The translations under genes and the position numbers were made by a program. Shown here piece by piece: positions 1 through 64,000 of a stretch of DNA of 64,000 nucleotides. The notes beneath the pieces are model-generated. The model made no database searches. It saw only the letters and a program-made list of their open reading frames with translations, and had not been told where the DNA came from. The DNA lies in NCBI RefSeq assembly GCF_004339525.1, contig NZ_SMGE01000001.1:2232001-2296000 (forward strand). Reading direction: 5' to 3'. Source of the stretch: Flavobacterium sp. 90 (lineage in GTDB: Bacteria; Bacteroidota; Bacteroidia; Flavobacteriales; Flavobacteriaceae). Every line of letters begins with the position of its first letter. Within the stretch, counting starts at the first letter, position 1.

Positions 1-357
1 AATTTTTTTGATTTTTTGTGGATGCAAAATTCCAACCACATTTTTTAAGAAAACAGTATCGCCAGAAATAATTTTGGCTTCTATTAGATCTATTTTCGCA
101 TATAAATAATCAACACTTTCAAAATTTGGCGTTACAATAACCTCATTTTGAAATGTTTTCTTACTAGAGTCCAGATACCACCCAAATCCAAATCCAATAA
201 TGACTAAAATTAAGACGACAATCCAGTTTCTAACAAAAAACTGAATTGATCTAAAAATAGCAGCATTAATGCGATCGAAAAAATTACCAATACTTCGCGA
301 AAGTTGAAAAATATCAATTTCCTGATCATTGGCATTCTGTGGTACTTTTATACTCAT
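1..357 (-). CDS. Partial single-pass membrane protein (3' end outside the window)
   Basis: The ATG lies at 357 and the frame stays open to the window edge, giving 119 codons. Residues 1-40 are polar and probably cytoplasmic. Residues 41-62 form one strongly hydrophobic helix, followed by a polar segment that would sit in the periplasm. This layout resembles the N-terminus of Wzz/GumC-type chain-length or polysaccharide co-polymerase proteins, but no diagnostic motif is visible. It starts 9 bp downstream of the stop of the nucleosidase-like gene on the same strand, so the two are probably co-transcribed. The function is not recognised. Confidence 0.6.
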   Translation of the reverse strand, partial: MSIKVPQNANDQEIDIFQLSRSIGNFFDRINAAIFRSIQFFVRNWIVVLILVIIGFGFGWYLDSSKKTFQNEVIVTPNFESVDYLYAKIDLIEAKIISGDTVFLKNVVGILHPQKIKKI

Positions 358-366
358 TTATTGTTT

Positions 367-2046
367 TTATTTTACGTTGAAAATTTGTTCCAAAATTTTG
401 ATAGTAATCAAATACGTTGGTTTTACACCCGTTGTTCCTAATCCGCCTGAAGCTAATGTGCTTCCGGTTTCCAAAGGATTATCAGATGCATAATAAGCGT
501 AACGAACTTTGATATCGTGTGGTACACTTTTTCTAATTTTTGATGCTGATTGTATCGCTTTTTGATAATAAGATCCTTCCATTTCAAGACCAATTACTCC
601 CCAGGTTGATTCGTGAAAGAATTTCAATAAATCTCTGTTTTGTAATGATGTTCCAAGAACCGTGACCATTGCACCTTCAAAAACAGCAATGTCATTTCCT
701 TCGAACATGGCGCCTGTTAATTCATTTTCGAAGAAATAATTATCCGCTGTTCCTTCATTTATATGCGCCGTTGGGATCATAATGTCGCCTTTTCCTCCTT
801 CAAGAATTCCGGCTTTACCCATTATCGAAACTGATTTAACTTCCAATTTTGTATCCTTTTTATAAGGTTTCAAAAGCTCGTCGATAGTTTCATAAGCTTG
901 CTCACCAAAAGCATAATCCATTACAATAATAACAGGCTGCTCTTCGCCAAGTTGTGCTTTTGGAAATGCAGTTTTTGCCCAGTCAATTTTAGCTGTATCA
1001 AAAATCTGAACGTCAATATTTGTTCCTGATGTATCCGGTAATGAAATCATTCCGTTTTTCAGGGCTAAATCTTCTACATGACTTCTAGTTTCTTTTGCGC
1101 CGGATTTACTTAATTCTTCATAAATAAAGAAATCAGATTTGTCTTTGAATTTTGTTTTCAGCAAAGGTGTCGCAAAAATAGAATTCATCACACTATGCAT
1201 ATTGGCACTAATAACGTGAATTGGTCTTTTTAAAAGATTATTAGCCTTTAAAACTTCCTTGATGTTTGTTGCCCAAATTTCACCGTGAATATGGTGTCCT
1301 AAGCGCTCTCTTAAAACCGGACTAAAGGTTATCGTTCTTTTATTATTGTCAATAACTTCTTCAATTGCTAATTTTCCTAACCAATAAATAACGTGTAGGA
1401 AACGGTCCGGAGCATTTTCTGAACCAAAAGCGTCATAAATATCTAAAACCTCTTCAAATGTTCTTCCTAAGATATTTGCAACGTGCGAGATTGCTTTTTC
1501 TTTTTCTATTAATGGCAATTTCTTAGTCTGCATTACCGCTTGTTCAAGTTTCATCCAATCACGAGAAACTTCGCCGCCATCATCTAATAAAACTCTATTT
1601 TTAATTTTATGAGATTCAATAAAAATGAAAGTCAAATGCGTCAGAATATCATAAATATCTGAACGGCCGCGCGTGATTTCAACATTCATTTGTTCCTCAT
1701 CAATTCGGTAACAATTTCTTCTTCTTTTTGGAGGAACAATTGCCTGAAAATGTGATTTAGAATATCCTTCATCCGAAGTTAAATTAATAAATCTGCATTG
1801 CTCAATTCCTATCGGAAGACGCTCTATAACGTACAAAAGTCCGTTAAGTTCTACTTTTTCTTCACCTATATTTCCGTAAATTTCCGGACGTAATGCTAAT
1901 AATGATTCACGTAAACTATCACCCGAAACTCCCATTGGTTTATAAAAACCACGGTTGAATAAGTGACGCATTGTAATGTACATTTTTTCAATAGCCGCAG
2001 ATGATTCCTGCGCTCTTGATCTTGATATATGTTTGGTTTCTTTCAT
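367..2046 (-). CDS. Nucleoside-phosphorylase-fold protein, AMP nucleosidase-like
   Basis: The 559-aa soluble protein has no signal peptide. The C-terminal third carries hallmarks of the PNP/UDP phosphorylase superfamily: a glycine-rich strand with MGKAGILEGGKGDIMIP, and GLEMEGSYY at about residues 486-494, matching the nucleoside-binding M-E-G signature. The N-terminal 300 residues are an extra domain, as in AMP nucleosidases (E. coli Amn is 484 aa), which cleave AMP to adenine and ribose 5-phosphate. Bacteroidota also carry an uncharacterised family of this size, so the substrate is uncertain. It is followed after 9 bp by the partial membrane-protein gene and preceded by a 147-bp gap from the GH3 gene. 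Confidence 0.65.
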   Translation of the reverse strand: MKETKHISRSRAQESSAAIEKMYITMRHLFNRGFYKPMGVSGDSLRESLLALRPEIYGNIGEEKVELNGLLYVIERLPIGIEQCRFINLTSDEGYSKSHFQAIVPPKRRRNCYRIDEEQMNVEITRGRSDIYDILTHLTFIFIESHKIKNRVLLDDGGEVSRDWMKLEQAVMQTKKLPLIEKEKAISHVANILGRTFEEVLDIYDAFGSENAPDRFLHVIYWLGKLAIEEVIDNNKRTITFSPVLRERLGHHIHGEIWATNIKEVLKANNLLKRPIHVISANMHSVMNSIFATPLLKTKFKDKSDFFIYEELSKSGAKETRSHVEDLALKNGMISLPDTSGTNIDVQIFDTAKIDWAKTAFPKAQLGEEQPVIIVMDYAFGEQAYETIDELLKPYKKDTKLEVKSVSIMGKAGILEGGKGDIMIPTAHINEGTADNYFFENELTGAMFEGNDIAVFEGAMVTVLGTSLQNRDLLKFFHESTWGVIGLEMEGSYYQKAIQSASKIRKSVPHDIKVRYAYYASDNPLETGSTLASGGLGTTGVKPTYLITIKILEQIFNVK

Positions 2047-2193
2047 GCTATTTTATTTTAAAATCTTCTATCTAAGAAGATGTAATATGTATTTTATTAA
2101 ACGAAATTAGGAATTAAAAACGTTAATTCAACTGAAATCTATTCATGTCATTGTTTAATAACATTTATTTTAAGCCAAGATTTACAATTTGAA

Positions 2194-3678
2194 TCACTTC
2201 AAATTATCCGCAATCTTTCTATCATTCGATAATCTTGGCGTTTTATTTTGTCCGCCTAGTTTTCCCTGAGATTTCATATATTCCTGAAATCCGTTTTTAG
2301 AAACTTTGGTTACAACCACTTTTCTCAAAACACTTCCGGTAATCAAATCATCATAATAGATGTTTTGTTTTCTCATTGCATTGTCTATTGCTTCTGCAAA
2401 AGTGTCCATATTTTCCGGTTCAGTTTCAAATTCAACCAACCATTCATGATATGGTAATCCGCTTGACGGATTAATTTGTGGCGCAACTGTAAACTCATTG
2501 ATTACGATTTTAGTTCCTTCTGTTGCTTCTTTCATCGCTTTTTCGACTTCATTAGCAATAACGTGTTCTCCAAAAGCAGAAATATAATGTTTGATTCGGC
2601 CCGAAACAATAACTTTATGCGGAAACAAAGAGGTAAATTGAACAGTATCACCAATATTATAACGCCAAAGTCCTGCATTTGTCGAAATAATCAAAGCATA
2701 ATTTACACCAACTTCAACTTCACCAACTGTATAACTTTTTGGATTTTCAGTAAAAAATTCATCGGCTTTTATGAATTCGTAGAAAATTCCTGAATTCAAC
2801 AATAACAACATTCCTTTTGCTGTTTGAGAATCTTGATAAGCAAAAAATCCTTCAGAAGCCGGAAATAATTCAATGCTGTCGACTTTGCGCCCAATCATGT
2901 TTTCGAACTTTGCACGATATGGTTCATAATTGACACCTCCGTAAATAAACAAATTGAAATTCTTGAATAAATCACCTATTTTCTTTCCTCCGCTTTTATC
3001 CTGCAAACGCTCAAAATACATTTGAACCCAAGACGGAATTCCGGAAATAATGGTCATATCCTGCTCGATTGTTTCCTCGACGATTGCATCAATTTTAGTT
3101 TCCCAATCTTCGATACAATTGGTTTCCCAAGACGGCATTCTATTTTTTTGAAGATATTTTGGAACAAAATGCGCTCCAATTCCGGATAATCTTCCAAATT
3201 TGATTCCGTATTTTTCAACCAAAATTGGACTTCCCTGCAAGAAAATCATTTTCCCGTCAACAAAATCAGCGTTTCCGGTTTCATATATATAGTGTAGAAT
3301 CGCATTTCGCGAAGCTTCAATATGATACGGCATTGATTCTTTGGTCAACGGAATATATTTTGCTCCGGAAGTTGTTCCTGAAGTTTTAGCAAAATATAAT
3401 GGTTTTCCTTTCCAAAGAATATTTTTTTCGCCCATTCGAACCTTATCGATGTAAGGTTTTAAATCTTCATAATCACGAATTGGAACTCGTTTCTTGAAAT
3501 CATGAACGGTTTTTATTTTATCAAAATGATGATCCTGACCAAACTCGGTTTCTCTTGCACTATTAATTAAACCTTTAAATATTTCTTGCTGAGTTTCTAC
3601 CGGTTTTTTGGACCAAGCCAAAGTATCGTAGTATATTTTGCTGGCAAATAATTTTGCCGCTACTGATTTAATAGACAT
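2194..3678 (-). CDS. GH3-family acyl-adenylating enzyme
   Basis: The 494-aa protein belongs to the GH3 branch of adenylate-forming (ANL) enzymes, named after plant auxin-conjugating proteins. The phosphate-binding loop FAKTSGTTSGAKYIPLT lies at about residues 96-112, and PASEGFF and the later YNIGDT motif match GH3 motifs for AMP and acyl binding. Plant members join carboxylates to amino acids. The substrate of the Bacteroidota members is unknown to me. It is cytosolic, with no signal peptide. It begins 11 bp after the stop of the upstream coiled-coil gene, so the two probably form an operon. Confidence 0.85.
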   Translation of the reverse strand: MSIKSVAAKLFASKIYYDTLAWSKKPVETQQEIFKGLINSARETEFGQDHHFDKIKTVHDFKKRVPIRDYEDLKPYIDKVRMGEKNILWKGKPLYFAKTSGTTSGAKYIPLTKESMPYHIEASRNAILHYIYETGNADFVDGKMIFLQGSPILVEKYGIKFGRLSGIGAHFVPKYLQKNRMPSWETNCIEDWETKIDAIVEETIEQDMTIISGIPSWVQMYFERLQDKSGGKKIGDLFKNFNLFIYGGVNYEPYRAKFENMIGRKVDSIELFPASEGFFAYQDSQTAKGMLLLLNSGIFYEFIKADEFFTENPKSYTVGEVEVGVNYALIISTNAGLWRYNIGDTVQFTSLFPHKVIVSGRIKHYISAFGEHVIANEVEKAMKEATEGTKIVINEFTVAPQINPSSGLPYHEWLVEFETEPENMDTFAEAIDNAMRKQNIYYDDLITGSVLRKVVVTKVSKNGFQEYMKSQGKLGGQNKTPRLSNDRKIADNLK

Positions 3679-3689
3679 TTCTTATGGTA

Positions 3690-4190
3690 TTATTTCTTGT
3701 CACTTTTGTTTTTACTTTGCTTTTTGTCAACAGACTCCTTCTCCACTTTTGAAACTTCTTCTCTTAATTTAATTTCTTCTTCTGAAGCTTTCATATTTAC
3801 TTCTGAATGTTCATCTGTCTCTGCTAAAATAGAATCTTTATTAAATTTAGCATATTCTAATTCACCTCTTAATACTTTTTGAATTCCATGTATATAAGCT
3901 TCATTCTTCTTTAAAGCCGTTTCTAATGAATCAGATTTTATAGCCAATTCTGTAGCGTTTCTTTTTAATTGAGAAGAAGAATATCCCGGAATAAATTCTC
4001 TCAAAGGCGTAAAAGCAATTATAAAAGTAGTTATTAAGATCAAAAATATTCCTCCTAACGAAAAAACAACAAAGACATTCATCAACGTTAATTTGAATGA
4101 AAAAATCTCTTCAAATGTATTCTCATTCAAAATGACCAATCGGTTTTTGATAAATAATTTTTTCCTAAAATCGAATTTCTTCTTAGCCAT
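3690..4190 (-). CDS. Membrane-anchored coiled-coil protein; looks like an M23 peptidase N-terminus without the peptidase domain
   Basis: The 166-aa protein has a basic cytoplasmic N-terminus, one membrane helix at about residues 37-60, a periplasmic LREFIPGYSS segment, a coiled coil from about 75 to 115, and a Lys/Glu-rich tail. From memory, flavobacterial M23 (LytM) endopeptidases begin the same way, including the FTPL-E-IPGYSS stretch, but continue for over 100 residues into a zinc peptidase domain. That domain is absent, and no HxH motif is present. This would make it a peptidase-less relative or a truncated form. It is divergent from tatA and precedes the GH3 gene by 11 bp. Confidence 0.55.
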   Translation of the reverse strand: MAKKKFDFRKKLFIKNRLVILNENTFEEIFSFKLTLMNVFVVFSLGGIFLILITTFIIAFTPLREFIPGYSSSQLKRNATELAIKSDSLETALKKNEAYIHGIQKVLRGELEYAKFNKDSILAETDEHSEVNMKASEEEIKLREEVSKVEKESVDKKQSKNKSDKK

Positions 4191-4328
4191 TGCGGTTCTT
4201 TATGTAAGCAAATATAATAATTAATAGTCTTGTTGATGCCAGCTTAAATTTGGTGAATATACTTAATTAAAGATTTTATAAAATATTTAACGTTGCTAAA
4301 TAGGAATATTTTAATCCAAAAACACTTT

Positions 4329-4355
4329 TTGTTCGTATATTTCTATATACCTTTG
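4329..4355 (+). promoter_or_regulatory. Bacteroidota-type promoter of tatA
   Basis: TTG at 4329-4331 and TACCTTTG at 4348-4355 match the -33 TTG and -7 TAnnTTTG elements of Bacteroidota sigma-A promoters, with a 16-bp spacer. The expected start site is about 40 bp upstream of the tatA ATG. Confidence 0.6.
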
Positions 4356-4401
4356 CGGTACAATTAAGAAAACAATCTGCTTCGGCATTAAATATACAAT
4401 C

Positions 4402-4581
4402 ATGGGAAGATTAGGTCTTACAGAAATCCTCGTAATAGTAGGTATTGTGATTTTACTTTTTGGAGGTAAAAAAATTCCAGAATTAATGAAAGGTTTAGGA
4501 AGTGGAATCAAAGAATTCAAAAACGCTGCTAAAGACGATCAACCTGCTGCTACCAAAAAAGAAGAGGAAGAAACAAAATAA
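4402..4581 (+). CDS. tatA: Twin-arginine translocase subunit TatA
   Basis: The 59-aa protein begins [20 protein letters not shown], the short N-terminal helix of TatA. It is followed by [20 protein letters not shown], the hinge and amphipathic helix typical of TatA/E, then a charged Lys/Glu tail. TatA forms the pore for folded proteins with twin-arginine signals. No tatC lies in this window, as is common in Bacteroidota where tat genes are dispersed. The gene is too short for many ORF filters, but it has its own promoter upstream and a strong terminator downstream. Confidence 0.93.
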
Positions 4582-4600
4582 GTATTTACATATCTTATTA

Positions 4601-4633
4601 AAAACCCCAAAGTACAATGTATTTTGGGGTTTT
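4601..4633 (+). terminator. Rho-independent terminator after tatA
   Basis: An 11-bp perfect stem pairs 4601-4611 with 4623-4633 (AAAACCCCAAA arms), 19 bp after the tatA stop. It is followed by a T-rich run. Confidence 0.85.
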
Positions 4634-4687
4634 GTTTTTATATAAAAAATCTTACTTTTAGAGTCCCTAAATTTAATAACAATAATT

Positions 4688-6082
4688 ATGAAAAACCTAC
4701 TTCTGATTACTGTTGCTTTTTTGTGTCTCAAAAGTTATTCACAAAAGCAACCTTTTCCCGCCAATGTTGTATTTACAAATGGCTTAATGGCAACAAATAA
4801 AAATAGCCAGGATGCTCAAAACAACTATGATACCTGGAAAACTAATTTTGTTGAAGCCTGTTCTAATGGTCGATACCGAATAAAATTTGATGATCCTTCT
4901 CAAACTGTCTCCGAAGGAATTGGTTACGGAATGCTACTTGCCGCTTATGCAACTGATAAAACCCTTTTTGACGGACTTTGGCTTTACTATAAAGACAATG
5001 TAAATTCTAACGGTGTAATGAACTGGAAAATCAACGGTTGCTCTGGAATTAATGGCGCAAATGGCGCAACAGATGCTGAACTTGATGCCGCATTCGCTCT
5101 TATCGTAGCCGATTATCAATGGGGAAGTACCGGAGTAATTAATTATAAAAATGATGCTAAAACTCTTATTACTGCCATTAAAGCTCATGAAGTTGAAGCA
5201 AATACTTTTGTACTAAAACCCGGAGATCAATTTGGCGGAAGCCAAATTACCAATCCATCTTATTTTTCTCCAGCCTATTACAGAGTTTTTGGAACTTTTA
5301 CGAACGATGCTACTTTTTGGAATCAGGTTGCTGCAAAATCTTATACAATTATCAATAGTAACTTAACCGTAAACAATGCTGTTGGCGGGTTAGTATCAGA
5401 CTGGTGTCAGGCATCTGGTGCGTATTCTTCGCAGGCTAGCGGTTATAACAGAGAAGGAAAAACATATACTTATGATGCAGCCAGAACTCCGTGGCGAATC
5501 GCTGTTGATTATCTATGGTACGGAAATGCCGATGCAAAAGCATACGCAAAAAAATCATCTGATTTTGTTCGTTTAAATCTGGGAGGATCTTCGAACATTA
5601 AAGACGGATACAACCAGAATGGAACTTTAATTGGACAATGGCATAATGCAACTTTTGTTGGTGCTTTTGCGTGTGCAGCAATGGCAGGTGAAAATCAAAC
5701 ACATTTAAATGCTTCTTACACAGATTTAAATCAGCTAAACGAGCCAAACAGTTATTTTAATCATACCTTAAAAACATTGTATTCTTTTTTATTAACAGGA
5801 AATTTTTATTTACCGGAAACCAAAAATTTATCAACTGGCGATTTTGATGTAGAAAAGTCCACTGTTACACTGTATCCAAACCCAAGCAATGATAAATTTA
5901 CTGTTTCTGCTCCCGAAAATTCTATAGTTTCTGTGATTTCTGCTGAAGGAAAAATAATTTTAGAGCAAAAAACAACTACTGAAAATACGGAGATTAATTT
6001 AGCTAATTATTCTTCAGGTTTGTATTTGATCAAAATTACAAATGGAAATAAAAGCATTACCAAAAAGGTTCTTTTAAAATAA
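4688..6082 (+). CDS. Secreted GH8 glycosidase (endoglucanase/chitosanase type) with T9SS sorting domain
   Basis: The 464-aa protein has a signal peptide (residues 1-18, ending SYSQ). The GH8 catalytic domain spans about 25-375. Its signature SEGIGYGMLLAAY holds the proposed general acid Glu76, and GATDAELDAAF at about 126-136 supplies a conserved substrate-binding Asp. GH8 enzymes cut beta-1,4 glucans, xylans or chitosan; which one applies here cannot be told from sequence. Residues from about 387 form a type A T9SS C-terminal domain (LYPNPSNDKF ... GLYLIKI ... KKVLLK), so the enzyme should be exported by the signal peptide and type IX pathway and released or anchored at the surface. It stands alone, flanked by terminators. 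Confidence 0.9.
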   Translation: MKNLLLITVAFLCLKSYSQKQPFPANVVFTNGLMATNKNSQDAQNNYDTWKTNFVEACSNGRYRIKFDDPSQTVSEGIGYGMLLAAYATDKTLFDGLWLYYKDNVNSNGVMNWKINGCSGINGANGATDAELDAAFALIVADYQWGSTGVINYKNDAKTLITAIKAHEVEANTFVLKPGDQFGGSQITNPSYFSPAYYRVFGTFTNDATFWNQVAAKSYTIINSNLTVNNAVGGLVSDWCQASGAYSSQASGYNREGKTYTYDAARTPWRIAVDYLWYGNADAKAYAKKSSDFVRLNLGGSSNIKDGYNQNGTLIGQWHNATFVGAFACAAMAGENQTHLNASYTDLNQLNEPNSYFNHTLKTLYSFLLTGNFYLPETKNLSTGDFDVEKSTVTLYPNPSNDKFTVSAPENSIVSVISAEGKIILEQKTTTENTEINLANYSSGLYLIKITNGNKSITKKVLLK

Positions 6083-6093
6083 TCCTGAAAACA

Positions 6094-6129
6094 AAAACTC
6101 CCAAATTTTAATTGAAATTTGGGAGTTTT
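6094..6129 (+). terminator. Terminator after the GH8 gene
   Basis: A 15-bp perfect stem pairs 6094-6108 with 6115-6129 and is followed by Ts. It lies between convergent genes and may also stop tex transcription. Confidence 0.85.
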
Positions 6130-6180
6130 TTTAAATTATTCCGTTGAGATTTGAAATTTAAAATATTGGAGTTTAATTTT

Positions 6181-8304
6181 TTACAACACCATCGTCAATT
6201 GAATTCTCTTTCTGTCTTCATCAACTTCAGTAACTTTTACATCAACATGTTGATGAAGTTTAACAACCTCATTTACATCGCTTACAAAACCGGCTTTTAG
6301 TTGCGAAATGTGAACCAATCCGCTTTCTTTGATTCCGATGTCAACAAAACAACCAAAATTGGTGATGTTATTAACAATTCCAGGCAGAATCATTCCTGTT
6401 CTCAAATCTTTTATAGATTTTACATTTGCATCAAATTCAAAAACCTTAGCCGATTTTCTTGGGTCTAATCCAGGTTTTTCAAGCTCTTTTATGATGTCTT
6501 TTAATGTAAGTAAACCAATTTCAGGTGTAATATAGTTTTCGGCCTTAATTAAGGCTGTTTTTTCTTTGTTTGCAATTAAGTCGTTTACCGAAAGTTTCAA
6601 ATCTTTTGCCATCTTTTCAACAACCGTATAAGCCTCCGGATGTACTGCCGAATTATCCAGCGGATTTTTAGCATTCGAAATCCTGATAAAAGCCGCACCT
6701 TGCTGATACGCTTTCTCGCCTAAGCGAGGCACTTTTTTTAGCTGTTTTCTGTCTTCAAACGGGCCATTTTCAGATCGATATTGAACAATGTTTTCAGCCA
6801 GCTTCTCTCCTATTCCACTCACATAACTTAGTAAATGTTTACTCGCCGTATTAATATTGATTCCAACCGAGTTCACGCAACGAATTACCGTATTATCTAA
6901 TTCTTCTTTCAGTTTAGTCTGATCAACATCGTGTTGATATTGACCAACTCCAATTGCTTTTGGATCAATTTTCACCAATTCAGCCAAAGGATCAGAAAGT
7001 CGACGCCCAATAGAAACAGATCCACGAACCGTTACATCATAATTAGGAAATTCTTCACGAGCAATTTTTGAAGCTGAATATACCGAAGCTCCAGCCTCAG
7101 AAACGATAAAAACTTGCAGCGGTTTATCAAACGCGATTTTTTTGATGAAAAATTCCGTTTCACGAGAAGCAGTTCCATTCCCGATAGAAATCGCATCAAT
7201 TTGATACGCATTTACCATCGAACGGATTTTCTTGATCGCCATTGTTTCCTCATTTTGAGGCGCATGTGGATAAATGGTTTCATTGTATAATAAATCCCCT
7301 TTTTCATCCAGACAAACTACTTTACAACCACTTCTAAATCCTGGATCAATTGCCAAAATACGTTTTTCGCCCAAAGGCGGCGCTAATAATAACTGACCTA
7401 AATTGTTAGCGAAAACCTGAATAGAATTGGCATCGGCTTTCGCTTTTGCTTCTTGCAAAGTTTCGTTTCCAATCGCCGGATTCAACAATCGTTTGTAACT
7501 ATCTTCTATCGCTAATTGCAAATGTGCTGTTGTACTATTTTGCTTTTTAATGATTATTTCGTCAATAACATCATAAGCTTCATCGATATCAACATCAACT
7601 TTCATCTTCACAAAACCTTCGTTTTCTGCACGAAGCATTGCTAATAATCTATGTGAAGGCGCTTTTGTTAAAGGTTCTTCCCAATCAAAATACTGACTGA
7701 ACTTTTGCGCTCCTTCTTCTTCAGCTTTCTTTTTTACAACTTTAGTTCCAATCGTTGCTTTTCGTTGATATAAACGTCGTAATTGTTTACGAACATAAAT
7801 GTTTTCGTTAATCCATTCGGCAACAATATCTCGTGCGCCTTGCATTGCAGCTTCTTCATTAATAACATTTTCATTAAGATATTGTGTCGAAATAAAATCT
7901 ACATCAACATCATTTTCAGACATGATAATTTTTGCCAAAGGTTCTAAACCAAATTCGCGCGCAACATCTGCTTTTGTTTTTTTCTTCTTTTTATACGGAA
8001 GGTAAAAATCTTCTATTTCTTGTAAATCAAAACTTTGCTCGATTTTCTGTTTCAATTCTGGCGTAAGCGCTTTTTGCTCTTCAATTGATTTTAGAACCGC
8101 TTCTTTACGTTTTACAATCGCTTCATATTCTTTATGAAGTTTTGCAATGTTCTCAATCTGAACTTCATCAAGATTTCCGGTTGTATCCTTTCGGTAACGC
8201 GAAATAAACGGAATAGTACAATCTTCGTCTAATAATTTAACCGTGTTTTGAATATTAATCGCTGCTGTTTGAACAGTCTTGGCAATGAATTGAATATTAG
8301 TCAT
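6181..8304 (-). CDS. tex: Tex-family S1 RNA-binding protein
   Basis: The 707-aa protein starts at the ATG at 8304 (MTNIQFIAK). An in-frame start at 8355 would add 17 residues encoded by repeat-like DNA (GCAAA-rich) and is less likely. Domains in order are the N-terminal Tex helical region, a YqgF/RNase H-like domain from about 310 to 440 with AIDPGFRSGCK, a helix-hairpin-helix region from about 490 to 550 (SGIGEKLAENIVQYR), and a C-terminal S1 domain from about 635 with GCFVDIGIKESGLVHISQL. Tex proteins bind nucleic acid and influence transcription and translation quality control. It is a single-gene unit. Confidence 0.92.
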   Translation of the reverse strand: MTNIQFIAKTVQTAAINIQNTVKLLDEDCTIPFISRYRKDTTGNLDEVQIENIAKLHKEYEAIVKRKEAVLKSIEEQKALTPELKQKIEQSFDLQEIEDFYLPYKKKKKTKADVAREFGLEPLAKIIMSENDVDVDFISTQYLNENVINEEAAMQGARDIVAEWINENIYVRKQLRRLYQRKATIGTKVVKKKAEEEGAQKFSQYFDWEEPLTKAPSHRLLAMLRAENEGFVKMKVDVDIDEAYDVIDEIIIKKQNSTTAHLQLAIEDSYKRLLNPAIGNETLQEAKAKADANSIQVFANNLGQLLLAPPLGEKRILAIDPGFRSGCKVVCLDEKGDLLYNETIYPHAPQNEETMAIKKIRSMVNAYQIDAISIGNGTASRETEFFIKKIAFDKPLQVFIVSEAGASVYSASKIAREEFPNYDVTVRGSVSIGRRLSDPLAELVKIDPKAIGVGQYQHDVDQTKLKEELDNTVIRCVNSVGININTASKHLLSYVSGIGEKLAENIVQYRSENGPFEDRKQLKKVPRLGEKAYQQGAAFIRISNAKNPLDNSAVHPEAYTVVEKMAKDLKLSVNDLIANKEKTALIKAENYITPEIGLLTLKDIIKELEKPGLDPRKSAKVFEFDANVKSIKDLRTGMILPGIVNNITNFGCFVDIGIKESGLVHISQLKAGFVSDVNEVVKLHQHVDVKVTEVDEDRKRIQLTMVL

Positions 8305-8742
8305 TCTTGTTTTATTTGAATCGCAAACATGCAAAGTATTTCGCAAATCGCGCAAAGTTTTTTTTCTTATTATTTGTTTATACTTTTCAAAAATAGAATA
8401 AATCTTTTGATTTTTTTTAATCTAATTCACTCTAACTTCTTTTGACTTGGAGTTAAACTCTTTCTCATATTACTATACACTTTCCTCTATTATTTTCTGA
8501 AGTCATATTTTCATTTTTAGAAACAATTTAAAACATCGACAGTTTGTCGACAGTTCAAACTGTCCGATAAAATCGGACACTTCACTTCCTTCTTTGATTT
8601 AAAGTTTATAATTTTAATTTATTCTAGCTTTTACTTTTCAATTGTACGATTTTATCGTACGTTTCAATCTTTCCATTTTTAGCGACATTTTTCACTTTTA
8701 ATATAACATCAAAACAATATCTTTGCCTTTAAGCATATACCT
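8305..8742. other. Gene-free gap with four short palindromes
   Basis: No gene is visible. The gap starts with a GCAAA-rich fragment (8331-8362) related to the tandem array near 44 kb. It also holds four short perfect palindromes: TCGACA/TGTCGA at 8536-8550, GACAGTT/AACTGTC at 8549-8564, TGTCCGAT/ATCGGACA at 8561-8579, and GTACGAT/ATCGTAC at 8644-8660. The last two share the core CGATAAAATCG in opposite orientation. A TATCTTTG -7 box for the DUF1294 gene lies at 8718-8725. Confidence 0.6.
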
Positions 8743-9045
8743 ATGAAAATTTTATTACTGTATTTTTTATTTGTAAATATCTTCGTTTTTATTCTCGCTG
8801 GTTATGATAAAAATCAAGCCAGAAAAAATAAACGTAGGATTCCTGAAAATACACTGTTTTTCTTTGAAGCAATTGGCGGAACAATAGGTTTATTAACAGC
8901 TATGCTTTTCTTTAGACATAAAACGAGTAAATCTTCTTTTATTATAAAATTCTCGGCAATTGTTTTTATCCAAATTTTGATTGCTGTTCTGCTGTTTATT
9001 AACAACTTAAATATTTTTACAATTGCTTTATTTTTAAGCAATTAG
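8743..9045 (+). CDS. DUF1294 membrane protein
   Basis: The 100-aa protein matches the DUF1294 pattern. It has an N-terminal membrane helix (about 3-20), YDKNQARKNKRRIPE, a second hydrophobic segment beginning AIGGTIGLLTAMLFFRHKT, and a third helix at about 68-95. The family is a small inner-membrane protein of unknown function. It has its own candidate -7 box (TATCTTTG) 18 bp upstream of the ATG, and a hairpin with a T-run follows about 130 bp downstream. Confidence 0.85.
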   Translation: MKILLLYFLFVNIFVFILAGYDKNQARKNKRRIPENTLFFFEAIGGTIGLLTAMLFFRHKTSKSSFIIKFSAIVFIQILIAVLLFINNLNIFTIALFLSN

Positions 9046-9172
9046 CCATACAAAACTATAGATATTAACAATGTTAATAAGTCTAAAATAGTCTTATAAC
9101 AAACTGAAAATAAGATATTTAAATAAAAAACCGGATGAATTAAAAAAATCCGCCCGGTTTACTATTCTTATA

Positions 9173-9197
9173 GGTGCGAAGCACCCGATTTTTTTTT
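9173..9197 (+). terminator. Hairpin with T-run after the DUF1294 gene
   Basis: GGTGC/GCACC pairs 9173-9177 with 9181-9185 and is followed by nine Ts. A weaker CCGG-stem hairpin lies at 9127-9160. The orientation suits the plus strand. Confidence 0.5.
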
Positions 9198-9203
9198 GAT
9201 TTT

Positions 9204-9635
9204 CTACGAACAAGCGATTTTATCCACTCTGTTTTGGTGTCTTCCACCTTCAAAAGCAGTTGTTAAAAACGTTTCAACAATTTCTACAGCTTGATGGATA
9301 GATGTAAAACGCGCCGGAATACTCACAATATTTGCATCATTGTGTAAGCGTGTTAAATACGCAATTTCTTTAGTCCAACATAGACCAGCTCTCACTTTAG
9401 GGTGTTTATTAACAGTCATTGCAATTCCGTTTCCGCTTCCGCAGATAACGATTCCAAAATCTGCTTTACCTTCAGATACATCATTTGCAACAGGATGTCC
9501 AAAATCTGGATAATCTACAGAAGCATCTGTATCTGTACCATAATTAGTTACTTCATATCCTTTTGCTTTAAGCATTTCAACAATTGCTTTTTTATATTCT
9601 GGTCCTGCGTGGTCATTTCCTATCGAAATTTTCAT
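9204..9635 (-). CDS. rpiB: Ribose 5-phosphate isomerase B
   Basis: The 143-aa protein matches the usual RpiB length. It carries NDHAG at residues 7-11, CGSGNG at 65-70 with the proposed catalytic Cys65, and HND at 98-100 in the phosphate and ring-opening site. It interconverts ribose 5-phosphate and ribulose 5-phosphate in the pentose phosphate pathway. It is cytosolic and monocistronic, with a palindromic repeat element just upstream of its start. Confidence 0.95.
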   Translation of the reverse strand: MKISIGNDHAGPEYKKAIVEMLKAKGYEVTNYGTDTDASVDYPDFGHPVANDVSEGKADFGIVICGSGNGIAMTVNKHPKVRAGLCWTKEIAYLTRLHNDANIVSIPARFTSIHQAVEIVETFLTTAFEGGRHQNRVDKIACS

Positions 9636-9688
9636 TTTTTCTATACTATTAAGTTGTGTATTACAAATTTACTCATTTAATAAATGTT

Positions 9689-9795
9689 TGCCACGAATTT
9701 CACTAATTTTCACTAATTTCTTTTTCATCGTTAGTTTTAAATCCTGCGCAAAACACAATAATTAAAATTGGTGTACATGCGTGAAATTCGTGGCA
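9689..9795. repeat. Palindromic intergenic element, TGCCACGAATT family, copy 1
   Basis: TGCCACGAATTTCAC (9689-9703) and its exact reverse complement (9781-9795) flank a 77-bp spacer that also holds a direct repeat of TTTCACTAA. Related inverted pairs sit at 42197-42257 and, more diverged, at 47617-47686. All are between genes. Confidence 0.75.
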
Positions 9796-10426
9796 GAAAA
9801 ACATAATATTACAACTATCTTACTGTCAAAAACTTAACACTTATCAACATTATTAACAACTCTATAAGTATCTCATAATCAATAAATAATAATCAATATT
9901 TTTGTTAAAATTTTATAATGTTAATACCAAAAGCTAATTCGTTGATATTCAATTAACTTTAAGTTAACATTATTTGTTAATAAGTTGAGATAGAAAATTA
10001 GAAGTTTTTTTTGGTTGTGTCGAAAAAAAACCTAATCCAAAACCGGAATGAAATAACCTAATAAAGTTTGATGAATTTTTGGAAAAGTTATCAATATCAA
10101 AAATGCTATTTTCAACAAATATCAACATGTGAACTTATCTACAAAATGAATTACTTTTTGGTTGTTAACCGTTGTTAATTAAAATACAAAAAGTCTTAGA
10201 AATTAATCGTTTAACAAAATATAAGTATGTTGATAACTCAAGATAACTAAGAGAAACTTCATTTCAATACTTTTAAAAATAAATTTACTGCACATATTAA
10301 CAAGCTATAATAACAAACAAAAATTAATTTAATTTAAATTTTTCTTTTTGTTGTATTTAATATATGTTGACAACTTTGAAAATTTAAAAAGAAAAAAAAA
10401 TCTTGAAATTGAAAAATTAGATGAGT
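9796..10426. other. AT-rich gap with DnaA-box-like nonamers; possible replication origin
   Basis: No gene is visible. Box-like nonamers include TTATCAACA at 9841-9849, TGTTAATAA at about 9974, TTATCTACA at about 10135 (one mismatch to TTATCCACA), TGTTGATAA at about 10208 (reverse of TTATCAACA) and TGTTGACAA at about 10365. The region is extremely AT-rich. Genes to the left are mainly on the minus strand and genes to the right mainly on the plus strand. A parS cluster lies 18 kb away. The origin assignment is inference. Confidence 0.35.
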
Positions 10427-10660
10427 TTAAACAATTTTAAGTGGGTTATTAAGATTGTCAAGAATTTGCTGAACTTCTTCGAAATCGTTTGGATGAACTT
10501 TGAGTTTAATTCCGCCAAGTGCAGCGGAGTACATTGGAGCCACAGAAAGGGTGATTTCGTTTTCGAAAAAATACGGAATTTCTTCTTGTTCTAGTAAGTG
10601 TTTGAGAACTACGGTTTCGTGCTGATAATTGAATACTGCAATGGTTTTGAAGCTTTCCAT
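10427..10660 (-). CDS. DUF2007-type putative signal-transducing protein
   Basis: The 77-aa cytosolic protein has the DUF2007 (PII-like fold) pattern. It opens with FKTIAVFNYQHETVVLKHLLEQEEIPYFF, shown here only in part as motif TIAVFNYQHE then LLEQEEIPYF. A central VAPMYSAALGGIKLKV strand follows, and it ends in a helix with FEEVQQIL. The family is small and its role is unknown. It is divergent from rnr with a 198-bp gap. Confidence 0.75.
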   Translation of the reverse strand: MESFKTIAVFNYQHETVVLKHLLEQEEIPYFFENEITLSVAPMYSAALGGIKLKVHPNDFEEVQQILDNLNNPLKIV

Positions 10661-10858
10661 AATGCGTCTTTTTGTAAAGATACGAAATGAGTATAACTAA
10701 AGATTTTTCGTTATCAGTAATTTTAAATAAGCGAATTACAAATGACCTTTGAAAATCAATAAGTCCCTCCTTTTGAAAGTTATATTTTTAATAATTTATT
10801 TGTTAAAATCTATAATCTGATATCTTATTTGTAATTTTAACTTTTTAAGAAAAGATAT

Positions 10859-13039
10859 ATGAGTAAGAAAATTAGAAAGCCGATAAAAAATGAGAAAGAT
10901 TTCTCAAGCAAAATAATAAAAATTTTATCGCAAAGCCCAAATAAAGCATTCAATTACAAACAAATAGGAGCAAAGTTAGAATTAGATGATACAAAAAGCA
11001 GAAATCAGATCATAAAAGATTTAAAGATTCTGGCTGCTTCCAAAAAAATTATAGAAACTGAACCTGGTAAATATTTAGTAAAAGCCGAAAGTCAGGATTA
11101 TTACGAAGGAACAATTGATATGACGAGCAGAAAAACGGCATATTTTATTTGTCCGGATTTTAGTGAAGATGTTTTTATTCCAACCAATAATTTGAATCGT
11201 GCGTTAGACAAAGACAAAGTAAAAGTTTATGTTTATAACCGTAGAAAAGGTAAAAGACCTGAAGGTGAAGTTGTTGAAGTTGTAGAAAGAAATAAAACAG
11301 AATTTGTGGGAGTTATAGATATTCAGGCAAATTTTGCTTTTGTATCTACTGCAAATCCTAAAATGTATACCGATATTTTTATTCCTAAAGATAAAATTGG
11401 TGAAGCAGAAAATGGTGACGTTGTTTTAGTTACCATTGAAGATTGGCCAAAAAGAGCTGATAGTCCGTTTGGATCTGTAATCAAAGTTTTAGGAAAACCA
11501 GGAGAACACAATACTGAAATTCATGCAATTCTGGCTGAATATGGTTTACCATCAGATTTTCCGGTAGAAGTAGAGGTTTATGCACAAAAAATAGATACTT
11601 CGATTCAGGAATCTGAGATTGCAAAACGTCGTGATATGCGTGATACACTTACGTTTACGATCGATCCAAAAGATGCAAAAGATTTTGATGATGCCTTGTC
11701 TTTCAAAAAGTTAGAAAACGGAAATTACGAAATTGGTATTCACATTGCCGATGTTTCCTATTATCTTGAAGAAGGAACAATCCTTGATGATGAAGCTTAT
11801 CAACGTGCAACTTCGGTTTATTTAGTCGATAGAGTAGTGCCAATGCTTCCGGAAGTTTTATCAAATTTTGCATGTTCGCTTCGTCCAAATGAAGAGAAAT
11901 ATACATTCTCAGCCATTTTTGAAGTTTCAGAAAATGCACAAGTTATTAACCAATGGTTTGGTAGAACGGTAATTTATTCAGATCAGCGTTTTGCATACGA
12001 AGAAGCGCAATATATTATTGAAACAAAAGATAGTACGATTCCTGTTGATATTTCAATTACCGGAGAATCTTATACCGTTTCTGATGAAATTACAAATGCT
12101 ACTTTAAAATTAGATGAATTAGCTAAGATTCTAAGAAAGAAAAGAATGGCAAATGGGGCTATTTCTTTTGATAAAGTAGAAGTTAAATTCAACTTGGATG
12201 CAGAAGGTGAACCAGAAGGTGTTTACTTTAAAGTTTCTAAAGATGCCAATCATCTGATTGAAGAATTCATGCTTTTGGCTAATAGAAAAGTGGCTGAATA
12301 CATTGGAAAACAAAAGAAAACATTTGTTTACAGGATTCACGATGAACCAAATGAAGATAAATTAATTGCGATGCAAACCGTAATTGCTAAGTTTGGTTAT
12401 AAAATAGATTTCCGTAACAAAGGCGATATTTCTAAGTCTTTGAATGCATTGATGGAAGAAGTAAACGGTAAAAAAGAGCAAAACTTAATTGATACTCTTG
12501 CAATTAGAAGTATGAGTAAAGCCAAATATTCGACAGAAAATATTGGTCATTACGGATTAGCTTTTGATTACTATAGCCATTTTACTTCGCCAATTCGTCG
12601 TTACCCAGACGTAATGGTACACCGTTTGCTGCAATATTATTTAGATAATGGCGCTTCTGTAGATGAAGAAGTTTACGAAACAAAGTGTTTACATTGTTCG
12701 AATATGGAAAGTTTAGCAACAAATGCTGAACGTGATAGTATTAAATACATGCAGGTTAAATACATGCAGGATCATCAGGACGAAGAATTCCTTGGTGTTA
12801 TTTCCGGTGTTACTGAATGGGGAATTTATGTTGAAATTGTTTCTAACAAATGCGAAGGAATGGTAAGAATCAGAGAAATAAAAGATGATTATTACACCTT
12901 CGATGAAAAGCAATATGCTTTGGTTGGAGCAACTTCAAATAGTGTATTACAATTAGGAGATGAAATTTATGTAAAAGTAAAAAATGCTGATTTAGTGAAG
13001 AAACAACTGGATTTTCATTTTTTGCGAAGAGCAGAATAA
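10859..13039 (+). CDS. rnr: Ribonuclease R
   Basis: The 726-aa protein begins with a Lys-rich segment and a winged-helix region (residues about 15-70). Cold-shock-like OB domains follow (about 75-230). The RNB catalytic domain opens with IDPKDAKDFDDALS at about 267-280, whose clustered aspartates bind magnesium. A C-terminal S1 domain starts near residue 641 (GVISGVTEWGIYVEI). RNase R is a processive 3'-5' exoribonuclease that degrades structured RNA. The GIN-domain gene follows after 24 bp, and then the LysE gene, so this looks like a three-gene transcription unit ending at the terminator at 14452. Confidence 0.95.
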   Translation: MSKKIRKPIKNEKDFSSKIIKILSQSPNKAFNYKQIGAKLELDDTKSRNQIIKDLKILAASKKIIETEPGKYLVKAESQDYYEGTIDMTSRKTAYFICPDFSEDVFIPTNNLNRALDKDKVKVYVYNRRKGKRPEGEVVEVVERNKTEFVGVIDIQANFAFVSTANPKMYTDIFIPKDKIGEAENGDVVLVTIEDWPKRADSPFGSVIKVLGKPGEHNTEIHAILAEYGLPSDFPVEVEVYAQKIDTSIQESEIAKRRDMRDTLTFTIDPKDAKDFDDALSFKKLENGNYEIGIHIADVSYYLEEGTILDDEAYQRATSVYLVDRVVPMLPEVLSNFACSLRPNEEKYTFSAIFEVSENAQVINQWFGRTVIYSDQRFAYEEAQYIIETKDSTIPVDISITGESYTVSDEITNATLKLDELAKILRKKRMANGAISFDKVEVKFNLDAEGEPEGVYFKVSKDANHLIEEFMLLANRKVAEYIGKQKKTFVYRIHDEPNEDKLIAMQTVIAKFGYKIDFRNKGDISKSLNALMEEVNGKKEQNLIDTLAIRSMSKAKYSTENIGHYGLAFDYYSHFTSPIRRYPDVMVHRLLQYYLDNGASVDEEVYETKCLHCSNMESLATNAERDSIKYMQVKYMQDHQDEEFLGVISGVTEWGIYVEIVSNKCEGMVRIREIKDDYYTFDEKQYALVGATSNSVLQLGDEIYVKVKNADLVKKQLDFHFLRRAE

Positions 13040-13063
13040 AGGTTTAATTTTAAAAATAAAAGT

Positions 13064-13732
13064 ATGAAAAAGTTATTGATAGGAGCTGCAATTTTATTTC
13101 TTCAGATGTCTTTTGGTCAGGTTACCAAAGATGTAGGTGATTTTGACACCGTTAAAGTATTCGATAAATTAAGTGTAAAATTAGTTCAGTCTTCAGAAAA
13201 TAAAGTAGTTATAAAAGGAGCACGTGAATCAGAAGTTGAAGTTGTTAACAAAAAAGGTATATTGAAATTAAGAATGCCTTTTCCAAAATTATTATCTGGA
13301 AATGATTTAGATATAACGCTTTATTATAAACATTTAGAACTTATAGATGTTAACGAAGGCGCTAATGTAACAAGCACAGAAGCTATTAAAGCTACATCAT
13401 TCAAAGTAAGTGCTCAGGAAGGTGCTACAATTGATGTTAATTTAGATGTTGATAAGTTAAAAGTAAGTTCAGTATCAGGAGGTTCTATAACTTTGTCTGG
13501 TAAAGCAGCAAATCAGGATGCAAGTCTTGGTGCAGGTGGATATTTACTAGCTAGTAAATTGAGTACTTCTCAAACTACTGTAAGCGTTTCTGCGGGAGGA
13601 AAAGCAGATGTGAATGCTTCTACCCTTGTCGATGCAAAAGTGAGCGCAGGAGGCTCTATTTACATTTATGGGAAACCGAAACAAATTAATCAGAAAACAG
13701 TTTTTGGAGGTAAAATCGAAGAAGTAAAATAA
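13064..13732 (+). CDS. Secreted GIN-domain (DUF2807) protein
   Basis: The 222-aa protein has a signal peptide (residues 1-19, ending MSFGQ). The rest is a head GIN domain, a repetitive beta-helix of short strands with alternating Val/Lys and Gly/Ser (for example AGGYLLASKLSTSQ and SAGGKADVNAS). Such domains are common in Bacteroidota envelope proteins. No enzyme residues are known, and a structural or adhesive role is usually assumed. It lies 24 bp after rnr and 14 bp before the LysE gene. Confidence 0.85.
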   Translation: MKKLLIGAAILFLQMSFGQVTKDVGDFDTVKVFDKLSVKLVQSSENKVVIKGARESEVEVVNKKGILKLRMPFPKLLSGNDLDITLYYKHLELIDVNEGANVTSTEAIKATSFKVSAQEGATIDVNLDVDKLKVSSVSGGSITLSGKAANQDASLGAGGYLLASKLSTSQTTVSVSAGGKADVNASTLVDAKVSAGGSIYIYGKPKQINQKTVFGGKIEEVK

Positions 13733-13746
13733 CAAATTGTATTTGA

Positions 13747-14424
13747 ATGATAAATGATATTTTGGCTGGACTGCCATGGGGACTTTTTTTAAGTTTTATG
13801 GTAGGTCCGGTATTTTTTATATTACTTGAAACCAGTATTACAAAAGGATTCAGAGCTGCAATAGTCTTTGATCTTGGAGTAGTATTAGGTGATATTTTTT
13901 TTATAGCAATCGCTTATTTAGGAAGTTACAGACTTATTCAGAGTTTAAAAGACAAACCGGCACTTTTTATTTTTGGTGGAATTATCATGTTGGCTTACGG
14001 TTTAATTTCTTTCATAAGATTAAAGAATGAAGAAAAAATAGACGACGAAGCAATTGATCGTGATATTATCAAAAGAAACTATGGAAGTTTGTTTGTAAAA
14101 GGTTTTTTATTGAACGTTATCAACATTGGTGTTCTTGGTTTCTGGTTGGCAGTTATCATTTCTGTAGGACCAAAATTAGAGATGCAAAACTCAAGAATGT
14201 TTACTTTTTTTACTTCTGTAATTATCACTTATTTATTAGTTGATTGTTTTAAAATTCTATTAGCCAAACAATTAAAATCTAAAATGACACCATCAAACAT
14301 TCTTAAAATCAAAAAAGGAATTAGTATTGTTCTAATGGTTTTTGGATTTGTTTTAATGATTCAGGGCTGGTTTCCAAAAGAAAAAGAAATGGTTAAAAAC
14401 GCTTTTGAGAAGATAGAGAAGTAG
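13747..14424 (+). CDS. LysE-family amino-acid exporter
   Basis: The 225-aa integral membrane protein has about six hydrophobic helices. Its N-terminal motif GLPWGLFLSFMVGPVFFILL resembles the GxxxGPxxxxxxxxs signature of LysE/RhtB exporters. The family exports lysine, homoserine, threonine and similar small metabolites; the substrate here is unknown. It is the last gene of the rnr transcription unit, 14 bp after the GIN gene, and ends 27 bp before a terminator. Confidence 0.85.
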   Translation: MINDILAGLPWGLFLSFMVGPVFFILLETSITKGFRAAIVFDLGVVLGDIFFIAIAYLGSYRLIQSLKDKPALFIFGGIIMLAYGLISFIRLKNEEKIDDEAIDRDIIKRNYGSLFVKGFLLNVINIGVLGFWLAVIISVGPKLEMQNSRMFTFFTSVIITYLLVDCFKILLAKQLKSKMTPSNILKIKKGISIVLMVFGFVLMIQGWFPKEKEMVKNAFEKIEK

Positions 14425-14451
14425 TTGTTGATAACTCAAATAAATAAAATT

Positions 14452-14474
14452 AAACCTCTGAATTTCAGAGGTTT
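14452..14474 (+). terminator. Terminator of the rnr-GIN-LysE unit
   Basis: An 11-bp stem pairs 14452-14462 with 14464-14474 (AAACCTCTGAA arms) around a very short loop and is followed by a run of Ts. Confidence 0.8.
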
Positions 14475-14501
14475 TTTTATGTTTATAAGTCTCAGTAGTC
14501 T

Positions 14502-14581
14502 TTGCGAGGAACGAAGCAATCTCATTAAGTGTATCAAGAATTTATAAACTCATGCTAGTGTGATTGCTTCGTTCCTCGCAA
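14502..14581. repeat. Inverted-repeat element with 20-bp perfect arms
   Basis: TTGCGAGGAACGAAGCAATC (14502-14521) is the exact reverse complement of 14562-14581, with a 40-bp AT-rich spacer. A shorter fragment with a shared CGAGGAACG core lies near 31440. It looks like a REP- or MITE-type intergenic element. Confidence 0.75.
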
Positions 14582-14610
14582 GGACAAAAATTGGGAAAAA
14601 TTAAGCACAA

Positions 14611-14666
14611 AAAAAAGAGATACAGAAATGTGTCTCTTTTAGAAGTATCATCTGGATTCGAACGTA
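14611..14666 (-). pseudogene. Remnant of a deleted tRNA gene: 3' end plus terminator
   Basis: On the minus strand, 14644-14666 resembles the T-arm and 3' acceptor of tRNA-Cys (GGATTCGAAC matches the functional gene at 14747-14756 on the plus reading). It is followed by a 12-bp hairpin (14613-14624 with 14629-14640) and a T-run. The functional tRNA-Cys has the same order of T-arm, acceptor and hairpin 70-100 bp away. The 5' half of the tRNA is missing. Confidence 0.5.
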
Positions 14667-14700
14667 ATCTTTATCTAATTTTTTCTAAAAATTAAACATA

Positions 14701-14732
14701 AAAAAAACCTTCAAATTGCTTTGAAGGTTTTT
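14701..14732 (-). terminator. Terminator of tRNA-Cys
   Basis: Directly after the tRNA on the minus strand is an AAAAACCTTCAAA/TTTGAAGGTTTTT stem with a short loop and a T-run. Confidence 0.8.
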
Positions 14733-14733
14733 G

Positions 14734-14804
14734 AGGCATCGTCCGGATTCGAACCGGAGTAGGAGCTTTTGCAGAGCCCAGCCTAGCCGCTCGGCCACGA
14801 CGCC
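14734..14804 (-). tRNA. tRNA-Cys (GCA)
   Basis: The 71-nt cloverleaf reads 5'-GGCGTCG acceptor pairing with CGATGCC (one G-U), a D-arm GCCGAGCGGCTAGGC, an anticodon stem GGGCT/AGCTC around the loop CTGCAAA with anticodon GCA, and a T-arm TCCGG-TTCGAAT-CCGGA. The discriminator is U, as in cysteine tRNAs. CCA is not encoded. It lies downstream of folB on the same strand, 94 bp after its stop. Confidence 0.96.
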
Positions 14805-14898
14805 ATTACTTGAACGGATGGCAAAAGTAACTAAAATCTTTAAATTTCAAAACTTTAAAATGAAGTATTTTAAAAATTTTGCTTTTTATTTTAAAGAA

Positions 14899-15258
14899 TT
14901 ACTTTCTAATTTCCGTCATTTTTATAGTAACTGTTTCAACATCACCACCAATAGGAGGATTTATTTTAGAAACCCATACTGTTGTTTTTTCTACAGTTTT
15001 TATTTCTGCAAGTACACGATTATTGATTCTTTTAGCAACATGTTCTAATAAATGGGAACGAATTGCCATTTCTTCAGTAACAATTTTATTCAAATGTACA
15101 TAATCAACAGTGTCTAATAAGTGATCACTTTCTGCTGATTTCTCTAAACTAGCTTTAATTTTTAGATCAACAGTATAGTCAGATCCTATTTTTCCTTCTT
15201 CAATCATGCATCCGTGGTAGGAAAAAGTACGAATGTTTTTTAATTTTATAACTCCCAT
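14899..15258 (-). CDS. folB: Dihydroneopterin aldolase
   Basis: The 119-aa protein has the FolB pattern: an N-terminal strand IKLKNIRTFSYHGCMIEE, where YHG is followed by the conserved Glu region, a central LDTVDYVHLNKIV that contains the pterin-site DY, and a C-terminal strand with NPPIGGDVETVTI. It converts dihydroneopterin to 6-hydroxymethyl-dihydropterin in folate synthesis. It begins only 2 bp after the toxin gene of a toxin-antitoxin pair, so it probably shares their transcript, an unusual arrangement. Confidence 0.92.
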   Translation of the reverse strand: MGVIKLKNIRTFSYHGCMIEEGKIGSDYTVDLKIKASLEKSAESDHLLDTVDYVHLNKIVTEEMAIRSHLLEHVAKRINNRVLAEIKTVEKTTVWVSKINPPIGGDVETVTIKMTEIRK

Positions 15259-15260
15259 TT

Positions 15261-15557
15261 TTATAATTTTATTCTTGTAATGTTTGGATCTTGGTGATTG
15301 GATGTAACAGCTTGTACGGAAACTATTTTTTTATTTTCATCAACTGTAAAGTGGATTGTGTATGGAAATTTTTTTAAAGGTAAAGTGCGTATTATATTAT
15401 ATTTTTCTTCGAAAAAAGGAAATTTTTTTAGAGTTTCTACGTAATCTTGATATTCATTTACAAATTTTGTTCCTAATCCATTCGAAAGAGATTCATAATA
15501 ATCAGCAGTTTCATCTACTTCTAAATCAGCACGTACCAAAATAATTATTTGATACAT
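15261..15557 (-). CDS. ParE/RelE-family toxin-like protein
   Basis: The 98-aa protein fits the ParE/RelE fold: an N-terminal strand, two helices containing DETADYYESLSNGLGTKFVNEY, a strand with RTLPLKKFPYTIHFTVDENKK, and a final VSVQAVTSNHQDP strand and loop. These toxins inhibit gyrase (ParE) or cleave ribosome-bound mRNA (RelE), and sequence alone does not decide which. The ATG overlaps the last base of the antitoxin stop (TAATG), so the two are translationally coupled. folB follows after 2 bp. Confidence 0.85.
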   Translation of the reverse strand: MYQIIILVRADLEVDETADYYESLSNGLGTKFVNEYQDYVETLKKFPFFEEKYNIIRTLPLKKFPYTIHFTVDENKKIVSVQAVTSNHQDPNITRIKL

Positions 15558-15775
15558 TATTTATTCCATTTAGCATTAAGTTTCTTTTTCGATTCTTCCC
15601 AGCTAATGTAATCCTCTGGTTTAGCATTTTTTATACGATCCAAAACCATTTCTTGTTGCCATAACGGAACTTCATTCGCTACGTTTTCGTCAATAGAAAC
15701 ATCAGGAATATGTTTGAAAAAGTTGATAAAAGTTTCGTAAAAATCGTCTGGAATTGTAACAGTTAATTGTCTCAT
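15557..15775 (-). CDS. Antitoxin of the ParE/RelE-like pair
   Basis: The 72-aa protein begins MRQLTVTIPDDFYETFINFF, a short strand and helix, followed by an acidic linker and a C-terminal helical segment rich in Lys, Glu and Trp (WEESKKKLNAKW) of the kind that wraps the toxin. It is the first gene, with the toxin overlapping by 1 base. The family is a small Bacteroidota antitoxin. DNA-binding autoregulation is likely but not shown. Confidence 0.75.
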   Translation of the reverse strand: MRQLTVTIPDDFYETFINFFKHIPDVSIDENVANEVPLWQQEMVLDRIKNAKPEDYISWEESKKKLNAKWNK

Positions 15776-15858
15776 AACCTTGAATATTTATGTAAAAATA
15801 GTGATTAATTTAATTTAAAGTCTCTTAACCCTAATCCTCGATCTATCATCTATTTTTT

Positions 15859-15866
15859 TATCTTTG
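15859..15866 (+). promoter_or_regulatory. Candidate -7 box of glnS
   Basis: TATCTTTG matches TAnnTTTG 19 bp upstream of the glnS ATG. No clear -33 TTG is seen at the expected distance. Confidence 0.4.
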
Positions 15867-15885
15867 CTAAAATTACTATAAAATA

Positions 15886-18003
15886 ATGGCATCAGAAGAG
15901 AAATCACTCAATTTTATTGAACAAATCATAGAAGAAGATCTTAAATCAGGTCTATCACAAAATAAGCTTCACTTTCGTTTTCCACCAGAACCTAATGGTT
16001 ATTTACACATTGGTCATGCGAGTTCTATTGCATTAAATTTTGGTTTAGGAATTGATTATCAATCTCCTGTGAATTTACGTTTTGATGATACAAACCCTGA
16101 AAAAGAAGAACAGGAATTTGTTGACGCCATTAAAAAAGATGTTGAATGGTTGGGTTATACCTGGGCAGAAGAACGTTATGCTTCAGATTATTTTCAGCAA
16201 TTGTATGATTGGGCAGTTTTATTGATTAAGAAAGATAAAGCTTATGTTGATAGTCAATCTTCTGAAGATATGGCGATTCAAAAAGGAACTCCATCTACAA
16301 CAGGAACTGATTCTCCATATAGAAATCGTTCTGTTGAAGAGAATTTAGATTTATTCGAAAGAATGAAAAACGGTGAATTTGAGGCTGGAACTCACATTCT
16401 TCGTGCAAAAATAGATATGAAATCAACTAATATGTTGATGCGTGATCCTATCATGTATAGAATTTTACACAGACATCATCATAGGACCGGAGATGATTGG
16501 AAAATTTATCCAATGTACGATTGGGCACATGGACAAAGTGATTATTTAGAAGAGATTTCACACTCATTTTGTACACTTGAATTTTTGCCTCACCGTGAAT
16601 TATACGATTGGTTTTTAGATCAGATTTTAGACGAAAATAAACTACGTCCAAAGCAAAGAGAATTTGCAAGACGTAACTTATCACATACCGTTGTTAGTAA
16701 AAGAAAGTTACAGCAACTAGTTAAAGAAAAGCATGTTAACGGTTGGGATGATCCAAGAATGTCTACCATTTCTGGATTAAGAAGACGTGGTTATACAGCT
16801 GCATCTTTACGTAATTTTGCCAATACAATTGGTATTGCAAAACGTGATAATTTGATCAATGTATCGGTTTTAGAATTTTGTATTCGTGAAGATTTGAACA
16901 AAATTGCACCTCGTGTAATGGCAGTTTTAGATCCTGTAAAATTGGTAATTACAAATTATCCTGAAGGAAAAGAAGAGTGGCTTGAAGCCGAAAATAACCA
17001 GGAAGATGAGAATGCAGGTTTCAGAAAAGTACCTTTTTCTCGTGAATTATATATCGAAAGAGAAGATTTTCTTGAAGAAGCTCCAGCGAAGTTTTTCCGT
17101 TTGACTTTAGGAAAAGAAGTACGTCTTAAAAATGCGTATATCATTAAAGGAGAAAGTGTTATAAAAGATGCTGAAGGAAATATTACTGAGATTCATGTAA
17201 CTTATGATACTGATTCTTTGAGCGGAAGTGGGACAGAAGCAAGTCAAAGAAAAGTGTCTGGAACATTGCATTGGGTTTCTATTCCGCATGCAATTGAAGC
17301 AGAAGTTCGTATGTACGATCGTTTGTTTACAGATGAAGCTCCGGACAGTTATAAAGACAAAAATTTCTTGGATTTTGTGAATCCAAATTCATTAGAAATC
17401 ATAAAAGGATTTGTTGAACCAAGTTTATCAACAGCTCAAAATGAAGATAAATTTCAGTTTCAACGTTTAGGTTATTTTACTGTTGATAAAGATTCAACTG
17501 CTTCAAAATTAGTGTTTAACAAAACAGTTGGACTTAAAGATGCCTGGGAAGAAAAAGGTAAAAAAGAAGAAAACAGTATCAATAATTCTTTAAAAGATAT
17601 CAATAAATATTTTAAAGTTGAGACTAAACCGGAACGTATTGCAATTGAAAGTGCAATAGGGGAGAGCATCAAAAATGTTTCAAGTTTCTCTTTATTACAA
17701 AATTCATTAAAGAAGAATATCAACAACAATAAAGGTTCATTGTTGTTTGCTCAATTTATTTTGAAATATTCAATTTTGAAATCTAAGGATTTTGAAGAAG
17801 ATGATATTAAAAAATTATATACAATGTCTCTTAGAAGTGAATCAACTTATGTTCGATCAAAAGCTCTTTTGAATTTAAGAGATTTAGAAAATGAAAGTTT
17901 CAGAAATCAATTTGAGGAAGAAATTTTGAAATTAAATACAAATCCACCAAAAAATGCTTCGGAAAGAGAAATTGAAATTCTTGCCGAGTTACTAAAAAAA
18001 TAA
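15886..18003 (+). CDS. glnS: Glutaminyl-tRNA synthetase with a C-terminal extension
   Basis: The 705-aa class I synthetase carries PPEPNGYLHIGHASS (HIGH motif, about residues 30-45) and HTVVSKRKL (KMSKS equivalent, about 265-273). The anticodon-binding beta-barrels end with VFNKTVGLKDAW near 545, which is where E. coli GlnRS (554 aa) stops. The remaining roughly 155 residues are an extra helical, Lys/Glu-rich domain. Databases often label such proteins as GlnRS/YqeY fusions, but I do not see a clear YqeY tail here. It charges tRNA-Gln. It is monocistronic and divergent from the toxin-antitoxin and folB genes. Confidence 0.95.
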   Translation: MASEEKSLNFIEQIIEEDLKSGLSQNKLHFRFPPEPNGYLHIGHASSIALNFGLGIDYQSPVNLRFDDTNPEKEEQEFVDAIKKDVEWLGYTWAEERYASDYFQQLYDWAVLLIKKDKAYVDSQSSEDMAIQKGTPSTTGTDSPYRNRSVEENLDLFERMKNGEFEAGTHILRAKIDMKSTNMLMRDPIMYRILHRHHHRTGDDWKIYPMYDWAHGQSDYLEEISHSFCTLEFLPHRELYDWFLDQILDENKLRPKQREFARRNLSHTVVSKRKLQQLVKEKHVNGWDDPRMSTISGLRRRGYTAASLRNFANTIGIAKRDNLINVSVLEFCIREDLNKIAPRVMAVLDPVKLVITNYPEGKEEWLEAENNQEDENAGFRKVPFSRELYIEREDFLEEAPAKFFRLTLGKEVRLKNAYIIKGESVIKDAEGNITEIHVTYDTDSLSGSGTEASQRKVSGTLHWVSIPHAIEAEVRMYDRLFTDEAPDSYKDKNFLDFVNPNSLEIIKGFVEPSLSTAQNEDKFQFQRLGYFTVDKDSTASKLVFNKTVGLKDAWEEKGKKEENSINNSLKDINKYFKVETKPERIAIESAIGESIKNVSSFSLLQNSLKKNINNNKGSLLFAQFILKYSILKSKDFEEDDIKKLYTMSLRSESTYVRSKALLNLRDLENESFRNQFEEEILKLNTNPPKNASEREIEILAELLKK

Positions 18004-18020
18004 GATAATTATAATCTATT

Positions 18021-18047
18021 AAAAAGCGCTTATAAAAAGCGCTTTTT
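18021..18047 (+). terminator. Terminator of glnS
   Basis: AAAAAGCGCTT (18021-18031) pairs with AAGCGCTTTTT (18037-18047) and is followed by Ts. Confidence 0.85.
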
Positions 18048-18049
18048 TT

Positions 18050-18960
18050 ATTATTTATATTAACTATTGAAAATATAAAATTTATAGATATTTTAGATTA
18101 AAAACGACCTTCATAAATTAATTTTAAGCTAAAATTTTACTTCTTCCATCTCTTAACTCATCTTTTGAATTATCGTTAAAAAATAAGCTTTATTTTAATT
18201 TTAGGCTTTATTTTTGGGTACTTTACAGCTTATTAACAACGAATTGTTTATAAAGTTGAGAATATGGCCATTTTTCAATTTTAGATTAAAATTTTCGGTT
18301 TAAAAAGTAAAACTTGTGTAGTATCAATTTTAATTATAATATTTTTAAATTTTTAATATTTTGTTTATTATATTTAAAAACTATTGAAAAAATAAATTTT
18401 ATAATTATTTTAGATTAAAAGTGACCTTCATAAATTTAATTTAAGCTAAAATTTTACTTCTTCCATCTCTTAACTCATATTTTATATTATCGTTAAAAAA
18501 TGAGCTTTATTTTAATTTTAAGGCTTGTTTTACGTTATTTTCAAATTTATTAACAACGAATTGTTTATAAAGTTAAGAATATGACCAGTTTTATATTTTC
18601 GAATGAAAGTTTGGATGATAATTGATTTTTTAATCAAAAAAGACAAAATTTCTATATTATTAATTTTAGTTATGATGTTTTATAATTTCTAGTATTTTAA
18701 TTATTATTATTTAAATCTATTAAAAATGTATAAATTATAAATATTTTAGATTAAAATTGACCTTCATAAATTAATTTTAAGACAATTTTTAGTTTCTTCC
18801 ATCTCTTAACTCATCTTTTGAATAATCGTTGATTTTAGATCTTTATTTTAACTTTTGATCTAATTTTTCTCAGTTTAACTGGTTATTAACATACAATTGT
18901 TTATAAAGTTAGTATTTTTATCCAACTGTCAAATGTGAAAAATTTTTTCAATAATTTGAA
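18050..18960. repeat. Three diverged tandem copies of an approximately 320-bp non-coding unit
   Basis: Copies begin near 18050, 18361 and 18701. Three blocks recur collinearly with exact offsets of 317 and 336 bp: GACCTTCATAAATT (18106, 18423, 18759), CTTCCATCTCTTAACTCAT (18143, 18460, 18796) and TTATTAAC-A-AATTGTTTATAAAGTT (18230, 18547, 18883). The sequence between blocks has drifted and no copy keeps a reading frame. The pattern suggests selection on the blocks, for example tandem small RNAs or protein-binding sites. Confidence 0.8.
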
Positions 18961-19235
18961 ATGAAAGTAGAGAATCAAAATTGAGTTTTGCTAAAGTTTG
19001 AAAATGAATAGTTTTTGATTTTAGTTTTTAATTCTAAATGTGAATTCTCGTCAATTATTTTATGTTCTAATTTTTATTGTGATTTGATTTTGATAATACT
19101 TCAGCGTAAAAGTATTTTTTCAGGATGATTTCATAATTGTAAAATATCATAGAATTATTTTTTTGCTAATAGTTTCAAATTTTGATTTTCATCTTTTGAC
19201 TATAAACAATTTAAAAATTTAAAATTTATTTACTT
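18961..19235. other. AT-rich leader region before the 19.2-kb secreted protein gene
   Basis: The tandem units give way to about 275 bp of AT-rich DNA with no gene, hairpin or convincing TTG/TAnnTTTG promoter that I can see. Confidence 0.4.
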
Positions 19236-19715
19236 ATGAAAAGTATCATTTTTACGCTATCGATCTTATTTGCAAATATTGCATTTTCTCAAACACATCA
19301 AATTACAAAACATAATGGTGAACAACTTGATGTTAATTTTATTAAACTAGAAAATGATTTGGTTTATTATTCTTTTAATGGAAGTGCTGAAGAACATAAA
19401 ATTAGCAAATTTGCTGTTTCACAATTAACAAATAAACAAACAAATAAAATTCAAAAAATATCTGATAAAGTAATAGTAGATTCAAAATCAGATTATAAAT
19501 TCGTTACAGTTTTGCCCCAGGAAAAAACAATAGGTTTAAAACAAGTTGCTAATTTTTCGGGAGTCTCGACAAAGACAAAAGGGGAGCCGCCAATTGCAAA
19601 TCAGCAGAATACTGCTTTGAGAATCAAAACTCAATCGGCTTCAAGTGGATATCCGTTTGTAAGCATTGTTGAAAAAGCAGATGGAAAATATGAAGCTGTA
19701 GCTTATGTGTATTAA
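19236..19715 (+). CDS. Small secreted protein of unknown function
   Basis: The 159-aa protein has a signal peptide (residues 1-18, ending ANIAFSQ). The segment ITKHNGEQLDVNFIKLENDLVYYSF resembles the short beta-rich repeats in Bacteroidota proteins that begin by stating a property and its level; it is shown here by its parts HNGEQLDV and LVYYSF. The second half is Lys/Thr/Ser-rich with KTKGEPPIANQQNTALRIK. I do not recognise the family. It follows the triple non-coding repeat and precedes the YtxH gene by 91 bp. Confidence 0.7.
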   Translation: MKSIIFTLSILFANIAFSQTHQITKHNGEQLDVNFIKLENDLVYYSFNGSAEEHKISKFAVSQLTNKQTNKIQKISDKVIVDSKSDYKFVTVLPQEKTIGLKQVANFSGVSTKTKGEPPIANQQNTALRIKTQSASSGYPFVSIVEKADGKYEAVAYVY

Positions 19716-19806
19716 ATTTAGTGTTAAATCTTATTAAAAAATATTTAGTCAGTATTTTATAATTTAAAAAAAGAGTACCTTTATTAATCATTTAAATTTT
19801 AATATT

Positions 19807-20133
19807 ATGTCAAAGAACTTAAATACAGTAGCAGCAATATTAGGTGCTGCGGCTGCTGGTGCAGCGATTGGAATTTTATTTGCTCCTGACAAAGGATCTA
19901 AAACTCGTGCTAAACTTAAGGAAGGTTTAGATGACGCAACACATAATTTGAAGGATACACTTTCTGCAAGTTCTGAAGTGTTACGTGAAAAATTTACACA
20001 TGCTAAAGAAAATTTAGATGGAACTTATGGAGAATTACTTTCAAATATGAGTTATAAAACAGAAGAGGTTATCAGTTTTTTGGAATCTAAACTGGCTGAT
20101 TTGAAAGCACAAAACGCTAAACTTCAAAAATAA
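19807..20133 (+). CDS. YtxH-domain protein
   Basis: The 108-aa protein has the YtxH layout: a short N-terminal hydrophobic glycine/alanine segment (AAILGAAAAGAAIGILFAPDKG at about 8-30, seen as AAAAGAAIGILFAPDKG), then a long amphipathic coiled coil. YtxH proteins in Bacteroidota and Firmicutes are small membrane-associated proteins often induced by stress. It is followed by a holin-like membrane protein and an 84-aa protein, a grouping that recurs in flavobacteria. Confidence 0.85.
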   Translation: MSKNLNTVAAILGAAAAGAAIGILFAPDKGSKTRAKLKEGLDDATHNLKDTLSASSEVLREKFTHAKENLDGTYGELLSNMSYKTEEVISFLESKLADLKAQNAKLQK

Positions 20134-20264
20134 TAATACAAAAAGCACAAAGCTCAATTTGATTTTTGACAATAGTTTTGATTATTTTAATTATTAGATA
20201 TTCAAAATGTAGTTGTTTATTAATCATGAGTTTTGTGCTTCTTTTTTAAACTAAAATTACAATT

Positions 20265-20615
20265 ATGGCTTTTGAAGAATTTAAAGAAAATACTGAAAAC
20301 ATTCAGGATCAGGCTAAAGTTTACCTGGAAAGTCATTTAGCTTATTATAAGCTTTGGGGTTTTAAGGTTGCGATGAAATCAACAACTTTAATTTTTAAGT
20401 TTATTTTGATTTTGTTAGGTTTAAGTATGGTTTTACTATTTGGATCGGTTGCTGCGGGATTTGCTTTTAGTACTTTATTTGGTAGTTATACTTTAGGATT
20501 TTTGACAGTAGGAGGGATCTATCTTGTAGTGACAATTCTAATTTTCTTCATAAAAGATAAGTTTGTTGAAGGTCCAATTTTGGAAAAATTTTCAGAAATC
20601 TTTTTTAATGACTAA
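20265..20615 (+). CDS. Holin-superfamily-like small membrane protein
   Basis: The 116-aa protein has a charged N-terminal helix (1-35) and two membrane helices at about 41-70 and 78-98, followed by a charged tail. It resembles the phage-holin-superfamily / competence-associated membrane proteins widespread in Bacteroidota, which are chromosomal and not phage genes. No phage genes are nearby. It ends 2 bp before the next gene, so the two are an operon. Confidence 0.7.
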   Translation: MAFEEFKENTENIQDQAKVYLESHLAYYKLWGFKVAMKSTTLIFKFILILLGLSMVLLFGSVAAGFAFSTLFGSYTLGFLTVGGIYLVVTILIFFIKDKFVEGPILEKFSEIFFND

Positions 20616-20617
20616 TT

Positions 20618-20872
20618 ATGGAAACTAAAAAATACTCATCATACGCAGAAATCGAAAGAGATTTGGAAATTCTGAAATTAGAAAAAGAAATTAATTATCA
20701 GAAATTGGTTTTAAGTTTTCAAAAAACTAAAGAATCAATTACACCTCATAATATTCTTAGTGGCGTTCTTTCTTCTTATAAAGAATATTTCACCAGGTCA
20801 TATCCGCAAATTTTACAATCAATTTTACCCTATATTATAGGTTGGTTTATCAATAAAAAAAGAGGCAAATAA
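20618..20872 (+). CDS. Small conserved protein (DUF6327-like)
   Basis: The 84-aa protein has an N-terminal acidic helix with YAEIERDLEILKLEKEINYQ, a middle region, and a C-terminal hydrophobic helix ILQSILPYIIGWFINKKRG that could be membrane-associated. It starts 2 bp after the holin-like gene. Its stop codon lies inside the loop of the downstream terminator hairpin. Confidence 0.65.
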   Translation: METKKYSSYAEIERDLEILKLEKEINYQKLVLSFQKTKESITPHNILSGVLSSYKEYFTRSYPQILQSILPYIIGWFINKKRGK

Positions 20873-20882
20873 GCCTCTTTTT
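20858..20882 (+). terminator. Terminator overlapping the stop codon of the YtxH-holin operon
   Basis: AAAGAGGC (20858-20865) pairs with GCCTCTTT (20873-20880). The loop contains the last sense codon and the TAA at 20870-20872. A T-run follows. Confidence 0.85.
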
Positions 20883-20894
20883 TGTTTTCTATAA

Positions 20895-21875
20895 TTATTT
20901 TACTTCCGGTTGAATGTCATCTTCATAACCAGATTGAGGTTCAATTGGTTTTGGTTTCACTATTTTTTTATTGTTTTTCTTCATCATTTCACCAACTTGA
21001 TTTGAAGCTGTGAAAGATGCAACCATATTATTCAACATATCACTTCCGGCTTGAGGAGAATTTGGCAGCAAAATTAAGTTTGAATTTGCATCAGCACCAA
21101 TTGCTTGAAGTGTATCATAATGCTGAGTTACTACAATTAGGGCAGAAGCTTCTTGAGAATTTATACCAACATTGTTTAAAACTTCAACACTTTCTACAAG
21201 ACCTCTGGCAATTTCACGACGTTGATCTGCAATACCTTGACCTTGCAAGCGTTTACTTTCGGCTTCAGCTTTTGCTTTTGCAACGATTCTGATTCTTGAA
21301 CTTTCAGCTTCAAATTCGGCAGCAGTTTTTTCTCTGTCGGCAGCGTTGATTCTGTTCATTGCATTTTTTACCTGAATGTCCGGATCAATATCAGTAACCA
21401 AAGTATTGATAATATCATATCCGTAAGTAGTCATTGCTTCATTCAATTCTCTTTTTACAGCAATTGCAATATCATCTTTTCTTTCAAAAACGTCATCCAA
21501 TTTTAGTTTAGGAACTTCGGCACGAACGACATCAAATACGTAAGCAGTAATTTGATCGTGAGGATATTCTAATTTATAAAATGCGTCATATACTTTATCC
21601 TGAATCACTTTGAACTGAACCGAAACTTTCATTTTGATAAAAACGTTGTCCTTGGTTTTAGTTTCGATGATAACATCTAATTGTTGAATTTTAAGATTTA
21701 CACGTCCGGCCAATCTGTCTACTAGCGGAATTTTTAGTTGTAATCCTGAATTTCTAACACTGTGGAATTTTCCAAATCGTTCTATAATTACTGATGATTG
21801 TTGTTTTACAGTAAAAAATGAAGACATAAAAATAAATAGTGCGAAGACTATTAGGATAATAAATGCTGTACCCAT
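20895..21875 (-). CDS. SPFH/stomatin-family membrane protein
   Basis: The 326-aa protein starts with an N-terminal membrane helix (about 3-22) and then a band 7 (SPFH) domain with SSVIIERFGKFHSVRNSGLQ and VNLKIQQLDV, the classic stomatin opening. A long heptad-rich coiled coil (about 185-245, REKTAAEFEAESSRIRIVAKA) follows, then a Pro/Lys tail. Such proteins oligomerise on membranes and recruit proteases or scaffold domains. No NfeD partner is adjacent. It converges with the upstream operon across a terminator. Confidence 0.92.
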   Translation of the reverse strand: MGTAFIILIVFALFIFMSSFFTVKQQSSVIIERFGKFHSVRNSGLQLKIPLVDRLAGRVNLKIQQLDVIIETKTKDNVFIKMKVSVQFKVIQDKVYDAFYKLEYPHDQITAYVFDVVRAEVPKLKLDDVFERKDDIAIAVKRELNEAMTTYGYDIINTLVTDIDPDIQVKNAMNRINAADREKTAAEFEAESSRIRIVAKAKAEAESKRLQGQGIADQRREIARGLVESVEVLNNVGINSQEASALIVVTQHYDTLQAIGADANSNLILLPNSPQAGSDMLNNMVASFTASNQVGEMMKKNNKKIVKPKPIEPQSGYEDDIQPEVK

Positions 21876-22016
21876 GATGATATTGATTAAGTTTTTATTA
21901 ATCTTTAAAAATACAAATAATATAATTAGTTTGATTATCTATATATTTTCTTTAGAGGATTTTTTCTGTTAAAATTTATTCTATTTTTGGTTTAAAATTT
22001 AACCAAAACAAAACTT

Positions 22017-22994
22017 ATGAAAAAAATTCTATTTTGCTTTTTATTGTTAACGTCTTTCGCTTCTAAAGCTCAGATTAATGTTAGTTTTTATGCAGATCCT
22101 GATGAATTAAAACAATTGAAAACTCGCCCGCTACTTGTTGAAGTTATTGAAGAAGATGAGGATATTTTAAAGAAATTGGATAAACCAAAGAAAGCTGACG
22201 AACTAGCTGATTACAAAAAATTTATAGTTGATTTTAATAGAGACTTTAAAATTTACGCTCAAAAATATTGGACATTCACTGATAAAATGGAGTTTAAAAC
22301 AAGTACAGAAATCAAAGCTTTGCAAAAAGCAAAAGATAAATCATACGCTGTTTTAAGATTAGTTCAACTAAATGATAAAGGGTATTGGGGAGTAAAAACA
22401 AATCAAAATGTTCCTGCGATTGCATTTACAAGAATTGAAAGTAATATTATTAAAACTGATTCAAAGATTTATCTGCCATCAAGAAATTTAAATAATGATA
22501 AATCTTTATCTGAAGCAGATTATAAATATGCTTTAACAATTTTGCAAGCTAATGTAGATTGGATTATTGCTAATAATAAAGTTTTAAACTTTGACAAGTA
22601 TGCTGAAAAAATGGCTAAAGAAAATGTTTCTAAATTAAAAGGGAAGACATTATTAGTTGAAGATAATATGTTGGCAAAGGGGAGAACAAAGGAAGCAGCA
22701 ATAAAAAATTATGGTGGAGATTTGAAGTTTGTTCCTGAAGCTGAATTAAACGATGCACTTGTTAACAAAGCAAAAAATACTGCTGTTGTATATACTGCAC
22801 CTTATGGAATTGTGAAGTCAAATGCACCTTTCGTTTCAATGTCTACAATTGTATATTTTAAAATTATTGTTGATTGTGAGACAAACGAAATCCTATGGTT
22901 GTATATGCCGGGAGCTATGAATTGGGGAGCAAATATGTCAAACCAATTAACCGAAGGCGAATTTAAAGTCATGGCAGATTTAAAAATCATATAA
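22017..22994 (+). CDS. Secreted protein of unknown function
   Basis: The 325-aa protein has a signal peptide (residues 1-18, cleaved after SKAQ). The mature part is rich in charged helices, with the segment VEVIEEDEDILKKLDKPKKAD early on. It has no recognisable catalytic motif. A repeated pattern of DKSYAVLRL and VVYTAPYGIV strands suggests a mixed alpha/beta fold. Gene order gives no clue: a stomatin-like gene is divergent upstream and gltX converges downstream. Confidence 0.75.
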   Translation: MKKILFCFLLLTSFASKAQINVSFYADPDELKQLKTRPLLVEVIEEDEDILKKLDKPKKADELADYKKFIVDFNRDFKIYAQKYWTFTDKMEFKTSTEIKALQKAKDKSYAVLRLVQLNDKGYWGVKTNQNVPAIAFTRIESNIIKTDSKIYLPSRNLNNDKSLSEADYKYALTILQANVDWIIANNKVLNFDKYAEKMAKENVSKLKGKTLLVEDNMLAKGRTKEAAIKNYGGDLKFVPEAELNDALVNKAKNTAVVYTAPYGIVKSNAPFVSMSTIVYFKIIVDCETNEILWLYMPGAMNWGANMSNQLTEGEFKVMADLKII

Positions 22995-22997
22995 AAA

Positions 22998-23020
22998 AAA
23001 GCTCCCAATTTGGGAGCTTT
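22998..23020. terminator. Terminator between the secreted protein and gltX
   Basis: AAAGCTCCCAA (22998-23008) pairs with 23010-23020 and a T-run follows on the plus side. It sits between convergent stops. Confidence 0.8.
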
Positions 23021-23027
23021 TTTGTTT

Positions 23028-24533
23028 TTATAAAGTAGCAATTGCTTTCTGAATTCTTGAAATAGTTTCTTCTTTTCCAATGATTTCTACAATGTCAAAT
23101 AGGTGAGGACCTTTAAGAGCTCCAACCAAACTCAAGCGGAAAGGCTGCATAACTTTTCCCATTCCGATTTCGTTTTTGGTTAACCAATCTTTTACGATTG
23201 CTTCAATATTTGCTGAATCAAAACCATCAATATATTCAAGAGTAGAAATCAATTCCTGCATTAAAGCCGGCGTTTCTTCCTTCCAGTTTTTACTTGCTTT
23301 TTCATCATATGATGTTGGTGCCTGGAAAAAGAAATCAGTTAAATCCCAAAATTCAGAAACAAAATGTGCTCTTTCTTTAATCAAAGAAACAATTCTTGTA
23401 ACATCAAATTTAGAAATATCAACACCTTTTTCTACCAAAATAGGAGAGAAGCTCTTCGCTAAATCTTCATTATTTTGTTTGATTAGATATTGGTGATTGA
23501 ACCATTTGTTTTTCTCAGGATCAAATTTTGCTCCAGATTTATGAACTCTGTTCAAGTCAAAAGATTCTACAAGTTCTTCCAACGAAAATAATTCTTTATC
23601 AGTTCCATCATTCCAACCTAACAAAGCAAGGAAGTTTATAACAGCTTCCGGGAAAAATCCTTTCTCTCTGTAACCAGATGAAATTCCTTCTTCAGTTTTC
23701 CATTCTAGTGGAAACACAGGAAAACCTAATTTATCACCATCTCTTTTAGATAATTTTCCGTTACCAATTGGTTTTAAAATCAAAGGTAAATGTGCAAATT
23801 CCGGAGCATCCCAACCAAAAGCTCTGTATAATAAAACGTGAAGAGGCATAGATGGCAACCATTCTTCACCACGAATTACATGTGAAGTTTCCATCAAATG
23901 ATCATCAACAATATTGGCTAAATGGTATGTTGGCATTCCGTCACTTTTAAACAATACTTTGTCATCAAGTAAACTAGTTTCGAATTTTACATCTCCACGA
24001 ATTATATCTTTTAAGTATAAAGTTTCGTCAACTGGAGTTTTAAAACGAATTACATAATGTTCTCCATTTGCAATTCTTTTAGCAACTTCTTCAGCAGAAA
24101 TTACCAGAGAAGTATCTAACTTTTCGCGAATTGTGTGATTGTAGATAAATGTTTTTCCTTCAGATTCTTGTTCTTTTCTTAAAGTATCAAGAGCTTCCGG
24201 AGTATCAAAAGCATAATATGCCCAACCAGAATTGATCAATTGATCAGCATAAGTTTGGTATAATTCCTTACGATCACTTTGTCTGTATGGTCCAAATTTT
24301 TCATTTTTACCAACAGTTTCTTCAGGGGAAATTCCCAACCATTCAAGCGCTTCCATAATATAAGCTTCGGCACCAGGAACAAAACGAGTCTGATCTGTGT
24401 CTTCAATTCTTAGATAAAAAACGCCATTATTTTTTTTGGCAAATAAATAATTAAATAGGGCAGTACGAACTCCGCCAATATGTAAAGGTCCTGTTGGACT
24501 TGGTGCAAAACGCACACGAACTTGCTTTGACAT
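23028..24533 (-). CDS. gltX: Glutamyl-tRNA synthetase
   Basis: The 501-aa class I synthetase starts at the ATG at 24533 (MSKQVRVRFAPSPTGPLHIGG), because the family starts there; an in-frame upstream start at 24578 would add 15 atypical residues. APSPTGPLHIGG holds the HIGH motif and KLSKRDG (about residue 256) the KMSKS motif. It charges tRNA-Glu, and is distinct from glnS, also in this window. It is monocistronic. Confidence 0.95.
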   Translation of the reverse strand: MSKQVRVRFAPSPTGPLHIGGVRTALFNYLFAKKNNGVFYLRIEDTDQTRFVPGAEAYIMEALEWLGISPEETVGKNEKFGPYRQSDRKELYQTYADQLINSGWAYYAFDTPEALDTLRKEQESEGKTFIYNHTIREKLDTSLVISAEEVAKRIANGEHYVIRFKTPVDETLYLKDIIRGDVKFETSLLDDKVLFKSDGMPTYHLANIVDDHLMETSHVIRGEEWLPSMPLHVLLYRAFGWDAPEFAHLPLILKPIGNGKLSKRDGDKLGFPVFPLEWKTEEGISSGYREKGFFPEAVINFLALLGWNDGTDKELFSLEELVESFDLNRVHKSGAKFDPEKNKWFNHQYLIKQNNEDLAKSFSPILVEKGVDISKFDVTRIVSLIKERAHFVSEFWDLTDFFFQAPTSYDEKASKNWKEETPALMQELISTLEYIDGFDSANIEAIVKDWLTKNEIGMGKVMQPFRLSLVGALKGPHLFDIVEIIGKEETISRIQKAIATL

Positions 24534-24570
24534 TTGTTTAAATTTTGATGCAAAGATACAACATTCGTCA

Positions 24571-24641
24571 AAAGTCAAAAGTCGAAAGTCTGAAAGCTTT
24601 TACATTGAGATAGTAACTTTTGACTTTCGACTTTTGACTTT
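24571..24641. repeat. Inverted repeat upstream of gltX made of GTCAAAA/GTCGAAA heptamers
   Basis: A 19-bp arm at 24571-24589 is the exact reverse complement of 24623-24641. The arms are themselves built from near-repeats AAAGTCA/AAAGTCG. The element separates the divergent gltX and DUF4175 genes. Confidence 0.7.
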
Positions 24642-24696
24642 CAAACTTATACTTATAATTACTACTTTTATGGGTTATAAATAAAACAGTTTCACA

Positions 24697-27600
24697 TTGA
24701 AAACAACATCTGCTATATACCAAAAGTTAGAAGGATTTATAAAGAAATATTATATGAATGAATTGATAAAAGGATCACTTCTTTTTATTGGTTTCGGATT
24801 ATTATACTTTCTGTTTACGCTTTTTATTGAATATTTTCTTTGGTTAAAACCATTAGGAAGAACATTATTATTCTGGATATTTATAGGAGTAGAAGTTTTC
24901 CTGTTGTTTCGTTTTATTTTGTTTCCGATTTTTAAGTTGTTCAAACTTCAAAAAGGAATCGATTATAATCAAGCTTCAACAATTATTGGAAACCATTTTA
25001 CAGAAGTAAGTGATAAACTAACGAACTTTTTACAATTGTCAGCGTCTGAGAATTCGATAGAAAGCTCCGAGTTGATGTTGGCTTCGATAGAACAAAAAGC
25101 AAATTCATTGCAACCAATTCCGTTTGGAAATGCTATCAATTTTAAAACCAATAAAAAGTATTTGCCATTAGCAATTGTTCCAATTTTGCTTTTTGCTGTG
25201 TTTTATATTTCAGGTAATAGCAATGTAATTTCTCAAAGTTTAAATAGAGTAGTACATTTTAATGCGACGTTTTTACCTCCGGCACCTTTCAAATTTGTAG
25301 TTCTAAATGCTAATTTGCAAACAGAACAAAACAAAGATTTTGTTGTGAAAATGGAATCTGTTGGGAATGTTGTTCCGGAGAATGTCATGATTCATATTGG
25401 TAACGAAAGTTATTTTATGGAATCTTCTCAACAGGGAAAGTTTGAATTCAAGATTGAAAAACCAGTTTCAAATGTGGAGTTTTCTTTTGAAGGAAATTCA
25501 GTTTCATCTGAAGAATATGAATTGAAAGTAATCACAGTTCCATCAATTGCTAACTTTGAAATGGTTCTGAATTTTCCATCTTATCTAAAAAAGAAATCAG
25601 AAACTATCCAGGGAACAGGAAATGCAATTGTACCAGAAGGAACTTTGGTGACTTGGAGAATGAATACGCAATCGACTCAGGAGATTGTTTGGAAGGATGA
25701 AAACTCAGTTTTTAAGTTTAATAAAGCCGAAAATGAGTTTAAATTGGCTAAAAACATCAGTCAAAATACAGAATATCAAATCCTTACTTCAAATAATAAG
25801 GTCAAAAACTACGAAAAACTGGATTATCAGTTGTCAGTTATCAAAGATCAGCATCCAACTATTACAGTTTCGCCTGCTCCGGATAGTTTGAAGTTAGATA
25901 AAAATTATGTTTTAGGAAGGTTAGGAGATGACTATGGTTTGTCTAAATTACAAGTTGTTTATTACGAACGCAACAAACCAAACACTGCAAAGCGTGGAAC
26001 TATTCCGGTGAAGTCTGGAGTATTTGATCAGTTTGTTTTTAACTTTCCAAGTAATCTTGCTGTACAAGAAGGAGTATCTTATGAATACTATTTTGAGGTT
26101 TTTGATAACGATGCACCTCATGGTTTTAAGAGTACAAAGTCTTCTGTTTTTTCTGACCGTGTTTCAACTACTGATGAAATTCATGATATGGAATTACAGC
26201 AGCAAAATGATAATATCAATAGTTTAGAAAAATCTTTAAAGAATCAAACCAAGCAGTTTTCTGAAATGGATAAGATTCAGAAAGCAGGAAAAGAGAAAGA
26301 TAATTTAGAGTTTAAAGATCAGCAAAAGGTTAACGATTTTATCAAACGTCAGAAACAACAAGACGAATTGATGAAGCAGTTTGCTGAGAAAATGAACAAG
26401 AACTTAGACAAATTTCAATCTGAAAAGAAAGACAAAACTGCTGATGATTTGCAAAAACGTTTGGAGAATGCTGAGAAAGATTTAGAAAAGAATCAGAAGT
26501 TGATGGATGAATTGAAGAACTTAAATGATAAATTAAACAGCGAAGAGTTGTTTGATAAAATGGAAAAGTTCAAACAAATCAGCAAGAATCAATCTCGCAA
26601 TTTAGAGCAATTGGTGGAGTTAACTAAACGCTTTTATGTTTCTAAAAAAGCAGAACAAGTTGCTGATAAATTAAAGAAACTTGCAGACAAGCAAGAGGAA
26701 CTTTCTAATAAAGAAAAAGAAAATACTCAGGATAAACAAGAGGATATTAATAAAGCTTTTGATAAAATTCAAGAAGATTTAAAAGATCTAAAAGAAGAAA
26801 ACAAGACATTAAAAGCTCCTTTGGATATTCCGAATGATGCTTCTAAAGAGAAAGATTTGAAGAATGATTTGCAAAAAGCTTCTGAAGAATTGAGTAAAAA
26901 GAATTCATCTTCGGCTAAGCCAAAACAAAAAAGTGCAGCTAAGAAAATGAAAAGTATGGCTGAACAAATGGATGCTGGAATGGAAGGCGGAGAGCAAGAA
27001 CAATTAGAAGAAGATGTTGCAATGCTTCGTCAGATTCTGGATAATCTTTTAGCTTTTTCTTTATCGCAGGAAGATGTAATGAAACAGTTTAAATCTATGA
27101 AATTGGGTTCTTCAGCTTTCACGAAGAACATAAAAGTTCAGCAAAATTTGAAACAACAGTTTAGATATGTTGATGATAGTTTGTTTGCAATGTCACTTCG
27201 TAATCCTAAAATTGCCGAAGATGTAACTAAAGAAATTGGTAACGTACAATATAATGTAGATAAAGCAATTGAATCTTTAAGCGATGTTCAAGTTCCTAAA
27301 GGAGTTTCGCACCAACAATATGCAGTTTCGTCAGCGAATAAGTTGGCTGATTTTTTAAGTGATTTATTAAACAATATGCAAATGTCGATGTCTAAACCGG
27401 GATCTGGAAAACCAAAACCTGGAGACGGACAAGGAATGCAATTGCCAGATATTATCCAAAAACAAAAAGGTCTTGCTGACAAAATGAAAGAAGGAATGAA
27501 ACCCGGAAATAAACCAGGCGAAGGAAAAAGTGGAGAAGGAAAAGAAAGCCAAGGAAAAGAGGGACAAGGAAAAGACGGTAAAGAAAAAGGTGGAGAAGGA

Positions 27601-28074
27601 AAAAATGGACAAGGAAATAAAAGTGGAGGTAAAGGTGACGATAATAAAGATGGTAATGATGGAGAAGGAGATGCAGAGGCTATCATGGAAATTTACAAAG
27701 AGCAAGTAAAACTTCGTGAAGCTTTACAGAAAGAATTAGCTAAACAAGGATTAGATTCTCAAGGTAAATCTGTAATCGATCAAATGAAGGCTTCAGAAAA
27801 ACAACTTTTAAATAAAGGTTTTAAGAATGAAAACTTGCAAAGAATACTTAATATTCAACAAGAATTATTAAAATTAAACAATGCAGTACAGCAACAGGGG
27901 CAAGATACAAAGCGTCAATCTGAAACAAACAAGGCTGAATTTTTTAATAGAACGAATGCTTTACCTAGTTCACTTTTGGATTATTTAAACAGTGTGGAGA
28001 TTTTAAATAGACAATCACTACCTTTGCGCTCGAATTTTAATCAAAAAGTTCAAGAATATTTTAATACAAAATGA
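24697..28074 (+). CDS. Large DUF4175 membrane protein
   Basis: The 1125-aa protein starts at a TTG (24697), since no in-frame ATG lies between the previous stop and MNELIKG at codon 20. It has N-terminal membrane helices at about 22-45 and 50-75 and a third at about 154-172. A beta-rich periplasmic part with Ig-like segments follows to about 490. A long Lys/Glu/Gln coiled coil runs from about 500 to 780 and a Gly/Lys/Glu-rich low-complexity stretch from about 930 to 1010. DUF4175 proteins are conserved in Bacteroidota, but I know of no established function. Its stop overlaps the ybeY start (ATGA), so ybeY is translationally coupled. Confidence 0.85.
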   Translation: MKTTSAIYQKLEGFIKKYYMNELIKGSLLFIGFGLLYFLFTLFIEYFLWLKPLGRTLLFWIFIGVEVFLLFRFILFPIFKLFKLQKGIDYNQASTIIGNHFTEVSDKLTNFLQLSASENSIESSELMLASIEQKANSLQPIPFGNAINFKTNKKYLPLAIVPILLFAVFYISGNSNVISQSLNRVVHFNATFLPPAPFKFVVLNANLQTEQNKDFVVKMESVGNVVPENVMIHIGNESYFMESSQQGKFEFKIEKPVSNVEFSFEGNSVSSEEYELKVITVPSIANFEMVLNFPSYLKKKSETIQGTGNAIVPEGTLVTWRMNTQSTQEIVWKDENSVFKFNKAENEFKLAKNISQNTEYQILTSNNKVKNYEKLDYQLSVIKDQHPTITVSPAPDSLKLDKNYVLGRLGDDYGLSKLQVVYYERNKPNTAKRGTIPVKSGVFDQFVFNFPSNLAVQEGVSYEYYFEVFDNDAPHGFKSTKSSVFSDRVSTTDEIHDMELQQQNDNINSLEKSLKNQTKQFSEMDKIQKAGKEKDNLEFKDQQKVNDFIKRQKQQDELMKQFAEKMNKNLDKFQSEKKDKTADDLQKRLENAEKDLEKNQKLMDELKNLNDKLNSEELFDKMEKFKQISKNQSRNLEQLVELTKRFYVSKKAEQVADKLKKLADKQEELSNKEKENTQDKQEDINKAFDKIQEDLKDLKEENKTLKAPLDIPNDASKEKDLKNDLQKASEELSKKNSSSAKPKQKSAAKKMKSMAEQMDAGMEGGEQEQLEEDVAMLRQILDNLLAFSLSQEDVMKQFKSMKLGSSAFTKNIKVQQNLKQQFRYVDDSLFAMSLRNPKIAEDVTKEIGNVQYNVDKAIESLSDVQVPKGVSHQQYAVSSANKLADFLSDLLNNMQMSMSKPGSGKPKPGDGQGMQLPDIIQKQKGLADKMKEGMKPGNKPGEGKSGEGKESQGKEGQGKDGKEKGGEGKNGQGNKSGGKGDDNKDGNDGEGDAEAIMEIYKEQVKLREALQKELAKQGLDSQGKSVIDQMKASEKQLLNKGFKNENLQRILNIQQELLKLNNAVQQQGQDTKRQSETNKAEFFNRTNALPSSLLDYLNSVEILNRQSLPLRSNFNQKVQEYFNTK

Positions 28075-28490
28075 TCAATTTTATTTACGAAACCGAATTT
28101 ACTTTAGATAACGAACAAGCCTTTGCAGATTGGTTAAGTGCTGTAATCGTTTCTGAAAACAAAAACGAAGGTGAGATAAATTACATTTTTTGTGATGATG
28201 AATATCTTCATAAGATAAATGTAGAATATCTAAATCACGATACACTAACAGATATTATCAGTTTTGATTACACAGTTGGTAATGAATTAAACGGAGATAT
28301 ATTTGTTTCTGTTGAAAGAGTAGAGGATAATGCTAAGGATTTTAATGTTTCTTTTATTGAAGAATTGAAACGAGTTCTTGCTCACGGTATACTACATTAT
28401 TGTGGATACAAAGATAAGAGTGATTCTGAAGCTGAACTTATGCGTTCAAAAGAAGATGAAAAGATTGCAATGTTTCACGTGGAACAGTAA
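28071..28490 (+). CDS. ybeY: Endoribonuclease YbeY (16S rRNA maturation)
   Basis: The 139-aa protein has the YbeY signature near the C-terminus: HGILHYCGYKD, where the canonical metal motif is H-x3-H-x5-H. Here the third histidine is replaced by Asp, a variant I believe is frequent in Bacteroidota. YbeY processes 16S rRNA and supports ribosome quality control. The final codons MFHVEQ are encoded by a parS-like site (28471-28486). It overlaps the DUF4175 stop by 4 bases. Confidence 0.92.
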   Translation: MINFIYETEFTLDNEQAFADWLSAVIVSENKNEGEINYIFCDDEYLHKINVEYLNHDTLTDIISFDYTVGNELNGDIFVSVERVEDNAKDFNVSFIEELKRVLAHGILHYCGYKDKSDSEAELMRSKEDEKIAMFHVEQ

Positions 28491-29142
28491 TTAAACCACT
28501 TTTAAGTTTTTAAAACTTTATGTTCCACGTGAAACATGTTTATCTAAATACATAGATTTTTACAAACGTTCCACGTGAAATATTTTTTAAAATTGTAAAT
28601 TTTATACGTTCCACGTGGAACGTATAAAGTATGATTTTGAAAGATTCAGAGATGTTGAATCTGGAAATTTATAAGATTTAGTATAAAGTGTTCCACGTGG
28701 AACAGAGAATAATCGGTTTAGATTTTGATTTTTCGTGATCGAAAATTTGAATTTTAAATCGTTCCACGTGGAACAAGATATGTTTGTACGAGTGAAATTT
28801 TAGATTTTGAATGTTCGGAACTGAAAGAATAGTGTTTCACGTGGAACAGTTTTTTAAATTTTGAGGCTTGAATTTAAAGTTTTGAAATCACCAGTGTTTT
28901 GATTTTTATATTGAGTTTTGAATTTTTAAGTTGGGTTTTCTTTCAAAAGAATTAAGAATGTTTCACGTGGAACAGGAGTTTTGTTTAGAAAATTCTACTC
29001 AAATGAGTGAAGAATGTGTTTGTTTAATCTGTTCCACGTGGAACAGATTTTAGCTTTTTAAGACGAAATCTGGGTTTTCTTGATTGTGTTCTTGAATTTG
29101 AATATTTGAATTTTGCGCGTTAGCGCCGTTCCACGTGGAACA
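28471..29142. promoter_or_regulatory. parS: Cluster of ten parS-like sites (ParB binding)
   Basis: Ten 16-mers match the parS consensus TGTTNCACGTGNAACA, at 28471, 28521, 28567, 28607, 28689, 28760, 28833, 28959, 29030 and 29127 (first bases). Six are exact, two have one mismatch and two have two, all at the outer positions. The first lies inside the last codons of ybeY. The site at 28607 sits in a perfect 28-bp palindrome (28601-28628), and the one at 29030 in a 24-bp palindrome (29026-29049). Spacing is 40-126 bp. This is a dense chromosomal ParB-nucleation array upstream of mnmG; no parA or parB gene is in this window. The rest of the 716-bp gap up to mnmG is AT-rich and gene-free. Confidence 0.85.
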
Positions 29143-29206
29143 AAAAGAGTTGAAAAAGTAATTCTGAGAATCGCCTTAAACGGTTTGAAGAGAATAATAA
29201 AACAAA

Positions 29207-31078
29207 ATGTTTTTAGAAGAATACGATGTTATTGTAGTTGGTGCAGGTCATGCTGGATCTGAAGCCGCGGCAGCGGCCGCAAATTTAGGATCAAAAACTT
29301 TATTGGTTACCATGAGTCTGCAGAACATTGCGCAGATGTCTTGCAACCCAGCGATGGGAGGAATTGCAAAAGGACAGATTGTGCGTGAGATTGATGCGCT
29401 TGGAGGATATTCGGGAATTGTTTCCGATCGCACGGCAATTCAATTCAAGATGTTGAACAAGTCGAAAGGACCAGCAATGTGGTCGCCAAGAGTTCAAAGT
29501 GATCGAATGCGTTTTGCCGAAGAATGGAGAATGATGTTGGAGGGAACTCCAAATCTTGATTTCTACCAAGAGATGGTGAAAGGTTTGATTATTGAGAACG
29601 GAAAGATTAAAGGAATCAAAACTTCATTGGGAGTAGAGATTCGATCTAAATCTGTTGTGTTGACAAATGGAACTTTTTTGAATGGTTTGATTCATATCGG
29701 AGAAAAACAATTCGGAGGAGGAAGAGCAGGCGAAAGTGCTGCAACTGGAATTACCGAAGATTTGGTGAAAGCCGGATTTGAATCAGGAAGAATGAAAACA
29801 GGAACGCCACCAAGAGTTGATGGACGTTCTTTGGATTATTCGAAAATGAACGAAGAAAAAGGAGATGCAAAACCGGATAAGTTTTCTTATTCTGATTTAA
29901 CCGTTCCGTTAACAAATCAAAGATCTTGTTATATGACGTACACGTCATTGGATGTTCATGATATTTTAAGAGAAGGTTTTGATCGTTCGCCAATGTTCAA
30001 CGGAAGAATCAAAAGTCTCGGTCCAAGATATTGCCCTTCGATAGAGGATAAGATTAATCGTTTTGCTGATAAAGAGCGTCACCAATTATTTGTTGAGCCG
30101 GAAGGTTGGAATACTTGTGAGGTTTATGTGAATGGATTTTCAACTTCGCTTCCGGAGGATATTCAATTTAAAGCTTTGCGTTCAGTTGTAGGTTTTGAAA
30201 ATGTGAAATTCTTCCGTCCAGGTTATGCGATCGAATATGACTATTTCCCTCCAACACAATTGAAACATACTTTGGAAACGAAGTTAGTTGAAGGTTTATA
30301 TTTTGCCGGACAAATAAATGGAACGACAGGATATGAAGAAGCAGCTTCGCAAGGTTTAATGGCAGGAATAAATGCGCATTTAAAAGTGCATGAAAAAGCG
30401 CCATTGATTTTGAAACGTGATGAAGCTTATATTGGAGTTTTGATTGACGACTTGATTACGAAAGGAACGGAAGAACCATATCGTATGTTTACGTCAAGAG
30501 CAGAATACAGAACATTGTTGCGTCAAGATAATGCAGACTTTAGATTAACGCCAATGTCGCATGAAATTGGTTTGGCTTCTGAAGCTCGTTTACGAAGAAT
30601 GGAAAAGAAATTAAACGAATCTGAAAAGATGGTTGCTTTCTTCAGAGAGACGAGTGTTTCGGTTGCAGAAACAAATCCAATTTTGGAAGCGAAAGAAACA
30701 GCTCCAATTACGCAAGGTGATAAAATGTTTAAAGTTTTCTCACGTCCTCAAATTGAATTGGAGGATATGTTGAAATTTGAAAAAGTAAAAGAGTATATCG
30801 AATCGAATGATGTAGATCAAGAGATTTTAGAACAAGCCGAAATTCAGGTTAAATATTCTGGATATATCGAAAAGGAAAGAAATAACGCTGATAAACTTAC
30901 TCGTTTAGAAGAAGTGAAAATTCCGGAGAATTTCGATTATAACAAAATCAAATCAATGTCAATTGAAGCAAAACAAAAATTGAGCAAGATTCGTCCTGTG
31001 ACAATTTCTCAAGCTTCAAGAATAAGCGGAGTGTCACCAAGTGATATTTCCGTATTGTTGATTTATATGGGAAGGTAA
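29207..31078 (+). CDS. mnmG: tRNA uridine-34 carboxymethylaminomethyl modification protein MnmG
   Basis: The 623-aa flavoprotein has the length usual for MnmG (GidA). The FAD-binding GxGxxG appears as GAGHAGSEAA (about 12-21), followed by QMSCNPAMGGIAKG and FGGGRAGESAATG, typical of the family, and the C-terminal helical domain (QASRISGVSPSDISVLLIY). With MnmE it installs the cmnm5 group on wobble uridine of several tRNAs. The gene directly follows the parS cluster, an association common near bacterial chromosome origins. Confidence 0.95.
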   Translation: MFLEEYDVIVVGAGHAGSEAAAAAANLGSKTLLVTMSLQNIAQMSCNPAMGGIAKGQIVREIDALGGYSGIVSDRTAIQFKMLNKSKGPAMWSPRVQSDRMRFAEEWRMMLEGTPNLDFYQEMVKGLIIENGKIKGIKTSLGVEIRSKSVVLTNGTFLNGLIHIGEKQFGGGRAGESAATGITEDLVKAGFESGRMKTGTPPRVDGRSLDYSKMNEEKGDAKPDKFSYSDLTVPLTNQRSCYMTYTSLDVHDILREGFDRSPMFNGRIKSLGPRYCPSIEDKINRFADKERHQLFVEPEGWNTCEVYVNGFSTSLPEDIQFKALRSVVGFENVKFFRPGYAIEYDYFPPTQLKHTLETKLVEGLYFAGQINGTTGYEEAASQGLMAGINAHLKVHEKAPLILKRDEAYIGVLIDDLITKGTEEPYRMFTSRAEYRTLLRQDNADFRLTPMSHEIGLASEARLRRMEKKLNESEKMVAFFRETSVSVAETNPILEAKETAPITQGDKMFKVFSRPQIELEDMLKFEKVKEYIESNDVDQEILEQAEIQVKYSGYIEKERNNADKLTRLEEVKIPENFDYNKIKSMSIEAKQKLSKIRPVTISQASRISGVSPSDISVLLIYMGR

Positions 31079-31084
31079 AAAGTG

Positions 31085-31140
31085 ATCAGTCTCAGTTTTT
31101 AGTTTTCAGTGAATGCTGGGTACTGAAAGCTGAGACTGAT
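31085..31140 (+). terminator. Stem after mnmG
   Basis: ATCAGTCTCAG (31085-31095) pairs with CTGAGACTGAT (31130-31140) across a 34-base loop and is followed by TTTTAAATT. The long loop makes termination only plausible. Confidence 0.4.
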
Positions 31141-31147
31141 TTTAAAT

Positions 31148-31371
31148 TGTTCCACGTGAAACTATTTTTTAAGATAATTTGAATTACTGAATGTTGCAGA
31201 TTTTTTTTGTTTGCGGACATGTTATATTGTAGAGATGCACAGCAGTGCATCTAACGCAAAGTATGCGGTTTGATTAAAAAAGAACTATCAGAATTTAGAC
31301 GCACTGCTGTGCGCCTCTACGGTGAAAATGGCAATGTTATAGATAATGATTGAATTGTTCCACGTGAAACG
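31148..31371. promoter_or_regulatory. parS: Two outlying parS-like sites after mnmG
   Basis: TGTTCCACGTGAAACT at 31148-31163 and TGTTCCACGTGAAACG at 31356-31371 each have one mismatch to the parS consensus. They flank a palindromic element at 31229-31321. Confidence 0.65.
31229..31321. repeat. Inverted pair of GTAGAG-GCAC palindromes
   Basis: The left unit (31229-31252) contains the hairpin GATGCAC-AGCA-GTGCATC. The right unit (31296-31321) is its diverged reverse complement with GCACTGCTGTGC. The whole is an REP-like intergenic element of about 93 bp. Confidence 0.65.
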
Positions 31372-31576
31372 AATTTAAAGTAAATTGCTTTTTTAATCTG
31401 TTTAATTCTGAATTATCATTTTGGTACAGTTTGTCATTCCGAGGAACGGGGAATCTCCATGAGTAACTCCATAATCTATAAAAATAATTTTTCTCGATAT
31501 TGAAATGAAATTTTCTAATTAATAAAATCTTGGAAAGAATCTAAAATCTAAACTCAGAAATCGAAAATTGTTTTCT
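31372..31576. other. Gap before the acetyltransferase gene
   Basis: No gene is seen. A fragment with the core CGAGGAACG near 31440 resembles the arm of the inverted repeat at 14502-14581. Confidence 0.4.
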
Positions 31577-32041
31577 ATGAATATTATTGAAAAAGATGTT
31601 TTGTCTTTGGAAGAAAAAGATTCCTTAATGCAACTTTGGAATAATGAATATCCAGTAAAATTGCATTTGAAAACTATTGAAGATTTTGAATTGTATTTAA
31701 ATGGACTTTCAAATACAAAACATTATTTGTTGCTTGATAATTCAAATAAAATAAATGGATGGACTTTTACTTTTTTAAGAGAAGATGAAAATTGGTTTGC
31801 AATAATTTTGGATAGTCAAATTCAAGGAAAAGGAAATGGTTCACTTTTGATGAATGAAATAAAGATTAAAAATAATAGTTTGAATGGTTGGGTAATTGAT
31901 CATGAAAACGAAGTAAAACAAAATGGAAATTTTTATAAATCTCCAATGCCGTTTTATATTAAAAATGGTTTCGCAATAATTACAGAGACAAGAATTGAAA
32001 ATGAAAAAATGTCGGCTGTAAAAATAAATTGGAAAGAATAG
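31577..32041 (+). CDS. GNAT-family N-acetyltransferase
   Basis: The 154-aa protein starts at the ATG at 31577 (MNIIEKDVL); the three earlier codons read from a TTG and are less likely. The acetyl-CoA motif A appears as IQGKGNGSLLMNEIK (Q-x-x-G-x-G/A). The substrate is unknown. It stands alone with a terminator hairpin (32071-32100) just after the stop. Confidence 0.75.
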   Translation: MNIIEKDVLSLEEKDSLMQLWNNEYPVKLHLKTIEDFELYLNGLSNTKHYLLLDNSNKINGWTFTFLREDENWFAIILDSQIQGKGNGSLLMNEIKIKNNSLNGWVIDHENEVKQNGNFYKSPMPFYIKNGFAIITETRIENEKMSAVKINWKE

Positions 32042-32070
32042 AAGTAAAAAATAAATATAAAAATTAATAA

Positions 32071-32100
32071 GCCCTAAAAGTGAAATTTTGCTTTTAGGGT
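32071..32100 (+). terminator. Terminator after the acetyltransferase
   Basis: GCCCTAAAAG (32071-32080) pairs with CTTTTAGGGT (32091-32100, one G-T pair). The methyltransferase ATG at 32106 comes directly after the stem. Confidence 0.65.
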
Positions 32101-32105
32101 TTGCT

Positions 32106-32987
32106 ATGAAATTAAACCAAAATACCTATAATTTAAAAATGGACGTTTTAAACAAAAAACATTTTCTTACCGTAAAAGACCATTCTGTGTCTAAAGAAAT
32201 TTTCGAATTGTATCATGACGAAACTTTAGACATGTTGATTACATCTCCGCAACCTGAATTACAAAATTTAGGAAGATATTACGAAAGCGAAGATTATATT
32301 TCTCACACAGACAACAAACGTTCGTTATTTGAAAAAGCATATCACTTTGTGAAAAACATTGCTTTAAAAAATAAACTGAATTTGATCAATGCTGAACAAT
32401 CTCAAAAAGGAAAAATTTTGGACATTGGTGCCGGAACCGGAGATTTTTTATTGACGGCAAAAAATGACGGTTGGAAAACTGTTGGAGTGGAACCAAGCGA
32501 GCGAGCAAAAAATATTGCAAAGCAAAAAGGAATTTCTTTCGTGGAAGAAATCAGCGAACTCGAAAATAATTCTTTTGACGTGATTACGATGTGGCACGTT
32601 TTAGAACACGTTCCAAATTTAGAATTTCAAATTCAGGAATTGAAGCGTTTATTGAAACCAACTGGAACATTAATTATTGCGGTTCCAAATTTCAAATCTT
32701 ACGACGCAAAATATTATAACGAATTTTGGGCAGCTTATGATGTGCCAATTCACTTTTGGCATTTTTCAAAAAAAGCTATCAAATCGCTTTTTGAAAAAGT
32801 CGATATGAAATTGGAAAAAGTGCTTCCAATGAAATTTGATTCTTTTTATGTGAGTTTATTATCTGAAAAATACAAAACCGGAAAAATGAATTATGTGAGT
32901 GCATTTTTTGTGGGTTTAAAATCAAATTTAAAAGCGAGCAGCACAAAAGAGTATTCATCGCACATTTATGTCTTAAAAAACAGCTAA
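32106..32987 (+). CDS. Class I SAM-dependent methyltransferase
   Basis: The roughly 293-aa protein starts at the ATG at 32106, because a TTG 18 bp upstream lies inside the preceding terminator. The SAM-binding motif LDIGAGTGDFLLTA lies at about residues 104-117. FDVITMWHVLEHVPNLEFQIQ (motif II/post-II; core MWHVLEHVPN) and GTLIIAVPN follow. This pattern resembles methyltransferases of glycan or small-molecule pathways, with the target unknown. The last codons are duplicated 440 bp downstream (see repeat at 33405). Confidence 0.85.
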   Translation: MKLNQNTYNLKMDVLNKKHFLTVKDHSVSKEIFELYHDETLDMLITSPQPELQNLGRYYESEDYISHTDNKRSLFEKAYHFVKNIALKNKLNLINAEQSQKGKILDIGAGTGDFLLTAKNDGWKTVGVEPSERAKNIAKQKGISFVEEISELENNSFDVITMWHVLEHVPNLEFQIQELKRLLKPTGTLIIAVPNFKSYDAKYYNEFWAAYDVPIHFWHFSKKAIKSLFEKVDMKLEKVLPMKFDSFYVSLLSEKYKTGKMNYVSAFFVGLKSNLKASSTKEYSSHIYVLKNS

Positions 32988-33605
32988 AACGCAAAATAAG
33001 CGCGTTTCTGGCGTTTTTTCTGCTTAAGTGAGGGGAAATATCCTCTTTTTCGAGAAAACGTCTCTAATTAAAGCTATAAAAGCCACTTTTGATAGTGGTT
33101 TTTTATGCTTTAAACAGGTTCCATAAATAAAAACAATACTATAAAAAACGGGTATTTTTTGAAATTTTGCGACTAAATTTTTCTGATTTTAAATTTTGAA
33201 ATCATGGCGGTTAAAAATTGTCAGGAATTTTGATTTTATAGAAAATGAGATTTTATATTTTCAGAAAATTGGAATTTAAAAAAATATTGCTAATCGAATT
33301 TCGGTTTTAAAAATTTCAAAACATTAAATGATTTTTTCGACTTTTTTGTCGTCGTGATAAATTTCAAAAACATAAAAATGAAAAAAAGCATTCAACATTC
33401 ACTTTATACTTTAAAAAACGGCTAAAACGCAAAATAAGCCTGTTTCTGGCAACTTTTTAGCTTAATCGAGGACGAAATATGTCTTTTTTGAGAAAGTGTT
33501 TCTAATAAAAGCTATGAAAGCCACTTTTAATAGTGTTAAATTATTGACATTTTTCTTTCGATAAATAAAAACAATATGATAAAATTCTAGCATTTTTTAA
33601 ACTTT
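32965..33605. repeat. Two copies of the methyltransferase 3' end and its trailer
   Basis: The roughly 200 bp from 32965 (covering the codons LKN-stop, TAAAACGCAAAATAAG and the following hairpin region) reappear with many substitutions from about 33405 to 33605. The second copy still reads TLKNG-stop at the matching point but has no gene body. A terminator-like hairpin, CCACT/AGTGG with a T-run, lies at 33077-33104 in the first copy. The rest of the 685-bp gap is AT-rich and gene-free. Confidence 0.7.
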
Positions 33606-33608
33606 ATG

Positions 33609-33637
33609 TTGATGCTATTTATTTTTTTATATTTTTG
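33609..33637 (+). promoter_or_regulatory. Promoter of the OmpH-like gene
   Basis: TTG at 33609-33611 and TATTTTTG at 33630-33637 match the -33 and -7 Bacteroidota elements with an 18-bp spacer. The ATG is 36 bp further on. Confidence 0.65.
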
Positions 33638-33672
33638 TCTTCAATACATTAAAAAAAATAGAAATTCAAAAA

Positions 33673-34254
33673 ATGAAAAAAGCATTAGTAATTATCGCAC
33701 TTTCAATTTTCGCCGTTTCATGTAATAAAACTGCAGAAGTTAAGGAAGTAAAAACAGCTTACGTAGATACTTCGGTTTTAATGAAAGAGTACACTGAAGC
33801 AAAAGACCTTGAAGCAAAATACAAAGCACAAGCGGAGGAAAAGGGAAGACAACTACAGGCTGAGATTACGCGTTTTAAACAAGACGCTGCTAGTTTTCAA
33901 AGTCAGGCACAGGCAAACGGTCAGGCTTGGGCTCAACAAAGAGGTGCTGAATTGCAAAAAAGAGAACAACAATTGGGTTATGCTCAACAAGCTTTGTCTC
34001 AACAATTGCAACAAGAAAGTGGTGTTGAAATGGATTCTCTAGTAAGTGGAGTTAAAAAATTCATCAAAGAGTACGGTAAGAAAAACGGTTATTCTTATAT
34101 CTACGGAACAGGTGATGCAGCATCTATTTTATACGCTGAAGAGAAATATGATATTACAAAAGATATCATTAAAGCGTTGAACGATAAATACAAAGCAGAA
34201 CCTAAAGCAGACGAAAAACCAGCTGCTAAAGCAGGTGAAGAAGCTAAAAAATAA
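33673..34254 (+). CDS. OmpH/Skp-family lipoprotein
   Basis: The 193-aa protein has an N-terminal signal with a lipobox (FAVSC, Cys17). It is then dominated by a coiled coil from about 40 to 125 with the Gln/Lys-rich heptads of OmpH/Skp chaperones (YVDTSVLMKEYTEAKDLEAKY, seen as its part VLMKEYTEAKD). It ends in YSYIYGTGDAASILYAEEKYDIT and a Lys/Ala tail. Skp holds unfolded outer-membrane proteins in the periplasm; a lipid anchor is common in Bacteroidota versions. It has its own promoter and terminator. Confidence 0.85.
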   Translation: MKKALVIIALSIFAVSCNKTAEVKEVKTAYVDTSVLMKEYTEAKDLEAKYKAQAEEKGRQLQAEITRFKQDAASFQSQAQANGQAWAQQRGAELQKREQQLGYAQQALSQQLQQESGVEMDSLVSGVKKFIKEYGKKNGYSYIYGTGDAASILYAEEKYDITKDIIKALNDKYKAEPKADEKPAAKAGEEAKK

Positions 34255-34276
34255 TACCAAACTAACTAACTAAATT

Positions 34277-34308
34277 AAAAACCTAAATCTGTATAGATTT
34301 AGGTTTTT
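34277..34308 (+). terminator. Terminator of the OmpH-like gene
   Basis: An AAAACCTAAATCT arm pairs with AGATTTAGGTTTTT after a short loop, with a T-run. Confidence 0.85.
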
Positions 34309-34352
34309 TCTTTTATAAAAATGCGATACTTTTAGCTTTCAATACACGCCCA

Positions 34353-36632
34353 ATGCAAAACGTTTCAGAAGCAGCTGCTTACACCTTACAATTCATCAAT
34401 CAAACACAAAAATCGATCTTTCTGACTGGTAAAGCAGGAACAGGAAAAACTACGCTTTTACGCGAAATTATTGCCACAACGCACAAAAACACTGTAGTTG
34501 TTGCTCCAACAGGAATTGCGGCTTTAAATGCCGGCGGAGTCACTATTCATTCGATGTTTCAATTGCCATTTTCGGCATTTATTCCGTCTTATGAAGAAGC
34601 TTCGCAGTTTACGGAAACTGTAAAATTCGAGAATAAAGAAACACTTCGCAGGCATTTCAAAATGAATAATGTCAAGCGTAATGTGATCAAAAACATGGAG
34701 TTATTGATTATTGATGAAGTCAGTATGTTACGTGCAGATTTGCTGGATGCGATCGATTTTATGATGCAGACTGTTCGTAAAAACACGAAAGCTTTTGGTG
34801 GCGTTCAGGTGCTTTTTATAGGAGATTTATTGCAGCTTCCGCCCGTAATCAGGGATGAAGAATGGCGAACTTTACGCAATTATTACAAAGGGAAATTCTT
34901 TTTTCATTCACATGTAATTCAGCAAAATCCGCCTTTGTATATTGAACTTTCAAAGATTTATCGTCAGTCAGATGATACATTTATTTCGGTTTTGAATAAC
35001 TTGAGAAACAATCAGATTACGCCTCAGGATGTTCAGGTTTTAAACGAATATGTAAAGCCCGATTTTGACTTAAAAAATAATCCGGGATATATAACTCTTA
35101 CAACGCATAATGCTAAAGCTGATTCGATTAACGAATTGGCAATTGGTGATTTAGCTGGAAATGAGTTTGCTTATCAGCCTTTTATTGTTGGGGATTTTCC
35201 GGAAAAAATATTTCCTGTAGAGGAAAATTTAAAACTGAAAGTTGGCGCACAAGTCATGTTTGTTAAAAACGATGCTTCTTTTGAAAAGCGCTATTTCAAC
35301 GGAAAAATGGGAGTTGTAAAATCGCTTTCGGCGGAAGAAATTTTTATTCATTTTCCTGAAGAAGACAAAACAATTGAAGTTGAAAAATACGAGTGGAAAA
35401 ACATTCGATACAAAGTAAACGATCTCACAAAGGAAGTTGAAGAAGAGGTTTTAGGTACATTTGCGCATTATCCGTTAAAGTTGGCTTGGGCAATAACCGT
35501 TCATAAAAGTCAGGGTTTAACTTTTGAGAAAGCTGCGCTCGATGTATCGCAAGTTTTTTTACCCGGACAAGCATATGTTGCATTATCGCGTTTGACGTCC
35601 TTAAATGGGCTTATTTTGCTTTCTCCGCTGCAGATGAATGGTATTTCGAACGATCAAGATGTGATGGATTATGCTTTAAACAAAGCGACAGAAGACGTCT
35701 TGAAAAATTCGTTGCATTTTGAAACCAAGAATTTTATTCACAACTATTTGATTAACAGTTTTAATTGGGCCGATTTATCTCAGGAATGGCGCAATCACCG
35801 TTTCAGCTATAATGAAAATGCAGTTGCATCAGAAAAATCTAAACATTCCGTTTGGGCGCATAAACGCTTAGAAACGATTGATGCTTTGATTGATCCTTCG
35901 CAGAAATTCGTTCATCAGCTCAATAAAATTTTCAATAAAGAAACAGTTGATTTGATCTTTGTTCAGGAAAGGGTAGTGGCAGCTTACGATTATTTCTTTA
36001 AACCAATGGATAAACTGGTAACGGATCTTTTGCAGAAAATGGCCGAAATTCAGAAATTCAAAAAGGTTAAAGAGTTCTATGAAGAATTGGCTTTTTTAGA
36101 CGATTTGCAAACGAAAGCAGTTTTACGCTTAATGAAGGCCAAATTGCTAATAGAAATTGTTGTTGCAGGAGAAACCATATGTAAAGAAAAATTGTCGTCT
36201 ACAGCGATTAAAAACTACAAATTAGACAAGATTGCCAAGATCCGAGAGGAATTCAATATGGCGAACACGGATATTTTTAAATCTGAAGAGCCTGTAGTTC
36301 GTTATACGGCAAGAAAATTGGATAAAACGGTACCAAAGGCGGAAAAGAAAACAACCGTAGAAGAAACCCATGATTTGTGGCTTGCAAAAAATTCGATTGA
36401 AGATATTGCGCGAATGAGAAAACTAACTGTTCAAACGGTAGAATCGCATTTGGTTAAACTAATTCAGGCAAAAAAAGTGGAGATTTCAGATGTCTTGTCT
36501 TATGATAAAATACTGGCATTGCGTGAAGCTTTTCAATTCTATCAGGAAGAATCTTTAAGTCCGCTGAAAGAAAAACACGGAGACGAATTTACTTGGGATG
36601 AACTTAAAATGTTCAAGGCCAGCATAAATTGA
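34353..36632 (+). CDS. Pif1/RecD2-type helicase with C-terminal HTH domain
   Basis: The 759-aa superfamily 1B helicase carries Walker A GKAGTGKTTL at about 26-35, Walker B LLIIDEVSML near 120, GDLLQLPPV near 157, and the UvrD_C_2-like end VHKSQGLTFEKAALDV with AYVALSRLTSLNGLILLSP. C-terminal to this is a helical linker, and residues about 680-740 (DLWLAKNSIEDIARMRKLTVQTVESHL) form a winged-helix domain found in helicases of this group. Bacterial relatives remodel forks and unwind D-loops or R-loops. It has no operon partner, and its stop is followed directly by an AT-rich heptamer array. Confidence 0.88.
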   Translation: MQNVSEAAAYTLQFINQTQKSIFLTGKAGTGKTTLLREIIATTHKNTVVVAPTGIAALNAGGVTIHSMFQLPFSAFIPSYEEASQFTETVKFENKETLRRHFKMNNVKRNVIKNMELLIIDEVSMLRADLLDAIDFMMQTVRKNTKAFGGVQVLFIGDLLQLPPVIRDEEWRTLRNYYKGKFFFHSHVIQQNPPLYIELSKIYRQSDDTFISVLNNLRNNQITPQDVQVLNEYVKPDFDLKNNPGYITLTTHNAKADSINELAIGDLAGNEFAYQPFIVGDFPEKIFPVEENLKLKVGAQVMFVKNDASFEKRYFNGKMGVVKSLSAEEIFIHFPEEDKTIEVEKYEWKNIRYKVNDLTKEVEEEVLGTFAHYPLKLAWAITVHKSQGLTFEKAALDVSQVFLPGQAYVALSRLTSLNGLILLSPLQMNGISNDQDVMDYALNKATEDVLKNSLHFETKNFIHNYLINSFNWADLSQEWRNHRFSYNENAVASEKSKHSVWAHKRLETIDALIDPSQKFVHQLNKIFNKETVDLIFVQERVVAAYDYFFKPMDKLVTDLLQKMAEIQKFKKVKEFYEELAFLDDLQTKAVLRLMKAKLLIEIVVAGETICKEKLSSTAIKNYKLDKIAKIREEFNMANTDIFKSEEPVVRYTARKLDKTVPKAEKKTTVEETHDLWLAKNSIEDIARMRKLTVQTVESHLVKLIQAKKVEISDVLSYDKILALREAFQFYQEESLSPLKEKHGDEFTWDELKMFKASIN

Positions 36633-36690
36633 TTTTAGATTTTAGATTTTAGATTTTAGATTTTAGATTTTAGATTTTAGATTTTAGATT
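36631..36690. repeat. Heptamer tandem array (GATTTTA) after the helicase stop
   Basis: GATTTTA is repeated about 8.5 times without interruption, starting at the second base of the TGA stop. The unit length is not a multiple of three, so changes in copy number would alter only non-coding DNA after the stop. Confidence 0.9.
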
Positions 36691-36753
36691 TGTAAATTAA
36701 CATTATGTAAAATAGAATTAATTATTTTTTGAGAACTTTTGAGAATTGATAAT

Positions 36754-36769
36754 TGTTCCACGTTAAACA
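36754..36769. promoter_or_regulatory. parS: Degenerate parS-like site
   Basis: TGTTCCACGTTAAACA has one core mismatch to the parS consensus, 7.6 kb from the main cluster. The core G-to-T change breaks the palindrome, so ParB binding is doubtful. Confidence 0.35.
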
Positions 36770-36911
36770 TAAAATACTGATTTTTAAAGGATAGTTTTTT
36801 TGTTTTAAATTTTACCTAATCTGGAAAAGGAAATATTAAAATGAATTTGTTTGTATTAAACTAAATTATTTATCGAAAGCGTTAATTAACTAATTTTATA
36901 ATTAATACTAA

Positions 36912-37104
36912 TCAAGAGTTGAAAGTATTGAAATGTGCCTTTAGGTACTAAATATTGGTAGTCAATATTGTTTCAAAATTTATTAGCGTGCCGTAGGTAC
37001 GCAATAGTTGTCATTTTGTTGCGTACCTACGGCACGCTAAATTTGTTTCTAGTTGTGTTTTTTACCGATATTTAGTACCTAAAGGCACATTTTCAACTCT
37101 TAAT
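36912..37104. repeat. Nested palindromic element, MITE-like
   Basis: Outer 24-bp perfect arms lie at 36932-36955 and 37068-37091 (core GCCTTTAGGTACTAAATAT). Extension outwards pairs AAGAGTTGAAA (36914) with TTTCAACTCTT (37092). An inner palindrome of 22 bp pairs 36983-37004 with 37019-37040 (core GTGCCGTAGGTACGC). The element of roughly 190 bp could form a large cruciform. It has no ORF and lies between two genes. The remaining DNA of the 36.7-37.15 kb gap is AT-rich. Confidence 0.8.
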
Positions 37105-37153
37105 AGGCAGAATTCTATAAACACCAGATTAATAATTAATTAAAAGATTTCAC

Positions 37154-37915
37154 ATGAAAAAAAGCCTAGTATATGTTATCATTTTTATCTTTTGTTCTCA
37201 CTTTACTTTTAGCCAGGATTTAAAACCAGAATATCAAAAATTTGTCAAGAGTTTTATTTCCAATGTAAAAAGCGATAACAAAGAGGGAGTTGCATCGTGT
37301 ATTTCTTTTCCATTAAGACGGGATTATCCAATTCCGACGGTCGAAAACAAAGCCGATTTCATGGAGCGATACGACCAAATTTTTGATACAATTTTTAAAA
37401 ATGAAATTATTAAATCTAATCCTGCAAAAGACTGGTCAGAAATGGGTTGGCGTGGTATTATGCTTGGAAGCGGAGATATTTGGATAGATACAGATGGAAA
37501 GATAATTGCAATTAATTATCGGTCAAAAGCTGAGCAAGATCTTAAAAGTAAACTCATTGCTGCAGAAAAACTAACGTTACATCCGTCTATTGCCTATTTT
37601 CAAGTTCCGGTTTATATTTTGGAAACATCTAAATTCAGAATAAGAATTGATGATATAGGAAAAGAAAATTATAGATATGCTTCATGGTCTATTAATAAAT
37701 CGATGAGTGATAAGCCTGATTTAGTGATCACTAAAGGACTATGGATCTTTGACGGAAGCGGTGGAAATAGTCATTTAAATTTCAAAAAAGATTCTTATTT
37801 GTATCAATGTTCCATTATAGTTTTGGGTACATCTGAATCTCCTCCTGCCAATTTAACGATTTACCAGAACGGAAAAGAAATACTTTCTCAAGATGCAAAA
37901 ATAATCACCAAATAA
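37154..37915 (+). CDS. Secreted protein of unknown function, first of a tandem pair
   Basis: The 253-aa protein has a signal peptide (about 1-20, ending FTFSQ). The body has no recognised domain. It is a close paralogue of the next gene, with the same length and shared blocks (YQKFVKSFISNVKSDNKE, REYPIP/RDYPIP, KDWS-MG-RGIML, SPPANLTIYQNGKEILSQ). The architecture is mixed alpha/beta with one conserved Asp/Trp-rich stretch at about 95-115. It lies after the nested palindromic element and ends at a terminator built on a parS-like palindrome. Confidence 0.75.
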   Translation: MKKSLVYVIIFIFCSHFTFSQDLKPEYQKFVKSFISNVKSDNKEGVASCISFPLRRDYPIPTVENKADFMERYDQIFDTIFKNEIIKSNPAKDWSEMGWRGIMLGSGDIWIDTDGKIIAINYRSKAEQDLKSKLIAAEKLTLHPSIAYFQVPVYILETSKFRIRIDDIGKENYRYASWSINKSMSDKPDLVITKGLWIFDGSGGNSHLNFKKDSYLYQCSIIVLGTSESPPANLTIYQNGKEILSQDAKIITK

Positions 37916-37918
37916 TAA

Positions 37919-37951
37919 AAAACCTGTTCCACATGGAACGGGTTTTTTTAT
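37919..37951 (+). terminator. Terminator after the first tandem paralogue, with parS-like palindrome
   Basis: AACCTGTTCC pairs with GGAACGGGTT around ACAT, followed by seven Ts. Part of it (37925-37940) resembles parS with a broken core (ACAT), so a terminator role fits better. Confidence 0.75.
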
Positions 37952-38095
37952 TGAAATTAATGCAATATTTTAGTTAAAATTTCAGTTTATGTTACTGTAT
38001 AAGAGGAACTAAAAATATTTACATCAAATATAAATTAAGTACTTTTATAGGGAGTTGTGAGGAATAGATTAATAATCGATTAAAAATATTTTAAG

Positions 38096-38857
38096 ATGAA
38101 AACAAGAAATTTATTTTTAGCATTATTGATTTTTTGCAGTGGTTTGATTGATGCGCAGGATGTAAAAGCAGATTATCAAAAATTGGTTAAAAGCTTTATT
38201 GACAACGTAAAAAGTGATAATAAAGAAGTGATTGCAGACATGATTTTATATCCTTTGGAGCGAGAATATCCAATACCTGATATTACCGATAAAGCAGATT
38301 TTGTAAAACGTTATGATGAACTATTTGATTCGACTTTAAAAAATGAAATATCATCTTCTAATCCTGAAAAAGACTGGTCTGATATGGGTTTGCGCGGTAT
38401 AATGTTAAATCACGGAAGCATTTGGATGGATGTTGATGGACGACTAACTGCGGTAAATTATCAGTCTAAATTTGAAATAGATCTCAAAAACAAACTTATA
38501 GCTTCACAAAAAAAGGATCTCGATTCAAGTATTGCTTTTTTTTGGAAACCTATTTGCATTTTAGAAACGGCTAAATTTAAAATCAGAATTGATAATCTCG
38601 GGAACAATAATTATCGTTATGTTTCGTGGTCTATTGATAAAAAAATGACTGAAAAGCCTGATTTGATTATCTATAGAGGCGAACTTGTGGTTGAAGGAAT
38701 AGGAGGAAATCACCAATATGAATTTACAAAAGATAATTACAGGTATGAATGTGCATTCATCGTTTTGGGCGAAAAAAATTCGCCTCAGGCAAAACTAACA
38801 ATATATCAAGGCAAGAAGGTGATTCTCAGTCAAAATGCTAAAATAATTGCTAAATAA
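38096..38857 (+). CDS. Secreted protein of unknown function, second of a tandem pair
   Basis: The 253-aa paralogue of the gene at 37154 has a signal peptide (about 1-20, ending IDAQ) and the same blocks in the same order. The upstream bases are also similar (AGATTAATAAT-GATTAAAA before each ATG), so the promoter or leader was duplicated along with the gene. Function is unknown. A bidirectional-looking hairpin (38860-38894) follows. Confidence 0.75.
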   Translation: MKTRNLFLALLIFCSGLIDAQDVKADYQKLVKSFIDNVKSDNKEVIADMILYPLEREYPIPDITDKADFVKRYDELFDSTLKNEISSSNPEKDWSDMGLRGIMLNHGSIWMDVDGRLTAVNYQSKFEIDLKNKLIASQKKDLDSSIAFFWKPICILETAKFKIRIDNLGNNNYRYVSWSIDKKMTEKPDLIIYRGELVVEGIGGNHQYEFTKDNYRYECAFIVLGEKNSPQAKLTIYQGKKVILSQNAKIIAK

Positions 38858-38859
38858 AA

Positions 38860-38894
38860 AAAATCCTATTCGTTAAGGCGAGTAGGATTTTTTC
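38860..38894. terminator. Terminator between convergent genes
   Basis: AAATCCTA and TAGGATTT arms flank a loop with TTCG, with T-runs on both strands. Confidence 0.65.
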
Positions 38895-38896
38895 TT

Positions 38897-39343
38897 TTAA
38901 AGTGTTGCTCTGACTTTATCTAAATCTTTTTGTTGATCGATTTGTTTCAACTTAAGTTTTTGAATTTCAAGCTCGTTTTGTTTTACTTTAATTGCTTGTT
39001 TTTGTGATTCTTCGTCGGTAAGCGAATTTGCGCTGATTTTTTTAGAAACCTTTTGATTATCAGCTTCTAGTTTCGAAATCTTCTGCTTTGTTTTGTCAAG
39101 AGTTTTCTCTGAGTTTTTTAGTTTTTTCTGCTGATTTTCGACAGCTTTTTGCTCTTTTTTCAATCTGGCTTGTTCATCATTCAGTTTTTTGTGAATTTCA
39201 TCAGATGATCTTTTGCTCTCTTGGTCAGCTTTTTTAGCTAGAGCATCTTGAGCTTTTTGAGTTGTTACAATATCCTGCGCATAGAATTGTTGGGCAGAAA
39301 GGATAAGAAAGAATGCGAAAAATAGTTTTAATTTATGCTTCAT
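38897..39343 (-). CDS. Secreted coiled-coil protein
   Basis: The 148-aa protein starts at the ATG at 39343 (MKHKLKLFFAFFLILSAQQF), since that start gives a proper signal peptide ending YAQD; a longer in-frame reading upstream is unlikely. The rest is a near-continuous Lys/Gln/Glu coiled coil. It has no recognised domain. It is separated by a strong hairpin from the SPOR gene on the same strand. Confidence 0.7.
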   Translation of the reverse strand: MKHKLKLFFAFFLILSAQQFYAQDIVTTQKAQDALAKKADQESKRSSDEIHKKLNDEQARLKKEQKAVENQQKKLKNSEKTLDKTKQKISKLEADNQKVSKKISANSLTDEESQKQAIKVKQNELEIQKLKLKQIDQQKDLDKVRATL

Positions 39344-39440
39344 GATTTTATTTAAGTTCTTGTTAATGAAGAACAAAAATAACAGCTGAATAAAATAGGA
39401 AGCGTCGGATAAAGTTTTTTTAAGGATAGAATAAGCCAAA

Positions 39441-39470
39441 AAAAATCCTGTTCGTTAGAACAGGATTTTT
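39441..39470. terminator. Terminator after the SPOR gene
   Basis: AAAATCCTGTTC pairs with GAACAGGATTTT around a short loop, with A/T runs on both sides. Confidence 0.8.
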
Positions 39471-39475
39471 AAGTT

Positions 39476-40441
39476 TTATAGTGATTCAACTAAGATCCAG
39501 GCATCTGGATTTTCACCTTTTTGAATTTCTTTTTGTGCTTTTTCAGCTTCTGCCATTGTAGGATAGCTTCCGTACAAAACAGGGAAAAGGCCATGTTTGT
39601 TTTCGCCAAGCATTCTTGCTTTATAACCGTCTTTTATTAATTGGTTATATGCTTTTCTTGCATTTTGTTCGCTTCTGTAAGCTCCAGCCATAATGTGATA
39701 CGGCATTACTTTTTCATCGACAGTTTCAACCTTTGCAGAGTCTACTGAAAGTGTCACTGCAGGAAGTGGATTCTGAATAAGAAAGGTTGCTTCTTGAATC
39801 TTGTTTTGTACTTTTTTCTGAACTGCAGTTTCTACAATTAATGTTTTAGTAGCAATTTGATTTTGGTATAATGGATATCCAATACTACCAGTAATTCCAA
39901 GACCTAAGACAATAATTGCAGCATATTTTAAAAACGGATTCGTTGATCTGCTTTCTTCATTTTCATACAATGACACAGTTTCTCTTTCTGAAAGTTTCTC
40001 GATTTTTTTCTCGAAAATTTCTTTTTTAACTAACGGTGAAACAAATGGACTTAATCCAAAAGAACTTGTTAGATAATTGGTCTGATCGTTTGGTGTGAAA
40101 ATTATATTTTTTTCGGAATTATAGCGAATTTCGCCAACTCCTTTCAGGTAAATAGTACCGTTTTCTTCTAATGTTTTTTTCCAGCTTACAACCTCAAAAG
40201 CAATAGCACTTACAGCAAAACCATAAGATGTTTTTTCTGCATTTGCGACATGATTTGCCAGCAGTCCATCGTTATTTTTCAGATGGCTGTTAAAAGAGAT
40301 CATTTTTTTGGGAGGAAAAAACGAATTTGTGCTTTCATTAAGCTGAGCCGACTGAATTTCGGTTAAAAAAGCGCCGAACCCGGGAACCGTTACACACTGA
40401 TAACGATACAATAACTGTCCTATGTAAGTTTCGATTTTCAT
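39476..40441 (-). CDS. HU-CCDC81-type / SPOR-domain membrane protein
   Basis: The 321-aa protein has an N-terminal part (about 1-160) with the GxGxFLTEIQSA and EEVSWKKTL features of bacterial HU-CCDC81-like domains. A single membrane helix runs from about 170 to 195 (AAIIVLGLGITGSIGYPLY). A C-terminal SPOR domain (about 250-321: YHIMAGAYRSEQNARKAYNQL, seen as its core AYRSEQNARKAYN, then YPTMAEAEKAQKEIQ) follows. SPOR domains bind denuded peptidoglycan at division sites, so a role in cell division or the envelope is likely. It is divergent from dprA. Confidence 0.85.
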   Translation of the reverse strand: MKIETYIGQLLYRYQCVTVPGFGAFLTEIQSAQLNESTNSFFPPKKMISFNSHLKNNDGLLANHVANAEKTSYGFAVSAIAFEVVSWKKTLEENGTIYLKGVGEIRYNSEKNIIFTPNDQTNYLTSSFGLSPFVSPLVKKEIFEKKIEKLSERETVSLYENEESRSTNPFLKYAAIIVLGLGITGSIGYPLYQNQIATKTLIVETAVQKKVQNKIQEATFLIQNPLPAVTLSVDSAKVETVDEKVMPYHIMAGAYRSEQNARKAYNQLIKDGYKARMLGENKHGLFPVLYGSYPTMAEAEKAQKEIQKGENPDAWILVESL

Positions 40442-40678
40442 AGTAGCAAAGTTAGGTAATGAATATAGTTATCAAAATTTTATTCACAATTTTTATTAAC
40501 AATTCTGAATTTTTTATAGATAATTAGTTTTCAGTATTTTAACAATTATGTTATTAGTTTTTAAAAATAGACCACAATGTAAATTATTGTTTTTATTAAG
40601 AAATTACTTTATTTTAACCATATTTGCAGTATTAATTTATTGGAATTTCAAATTCTATTTTACATAATATTTTAGCAG

Positions 40679-41779
40679 ATGTCAGATCAGGAATTGTTTT
40701 ATTTATTAGCCTTATTAAAAGTGGATGGAGTGGGAGATATTATGGCGAAAAAATTGATGTCTCACTGCGGAAATGCAGAAGCTGTTTTTAAAACTAAGAG
40801 GAATCAATTATCTGCTATTGATGGAGTTGGAGGAGTTTTATTAAATAATTTAAATGACAAAGTTGTTTTCGAAAAAGCCAATCAGGAACTTGAATTTATA
40901 AAATCTAATGGGATAAATGTTTCGTTTTTTCAGGATGAAAATTATCCGGATCGGTTGAAACATTGCATTGATTCGCCGGTTTTGATATTTTCCACGGGAA
41001 ACATTAATTTGAAAAATAAAAAATTAATTAGTATAGTCGGAACTCGTCAGATTACTTCTTACGGAATGGAATTCTGTAAAAAACTTATTGAAGATCTGGT
41101 TCCGCTTGATCCTGTGATTGTAAGCGGATTTGCCTATGGAGTTGATATTACAGCGCATCAATTGGCTGTCGAAAATAACTTACAGACAATTGGAGTTTTA
41201 GCGCATGGTTTAAACCAAATTTATCCAAAAATGCATAAAAAGTACGTTGCAAAAATGGAGGAAAATGGCGGATTCATTACTGAATTTTGGAGTTCTTCAA
41301 ATCCTGATAAAGAGAATTTCGTACGCAGAAACCGCATTGTTGCAGGAATGACCGAGGCTACAATCGTTATTGAATCTGCAGATAAAGGCGGTTCGCTAAT
41401 TACAGCAAATATAGCAAATGATTATAACCGTGACGTTTTTGCCGTTCCCGGAAGAGTAACGGATAAATACAGTCAAGGCTGTAATAACTTAATTAAGACA
41501 CAAAAAGCAAACGTACTAACCACAGCTGCCGATTTGGTTTATATTTTAAACTGGGACGTCGAAAACAAGTCAAAACCAGTACAGAAACAATTGTTTGTCG
41601 AATTGGAACCTGACGAGCAAAAAGTTTATGATTTTCTCTTAAAAAACGGAAAAGAGATATTGGATTTTATCGCGCTTCAATGCGATTTTCCGATTTATAA
41701 AATATCAGGAATTCTTTTGAATATGGAACTTAAAGGTGTTATTAGGCCTTTGCCTGGGAAACTGTTTGAGGCGATTTGA
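40679..41779 (+). CDS. dprA: DNA-protecting protein DprA (Smf)
   Basis: The 366-aa protein begins with a helix-hairpin-helix-like/SAM N-terminus (about 1-70: KVDGVGDIMAKKLMSHCGNAE, core LKVDGVGDIMAK). The Rossmann core then follows, with SIVGTRQITSYGMEFCKKL near 118, SGFAYGVDITAHQLA near 151, RNRIVAGMTEATIVIESADKGGSLITA (core AGMTEATIVIESADKGG), and a C-terminal winged helix. DprA loads RecA on incoming single-stranded DNA in transformation. recA lies 4 kb to the right. It is monocistronic. Confidence 0.93.
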   Translation: MSDQELFYLLALLKVDGVGDIMAKKLMSHCGNAEAVFKTKRNQLSAIDGVGGVLLNNLNDKVVFEKANQELEFIKSNGINVSFFQDENYPDRLKHCIDSPVLIFSTGNINLKNKKLISIVGTRQITSYGMEFCKKLIEDLVPLDPVIVSGFAYGVDITAHQLAVENNLQTIGVLAHGLNQIYPKMHKKYVAKMEENGGFITEFWSSSNPDKENFVRRNRIVAGMTEATIVIESADKGGSLITANIANDYNRDVFAVPGRVTDKYSQGCNNLIKTQKANVLTTAADLVYILNWDVENKSKPVQKQLFVELEPDEQKVYDFLLKNGKEILDFIALQCDFPIYKISGILLNMELKGVIRPLPGKLFEAI

Positions 41780-41797
41780 TAGAAAATCAAGCAGTTT

Positions 41798-42202
41798 TTA
41801 TTTCTGAGATTTGAAAATATTTATCAAAAATAAGATGATAGAAAGTGAACCAATAATCAGAGAGATTGTGAAATTTTGAAAAGAGATTGAATAGTAAGCG
41901 AATATAATTATCTCAAAATGAGCTAAGGAAATATAATAATTTGTATTTCGCTTAAGAAGGAATAGTATTAAATAACCAAAGATAAAAAGAATCTGTGAAA
42001 TTGCTAAACAAGCATTTAGTAAGGCTTCATTCGAAATAGAATAAGCCGAACCCACGGTTTTATTTATGCTATAAGATTGTTCATCGCTAAATAAATAAGC
42101 TAGTAAAAACCCTAATGCAAAAAGAGATATTAGGAGAAGAAACATGTATTTAGTAAATAGTTTTCTCAATATTTTGACTGATTTATATAAAAAAGTTGCC
42201 AC
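41798..42202 (-). CDS. Small polytopic membrane protein of unknown function
   Basis: Four hydrophobic segments fill about 134 residues from a GTG at 42202. A start at the internal ATG at 42145 (MFLLLISLFAL) is an alternative, because the GTG codon lies inside the palindromic repeat at 42197-42257. No recognised domain is present. It converges with dprA across 18 bp. Confidence 0.5.
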   Translation of the reverse strand: MATFLYKSVKILRKLFTKYMFLLLISLFALGFLLAYLFSDEQSYSINKTVGSAYSISNEALLNACLAISQILFIFGYLILFLLKRNTNYYISLAHFEIIIFAYYSISFQNFTISLIIGSLSIILFLINIFKSQK

Positions 42203-42257
42203 GAATTACACAAATTAACACCAATTAATTAGTGCTAATTTGTGTAATTCGTGGCAA
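42197..42257. repeat. Palindromic intergenic element, TGCCACGAATT family, copy 2
   Basis: 22-bp perfect arms (42197-42218 and 42236-42257, core GCCACGAATTACACAAATT) flank a 17-bp spacer. It shares the TGCCACGAATT half-site with the element at 9689-9795. Confidence 0.8.
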
Positions 42258-42264
42258 AAACATA

Positions 42265-43239
42265 TTATTTACCAAATCCAAGTATTTCTCGAACTTTGGC
42301 GAGAACGCCATCAGCAATTACAGAAGCTTTTCCAGCACCTTTTTTCAAAAGTGCATCAACTTCTTCAAGGTTGTTGATGTAGTAATTGTATTTTTCTCTT
42401 TCGGTTTTAAATTTTTCGGTAATCAATTCAAACAAAGCTTGTTTGGCGTGACCGTAACCATAATTTCCACCAAGATAATTCGCTCTCATTTCTGCAATTT
42501 GAGTTTCATTTGCTAAAAGAGCATAGATTGCAAAAGCATTACAAGTATCCGGATTTTTAGGATCTTCAAGTGGAGTACTATCTGTTTCAATACTCATGAC
42601 TTGTTTGCGTAAAGCTTTATCATCCTCGAAAATGTTGATAATGTTATTAGCAGATTTACTCATTTTTCCGCCATTTGTTCCCGGAATCAACATACTATCT
42701 TCCTGAATTTTAGCTTCTGGAATTACAAACGTTTCTCCCATTTGGTGATTGAAACGAGAAGCGACATCACGAGTAATTTCTAAATGTTGTGATTGGTCTT
42801 TTCCAACCGGAACAAATTCAGCATTGTAAAGCAAAATATCAGCTGCCATTAACATCGGATACGTAAAAAGTCCCGCGTTAACGTCCTCTAAACGATCTGC
42901 TTTATCTTTAAAAGAAGTTGCCAAACTTAAACGTTGAAACGGAAAAAAGCAACTTAAATACCAAGTCAGTTCAGTAGTTTGACTCACATCAGATTGTCTG
43001 TAGAATGTAACTTTATCGGGATTTAGACCGCAAGCAAGCCAAGCCGCTGCAGTGCTGTATGTATTTTGTCTTAATGTTTTACCGTCTTTTATTTGCGTAA
43101 CTGAGTGTAAATCAGCAATAAACAAAAAAGATTCGTTTGCAGGATCATTCGATAATTCAATTGCAGGAATAATTGCGCCTAATAAATTTCCCAAATGTGG
43201 CGTTCCAGTACTCTGAACACCAGTTAGTATTTTTGCCAT
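42265..43239 (-). CDS. trpS: Tryptophanyl-tRNA synthetase
   Basis: The 324-aa class I synthetase has the HIGH-like TGTPHLGN at residues 11-18 and GGKMSKSANN (KMSKS) near residue 192, and its length is standard for the family. It charges tRNA-Trp. It is monocistronic, with a GCAAA-rich gap upstream to the GxxExxY gene. Confidence 0.95.
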   Translation of the reverse strand: MAKILTGVQSTGTPHLGNLLGAIIPAIELSNDPANESFLFIADLHSVTQIKDGKTLRQNTYSTAAAWLACGLNPDKVTFYRQSDVSQTTELTWYLSCFFPFQRLSLATSFKDKADRLEDVNAGLFTYPMLMAADILLYNAEFVPVGKDQSQHLEITRDVASRFNHQMGETFVIPEAKIQEDSMLIPGTNGGKMSKSANNIINIFEDDKALRKQVMSIETDSTPLEDPKNPDTCNAFAIYALLANETQIAEMRANYLGGNYGYGHAKQALFELITEKFKTEREKYNYYINNLEEVDALLKKGAGKASVIADGVLAKVREILGFGK

Positions 43240-43445
43240 TTTAGTTTTTTATTCTTTAAACGCAAAGGTCGTAATGTTTTTTTATAACCACAAAGTTTAT
43301 TTTTTATGTTGGAAGGCGCATTTTTTACCGCAAAGTGCGCATGTCTTTTTACCACAAAGTTTACAAGGTTTTCGCAAAGTTTTGAAAGATTTTGATTAGA
43401 AAAAGGGTAAAATATTTGCTGAGATCGCAAAGGGATTGTGTGTTT

Positions 43446-43823
43446 CTATTTGTCATTGATTACTCTTCTTATGCCATTTTTTAGGAGAAGTTCGTTGAAG
43501 TTTATTAGAAGTCCAAGTTTGTATTTTCCTAATTTTAGATAGGTTAGGATTTGCGCTAAATGAACTGTTGTAAGCGATTCGACACTTTTAATTTCAATTG
43601 TAAATTTGTTTTCTACCAGTAAATCGACACGATATCCACAATCTAATTTTATCTCTTCAAAGGTGATTGGCATTGTTTTCTCCTTTTCGACAAGAAGTCC
43701 GCGTTGTTTAATTTTATAGAACAAACATTCTTGATAAGCATTCTCCAATAAACCGGGTCCCAATGCTTTATGAACATCAATTGCTAATCCAATTATAATA
43801 TTTGAAATCTCGTTTTCTGTCAT
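43446..43823 (-). CDS. GxxExxY family protein
   Basis: The 125-aa protein shows the family signature GPGLLENAYQECL and the later GYRVDLLVENKFTIEIKSVE, which looks like a PD-(D/E)xK nuclease-type core (D-x-E-x-K). Members are small, common in Bacteroidota and often near repeats. Their function is not known to me. The gene is immediately followed on the left by trpS and preceded by the 148-bp repeat array. Confidence 0.85.
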   Translation of the reverse strand: MTENEISNIIIGLAIDVHKALGPGLLENAYQECLFYKIKQRGLLVEKEKTMPITFEEIKLDCGYRVDLLVENKFTIEIKSVESLTTVHLAQILTYLKLGKYKLGLLINFNELLLKNGIRRVINDK

Positions 43824-43893
43824 AGCTTTTTATTAATTTTAACGCAGATTTTCGTATAATAGTATTGAAGTTTTATCGCAAAGCGCGCAAAGT

Positions 43894-44465
43894 TTTTTCG
43901 CAAAGTTTGCAAAGTTTTGTAAAGTGATATCTTAGATCACAAAGCTTTGCGATCTTATTGTTTGTAATTATAGATACGCTAAATAACTTCTTTTCCTTTG
44001 TGAAAAACCTTTGCGAGCTTTGCGGTAAAATCACACAAGGTTTTTCCGAAAAGTTTGCAAAGTATTGTAAAACAATATCTTAAGAATAAAGCTTTGCGAT
44101 CTCATTGTTTGCAATTCATAGATACGCTAAATAACTTCTTTTCCTTATGCGAAAAACCTTTGCGAGCTTTGCGGTAAAATCACACAAGGATTTTCCGCAA
44201 AGTTTGCAAAGGTTTGTAAAATGATATCTTAGATCACAAAGCTTTGCGATCTTATTGTTTGCAATTATAGATACGCTAAATAACTTCTTTTCCTATGCGA
44301 AAAACCTTTGCGAGCTTTGTGGTAAAATCACACAAGGTTTTTCCGAAAAGTTTGCAAAGTATTGTAAAGCAATATCTTAAGCATACAGTTTTGCGATCTC
44401 ATTGTTTGCAATTATAGATACGCTAAATAACTTTTTTTCCTTTGCGCACTTTGCGGTAAAAAACG
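43894..44465. repeat. Tandem array of four 148-bp units with alternating (dimeric) subtypes
   Basis: The anchor AAGTTTGC starts at 43903, 44051, 44200 and 44348 (offsets 148, 149, 148). Each unit ends in a GCGAGCTTTGCGGTAAAAT-like stretch. Units 1 and 3 share GATATCTTAGATCACAAAGC, while units 2 and 4 share CAATATCTTAAG and TTTGCGATCTCATTG, so the array grew by duplication of a 297-bp dimer. It is non-coding. The remaining gap (43824-44561) holds short GCAAAG fragments of the same family. Confidence 0.9.
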
Positions 44466-44548
44466 CTCGTAAATCAATTTTCAACATACAAAGTCTAACT
44501 ATTCAAAAAATCTAATGATCTAAAAATCTAAAATCATTTCTGATTTCT

Positions 44549-44556
44549 TACATTTG
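44549..44556 (+). promoter_or_regulatory. Candidate -7 box just before plsC
   Basis: TACATTTG matches TAnnTTTG and ends 5 bases before the ATG, which would give a nearly leaderless transcript. No -33 TTG is seen at the expected distance. Confidence 0.3.
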
Positions 44557-44561
44557 AAACC

Positions 44562-45308
44562 ATGAAAGGAATTAAAATTGTTTTTTGGGTTTTATGGCGT
44601 ATTTGGTTTTACATCTTAATGGCCATTCCGATATTGATTATGCTACCGTTTTTGCTGATTTCTATTATATCAGAGAGTGGATATCCCTATTTCTTTAAAA
44701 TGGCCCGCATTTGGGCTAAATTCATCCTTTTCGGCATGGGTTTCTATTATAAAGTCGAACGAGAACAGAAGCTGATTAAAAAGAAAAGCTACATGATCGT
44801 AGCAAATCATACTTCAATGACCGATATCATGTTGATGTTGGCTGTAGTTAGAAATCCGTTTGTTTTTGTTGGAAAAAAAGAACTTTCGAAGATTCCGTTG
44901 TTTGGATTTTTCTATAAAAGAACTTGTATTTTGGTGGATCGAAATTCTTCGAAAAGTAAAAATGAAGTTTTCAAGAGAGCACAAAGTCGACTTAATCAAG
45001 GACTTAGTATTTGTATTTTCCCAGAAGGCGGAGTTCCGGATGATGAAACTATTTTGCTGGATGAATTCAAAGATGGCGCTTTTAGATTAGCAATCGAACA
45101 TCAGATACCAATTGTTCCTATTGTTTTTGCGGATAATAAAGAACGTTTCTCGTATACTTTTTTAAGTGGAAGTCCAGGAAAAATGCGCGTAAAAGTTTTA
45201 CCTTTTGTTGAAACAGAAGGACTTGGAAGTGAAAATAGAAAAGAGCTTCGTGATAAAGTAAGACAGCTGATTTATAAAGGTTTACTGGAATTTAAAAAAG
45301 AAAAGTAA
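44562..45308 (+). CDS. plsC: 1-acyl-sn-glycerol-3-phosphate acyltransferase
   Basis: The 248-aa protein has an N-terminal membrane helix (about 10-35), the acyltransferase catalytic motif NHTSMTD (His83-x4-Asp88), and the substrate-binding FPEGG at about 153-157. It adds the second fatty acid to lysophosphatidate in phospholipid synthesis. Other acyltransferases share this fold, but the length and motif order fit PlsC. It ends at a strong terminator. Confidence 0.92.
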   Translation: MKGIKIVFWVLWRIWFYILMAIPILIMLPFLLISIISESGYPYFFKMARIWAKFILFGMGFYYKVEREQKLIKKKSYMIVANHTSMTDIMLMLAVVRNPFVFVGKKELSKIPLFGFFYKRTCILVDRNSSKSKNEVFKRAQSRLNQGLSICIFPEGGVPDDETILLDEFKDGAFRLAIEHQIPIVPIVFADNKERFSYTFLSGSPGKMRVKVLPFVETEGLGSENRKELRDKVRQLIYKGLLEFKKEK

Positions 45309-45330
45309 ACCTTAATTTTATAAAATAGAA

Positions 45331-45360
45331 ACCCGACAAACCTTAAAATTTGTCGGGTTT
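45331..45360 (+). terminator. Terminator of plsC
   Basis: ACCCGACAAA (45331-45340) pairs with TGTCGGGTTT (45351-45360), with flanking AA/TT extensions and a T-run. Confidence 0.85.
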
Positions 45361-45810
45361 TCTTTTGAATTAAAAACCCCCGTCTTTTATTCAAAGCTTA
45401 TCGATGAATTATTTTTTCGGAAATAAACCGTAATACTTTTTTAAATTTTAATTTGGTTTTTCGGCGGTTTTTATTGTACAGCGCTTCTTTTTTTTTCTCT
45501 TTCATACTAAAAAAGATTAAACGGTTGATAATAAAGAGTTTGATTAAAACTCAAGTTAGTTTCGTAACAGCTTAGATAGTTAAAACCGAAAAAGGTTCAA
45601 TGTAAATTGAAAATAAATAAATTAAAATGGATAAAAACCCGTTAGCACCAAATAAACTAACGGATTTTTAGGGAACAAACCAACCAAATTTATTCTAAAA
45701 AAGAACGTTTGAAATGGTACTTATGGCCAAATACCAAATCTTATGTCTAGTGTATAGATGGAAGTTTTTTAAAATGGTTGCGTCATTTTTTGATTTATTT
45801 TTAAAATAAA
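45361..45810. other. Gap between plsC and the recA terminator
   Basis: No large gene is visible. It holds one short minus-strand frame (45398-45505) and a terminator-like hairpin at 45636-45668 with one mismatch. Confidence 0.5.
45398..45505 (-). CDS. Possible 35-residue basic peptide
   Basis: The ATG at 45505 opens a frame of 35 residues, MKEKKKEALYNKNRRK then TKLKFKKVLRFISEKIIHR, that is very rich in Lys and Arg. A terminator-like stem lies about 130 bases upstream of its start. Without homologues it could be chance in AT-rich DNA, and I cannot judge coding beyond the intact frame. Confidence 0.3.
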   Translation of the reverse strand: MKEKKKEALYNKNRRKTKLKFKKVLRFISEKIIHR

Positions 45811-45813
45811 AAA

Positions 45814-45842
45814 AACCGACAAGATATTATCTTGTCGGTTTT
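45814..45842 (-). terminator. Terminator of recA
   Basis: AAACCGACAAG pairs with CTTGTCGGTTT 37-65 bases after the recA stop, with an A-run on the plus strand (T-run on the minus transcript). Confidence 0.85.
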
Positions 45843-45878
45843 GTAAAAATGATCAACAATTAGTTGATTTATTGTGTC

Positions 45879-46886
45879 TTAAGCGTTTGCCAATTCTTTG
45901 ATATACGCTTTAATTTTTTCTTCTAATTCATCAGCTAATTCCGGATTATCTTTGATTAGGGCTTTTACGGCATCACGACCTTGACCTAATTTTGTATCTC
46001 CGTAGCTAAACCAAGATCCTGCTTTTTTAACGATTTCAAATTCAACCGCTAAGTCAAGAATTTCTCCTGTTTTAGAAACTCCTTCTCCGTACATAATGTC
46101 GAATTCGGCAGTTTTAAAAGGCGGAGCAACTTTATTTTTTACGATTTTAACTTTAGTTCTGTTACCAATAACGTTCTCACCGTCTTTAATTTGAGATGAA
46201 CGACGAATATCAATACGCACAGAAGCATAGAACTTTAGGGCGTTACCACCGGTTGTAGTTTCTGGGTTACCAAACATAACTCCAATTTTCTCTCTCAACT
46301 GGTTGATGAAGAAAACAGTACAGTTTGTTTTGCTAATAGTTCCTGTTAATTTTCTCAAAGCCTGAGACATCAAACGTGCATGAAGACCCATTTTAGAATC
46401 TCCCATTTCACCTTCGATTTCACTTTTTGGTGTTAACGCAGCAACAGAGTCAATTACCACAATATCAATTGCTCCTGAACGAATTAAGTTTTCGGCAATT
46501 TCTAAAGCTTGCTCTCCATTATCTGGTTGAGAGATGATTAGGTTTTCAATATCTACGCCTAATTTTTCAGCATAATTTCTATCAAAAGCGTGCTCAGCAT
46601 CTATAAAAGCTGCAATTCCACCCGCTTTTTGAGCTTCAGCAATTGCGTGTAACGTTAAAGTCGTTTTTCCAGAAGATTCCGGACCGTAAATTTCAATGAT
46701 TCTACCTCTTGGATAACCATTTACTCCAAGGGCTAAATCAACACCAAGAGAACCTGAAGAAATAGTTTCTACTTCTACAATGGCTTTATCCCCCATTTTC
46801 ATTACAGTTCCTTTACCGTAAGTTTTATCTAGTTTGTCAAGCGTAAGTTGTAGCGCTTTTAATTTGGCATCTTTTTCTGAACTCAT
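45879..46886 (-). CDS. recA: Recombinase RecA
   Basis: The 335-aa protein is given the start at the ATG at 46886 ([13 protein letters not shown]), the form typical of flavobacterial RecA. An in-frame ATG eight codons upstream (46910, MKEKEKKE) would give 343 residues and cannot be excluded. Walker A GPESSGKT lies at about 68-75. [12 protein letters not shown] is the Walker B region, and [28 protein letters not shown] contains the conserved L1/L2 DNA-binding loop region, shown here only by its core [17 protein letters not shown]. It catalyses strand exchange and induces SOS. It is a single-gene unit. Confidence 0.97.
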
Positions 46887-47055
46887 CTCTTTTTTTTCTT
46901 TTTCTTTCATCTAAAATTTTTCTATTTTTTTCTCTTTCAAACATAAATCAGAAAATGAAACGACTTCCTGAATTAGATTTCTCTAGGCTTATAATTTTTG
47001 TAAAATTAGTTCTTTTTTTGAAGTTTGATTGTTCCAATTTGTACCAAAATTAGTA

Positions 47056-47565
47056 CTATAAAAATAAAGCCTTTAATTCTGTAGCATCAGAAGGTTTTAT
47101 TTTTCCTGCCAATAATAAACTCAATTGTTTACGACGTAAAGCAGCTTCAAAGCGCTGAATTTCAAGTTCCGTTTCCGGTATAATTGCAGGAACTTCGACG
47201 GGTCTTCCGGTGTCGTCTACCGCAACAAATGTATAGATGGCTTCGTTAGCTTTTGTTCTGTTTCCTGATTCGCGATCTTCTACCCAAACATCAATAAAAA
47301 CTTCCATCGAACTTTTGAAAGATCTTGAAACTTTTGCTTCAACAGTTACAACGCTTCCTAAAGAAATTGCTCTGTTGAAAGCTACGTGATTTACAGATGC
47401 CGTAACTACGATTCGGCGTGAATGTCTGCGCGCTGCAATACTTGCTGCACGATCCATTCTGGCCAATAATTCGCCACCAAAAAGGTTGTTTAAAGGATTT
47501 GTTTCGCTCGGTAAAACTAAATCAGTTAAGATTGTTAGGGATTCGGAAGGATGTTTTGGATTCAT
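47056..47565 (-). CDS. Acyl-CoA thioesterase (hotdog fold)
   Basis: The 169-aa form begins at the ATG at 47565 (MNPKHPSESLTILTDLVLP), as the longer frame to 47622 would extend through a palindromic repeat. The protein has a single hotdog domain with the conserved LFGGELLARMDRAASIAARRH (core GGELLARMDRAA) and the following VNHVAFNRAISLGSVVTVEAKV. Such YciA/BACH-type thioesterases hydrolyse acyl-CoA esters. It lies downstream of the DoxX and holB genes on the same strand, but with a repeat element between. Confidence 0.88.
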   Translation of the reverse strand: MNPKHPSESLTILTDLVLPSETNPLNNLFGGELLARMDRAASIAARRHSRRIVVTASVNHVAFNRAISLGSVVTVEAKVSRSFKSSMEVFIDVWVEDRESGNRTKANEAIYTFVAVDDTGRPVEVPAIIPETELEIQRFEAALRRKQLSLLLAGKIKPSDATELKALFL

Positions 47566-47616
47566 TTTTTTTAAATGTAAAATTTTATTTTTTTGTCCGC
47601 TTTGCGAACACTTTTT

Positions 47617-47686
47617 TGCCACAGATTAAAATGATTTTAATGATTTCAATGATTTTTAAATCTTACTTTAATCTGTGAAATTAGTG
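47617..47686. repeat. Palindromic intergenic element, diverged TGCCAC family, copy 3
   Basis: TTGCCACAGATTAAA near 47616 faces TTTAATCTGTGAAATTAGTGGCA (shown as TTTAATCTG and GTGGCA) near 47668-47690. The arms are partly mismatched and keep the outer GCCAC/GTGGC of the elements at 9.7 and 42.2 kb. Confidence 0.6.
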
Positions 47687-47694
47687 GCATATTT

Positions 47695-48078
47695 TTAATT
47701 CAACCAATAAACGGCCATTACTGCCGGAATAAAATAAATAACAATGGTTCTCGCACCATCATAATCTTTGGCTAGTCGTTGTCCGAAAAGCATCATTAAC
47801 AAACAGATGCAAGAAAATATAGCACCGTAAAAACCAAATTCGCGTCCGCTTTCTGTTAGTAATTGTATAGCACCAACTACACATAAAATTCCGGAAATTA
47901 ATTCCAAAATCAAAAGATGAAGTAAGGCTAGGGGAACTTGATTTTTTAATATTGTCTGGGCAAAATGACCTTTAAGCCATTCGACATTGTCTTTCCAGTA
48001 GAATATTTTTTCATACCCTGATTGTAAGAACGTTAAGGCTAGAAAAGCCAATAGTAAAATAGAGGCAACATTATTCAT
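47695..48078 (-). CDS. DoxX-family membrane protein
   Basis: The 127-aa protein has four hydrophobic helices, opening with ILLLAFLALTFLQSGYEKIFYW, shown here by its core LLAFLALTFLQSGYEK, the DoxX entry pattern. DoxX family members are membrane proteins of uncertain function linked to redox or thiosulfate oxidation in a few species. The gene begins 7 bp after the holB stop, so the two are likely co-transcribed. Confidence 0.75.
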   Translation of the reverse strand: MNNVASILLLAFLALTFLQSGYEKIFYWKDNVEWLKGHFAQTILKNQVPLALLHLLILELISGILCVVGAIQLLTESGREFGFYGAIFSCICLLMMLFGQRLAKDYDGARTIVIYFIPAVMAVYWLN

Positions 48079-48085
48079 TTGAAAA

Positions 48086-49234
48086 TTATTTTTTATGAAT
48101 TAAACGAGTCAATTTTATGGATAAATCGGTTAGGATAATTTTTGCATTTCCGTTTCTTTCAATGTGATACATAGCATCTGAAAGTTCTTTGAAAATTTCG
48201 TGAATGTTATTTCCGTTTACGAATGGAGCAAAATTTTCGAGTTTAAATTTATCGACTTTTGGTTCAATGTAAACTAAAGTTGGTGCCTGATAATTAAGCA
48301 AAAGCGCCTGACGAAACATTTCGATACAAAACTGAATGAATTTTTTCTGACTTTCACGACCTAATCCTGCTATTTCTTCGCTCCAGGAAATTAAATCCTG
48401 AATAGCGGCAGCATTTCCTTTTGCCCTAAAAGCAGCACGAACCCAATTGACAAACCATTGTTCGAAAGGATATTCTGAATCGTCTTCTTTTAATAGATGT
48501 AAGGCTTTACTGAAATTCCCTTGCGCTTGATGTGCAATTTTGAAGGCCGATTTTTCGTCGATGTTTTCTTTTGAAATTAAAGCTTCGGCGATTACTTTTT
48601 CCGGAAGTCCATTAAAGTGAATTACCTGACAACGAGAACGTATGGTTTGTATAATATCTTCTTCATTTTCAGAAATCAGAATAAAAATGGTTTTATCTGA
48701 AGGTTCTTCCAATAATTTCAAAAGCTTATTTGAGGCGGCGATATTCATTTTATCGGCCATCCAGATGATCATGATTTTATAGCCGCCTTCGTAAGATTTC
48801 AGCGAAAGCGATTTTAAAACTTCGGTTGCATCTTCGACACGAATTTCACCTTGTTTGTTTTGAACACCCAGAACTTTATACCAGTCAAATAATCCGCCGT
48901 AAGGCATTTCCTGAATAAATGTTCGCCAATCCTGAATGAAGTCTAAACTTTTGGGTTTTGTTTTTACATCCTCGGTCGTAACTGTTGGATATATAAAATG
49001 CAAATCGGGATGTGAGAGGTTTTGAAACTTCAAATTGCAGGAATCATTTCCGTTTGAGTTTTCGTTTCCTGTATTATTACACAAAATGTATTGCGCATAA
49101 GCAATTGCTGTTGATAATGTGCCACTTCCTTCTGGCCCAATGAATAATTGAGCATGTGGAATTCTTCCGGAAGATGCACTTTTTATCAAGTGACTTTTGA
49201 TGTAATCTTGACCTAAAATTTGAGAAAATTGCAT
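48086..49234 (-). CDS. holB: DNA polymerase III delta' subunit
   Basis: The 382-aa AAA+ clamp-loader subunit has the P-loop region in the form IGPEGSGTLSTA, which lacks the Walker lysine, as expected for delta', which does not hydrolyse ATP. The sensor/SRC motif NEEDIIQTIRSRCQVIHFNGL (core IIQTIRSRCQVI) is intact. It cooperates with delta and tau to load the beta clamp. It is upstream of the DoxX gene in a short operon. Confidence 0.9.
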   Translation of the reverse strand: MQFSQILGQDYIKSHLIKSASSGRIPHAQLFIGPEGSGTLSTAIAYAQYILCNNTGNENSNGNDSCNLKFQNLSHPDLHFIYPTVTTEDVKTKPKSLDFIQDWRTFIQEMPYGGLFDWYKVLGVQNKQGEIRVEDATEVLKSLSLKSYEGGYKIMIIWMADKMNIAASNKLLKLLEEPSDKTIFILISENEEDIIQTIRSRCQVIHFNGLPEKVIAEALISKENIDEKSAFKIAHQAQGNFSKALHLLKEDDSEYPFEQWFVNWVRAAFRAKGNAAAIQDLISWSEEIAGLGRESQKKFIQFCIEMFRQALLLNYQAPTLVYIEPKVDKFKLENFAPFVNGNNIHEIFKELSDAMYHIERNGNAKIILTDLSIKLTRLIHKK

Positions 49235-49605
49235 GAAGCAAAGATAGAAGAAAATGATAGAGGCAAAAATTTTAGATCAAAAGTTTACTCATTGGATTTC
49301 ATTTCTGTTGTTATTGAAGTTTTGAATGTGGTTTTTTGCAGTTTGTTAACCAACTTTTGTTAATAAAGAGACGATTTGAAGGAGATATTAAGACTTTTTT
49401 GTTAATAGTTTTTTAAATAAAACGACTAACGTAATAGTTTTTTGGCTATTAATTAGGAATAAAATTAACTTTTAGTACTTAATATCTTACGGCTCGGATT
49501 TTAACAAATTTAACAAAAACCCCGTTAAAACGCACATTTTCTCGACATAAGACCCGATTTTAAGGTTTCTTTAAGCTTTTTTTTTGAAAAAAGAAATCAA
49601 TAAAG
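49235..49605. other. Gap upstream of the sprB operon
   Basis: About 370 bp of AT-rich DNA with no gene lie before the operon promoter. It separates the divergent holB and gliding operon and may carry upstream control sites, but I see no distinct motif. Confidence 0.4.
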
Positions 49606-49635
49606 TTGCAATTTAAGTTAAATTATATATTTTTG
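49606..49635 (+). promoter_or_regulatory. Promoter of the gliding (spr) operon
   Basis: TTG at 49606-49608 and TATTTTTG at 49628-49635 match the -33 TTG and -7 TAnnTTTG with a 19-bp spacer. The ATG of the first gene is at 49669. No other strong promoter is evident before the following co-directional genes. Confidence 0.7.
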
Positions 49636-49668
49636 TTTGCATCAACAACCAATTATATCTAAGAATTT

Positions 49669-50121
49669 ATGAAAGGGAAAATTATTTTATTAAGTACACT
49701 TTTTTTCTTGACGACTGGTGCTATTTCGGCACAAGCAAAAAACGCTCCAAGAAGTATTATTAGTACAACTGCACTTATCCGAAAATACCATGATCAGAAA
49801 GAATTAAGTGGTATGCAAAAAGGAGAATTGTTAGAATTGTACATCGAGCGTATTAAAGTTTTAGTTAAAACTCTTCCTTACATTGCGTTGGTTACTAAAC
49901 CAGGTGTTACAATGGCAGACTTAGGTATTCCGGACGATTCTGAACACAAAAAAGTTTTAGATGCTCAGGCAGTGGGTACAACAAGTTTCTTAGATACGAC
50001 AGTAGAATTTCAAAGAAAAATGATGCCGTATTCTGATAAAGGGAACTTGATCGCAGCAATTTTATTTTACGAAAGTACATTGAAATCATTACACGAGTTC
50101 AACGAATTGAATGAAATGTAA
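49669..50121 (+). CDS. Secreted protein, first gene of the spr operon
   Basis: The 150-aa protein has a signal peptide (about 1-22, ending AISAQ) and a compact helical mature part (LIRKYHDQKELSGMQKGELLELY, core YHDQKELSGMQKGELLE). It has no recognised domain. It is the first of seven co-directional genes that I match by order and total size to the F. johnsoniae sprB operon. The role in gliding is not known from sequence. Confidence 0.75.
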   Translation: MKGKIILLSTLFFLTTGAISAQAKNAPRSIISTTALIRKYHDQKELSGMQKGELLELYIERIKVLVKTLPYIALVTKPGVTMADLGIPDDSEHKKVLDAQAVGTTSFLDTTVEFQRKMMPYSDKGNLIAAILFYESTLKSLHEFNELNEM

Positions 50122-50313
50122 TAATTAAAAATATTTTTTAAAACCTTTTTGAATTTGTTTACGTAGATGGTTGAGAACTTTCTGCGGCATTTTGAAAAAG
50201 AGATAAAAAACAACTCGTTCTCGAAGCGTTCTGGATTTTTTCAGGAAACTCGAGATGAGTTTTTTCATTTACGCATACCCAAATTTATTATTAACCCTAA
50301 TACCCCCCTTATC

Positions 50314-51606
50314 ATGAAAAAAATTACTCAAATGATTTGCGTTCTTTTGACGGTTACAAGTATGAGTGCTCAACAAGAGAAAGGAATTATGGGCTACAAC
50401 AATTGGTTGAATAACTGGACCGAATTTAAGCCTAACAAAGTAGAGTATGGAGAAGCAAACCAAATTTTAGCAGGAAACATTTCTGTTAATACTAAATTGC
50501 TGAAAAGGAATATATACGTTTTACAAGGCAATGTTTATGTTACTAATAACGCTGTTTTAACAATTGAGCCTGGAACATTAATTATTGGTGATTTCGAAAC
50601 AAAAGGAACATTGGTAGTTACAAAAGGTGCACAACTTATTGCAGACGGATTAGAAACTGACCCTGTCGTATTTACATCTAACCGCAGCCAGAAAAAAGCT
50701 GGAGACTGGGGTGGAATTGTAATTCTTGGAGATGCTCCAATCAATAAATTTGGAAATGTTGGTTCTTATAACCTGGATCTTGATCCTACACTTACTACTT
50801 ACGGTGGTGATAACGCTGCAGGAAATTCAGGAGTTTTAAGATTTGTGAGAATCGAATTTGCTGGAAAAAAAGTTAAAGGTGTGGATACTTTCAATGGTTT
50901 GACTATTGCTGGTGTTGGATCTAAAACAATCTTAGAAAACGTTATGGTAAGCTACTCTGGTGGTGACTCATTTGCCTTTTTTGGAGGTGATGTAAATGCT
51001 ACTAAATTAGTTTCTTATAAATCTATCAACGACGATTTTAAATTTACTCAAGGAGTACAATGTCGTTTATACAACTCATTAGCCGTTAGATCTTCTTACT
51101 TATCAAGTAACAAAGACGGTTCTCGTTGTTTGGAAGTAAAATCATTTGAAAAGAAAAATGAAACTGATTTTACTAAAAAACAAACTCTTGTAGTTGCAAC
51201 AAATATCACTATGCTTAATGACAGTGATAATATCAAAGCTGATATTCAGTCAGGTTTAGTAAAAGAGGCTGTGTATGTAGCTGAAACTGCTTCTCTTGAG
51301 ATGAAAAGAAGCGTAATTTCCGGATTTAATCCAGCTGTTTTATTAGATAGTAAAACAGAGATTAATGATGCCAACCTTAAGAAAATCAAATTTGAGGAAA
51401 TGTACTTTAACCTATGTAACGGAAATATCTTTACTGAGTACAATTCTAACAACGAAGATTTAGAAAACTGGTACGGAAACAGTGTGTTCTTTAACGTTTA
51501 TTCACAAAGTGATAACAAAGAGACATTCATTGATATTTTTAACCCTAAAAAACCAGATTTCAGACTGCAATTAGGAAAAATTACAGCCTCTAGCGGAAAC
51601 AGATAA
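50314..51606 (+). CDS. Secreted beta-helix-like protein, second gene of the spr operon
   Basis: The 430-aa form begins at the ATG at 50314 (MKKITQMICVLLTVTSMSAQ), since this gives a signal peptide; a frame opening at 50167 would add 49 residues without one. The mature sequence has many short repeats of V-T-I-P-G-T-I-type strands (LTIEPGTLIIGDFETKGTLVV, core PGTLIIGDFETKGT; ADWGG-like GDWGGIVILGDAP; ENVMVSYSGGDSF), typical of a right-handed parallel beta-helix. The function is unknown. The position suggests a partner of the gliding adhesin. Confidence 0.75.
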   Translation: MKKITQMICVLLTVTSMSAQQEKGIMGYNNWLNNWTEFKPNKVEYGEANQILAGNISVNTKLLKRNIYVLQGNVYVTNNAVLTIEPGTLIIGDFETKGTLVVTKGAQLIADGLETDPVVFTSNRSQKKAGDWGGIVILGDAPINKFGNVGSYNLDLDPTLTTYGGDNAAGNSGVLRFVRIEFAGKKVKGVDTFNGLTIAGVGSKTILENVMVSYSGGDSFAFFGGDVNATKLVSYKSINDDFKFTQGVQCRLYNSLAVRSSYLSSNKDGSRCLEVKSFEKKNETDFTKKQTLVVATNITMLNDSDNIKADIQSGLVKEAVYVAETASLEMKRSVISGFNPAVLLDSKTEINDANLKKIKFEEMYFNLCNGNIFTEYNSNNEDLENWYGNSVFFNVYSQSDNKETFIDIFNPKKPDFRLQLGKITASSGNR

Positions 51607-51709
51607 ATAGATTTCGATTTTTATTTCAAAACGTAAATTTTATTAATAAAGTCCCCAGACACAATTTATGTATTCGTCTCATACGGACCCAAATAAAGAT
51701 CAAGACATA

Positions 51710-52126
51710 ATGGTACTATCTACAAAAAAATATTTCTTATATATAATATTTTTGGTTTCTCCTATGACGTTAAGTCTATATGCACAAAGTACAGCTGAAA
51801 GACCTGCAATTTCTACTGATTCTAACTGCAAATTAGACGCGTTTAATGCATTAAACCAAAAGAATGACATAGCTGATAATAACATCAGTAAATTAGAGAA
51901 TTCTAATCATTGTATAGTAGGGCTATCCATCCCCAAGGATAGCTCTGCTGTTGCAAATGAAGTGAATACTCAGTCATCAAACTGTGACGAAAACTCATCG
52001 ATTACTTATACATACTCAGCTCTTGCAAAAGATATTATTGAGAACTATAAGTATGATTTTTCAGAAACATTCATCGATATCTTGTTTTTTGAGCGTATAG
52101 ATTTAGCAAGAACTCGCACTATATGA
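51710..52126 (+). CDS. Small secreted protein, third gene of the spr operon
   Basis: The 138-aa form begins at the ATG at 51710 (MVLSTKKYFLYIIFLVSPM), with a signal peptide ending LYAQ; the in-frame ATG at 51668 adds 14 hydrophilic residues. The mature part is Ser/Asn-rich without a domain I recognise. Its stop overlaps the sprC start in the form ATGA, so translation is coupled. Confidence 0.65.
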   Translation: MVLSTKKYFLYIIFLVSPMTLSLYAQSTAERPAISTDSNCKLDAFNALNQKNDIADNNISKLENSNHCIVGLSIPKDSSAVANEVNTQSSNCDENSSITYTYSALAKDIIENYKYDFSETFIDILFFERIDLARTRTI

Positions 52127-53580
52127 TTCAAAAAATTACGCTATCTGCATTTCGTATTATCCTTTTTTTTAGTATTTTATTATGTACTGAAACGAATTCC
52201 TATGCTCAGACCAAAAGTATAAACCCACAGGTTTTAGCGTTTGACAGGATTTGTGCAGATAATACTACGCAGTATAATGCCACTTTTACTTATGCTGGTT
52301 TTCCGGCAGGAACTGTATTTATCGTAGAGCTTTCAACGAATAATTTTACAACTATTGTGACTGCAAATACAATAGATGTTTCAGATCCTGCAGTCAATCA
52401 AAAAACTATAAAATTTAATGTTCCGTCAGATCTTCCGGGATCTGACACTTATAGTCTTAGAGTTTCAACTACAGGTTTTTCAAGTGCAAAGTTTGTTTCT
52501 TTTGGCTTAAAAACCTCTTTTCCAATTTATTACAAAGCGCACGATAGACAGTATACGATAAACAACTTTAACGGTACTGCAACTTTTTGTGCCGGTGGAA
52601 GTATTTTGTTAACAATCGATCAGGATTCTACAACTCCACCAAATGACTCTCCTCTTAAGTATAGTTTTTTGACCTATAACTGGTTTAGAGATAATGGTGT
52701 TTCTACACCACCAACACTTGTTGCAGGAGCGACAGGACCAAGTTATAATGTTACAACTCCGGGAGTATATTACGTAGAAACTAATTACGGAACTTGTACT
52801 TCTGAATCTTATTCCAACCGTGTTACTGTTTCTTCATCTTCATCTGGATCTTCTGTTATTATAGATTCAAGTTTAGGAAATCCTTTTTGTGCAAATGGTG
52901 ACGATACAATTTTAACGGCAACGGCGGGTAACAAATACCAATGGAAAAAAGACGGCGCTGTTATTACTGGAGCTACAAATCGTACTTATGCGACAAAAGA
53001 AGCTGGTAAATATAGCGTTGATGTTGATTTTGGAGGATGTGTTGCAACGGGATCAATTGATCTTAAAAGCAATGGTTTTAATGCAAGTATTGACGTTCCG
53101 GATGAGTACAAATTAAAAGAAGGTGAAATACTTGATGTTAACATTACTACAGATGCAACTAATCCAACTATTCAGTGGTTTTTAAACGGTAATGTTATAC
53201 CGGGAGCAACAGGAATTAGTTATAAAGTAGCTACAATTGGAAATTATAAAGCAGTAATTTCTCAAACTGCAGGATGCGTTGTTACTAAAGAGTTTGCTTT
53301 TAAAATTAAATCTGATACAGCATTAGTTACTGATGTTATTCCTAACATACTTAAATTAAGCGGAGCGAATCCTTATTGGAATATTCCGGATGTATATAAA
53401 AATGATACTACAAAAATTATTATCATAAGTTCAAATGGTGACAAGGTTCTGGATGTCGTGAATTACCAAGGTGATTGGCCCCAGACAGCAATAGATTTTA
53501 AAAATGTAAATCCAGTATATTACTATGTCATTCAATCCGACACAGGTGAAAAAAAAGGATCAATAACTGTGATAAAATAA
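52123..53580 (+). CDS. sprC: Gliding-motility protein SprC
   Basis: The 485-aa protein has a signal peptide (about 1-29, ending SYAQ). Two or three Ig-like beta-sandwich modules follow (with repeats of the type YQWKKDGAVITGATNRTY, core KDGAVITGATNRTY). A C-terminal segment with NPYWNIPDVYKND and YYYVIQSDTGEKKGSITVIK resembles a weak T9SS type B (CHU_C-like) sorting domain. The name rests on gene order and architecture shared with the sprB operon, not on a match I can compute. It overlaps the upstream gene by 4 bp and is 1 bp from sprD. Confidence 0.7.
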   Translation: MIQKITLSAFRIILFFSILLCTETNSYAQTKSINPQVLAFDRICADNTTQYNATFTYAGFPAGTVFIVELSTNNFTTIVTANTIDVSDPAVNQKTIKFNVPSDLPGSDTYSLRVSTTGFSSAKFVSFGLKTSFPIYYKAHDRQYTINNFNGTATFCAGGSILLTIDQDSTTPPNDSPLKYSFLTYNWFRDNGVSTPPTLVAGATGPSYNVTTPGVYYVETNYGTCTSESYSNRVTVSSSSSGSSVIIDSSLGNPFCANGDDTILTATAGNKYQWKKDGAVITGATNRTYATKEAGKYSVDVDFGGCVATGSIDLKSNGFNASIDVPDEYKLKEGEILDVNITTDATNPTIQWFLNGNVIPGATGISYKVATIGNYKAVISQTAGCVVTKEFAFKIKSDTALVTDVIPNILKLSGANPYWNIPDVYKNDTTKIIIISSNGDKVLDVVNYQGDWPQTAIDFKNVNPVYYYVIQSDTGEKKGSITVIK

Positions 53581-53581
53581 T

Positions 53582-56500
53582 ATGAAGAAAATTTTACTAT
53601 TCATAACTTTATTTTACGGTTTTTCAAATGCACTCTATTCTCAGGACAAAAATGAGAATGGAGTTGTTTCGTTTTCGTTACCTATAAGAAATTCTTTAAA
53701 GTTTAATAGATATTTAATCAACCCTGCATTCAGTTTTGTTCGTGAGACAAATGCCTATGCAAGTTTTTATAATAAAAGACAATGGGTGCAATTTGATAAT
53801 GCCCCACAAACTTATTTAGCCAATTATTCAGGTCGTTTTAGAGAGAATGAAGCATTTGCTTTTGGTCTTTTTCAGCAAAATTATGGTTTAATGACCGTGT
53901 TTGGAGGAATAGGAAACTTTGCTCATAATATCGTTTTGCAGGAAGACAGCAATCTAACTTTTGGTTTGAATGTAGGTTTTTACAAAAGCGGATTGGATCA
54001 GGGGAAAATAATCTCAGATGACCCAACTATTTTAAATGGTGATTATCCATCAAATATGTTGCTTACTGTAAATCCAGGAATTAACTACGGAACAGCATTT
54101 CTTGATTTTGGATTATCGATTAACAATTTAATCCTTTACAATTTTGGATCAGGAATCGTAAAAGACGATCCGGAAAGAGCAATAGAATTGCATGCAATGT
54201 ACACTGGATACATTGACAGCTATGGCTTTTTTGAAAGAAGTAAATTTTCGGGAATTGTAAAAACAGAAGTAAAAAAAGATAAAACAGTTCTTTCAGGTCT
54301 TGCCATGCTTACACTTCAGCAAGGAGTTTGGGCGCAAGCAGGTTATAATACATTATATGGAGTTTCAGCAGGATTAGGAGTTAATATTTCGCCAAGTATT
54401 GCGATCGAATACAACTACGAAAGAGGAATGGGTAATTTCTCAAATCTTGGCGGTTCTCATGAATTTGCTATTGCATATAAATTCAAAAACAGAAATTACT
54501 ATTACGGAGACGATGAAGAAGGTTCTCTTATAGATCCTGCAAAAGCAAAACCTGTTAAAGCGAAACCTAAACCGAGTACTCCGGTTACTCGTGTTGATGG
54601 AGCCGAAAAAGCAAGACTAGCTGCTGAAGCTAAGGCTGTTGCCGATGCAGAAGCGAAACAAGCAAGACTAGCAGCTGCCGAAAAAGTGAAGGCTGATGCC
54701 GAAGCTGCAGCAAAAGCAAAATTAGAAGCAGACAATAAAGCTAAAGCAGATGCTGAAGCTATCAAAATAAAATTAGCCGCAGATGCAAAAGCAAAAGCCG
54801 ATGCAGCAGCAGCAGCGCGAGCACAAACTGCAACTACAAACAGAGCAGTTGGTGCAGCACAAAAAACACAAGCACAATTAACAGCTGATAAAGCAAGAGC
54901 CGATGCAGAAGCGCGCAGAATTAAATTAGCTGCAGATAATAAAGCAAGAGTAGATGCCGCTGCAGCAGCAAGGGCACAAGCAATTGCAAACAAACCTGCA
55001 GGACCAGGTTCAACAGCACAAAAAACACAAGCGCAACTTGCAGCTGATAAGGCAAAAGCAGATGCAGAAGCTATGAAAGCGAAGTTGGCTGCAGATAAAT
55101 CTAAAGCAGACGCTGAAGCCGCAGCAAAAGCAAAAGCTGCTTCGCCACAAAAAACACAAGCGCAACTTGCAGCTGATAAGGCAAAAGCAGATGCAGAAGC
55201 TATGAAAGCGAAGTTGGCAGCAGATAAATCTAAAGCAGACGCTGAAGCTGCAGCAAAAGCAAAAGTTGCTGCGCCACAAAAAACGCAAGCACAATTAAAT
55301 GCTGAAAAAGCTCAGGCAGATGCAGAAGCAGCAGCTAAGAAATTAGAAGCAGATAATAAAGCAAAAGCAGATGCAGAAGCATTAAAAGTTAAACTAGCTG
55401 CAGATGCAAAAGCAAAAGCTGATGCCGCAGAAGCGAAACGTAAAGCAGATGCAAAAGCAAAAGCTGAAGCCGCAGATTTACAATCGATTTTGGCTGCAGA
55501 TGCAAAAGCAAAAGCAGACTCAGACGCATACCAGGCTAGATTGGCTGCAGAAGCGAAAATAAAGGCTGCTGAGGCAGTAAAAACAAAAGCGAGTATTGAT
55601 GCAGCAAACAAAGCAAAACTTGCCGCTGCTGCGAAAGCAAAAGCTGCAGAAGATGCTGCATTAAAAGAAAAATTAGCTGCTGATGCAAAAGCAAAAGTTG
55701 ATGCAGAAGCAAGACAAGCAAGACTTGCTGCAGAAGCAAAAGCAAAAGCCGACGCTGAAGCCTTAAAAATTAAACAAGCTGAAGATGCTAAAGCAAAAGC
55801 AGAAGAAGACATATTACAAGCTAAACTAGCCGCAGATGCAAAAGCAAAAGCTGACGCAGAAGCAATACAAGCAAAATTAGCTGCAGACGCAAAAGCGAAA
55901 GCTGATGCAGAAGCATTACAAGCTAAGTTAGTAGCCGACGCTAAAGCAAAAGCTGACGCTGACGCTCTAAAAGTAAAACAAGCTGCTGATGCAAAAGTAA
56001 AAGCTGATGAAGAAGCATTACAAGCAAAATTAGCTGCAGACGCAAAAGCGAAAGCTGATGCAGAAGCTCTACAAGCTAAATTAGTAGCCGACGCTAAAGC
56101 AAAAGCAGATGCTGAAGCTCTTAAAGTTAAACAAGCTGCAGACGCAAAAGTAAAAGCTGATGAAGAAGCACGTCAGGCAAAATTAGCTGTAGACGCAAAA
56201 GCGAAAGCCGATGCAGAAGCACTACAAGCTAAGTTAGCTGCAGACGCAAAAGCAAAAGCTGATGCAGAAGCATTACAAGCTAAACTTGCTGCAGATGCAA
56301 AAGCAAAAGCTGACGCAGAAGCATTACAAGCGAAGTTAGCTGCAGACGCAAAAGCAAAAGCTGATGCAGAAGCATTACAAGCTAAACTAGCTGCCGATGC
56401 AAAAGCAAAAGCCGACATGGAAGCTTTGCAAGCAAAATTAATAGCAGATGCGAGAGTAAAAGCTGATGCTGAAGCAACAGCAAAAGCGAAAGCTGATGCT

Positions 56501-58564
56501 GAAGCTAAAAAATTACAAGAGGCTGAAGATGCGCGTCAGGCAAAATTAGCAGCCGATGCAAAAGCCAAAGCTGACGCAGAAGCATTACAAGCAAAATTAG
56601 CAGCCGATGCAAAAGCAAAAGCTGATGCAGAAGCATTACAAGCAAAATTAGCTGCAGACGCAAAAGCAAAAGCAGATGCAGAAGCATTACAAGCAAAATT
56701 AGCTGCGGACGCAAAAGCGAAAGCTGATGCAGAAGCATTACAAGCTAAACTAGCAGCCGATGCAAAAGCAAAAGCTGACGCAGAAGCATTACAAGCAAAA
56801 TTAGCTGCCGATGCAAAAGCAAAAGCTGATGCAGAAGCATTACAAGCTAAACTAGCAGCCGATGCAAAAGCAAAAGCTGACGCAGAAGCATTACAAGCAA
56901 AATTAGCTGCAGACGCAAAAGCAAAAGCAGATGCAGAAGCACTACAAGCAAAATTAGCTGCAGACGCAAAAGCAAAAGCTGACGCAGAAGCATTACAAGC
57001 AAAATTAGCTGCGGACGCAAAAGCGAAAGCTGACGCAGAAGCATTACAAGCTAAACTAGCTGCAGACGCAAAAGCCAAAGCTGATGCAGAAGCATTACAA
57101 GCAAGACAAGCTGCTGAAGAAAAAGCAAAAGTTGAAGAAGAAGCTCGTCAGGCGAAATTAGCTGCAGACGCAAAAGCAAAAGCCGATGCAGAAGCACAAC
57201 AAGCTAAACTGGCTGCTGATGCTAAAGCGAAAGCTGATATGATTGCACTTCAGGCAAAATTATTAGCTGATGCAAAAGTAAAAGCAGATGCTGAGGCTAC
57301 TGCACAATTACAAGCAGAAGAAGAAGCTAGACAATTGCAATTAGCAGAAGAAGCACGTCAGGCGAAATTAGCTGCAGATGCAAAAGCAAAAGCTGATGCA
57401 GAAGCATTAAAAGCAAAATTAGCTGCAGATGCAAAAGCAAAAGCTGACGCAGATGCATTAAAAGCAAAACAAGCTACGGATGCAAAAGCAAAAGCTGAAG
57501 AAGACGCGATCAGAGCCAGACAAGCGGCTGAAGAAAAAGCCAAAGCTGATGCAGAAGCATTACAATTAAAATTAGCTGCAGATGCAAAAGCGAAAGCTGA
57601 TGCGGAAGCTTTACAAGCAAAATTAGCTGAAGAAGCTGAATTAAAAGCTAAGCTTGCTGCAGATGCAGCAGCTGCAAAAGCTGCTTCAGCTCCTAAAGAT
57701 GATACAGCAAAAGCAATTGATAATTTGGCTTTATCTATAGAAAATTCAGGAAAAGCACAAAGCGATATATTGGCACAGTTTAATGCGACAGTGGCTAACA
57801 AACAAAAAGACCTGAACGACTTAAAAGAAGAAAATGACTTAAGTGATAAAGGAATTTATAAAGAGCCTAAACCATTCAAAAGTGTTGCTGCAGAAAATAG
57901 TCAGTTAGAAGCATTAAAAAACCAACTTGCTGACGCAAACAGAATGCAAAAAGCAGAAATTGACAAGTTGACTAATTTATATAATGAAAGACTTAAAAAA
58001 GTACCGAATAAAAATGATGCTTTAAATAGAGCGTATCTGGAAAAAATAAACCAATTAAAAGCAGCACAAATAAAAGCAGAACAAGATAGTGCAGCATTAC
58101 TGGCAGATTTAGAACGTATTAAAGCAGAAACTGAAATCGAGAAAAAACGTAGAATTAAACGTGCCGCTTACGAAAATGATCAGGGAAGATATGCACAGGA
58201 CCTAGCAGCTCTAAAACGTATTAAGGAAACAACAAAACCAAGTAGTACGCCATTAACTGCAAACGATTTTGATTTTGGAGAAGATCAGTCAAACATGCAG
58301 ATTATTAAGAATATTAAAAATTCTGATAGTGGTTATTATTTGATTATCGCGGTTCACAGCAGTGCCGAAAAAAGAGATGAATTCCTTGCCAAAGCGGTTG
58401 CCGCAGGACGTACAGATGTTAATTTCTTTTATAATATAACAACAAGTAAATACTATATCTATTACGAGAAATTTGAAGGTTTATCTGAAGCAACTAAGGC
58501 ATTAGAAGCAAAAGGAAGCAAACCATATAATGGAAAAATGGCTATCGTAAAAGTTGAGAATTAA
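53582..58564 (+). CDS. sprD: Gliding-motility protein SprD: PorP/SprF-like domain fused to an Ala/Lys coiled-coil repeat and a SPOR-like end
   Basis: The 1660-aa protein starts with a signal peptide (about 1-21). A PorP/SprF-type outer-membrane domain follows (about 20-315: NRYLINPAFSFVRETN, GFYKSGLDQG, GGSHEFAIAYKF), with the AFSFV/YNKRQW start typical of the family. After a Pro/Lys hinge (about 317-335) come roughly 1,000 residues of TolA-like Ala/Lys/Asp repeats. Near residues 990-1175 the 17-residue unit ADAKAKADAEALQAKLA is repeated about 11 times almost without change. Residues about 1375-1590 form more helical coil, and about 1590-1660 form a SPOR-like end (GYYLIIAVHSSAEKRDEFL ... YYIYYEKF). 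It probably links the T9SS or outer membrane to the cell wall or motor. The name is by operon position. Confidence 0.7.
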   Translation: MKKILLFITLFYGFSNALYSQDKNENGVVSFSLPIRNSLKFNRYLINPAFSFVRETNAYASFYNKRQWVQFDNAPQTYLANYSGRFRENEAFAFGLFQQNYGLMTVFGGIGNFAHNIVLQEDSNLTFGLNVGFYKSGLDQGKIISDDPTILNGDYPSNMLLTVNPGINYGTAFLDFGLSINNLILYNFGSGIVKDDPERAIELHAMYTGYIDSYGFFERSKFSGIVKTEVKKDKTVLSGLAMLTLQQGVWAQAGYNTLYGVSAGLGVNISPSIAIEYNYERGMGNFSNLGGSHEFAIAYKFKNRNYYYGDDEEGSLIDPAKAKPVKAKPKPSTPVTRVDGAEKARLAAEAKAVADAEAKQARLAAAEKVKADAEAAAKAKLEADNKAKADAEAIKIKLAADAKAKADAAAAARAQTATTNRAVGAAQKTQAQLTADKARADAEARRIKLAADNKARVDAAAAARAQAIANKPAGPGSTAQKTQAQLAADKAKADAEAMKAKLAADKSKADAEAAAKAKAASPQKTQAQLAADKAKADAEAMKAKLAADKSKADAEAAAKAKVAAPQKTQAQLNAEKAQADAEAAAKKLEADNKAKADAEALKVKLAADAKAKADAAEAKRKADAKAKAEAADLQSILAADAKAKADSDAYQARLAAEAKIKAAEAVKTKASIDAANKAKLAAAAKAKAAEDAALKEKLAADAKAKVDAEARQARLAAEAKAKADAEALKIKQAEDAKAKAEEDILQAKLAADAKAKADAEAIQAKLAADAKAKADAEALQAKLVADAKAKADADALKVKQAADAKVKADEEALQAKLAADAKAKADAEALQAKLVADAKAKADAEALKVKQAADAKVKADEEARQAKLAVDAKAKADAEALQAKLAADAKAKADAEALQAKLAADAKAKADAEALQAKLAADAKAKADAEALQAKLAADAKAKADMEALQAKLIADARVKADAEATAKAKADAEAKKLQEAEDARQAKLAADAKAKADAEALQAKLAADAKAKADAEALQAKLAADAKAKADAEALQAKLAADAKAKADAEALQAKLAADAKAKADAEALQAKLAADAKAKADAEALQAKLAADAKAKADAEALQAKLAADAKAKADAEALQAKLAADAKAKADAEALQAKLAADAKAKADAEALQAKLAADAKAKADAEALQARQAAEEKAKVEEEARQAKLAADAKAKADAEAQQAKLAADAKAKADMIALQAKLLADAKVKADAEATAQLQAEEEARQLQLAEEARQAKLAADAKAKADAEALKAKLAADAKAKADADALKAKQATDAKAKAEEDAIRARQAAEEKAKADAEALQLKLAADAKAKADAEALQAKLAEEAELKAKLAADAAAAKAASAPKDDTAKAIDNLALSIENSGKAQSDILAQFNATVANKQKDLNDLKEENDLSDKGIYKEPKPFKSVAAENSQLEALKNQLADANRMQKAEIDKLTNLYNERLKKVPNKNDALNRAYLEKINQLKAAQIKAEQDSAALLADLERIKAETEIEKKRRIKRAAYENDQGRYAQDLAALKRIKETTKPSSTPLTANDFDFGEDQSNMQIIKNIKNSDSGYYLIIAVHSSAEKRDEFLAKAVAAGRTDVNFFYNITTSKYYIYYEKFEGLSEATKALEAKGSKPYNGKMAIVKVEN

Positions 58565-58695
58565 TAAGAATTAGATTTGAAGTTAGCCTTCTTTGTGAGT
58601 TAAGAAGGTTCATAATTATAAATGTTTAAGAGTGCTGTAATTTATTTTTTGATGCCCCTTGAAGAATAAAGTAAAAGCCAAAACAAAAGAAGACC
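58565..58695. other. Gap between sprD and sprB with a CTTCTT/AAGAAG hairpin
   Basis: 131 bp without a gene. A small CCTTCTT/AAGAAGG stem (about 58587-58607) has no T-run, so it may pause or stabilise the transcript instead of ending it. The distance is the largest inside the operon. Confidence 0.4.
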
Positions 58696-61600
58696 ATGAA
58701 AAAACCTACTACTATTTTTAAAACGTTAATTGCAGTTGTATTTTTATTGCTAAGTTTTTCTTCTCATGCCCAGTTGAGAAAAGGCTTTACGACTAGATAT
58801 ACAACCAGTTTGAATGGAGATATTCTAGTTATTGGAAACAATAGCTTAAATAGAGATAATGGCAAAGGACAACGGCCTCTTGACAATTATGATGATCAGG
58901 GTAGTGGAAGTAAGGTAAACGACAATTTCGATATGAAATATATTGATGTTGACAATGAGACTTCTTTTAACTCAAGTTATGCAACGTTAACAATTCCTCA
59001 GGCAAGTAAAAGTTGTTTCGAGATTGTATATGCTGCTTTATACTGGTCCGGAACCTATCAGGGTACTGATAGAAGTAAGATCAATCAGGTACGACTAAAA
59101 ACTCCTACAGCTACAGCTTATAAGGCTCTTACCGGAAGTGTACTTTGGGATGAAGGAGGTACGGGTGTTACGACACCTTACGGTTCATTGCCGTATGCTT
59201 GTTTTGTAGATATTACAGATGATGTTAAAGCGGCAATAGAAGGTATCTATACCGTAGCCGATGTAATGTGTTCTGAAGGTAAATTTTCTCCGGGAGGTAA
59301 CTCAGCAGGTTGGTCAATTTTTGTGATTTATAAAGATCCGTTATTGCCTAGTAAATACATTACCAGTTTTGATGGTTTTAGTATTATTAGAAGTAGTGAT
59401 CCACCATTAGATATTCCTATTTCCGGGTTTAGAACAAATCCTTTTGGAAACGTAAATGTAAAATTAGCATTTAGCGCATTAGAAGGTGATAATCAATTAG
59501 AAGGAGATGGTCTTCAAATTATAGGTGGAAAACCATCAAGTGTATGGGGTGCTATTTCTTCTTTAGCAAGACCAATTACACCAGCAGTACCTGCGGGAGG
59601 ACCTATTTGGAATCCTACGCCGGCTGTTCCGGCTAAACCCAACTTTTTTAATAGTACCATAACAGATGGTGATGTTATTATGGGAGGTCGTAAACCAAGT
59701 AGTAAAAACACATTAGGGTTTGATGCGGGTGTTGTAACTCTTGATAATAATGTAGGTGGGGTGCAAAATAGTGTCATGCAAAATGATGAAACGAGTGCTA
59801 CACTTAGAATCAATACGTCTCAGGATTCCTATTTCATGTTTTTTAATGCAATGTCGGTCGAAATTATTGCGCCAAAAATTGTACTTAGAAAGAATGTACT
59901 GGACAAAGACGATAACAATATTAATACTCAAACAGTAAGCCTGGATCAGGAACTTAGATATGAAATTAAGTTCAAAAATGAGGGTAACGATGATGCCAAA
60001 AATTTCACGATTACAGATGTTCTTCCTAATAACGTAATTTTTAACGGAACAAGTGACATTTTGGTCATGGATTCAAGAATTACTGCAGTTTATAATGCGG
60101 CAACAAGAACAATTGTATTTACAGTGCCGGATGCTTTGGTTACTGCAAAAGGAGCAGAGTACACACTTAAATTTAAAGTTAGAGTTGTAAAAGATTGTAA
60201 CGAATTAGTGGATGCTTGTTCTAATGAAATTAAAAATACTGCCATTTCTAAATACTATGGTGTAAAAAATACTACACCTGAAGGTTTTGGAGAAGGTAGT
60301 TATTCTAGTATATCTTCATGTAATGTAGGAGAGCCAACATCAACCAATTTCTTAGTAGGTATAGACAAATGTTTATTCAGCAGAGATGTTTCTTTATGTG
60401 GTACAGCTGTTTTAAAAGCAGCTAATGGTTATACTACCTATGTATGGAAAGATAAAAACGGAGTTGTTTTTGGAGGGAACAATCAATCAGTTACTGTAGA
60501 TAAGCCAGGTATTTATACTGTGGAAAACAGCGGAGCCGTAAATTGTAAACCTATTAAACAAACGTTTAATGTTATAGATTATTTGGCTAGCACAAATAAA
60601 AATCCAATTAAAGGAGACAATATTGATCCTGCAACAGGATTGGCGTATGGTTGCGTTAGAGATAACAAACCGTTTCCTAAAATATTCTTGTGTGGTCTAA
60701 ATGACAAGAGAATCATTGATACTCAGATCACAGGTGCCACAAGCATCACATGGCAAGAAACAAAAGATGTAACCCCAAGCACTAATCCGGATAGCTGTCC
60801 TTATGAAGGAGCGACAAACTGGACTACAATTGCAAACGGACCAACATTTACTGCAGACAGAGCTGGTGTATTCAGACTTGTTGTAAATTATGGTAATAAT
60901 ACATGTGTTGTTACATATTATTTTAATGTTTATCAAAACTTACTTGATGCTACTGCTAAGAAACAAGACATTGTTTGTAACACAAAAGGATCAATTACAG
61001 TAACAAATCCACTTCCAAATACAGGATATGTTTATAGTCTTGACGGAACAAATTATCAAGCATCAAATATTTTTAATAATGTTCCAAAAGGTTCTTATAC
61101 AGTAAATATAAAACAAACAGTATTAGAAGTTGGACAAATTTCTGCTTGTATATTTAAAGTAGATGTAAATGTTGAGCAACTTGATTTTACGACAAAGCTT
61201 GATGCAACACACCCGCTTTGTACTGGGGAGAAAGGAACTATAACGGCAACTATTAATAATGTGCCGGGGCAATACAAATTTATTCTTAGAAAGAAAGGTA
61301 GTACTGTCGAAATTCAAAACACAGGTCTTATAGATAATAACAGAACTATCTTTACAGGTGTTGATCCGGGAGTTTATCAGGTTTTAATGTCTACTGCCAA
61401 TAATGGATGTAATGTTATTCAGGAGATCGAAGTTTTTGATTATCGATTAACAGCTACTGCACAAGTTACTAAGACACTTACAGCATGTAGTGATGGAGAG
61501 ATTACAGTTAGTGTTACAGGAGGAACTCCAAGACCAGGTCCACCAACATATTATTTATATTATGTAAATGGAAATGCAAATTTTGTTACAAATCCAGTAA

Positions 61601-64000
61601 TTCCTGTAACTGCAGCCGGTGATTATAATATCGTGGTTGTAGATGCAAATGGTTGTACAGTAAAAATACCAACGATAAAAGTTACTAATTTACCAAAACC
61701 AGTAGTAACATTTAAAGCAAGTGATGTTAATTGTTACGGAGTTAATAGTGGTAGTATTGATATGACTGTTACTCCTGCAGACTCTGGTTATGCGGTTACT
61801 TATAGTATAGATGGTTTAGCATTTAGCAGTGTTTCTCCAATTACGAATTTAGCACCAGGTGATCATTCAATTATTGTTAAATACACTTATGATAAAATTG
61901 AGTGCGTTGATCCGGCTGTAATTGTTAAAATTAAAGGACCAGATTCAGCTTTAAGTGCCTCTGCAGGTGTTTCTGAATTGGCCGGTTGTGGACAAACAGG
62001 AGTAGAATACCAAGGAAAAGTTAGAATTACAAATCCACAAGGAGGAACTCCGGGATATACTTATAGTTTTGATGGTCAAAAAACATGGATAGCATCAAAC
62101 GAAGCTTATGTTGATCCGGGAACTTATACGTTGTATATTAAAGATAGTAAAGGTTGTATTTATGCAATGCCTGGTATTGTTTTAGATCCTAAACCAACAG
62201 ATCCTACAATTGCACTTGATCCTACAGTTTATAATTGTGATGGAACAGGAAAAACTACTGCAACAGTTACAAATAGTGGTGGTAAAAATTATAGCTATGA
62301 ATACTATATTGATGGTAAACCAAATACACCACTTACAAATAATATATTTAATAATGTTCTATCAGGTCCACATACAATCTCTGTAAAATATAAGTTATTA
62401 GATGCTGCAACTTATAGCAACTTATTACATGAAGATTTTGGAAAAGATACTTTTACCTACACAGATACTGCATCTCCAGATGGATCTTCTCCAGGGATTA
62501 ATGCCGCTTTTTGTTGGGAAAGACAAATAGAGGCTACGAAGTGTAATGGTAATAGATTGTTTGCTAATGGTGAATATACTGTTACGAGTAGTTTACGAAA
62601 TGATCCTTATAGCGGATGGCAGAATCCAATCGACCATACTAGTGGTAGTAGAACGGGTGGTAGATATTTAGCAGTTGATGCAGGTAGTGTAATTCCAAAT
62701 AATGCAGTACTTTATAGAAAAACTATTAAAGATATTATTCCGGGTCAACCAATTCAGGTTAGATTCTTTGCTACCAATTTATTGAAAATTGGTAATACAC
62801 AACCAGATGCTTCTTTGACGGTTGAATTGCAAAATGCTGCTGGAACTGCATTATCATCACAATCTACTGGAAAAATACCTAAGACTAATGGCTGGGTAGA
62901 ATACAACAGATCAATTGATCCGGGAAGTAACACAACTTTAGATTTTGTATTACGATTAGAAATTTCTCAAGTCAACGGAATTGATTTTGCAGTTGATGAT
63001 ATAGAGGTATATCAATTGCCTAAGTCATGTATTACAGAGAAAAAATTCGATTTTAATATCGATACTAATAAAGCTTTTACTGTTCTTGAACCTGTAATCG
63101 AAAACGTTGATTGTAGTGGAGGAAGTACAGGTAAAATAACAATTACAGCTCAAAACTTTAATGGTAGCTTCCTTTATTCTATAGATGGTGGGCTTAATTG
63201 GAGTACTTCAACAACTTCACCTGTTATTATAGATAAGTTAGTTGCTAAAAGTTATTCAGTTATTGTAAAAAGTGATGCAGCAGGAACTTGTTCTAAATCG
63301 TTTACAAAAACAATTACAGAAAACCAACCTGTTACAGTAACAGCAACGGTTAGTACATTGCCAACTTGTACTACTGGAGCAACAATAACAGCTGATGCTA
63401 AAGGAGGCGTAGGACCTTATACATACGCATTAAAATTAGCAGATGGTGTAACTGATGTACCAGGGATGGGATTCAATCATTCAGCAACATTTGCTGGAGT
63501 AGCTACTGGAAGTTATACAGTTTTAGCTCGTGATTCAAAAGGTTGTACATCGGCAATTTCAGCAGTAGTGGTTGTTGACAAACCAACTCCACCGGTTGCA
63601 AGTTTAGATGCTACATCTGATTTATGTTATGATAGTGGCGATAAAGCAACTTTAGTTGTTAAAGCTACAGGTACAGGCATATTAAACTATAGTTTAGATG
63701 GTGGTGCTTTTGATGTCAATAATACTTTTACAAACGTTGGTGTTGGAACTCACACTATTATTGTTAGAGACGGAAACAATTGTACAACTACATTAAGTGG
63801 TATTATAATAAATGATGAGTTAACAGCAAAAGCAAACGTTACTAAAACATTAGATTGTAATACGACAGGTGCAACTATTAAAGTTGATATTACAGGTGGT
63901 AAAGCACCTTTTACATATAAATACAAACTTGGAACAGGAGGAACCTATTCTACAAGTGCAAGCGTTACAGGAAATACATTTAATTTTCCAGCTCCTGGTA
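58696..64000 (+). CDS. sprB: Gliding adhesin SprB, N-terminal part (3' end outside the window)
   Basis: The frame is open from the ATG at 58696 to the window end, about 1,768 codons. A signal peptide covers residues 1-26. An N-terminal globular region follows, then a DUF11 domain at about 393-515 (LRKNVLDKDDNNIN and the VLPNNVIF block). From about 560 onward are tandem SprB-type repeats of roughly 80-100 residues, each with Cys, GG-P-YTY and KGCT/NGCT elements, interrupted at about 1234-1445 by a different domain. SprB is the large mobile surface adhesin that drives gliding and is exported by T9SS. The F. johnsoniae protein is about 6,500 residues, so two thirds or more lies outside. Confidence 0.8.
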   Translation, partial: MKKPTTIFKTLIAVVFLLLSFSSHAQLRKGFTTRYTTSLNGDILVIGNNSLNRDNGKGQRPLDNYDDQGSGSKVNDNFDMKYIDVDNETSFNSSYATLTIPQASKSCFEIVYAALYWSGTYQGTDRSKINQVRLKTPTATAYKALTGSVLWDEGGTGVTTPYGSLPYACFVDITDDVKAAIEGIYTVADVMCSEGKFSPGGNSAGWSIFVIYKDPLLPSKYITSFDGFSIIRSSDPPLDIPISGFRTNPFGNVNVKLAFSALEGDNQLEGDGLQIIGGKPSSVWGAISSLARPITPAVPAGGPIWNPTPAVPAKPNFFNSTITDGDVIMGGRKPSSKNTLGFDAGVVTLDNNVGGVQNSVMQNDETSATLRINTSQDSYFMFFNAMSVEIIAPKIVLRKNVLDKDDNNINTQTVSLDQELRYEIKFKNEGNDDAKNFTITDVLPNNVIFNGTSDILVMDSRITAVYNAATRTIVFTVPDALVTAKGAEYTLKFKVRVVKDCNELVDACSNEIKNTAISKYYGVKNTTPEGFGEGSYSSISSCNVGEPTSTNFLVGIDKCLFSRDVSLCGTAVLKAANGYTTYVWKDKNGVVFGGNNQSVTVDKPGIYTVENSGAVNCKPIKQTFNVIDYLASTNKNPIKGDNIDPATGLAYGCVRDNKPFPKIFLCGLNDKRIIDTQITGATSITWQETKDVTPSTNPDSCPYEGATNWTTIANGPTFTADRAGVFRLVVNYGNNTCVVTYYFNVYQNLLDATAKKQDIVCNTKGSITVTNPLPNTGYVYSLDGTNYQASNIFNNVPKGSYTVNIKQTVLEVGQISACIFKVDVNVEQLDFTTKLDATHPLCTGEKGTITATINNVPGQYKFILRKKGSTVEIQNTGLIDNNRTIFTGVDPGVYQVLMSTANNGCNVIQEIEVFDYRLTATAQVTKTLTACSDGEITVSVTGGTPRPGPPTYYLYYVNGNANFVTNPVIPVTAAGDYNIVVVDANGCTVKIPTIKVTNLPKPVVTFKASDVNCYGVNSGSIDMTVTPADSGYAVTYSIDGLAFSSVSPITNLAPGDHSIIVKYTYDKIECVDPAVIVKIKGPDSALSASAGVSELAGCGQTGVEYQGKVRITNPQGGTPGYTYSFDGQKTWIASNEAYVDPGTYTLYIKDSKGCIYAMPGIVLDPKPTDPTIALDPTVYNCDGTGKTTATVTNSGGKNYSYEYYIDGKPNTPLTNNIFNNVLSGPHTISVKYKLLDAATYSNLLHEDFGKDTFTYTDTASPDGSSPGINAAFCWERQIEATKCNGNRLFANGEYTVTSSLRNDPYSGWQNPIDHTSGSRTGGRYLAVDAGSVIPNNAVLYRKTIKDIIPGQPIQVRFFATNLLKIGNTQPDASLTVELQNAAGTALSSQSTGKIPKTNGWVEYNRSIDPGSNTTLDFVLRLEISQVNGIDFAVDDIEVYQLPKSCITEKKFDFNIDTNKAFTVLEPVIENVDCSGGSTGKITITAQNFNGSFLYSIDGGLNWSTSTTSPVIIDKLVAKSYSVIVKSDAAGTCSKSFTKTITENQPVTVTATVSTLPTCTTGATITADAKGGVGPYTYALKLADGVTDVPGMGFNHSATFAGVATGSYTVLARDSKGCTSAISAVVVVDKPTPPVASLDATSDLCYDSGDKATLVVKATGTGILNYSLDGGAFDVNNTFTNVGVGTHTIIVRDGNNCTTTLSGIIINDELTAKANVTKTLDCNTTGATIKVDITGGKAPFTYKYKLGTGGTYSTSASVTGNTFNFPAPG

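Follow-up and report, generated by a model that had tools for sequence, protein, structure and literature searches.

A compact array of parS-like sites beside mnmG is very probably the chromosomal centromere of a Flavobacterium-type chromosome

The window analyzed here, the whole 64,000-nucleotide stretch of DNA at positions 2,232,001–2,296,000 of the contig, carries ybeY (rRNA maturation RNase; 28071–28490, plus strand; TIGR00043, 108.5 bits against a cut-off of 45) and mnmG/gidA (29207–31078, plus strand; TIGR00136, 846 bits against a cut-off of 525). YbeY was closest to Flavobacterium relatives, with up to 99% identity. Within the 672 bp at 28471–29142, which start in the 3′ end of ybeY and extend in the direction of mnmG, ten parS-like sites with at most two mismatches to TGTTNCACGTGNAACA were found. 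Six of them were exact 16-mers, located in the 3′ end of ybeY (28471–28486) and at 28521–28536, 28689–28704, 28833–28848, 28959–28974 and 29030–29045, the last of these inside a 24-bp perfect palindrome (29026–29049). The sites at 28760–28775 and 29127–29142 had one mismatch to the 16-mer, and those at 28567–28582 and 28607–28622 had two, the latter lying inside a 28-bp perfect palindrome (28601–28628). The 14-bp core GTTNCACGTGNAAC was exact in nine of the ten sites, and the tenth, a degenerate site (core at 28568), had one core mismatch. Two more sites with exact cores were located 3′ of mnmG, at 31148–31163 and 31356–31371, giving a total of twelve at the locus, ten before mnmG and two after it. 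With respect to the ten matches in 672 bp, the six exact copies, the two extended palindromes and the pair after mnmG, our rescan of the window agreed with the preliminary description of this DNA.

The matches to the 16-bp parS palindrome (six exact 16-mers, 11 exact cores) exceeded those expected by chance. At up to three mismatches to TGTTNCACGTGNAACA, the window held 20 matches, whereas 100 shuffled versions averaged 3.1 (sd 2.0) and had at most 10. On the single contig of 6,653,812 bp (6.65 Mb), the exact core occurred 11 times, and all copies were located at 2,260,472–2,263,370 (window 28472–31370), i.e. within 2.9 kb. Ten one-mismatch cores were present on the contig, seven of them away from the array, and a reversed control pattern gave three matches at up to one mismatch. 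The 800 kb sampled outside the window contained no exact core and two one-mismatch cores. The one-mismatch cores at window positions 36755 and 37926 are possibly outlying sites that have decayed. The parS reading proposed earlier therefore held at the scale of the genome, where the sites formed a single cluster near the skew minimum and were not evenly spread.

The first site of the array encodes the final residues of YbeY, MFHVEQ, as the preliminary description had claimed. Among 80 named relatives, chosen by YbeY similarity, the site in the ybeY tail was kept in 79, and the remaining one (L093) had one mismatch. The codons CAC (His) and GTG (Val) were used in all 81 ybeY tails (80 relatives and the window), compared with 133/333 of the His codons and 49/731 of the Val codons in the rest of ybeY. 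Because these codons are fixed in the tail and otherwise in the minority, the ybeY tail is, judging from codon use, constrained as DNA and not as protein alone, and the earlier suggestion that the site constrains the coding sequence is supported by the comparison of C-termini across relatives. The end of ybeY was found in eight family loci; L062 and L076, from two other genera, had an identical MFHVEQ tail and offset, and in the other six the site was located after the stop codon. A parS site inside a gene has a precedent in trpCF of Corynebacterium glutamicum (PMC7083940).

The core was present in 118 of 119 genomes of the family draw. Among the 117 genomes of the family outside the window's genus, exactly two sites were found in 96, three in 14, one in 3, four in 2, five in 1 and none in 1, and the site pairs among the matches listed were mostly ~1.9 kb apart. 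The sites were next to mnmG in 29 of the 30 fetched family loci. The exception, L065 (genome G017), had three exact cores within 1.6 kb; its fetched 3 kb contained neither mnmG nor ybeY, which places this cluster in different surroundings. Given the 96/117 genomes with two sites and this adjacency to mnmG, the ancestral state of the family appears to be two sites next to mnmG, from which the window's genus departs. For other orders of the class, mnmG was located within the 1.5-kb flank in 14 of 20 fetched loci and was absent there in six. A site was detected in 229/247 genomes of the phylum draw and in 108/146 genomes of one other family.

Third-position GC skew, based on 40 stretches of 20 kb and the window, was mostly negative to the left of ~2.24 Mb, mostly positive from ~2.24 to 5.3 Mb and negative again by 5.48 Mb, with single stretches deviating. 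All six 16S genes were directed away from 2.24 Mb, two on the minus strand (0.84 and 1.81 Mb) and four on the plus strand (2.89 to 5.42 Mb). The cumulative GC-skew minimum of the window was located at 10.0 kb (chromosome near 2,242,000), in the AT-rich rpiB–rnr gap (9636–10858), a candidate oriC, and the minimum fell in the same gap in G592, G320 and G264, i.e. in 4/4 genomes examined including that of the window. From the skew minimum, the 16S gene direction and the recurrence of this gap, we infer that the origin probably lies in the rpiB–rnr gap. In all four genomes the array started 16.8–19.1 kb to the right of the skew minimum; here the distance was ~18.5 kb, and the exact cores, within their 2.9 kb, were thus clustered near the putative replication origin. 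Placement of oriC via canonical DnaA boxes was abandoned, as the boxes were weak: none of the three TTATC[ACT]ACA motifs in the rpiB–rnr gap of the window was the canonical DnaA box TTATCCACA, and such motifs numbered two in G592, two in G320 and none in G264. The weak boxes and the exceptions in third-position skew count against the oriC assignment. A classical origin gene cluster consists of dnaA and parAB at the origin. This arrangement was not found here, with dnaA at 3,454,359 and parB at 3,227,824, 1.2 and ~1 Mb, respectively, from the skew minimum. The rpiB–rnr gap may be the oriC of the whole genus, and in this genome it is 1.2 Mb away from dnaA. Elsewhere in the window (53582–58564), a stretch of higher GC encodes a protein of 1660 aa whose N-terminal domain is PorP/SprF (type IX secretion), and the protein just before this one gave a weak CHU_C match.

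A chromosomal-type ParB and a ParA are encoded in the genome. A single protein scored above the TIGR00180 family cut-off for ParB; it has ParB_N, HTH_ParB and ParB_C domains, its best solved relative by sequence was 7bnk, labelled ParB family protein (E 2e-52), and the ParA gene adjoins parB. ParB was encoded in 10/10 genomes checked, and since four of these had no exact core, the exact motif is no general requirement in the class. A canonical Smc, for which a ParB–parS platform could serve in loading, was not found in the genome (G000) with the standard Smc model: the best score against TIGR02168 was 25.8 bits, compared with a cut-off of 567, and the best-scoring protein carries an eCIS core domain. 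A Hi-C study of gut bacteria likewise found none of the known condensins in the two Bacteroidetes that it included (PMC10197239).

In 17 non-overlapping close pairs of loci, the share of differing bases was 3.4% in sites and 20% in spacers, although the alignment partly favours low divergence of the sites. Of the 109 sites in close pairs, 96 were exact, six had one mismatch, two had more and five were gapped. The start-to-start spacing before mnmG in genus loci was at least 37 bp, with a median of 52 bp (329 intervals), and a tighter spacing of 34 bp was observed elsewhere in the class (L171). The spacings gave no 10–11 bp signal of helical phasing. Tandem duplication of the gap sites was considered and rejected, as adjacent flanks (the ybeY site excluded) matched at 9.6/26, compared with 9.0 in shuffled sequence, with 0/252 pairs reaching 20; TRF reported no repeat array of sites over window positions 28400–31600. 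Hence, the gap sites do not look like a recent tandem repeat. For the sites downstream of mnmG, flanks of non-adjacent pairs matched at 15.2/26 (13 pairs). Locus L126 (Flavobacterium hydatis) has six sites downstream of mnmG, starting at 8499, and fewer upstream. These downstream copies have a common right flank, as seen by eye and with no TRF report, and this shared flank gives signs of local copying among downstream sites. Half-site types depended on the position of the site: the first site after mnmG was of type GTTCCACGTGAAAC in 72/78 loci, and the further downstream copies were of the same type in 35/35 cases; the ybeY site was mostly of type GTTTCACGTGGAAC or GTTCCACGTGGAAC. The simplest reading is that the sites are inherited individually.

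The sites could mainly be operators at which ParB or another protein controls ybeY or mnmG. The adjacency to mnmG in nearly all fetched family loci would fit such a role, as would ten family loci in which a site starts 18–37 nt upstream of the predicted mnmG ATG. However, sites are located 3′ of mnmG too, up to nine of them precede mnmG, which is beyond the needs of a simple operator, and six of the 20 loci from other orders lack mnmG in the 1.5-kb flank. We therefore regard a primarily regulatory function as improbable; any part the sites play in regulation would be a side role and not the main one. Alternatively, the palindromes might function at the RNA level and form terminators or hairpins in the ybeY–mnmG interval. 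A 740-nt RNA folded far better than 20 shuffles (z −10.7), and six terminator-like sites were found in 27900–31600, compared with 1.6 (sd 1.2) in shuffled sequence; three of the six are array sites, two on the plus and one on the minus strand. Good folding is, however, expected of any set of repeated palindromes, and the variable positions anti-covaried, the reverse of RNA covariation. Across two variable positions in 458 sites, the non-pairing combination C..A was over-represented (187 observed, 149 expected), and the pairing classes taken together were under-represented (C–G 128 vs 166, T–A 28 vs 67, T–G 114 vs 75). Compensatory changes at paired positions, as in an array of RNA hairpins or terminators, were thus not found, and we consider a function in RNA extremely unlikely.

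We consider it very likely that the array is the chromosomal centromere (parS region), in a compact and expanded form, of a Flavobacterium-type chromosome with a ParABS system. This assignment draws on genomic features that were observed directly, namely the presence of the sites and of the parAB genes, together with the position, the conservation and the genome-wide uniqueness of the sites. The distance of parAB from the array counts against it, as do the 4/10 ParB-encoding genomes without an exact core. According to the mechanism that we propose, ParB from the parAB pair ~1 Mb away would bind and load at all twelve sites, probably in the form of CTP-driven clamps that slide onto adjacent DNA, and ParA would then separate the newly copied origin regions. 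The two sites next to mnmG, roughly 18 kb from the origin, would be the ancestral core, and in the window's genus the ybeY–mnmG side would have grown into a dense array, with one site held in the ybeY coding sequence. If more sites mean more loading, as we infer, packing them in <3 kb would give more ParB loading at one point and no wider zone.

Chromosomal ParABS centromeres share with this locus a 16-bp palindromic parS near the origin and a chromosomal ParA and ParB, and multiple parS sites are common among them; the locus differs from them in having ten sites in 672 bp, parAB and dnaA ~1 Mb away and no Smc above the model cut-off (PMC7333895). The unusual density pointed out in the preliminary description is evident from a comparison with C. 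glutamicum, where ten sites near oriC, the one within the trpCF coding sequence included, span 35 kb and feed Smc loading (PMC7083940). One site is enough for near-normal segregation in C. glutamicum (PMC7083940), and segregation is sustained by one site in Pseudomonas aeruginosa (PMC5098823); these two cases argue for a contribution of extra sites to robustness and not to basic function. In gut bacteria, two Bacteroidetes included, the origin is marked by parS clusters and is not necessarily located at dnaA, as also appears to hold here; unlike the present analysis, the accessible part of that study mentions neither mnmG nor array expansion nor genome size (PMC10197239). In a limited body of literature, comprising titles and the beginnings of abstracts, we found no report of parS at mnmG or of parS number in relation to genome size in Bacteroidota. 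Features that appear to be new are the compact form, the family-wide anchoring at mnmG, and the series from two to twelve sites with its relation to genome size in a single genus, in a genome with no Smc above the cut-off. The preliminary description had not included the two sites typical of the family, the growth of the array with genome size in the genus or the distance to dnaA and parAB.

All 200 genomes of the genus draw had sites, 2 to 12 each, and site number increased with genome size (Spearman 0.75), averaging 3.1 in genomes <3 Mb (n = 29) and 9.5 in genomes ≥5.8 Mb (n = 13). Chance matches in bigger genomes were ruled out as the source of this trend, as 520 of the 524 exact sites in the whole-genome total were at the locus (78 complete loci, window included) and reversed-pattern controls gave 0–2 matches per genome in the genus draw. 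In a PGLS analysis of 78 of the 81 sequences (80 relatives and the window; L106, L113 and L120, cut by contig ends, were dropped), corrected with a tree of the single locus ybeY+mnmG, the slope was 1.37 sites per Mb (lambda 0.70, p = 3e-6), and under Brownian motion it was 1.10 sites per Mb (p = 3.5e-4). Sizes of the genomes other than that of the window were rounded to 0.1 Mb. The named set and the genus draw overlap (G301 and G387 list the same places) and are not independent.

We hypothesize that chromosome size sets site number. The specific proposal that, within this genus, site number at the one locus is a selected dose, with about one extra site per additional Mb, each site maintained individually and not copied as a repeat, and with apparently no standard Smc, is possible but on balance doubtful. 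Its rival is that a real parS cluster drifts in size by lineage, so that the correlation with genome size stems from the common history of large-genome species and not from selection, an account that we find plausible and place just short of probable; it bears on the size relationship and leaves the centromere assignment as it is. Drift would fit the weak or absent trend outside the genus, both in the rest of the family (rho 0.17, p 0.06, 117 genomes) and in the other family (rho 0.12, p 0.13 over 146 genomes; 0.20, p 0.04 over the 108 with a site), and a general size law is unsupported by these two draws. The 15 family genomes of ≥4.5 Mb outside the genus average only 2.4 sites, and the correcting tree of one locus and the choice of the named set by YbeY similarity also speak for drift. 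Against it, the PGLS slopes remained significant, the trend in the genus draw was present in genomes smaller than 4.5 Mb (rho 0.34) as well as in larger ones (rho 0.66), and the local non-coding fraction was no explanation (partial rho 0.79 in 78 loci with enough upstream DNA, a different subset from the 78 used for PGLS).

Two questions raised in a 2020 review are why the number of parS sites varies, given that one is often enough, and what causes the sites to cluster (PMC7333895). The genus offers a natural series, from 2 to 12 sites in a single conserved location, that bears on why bacteria retain many of them, and it does so apparently in the absence of the standard Smc, with which multiple sites are often connected. 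The array would also help to mark the origin in genomes where dnaA is a misleading guide.
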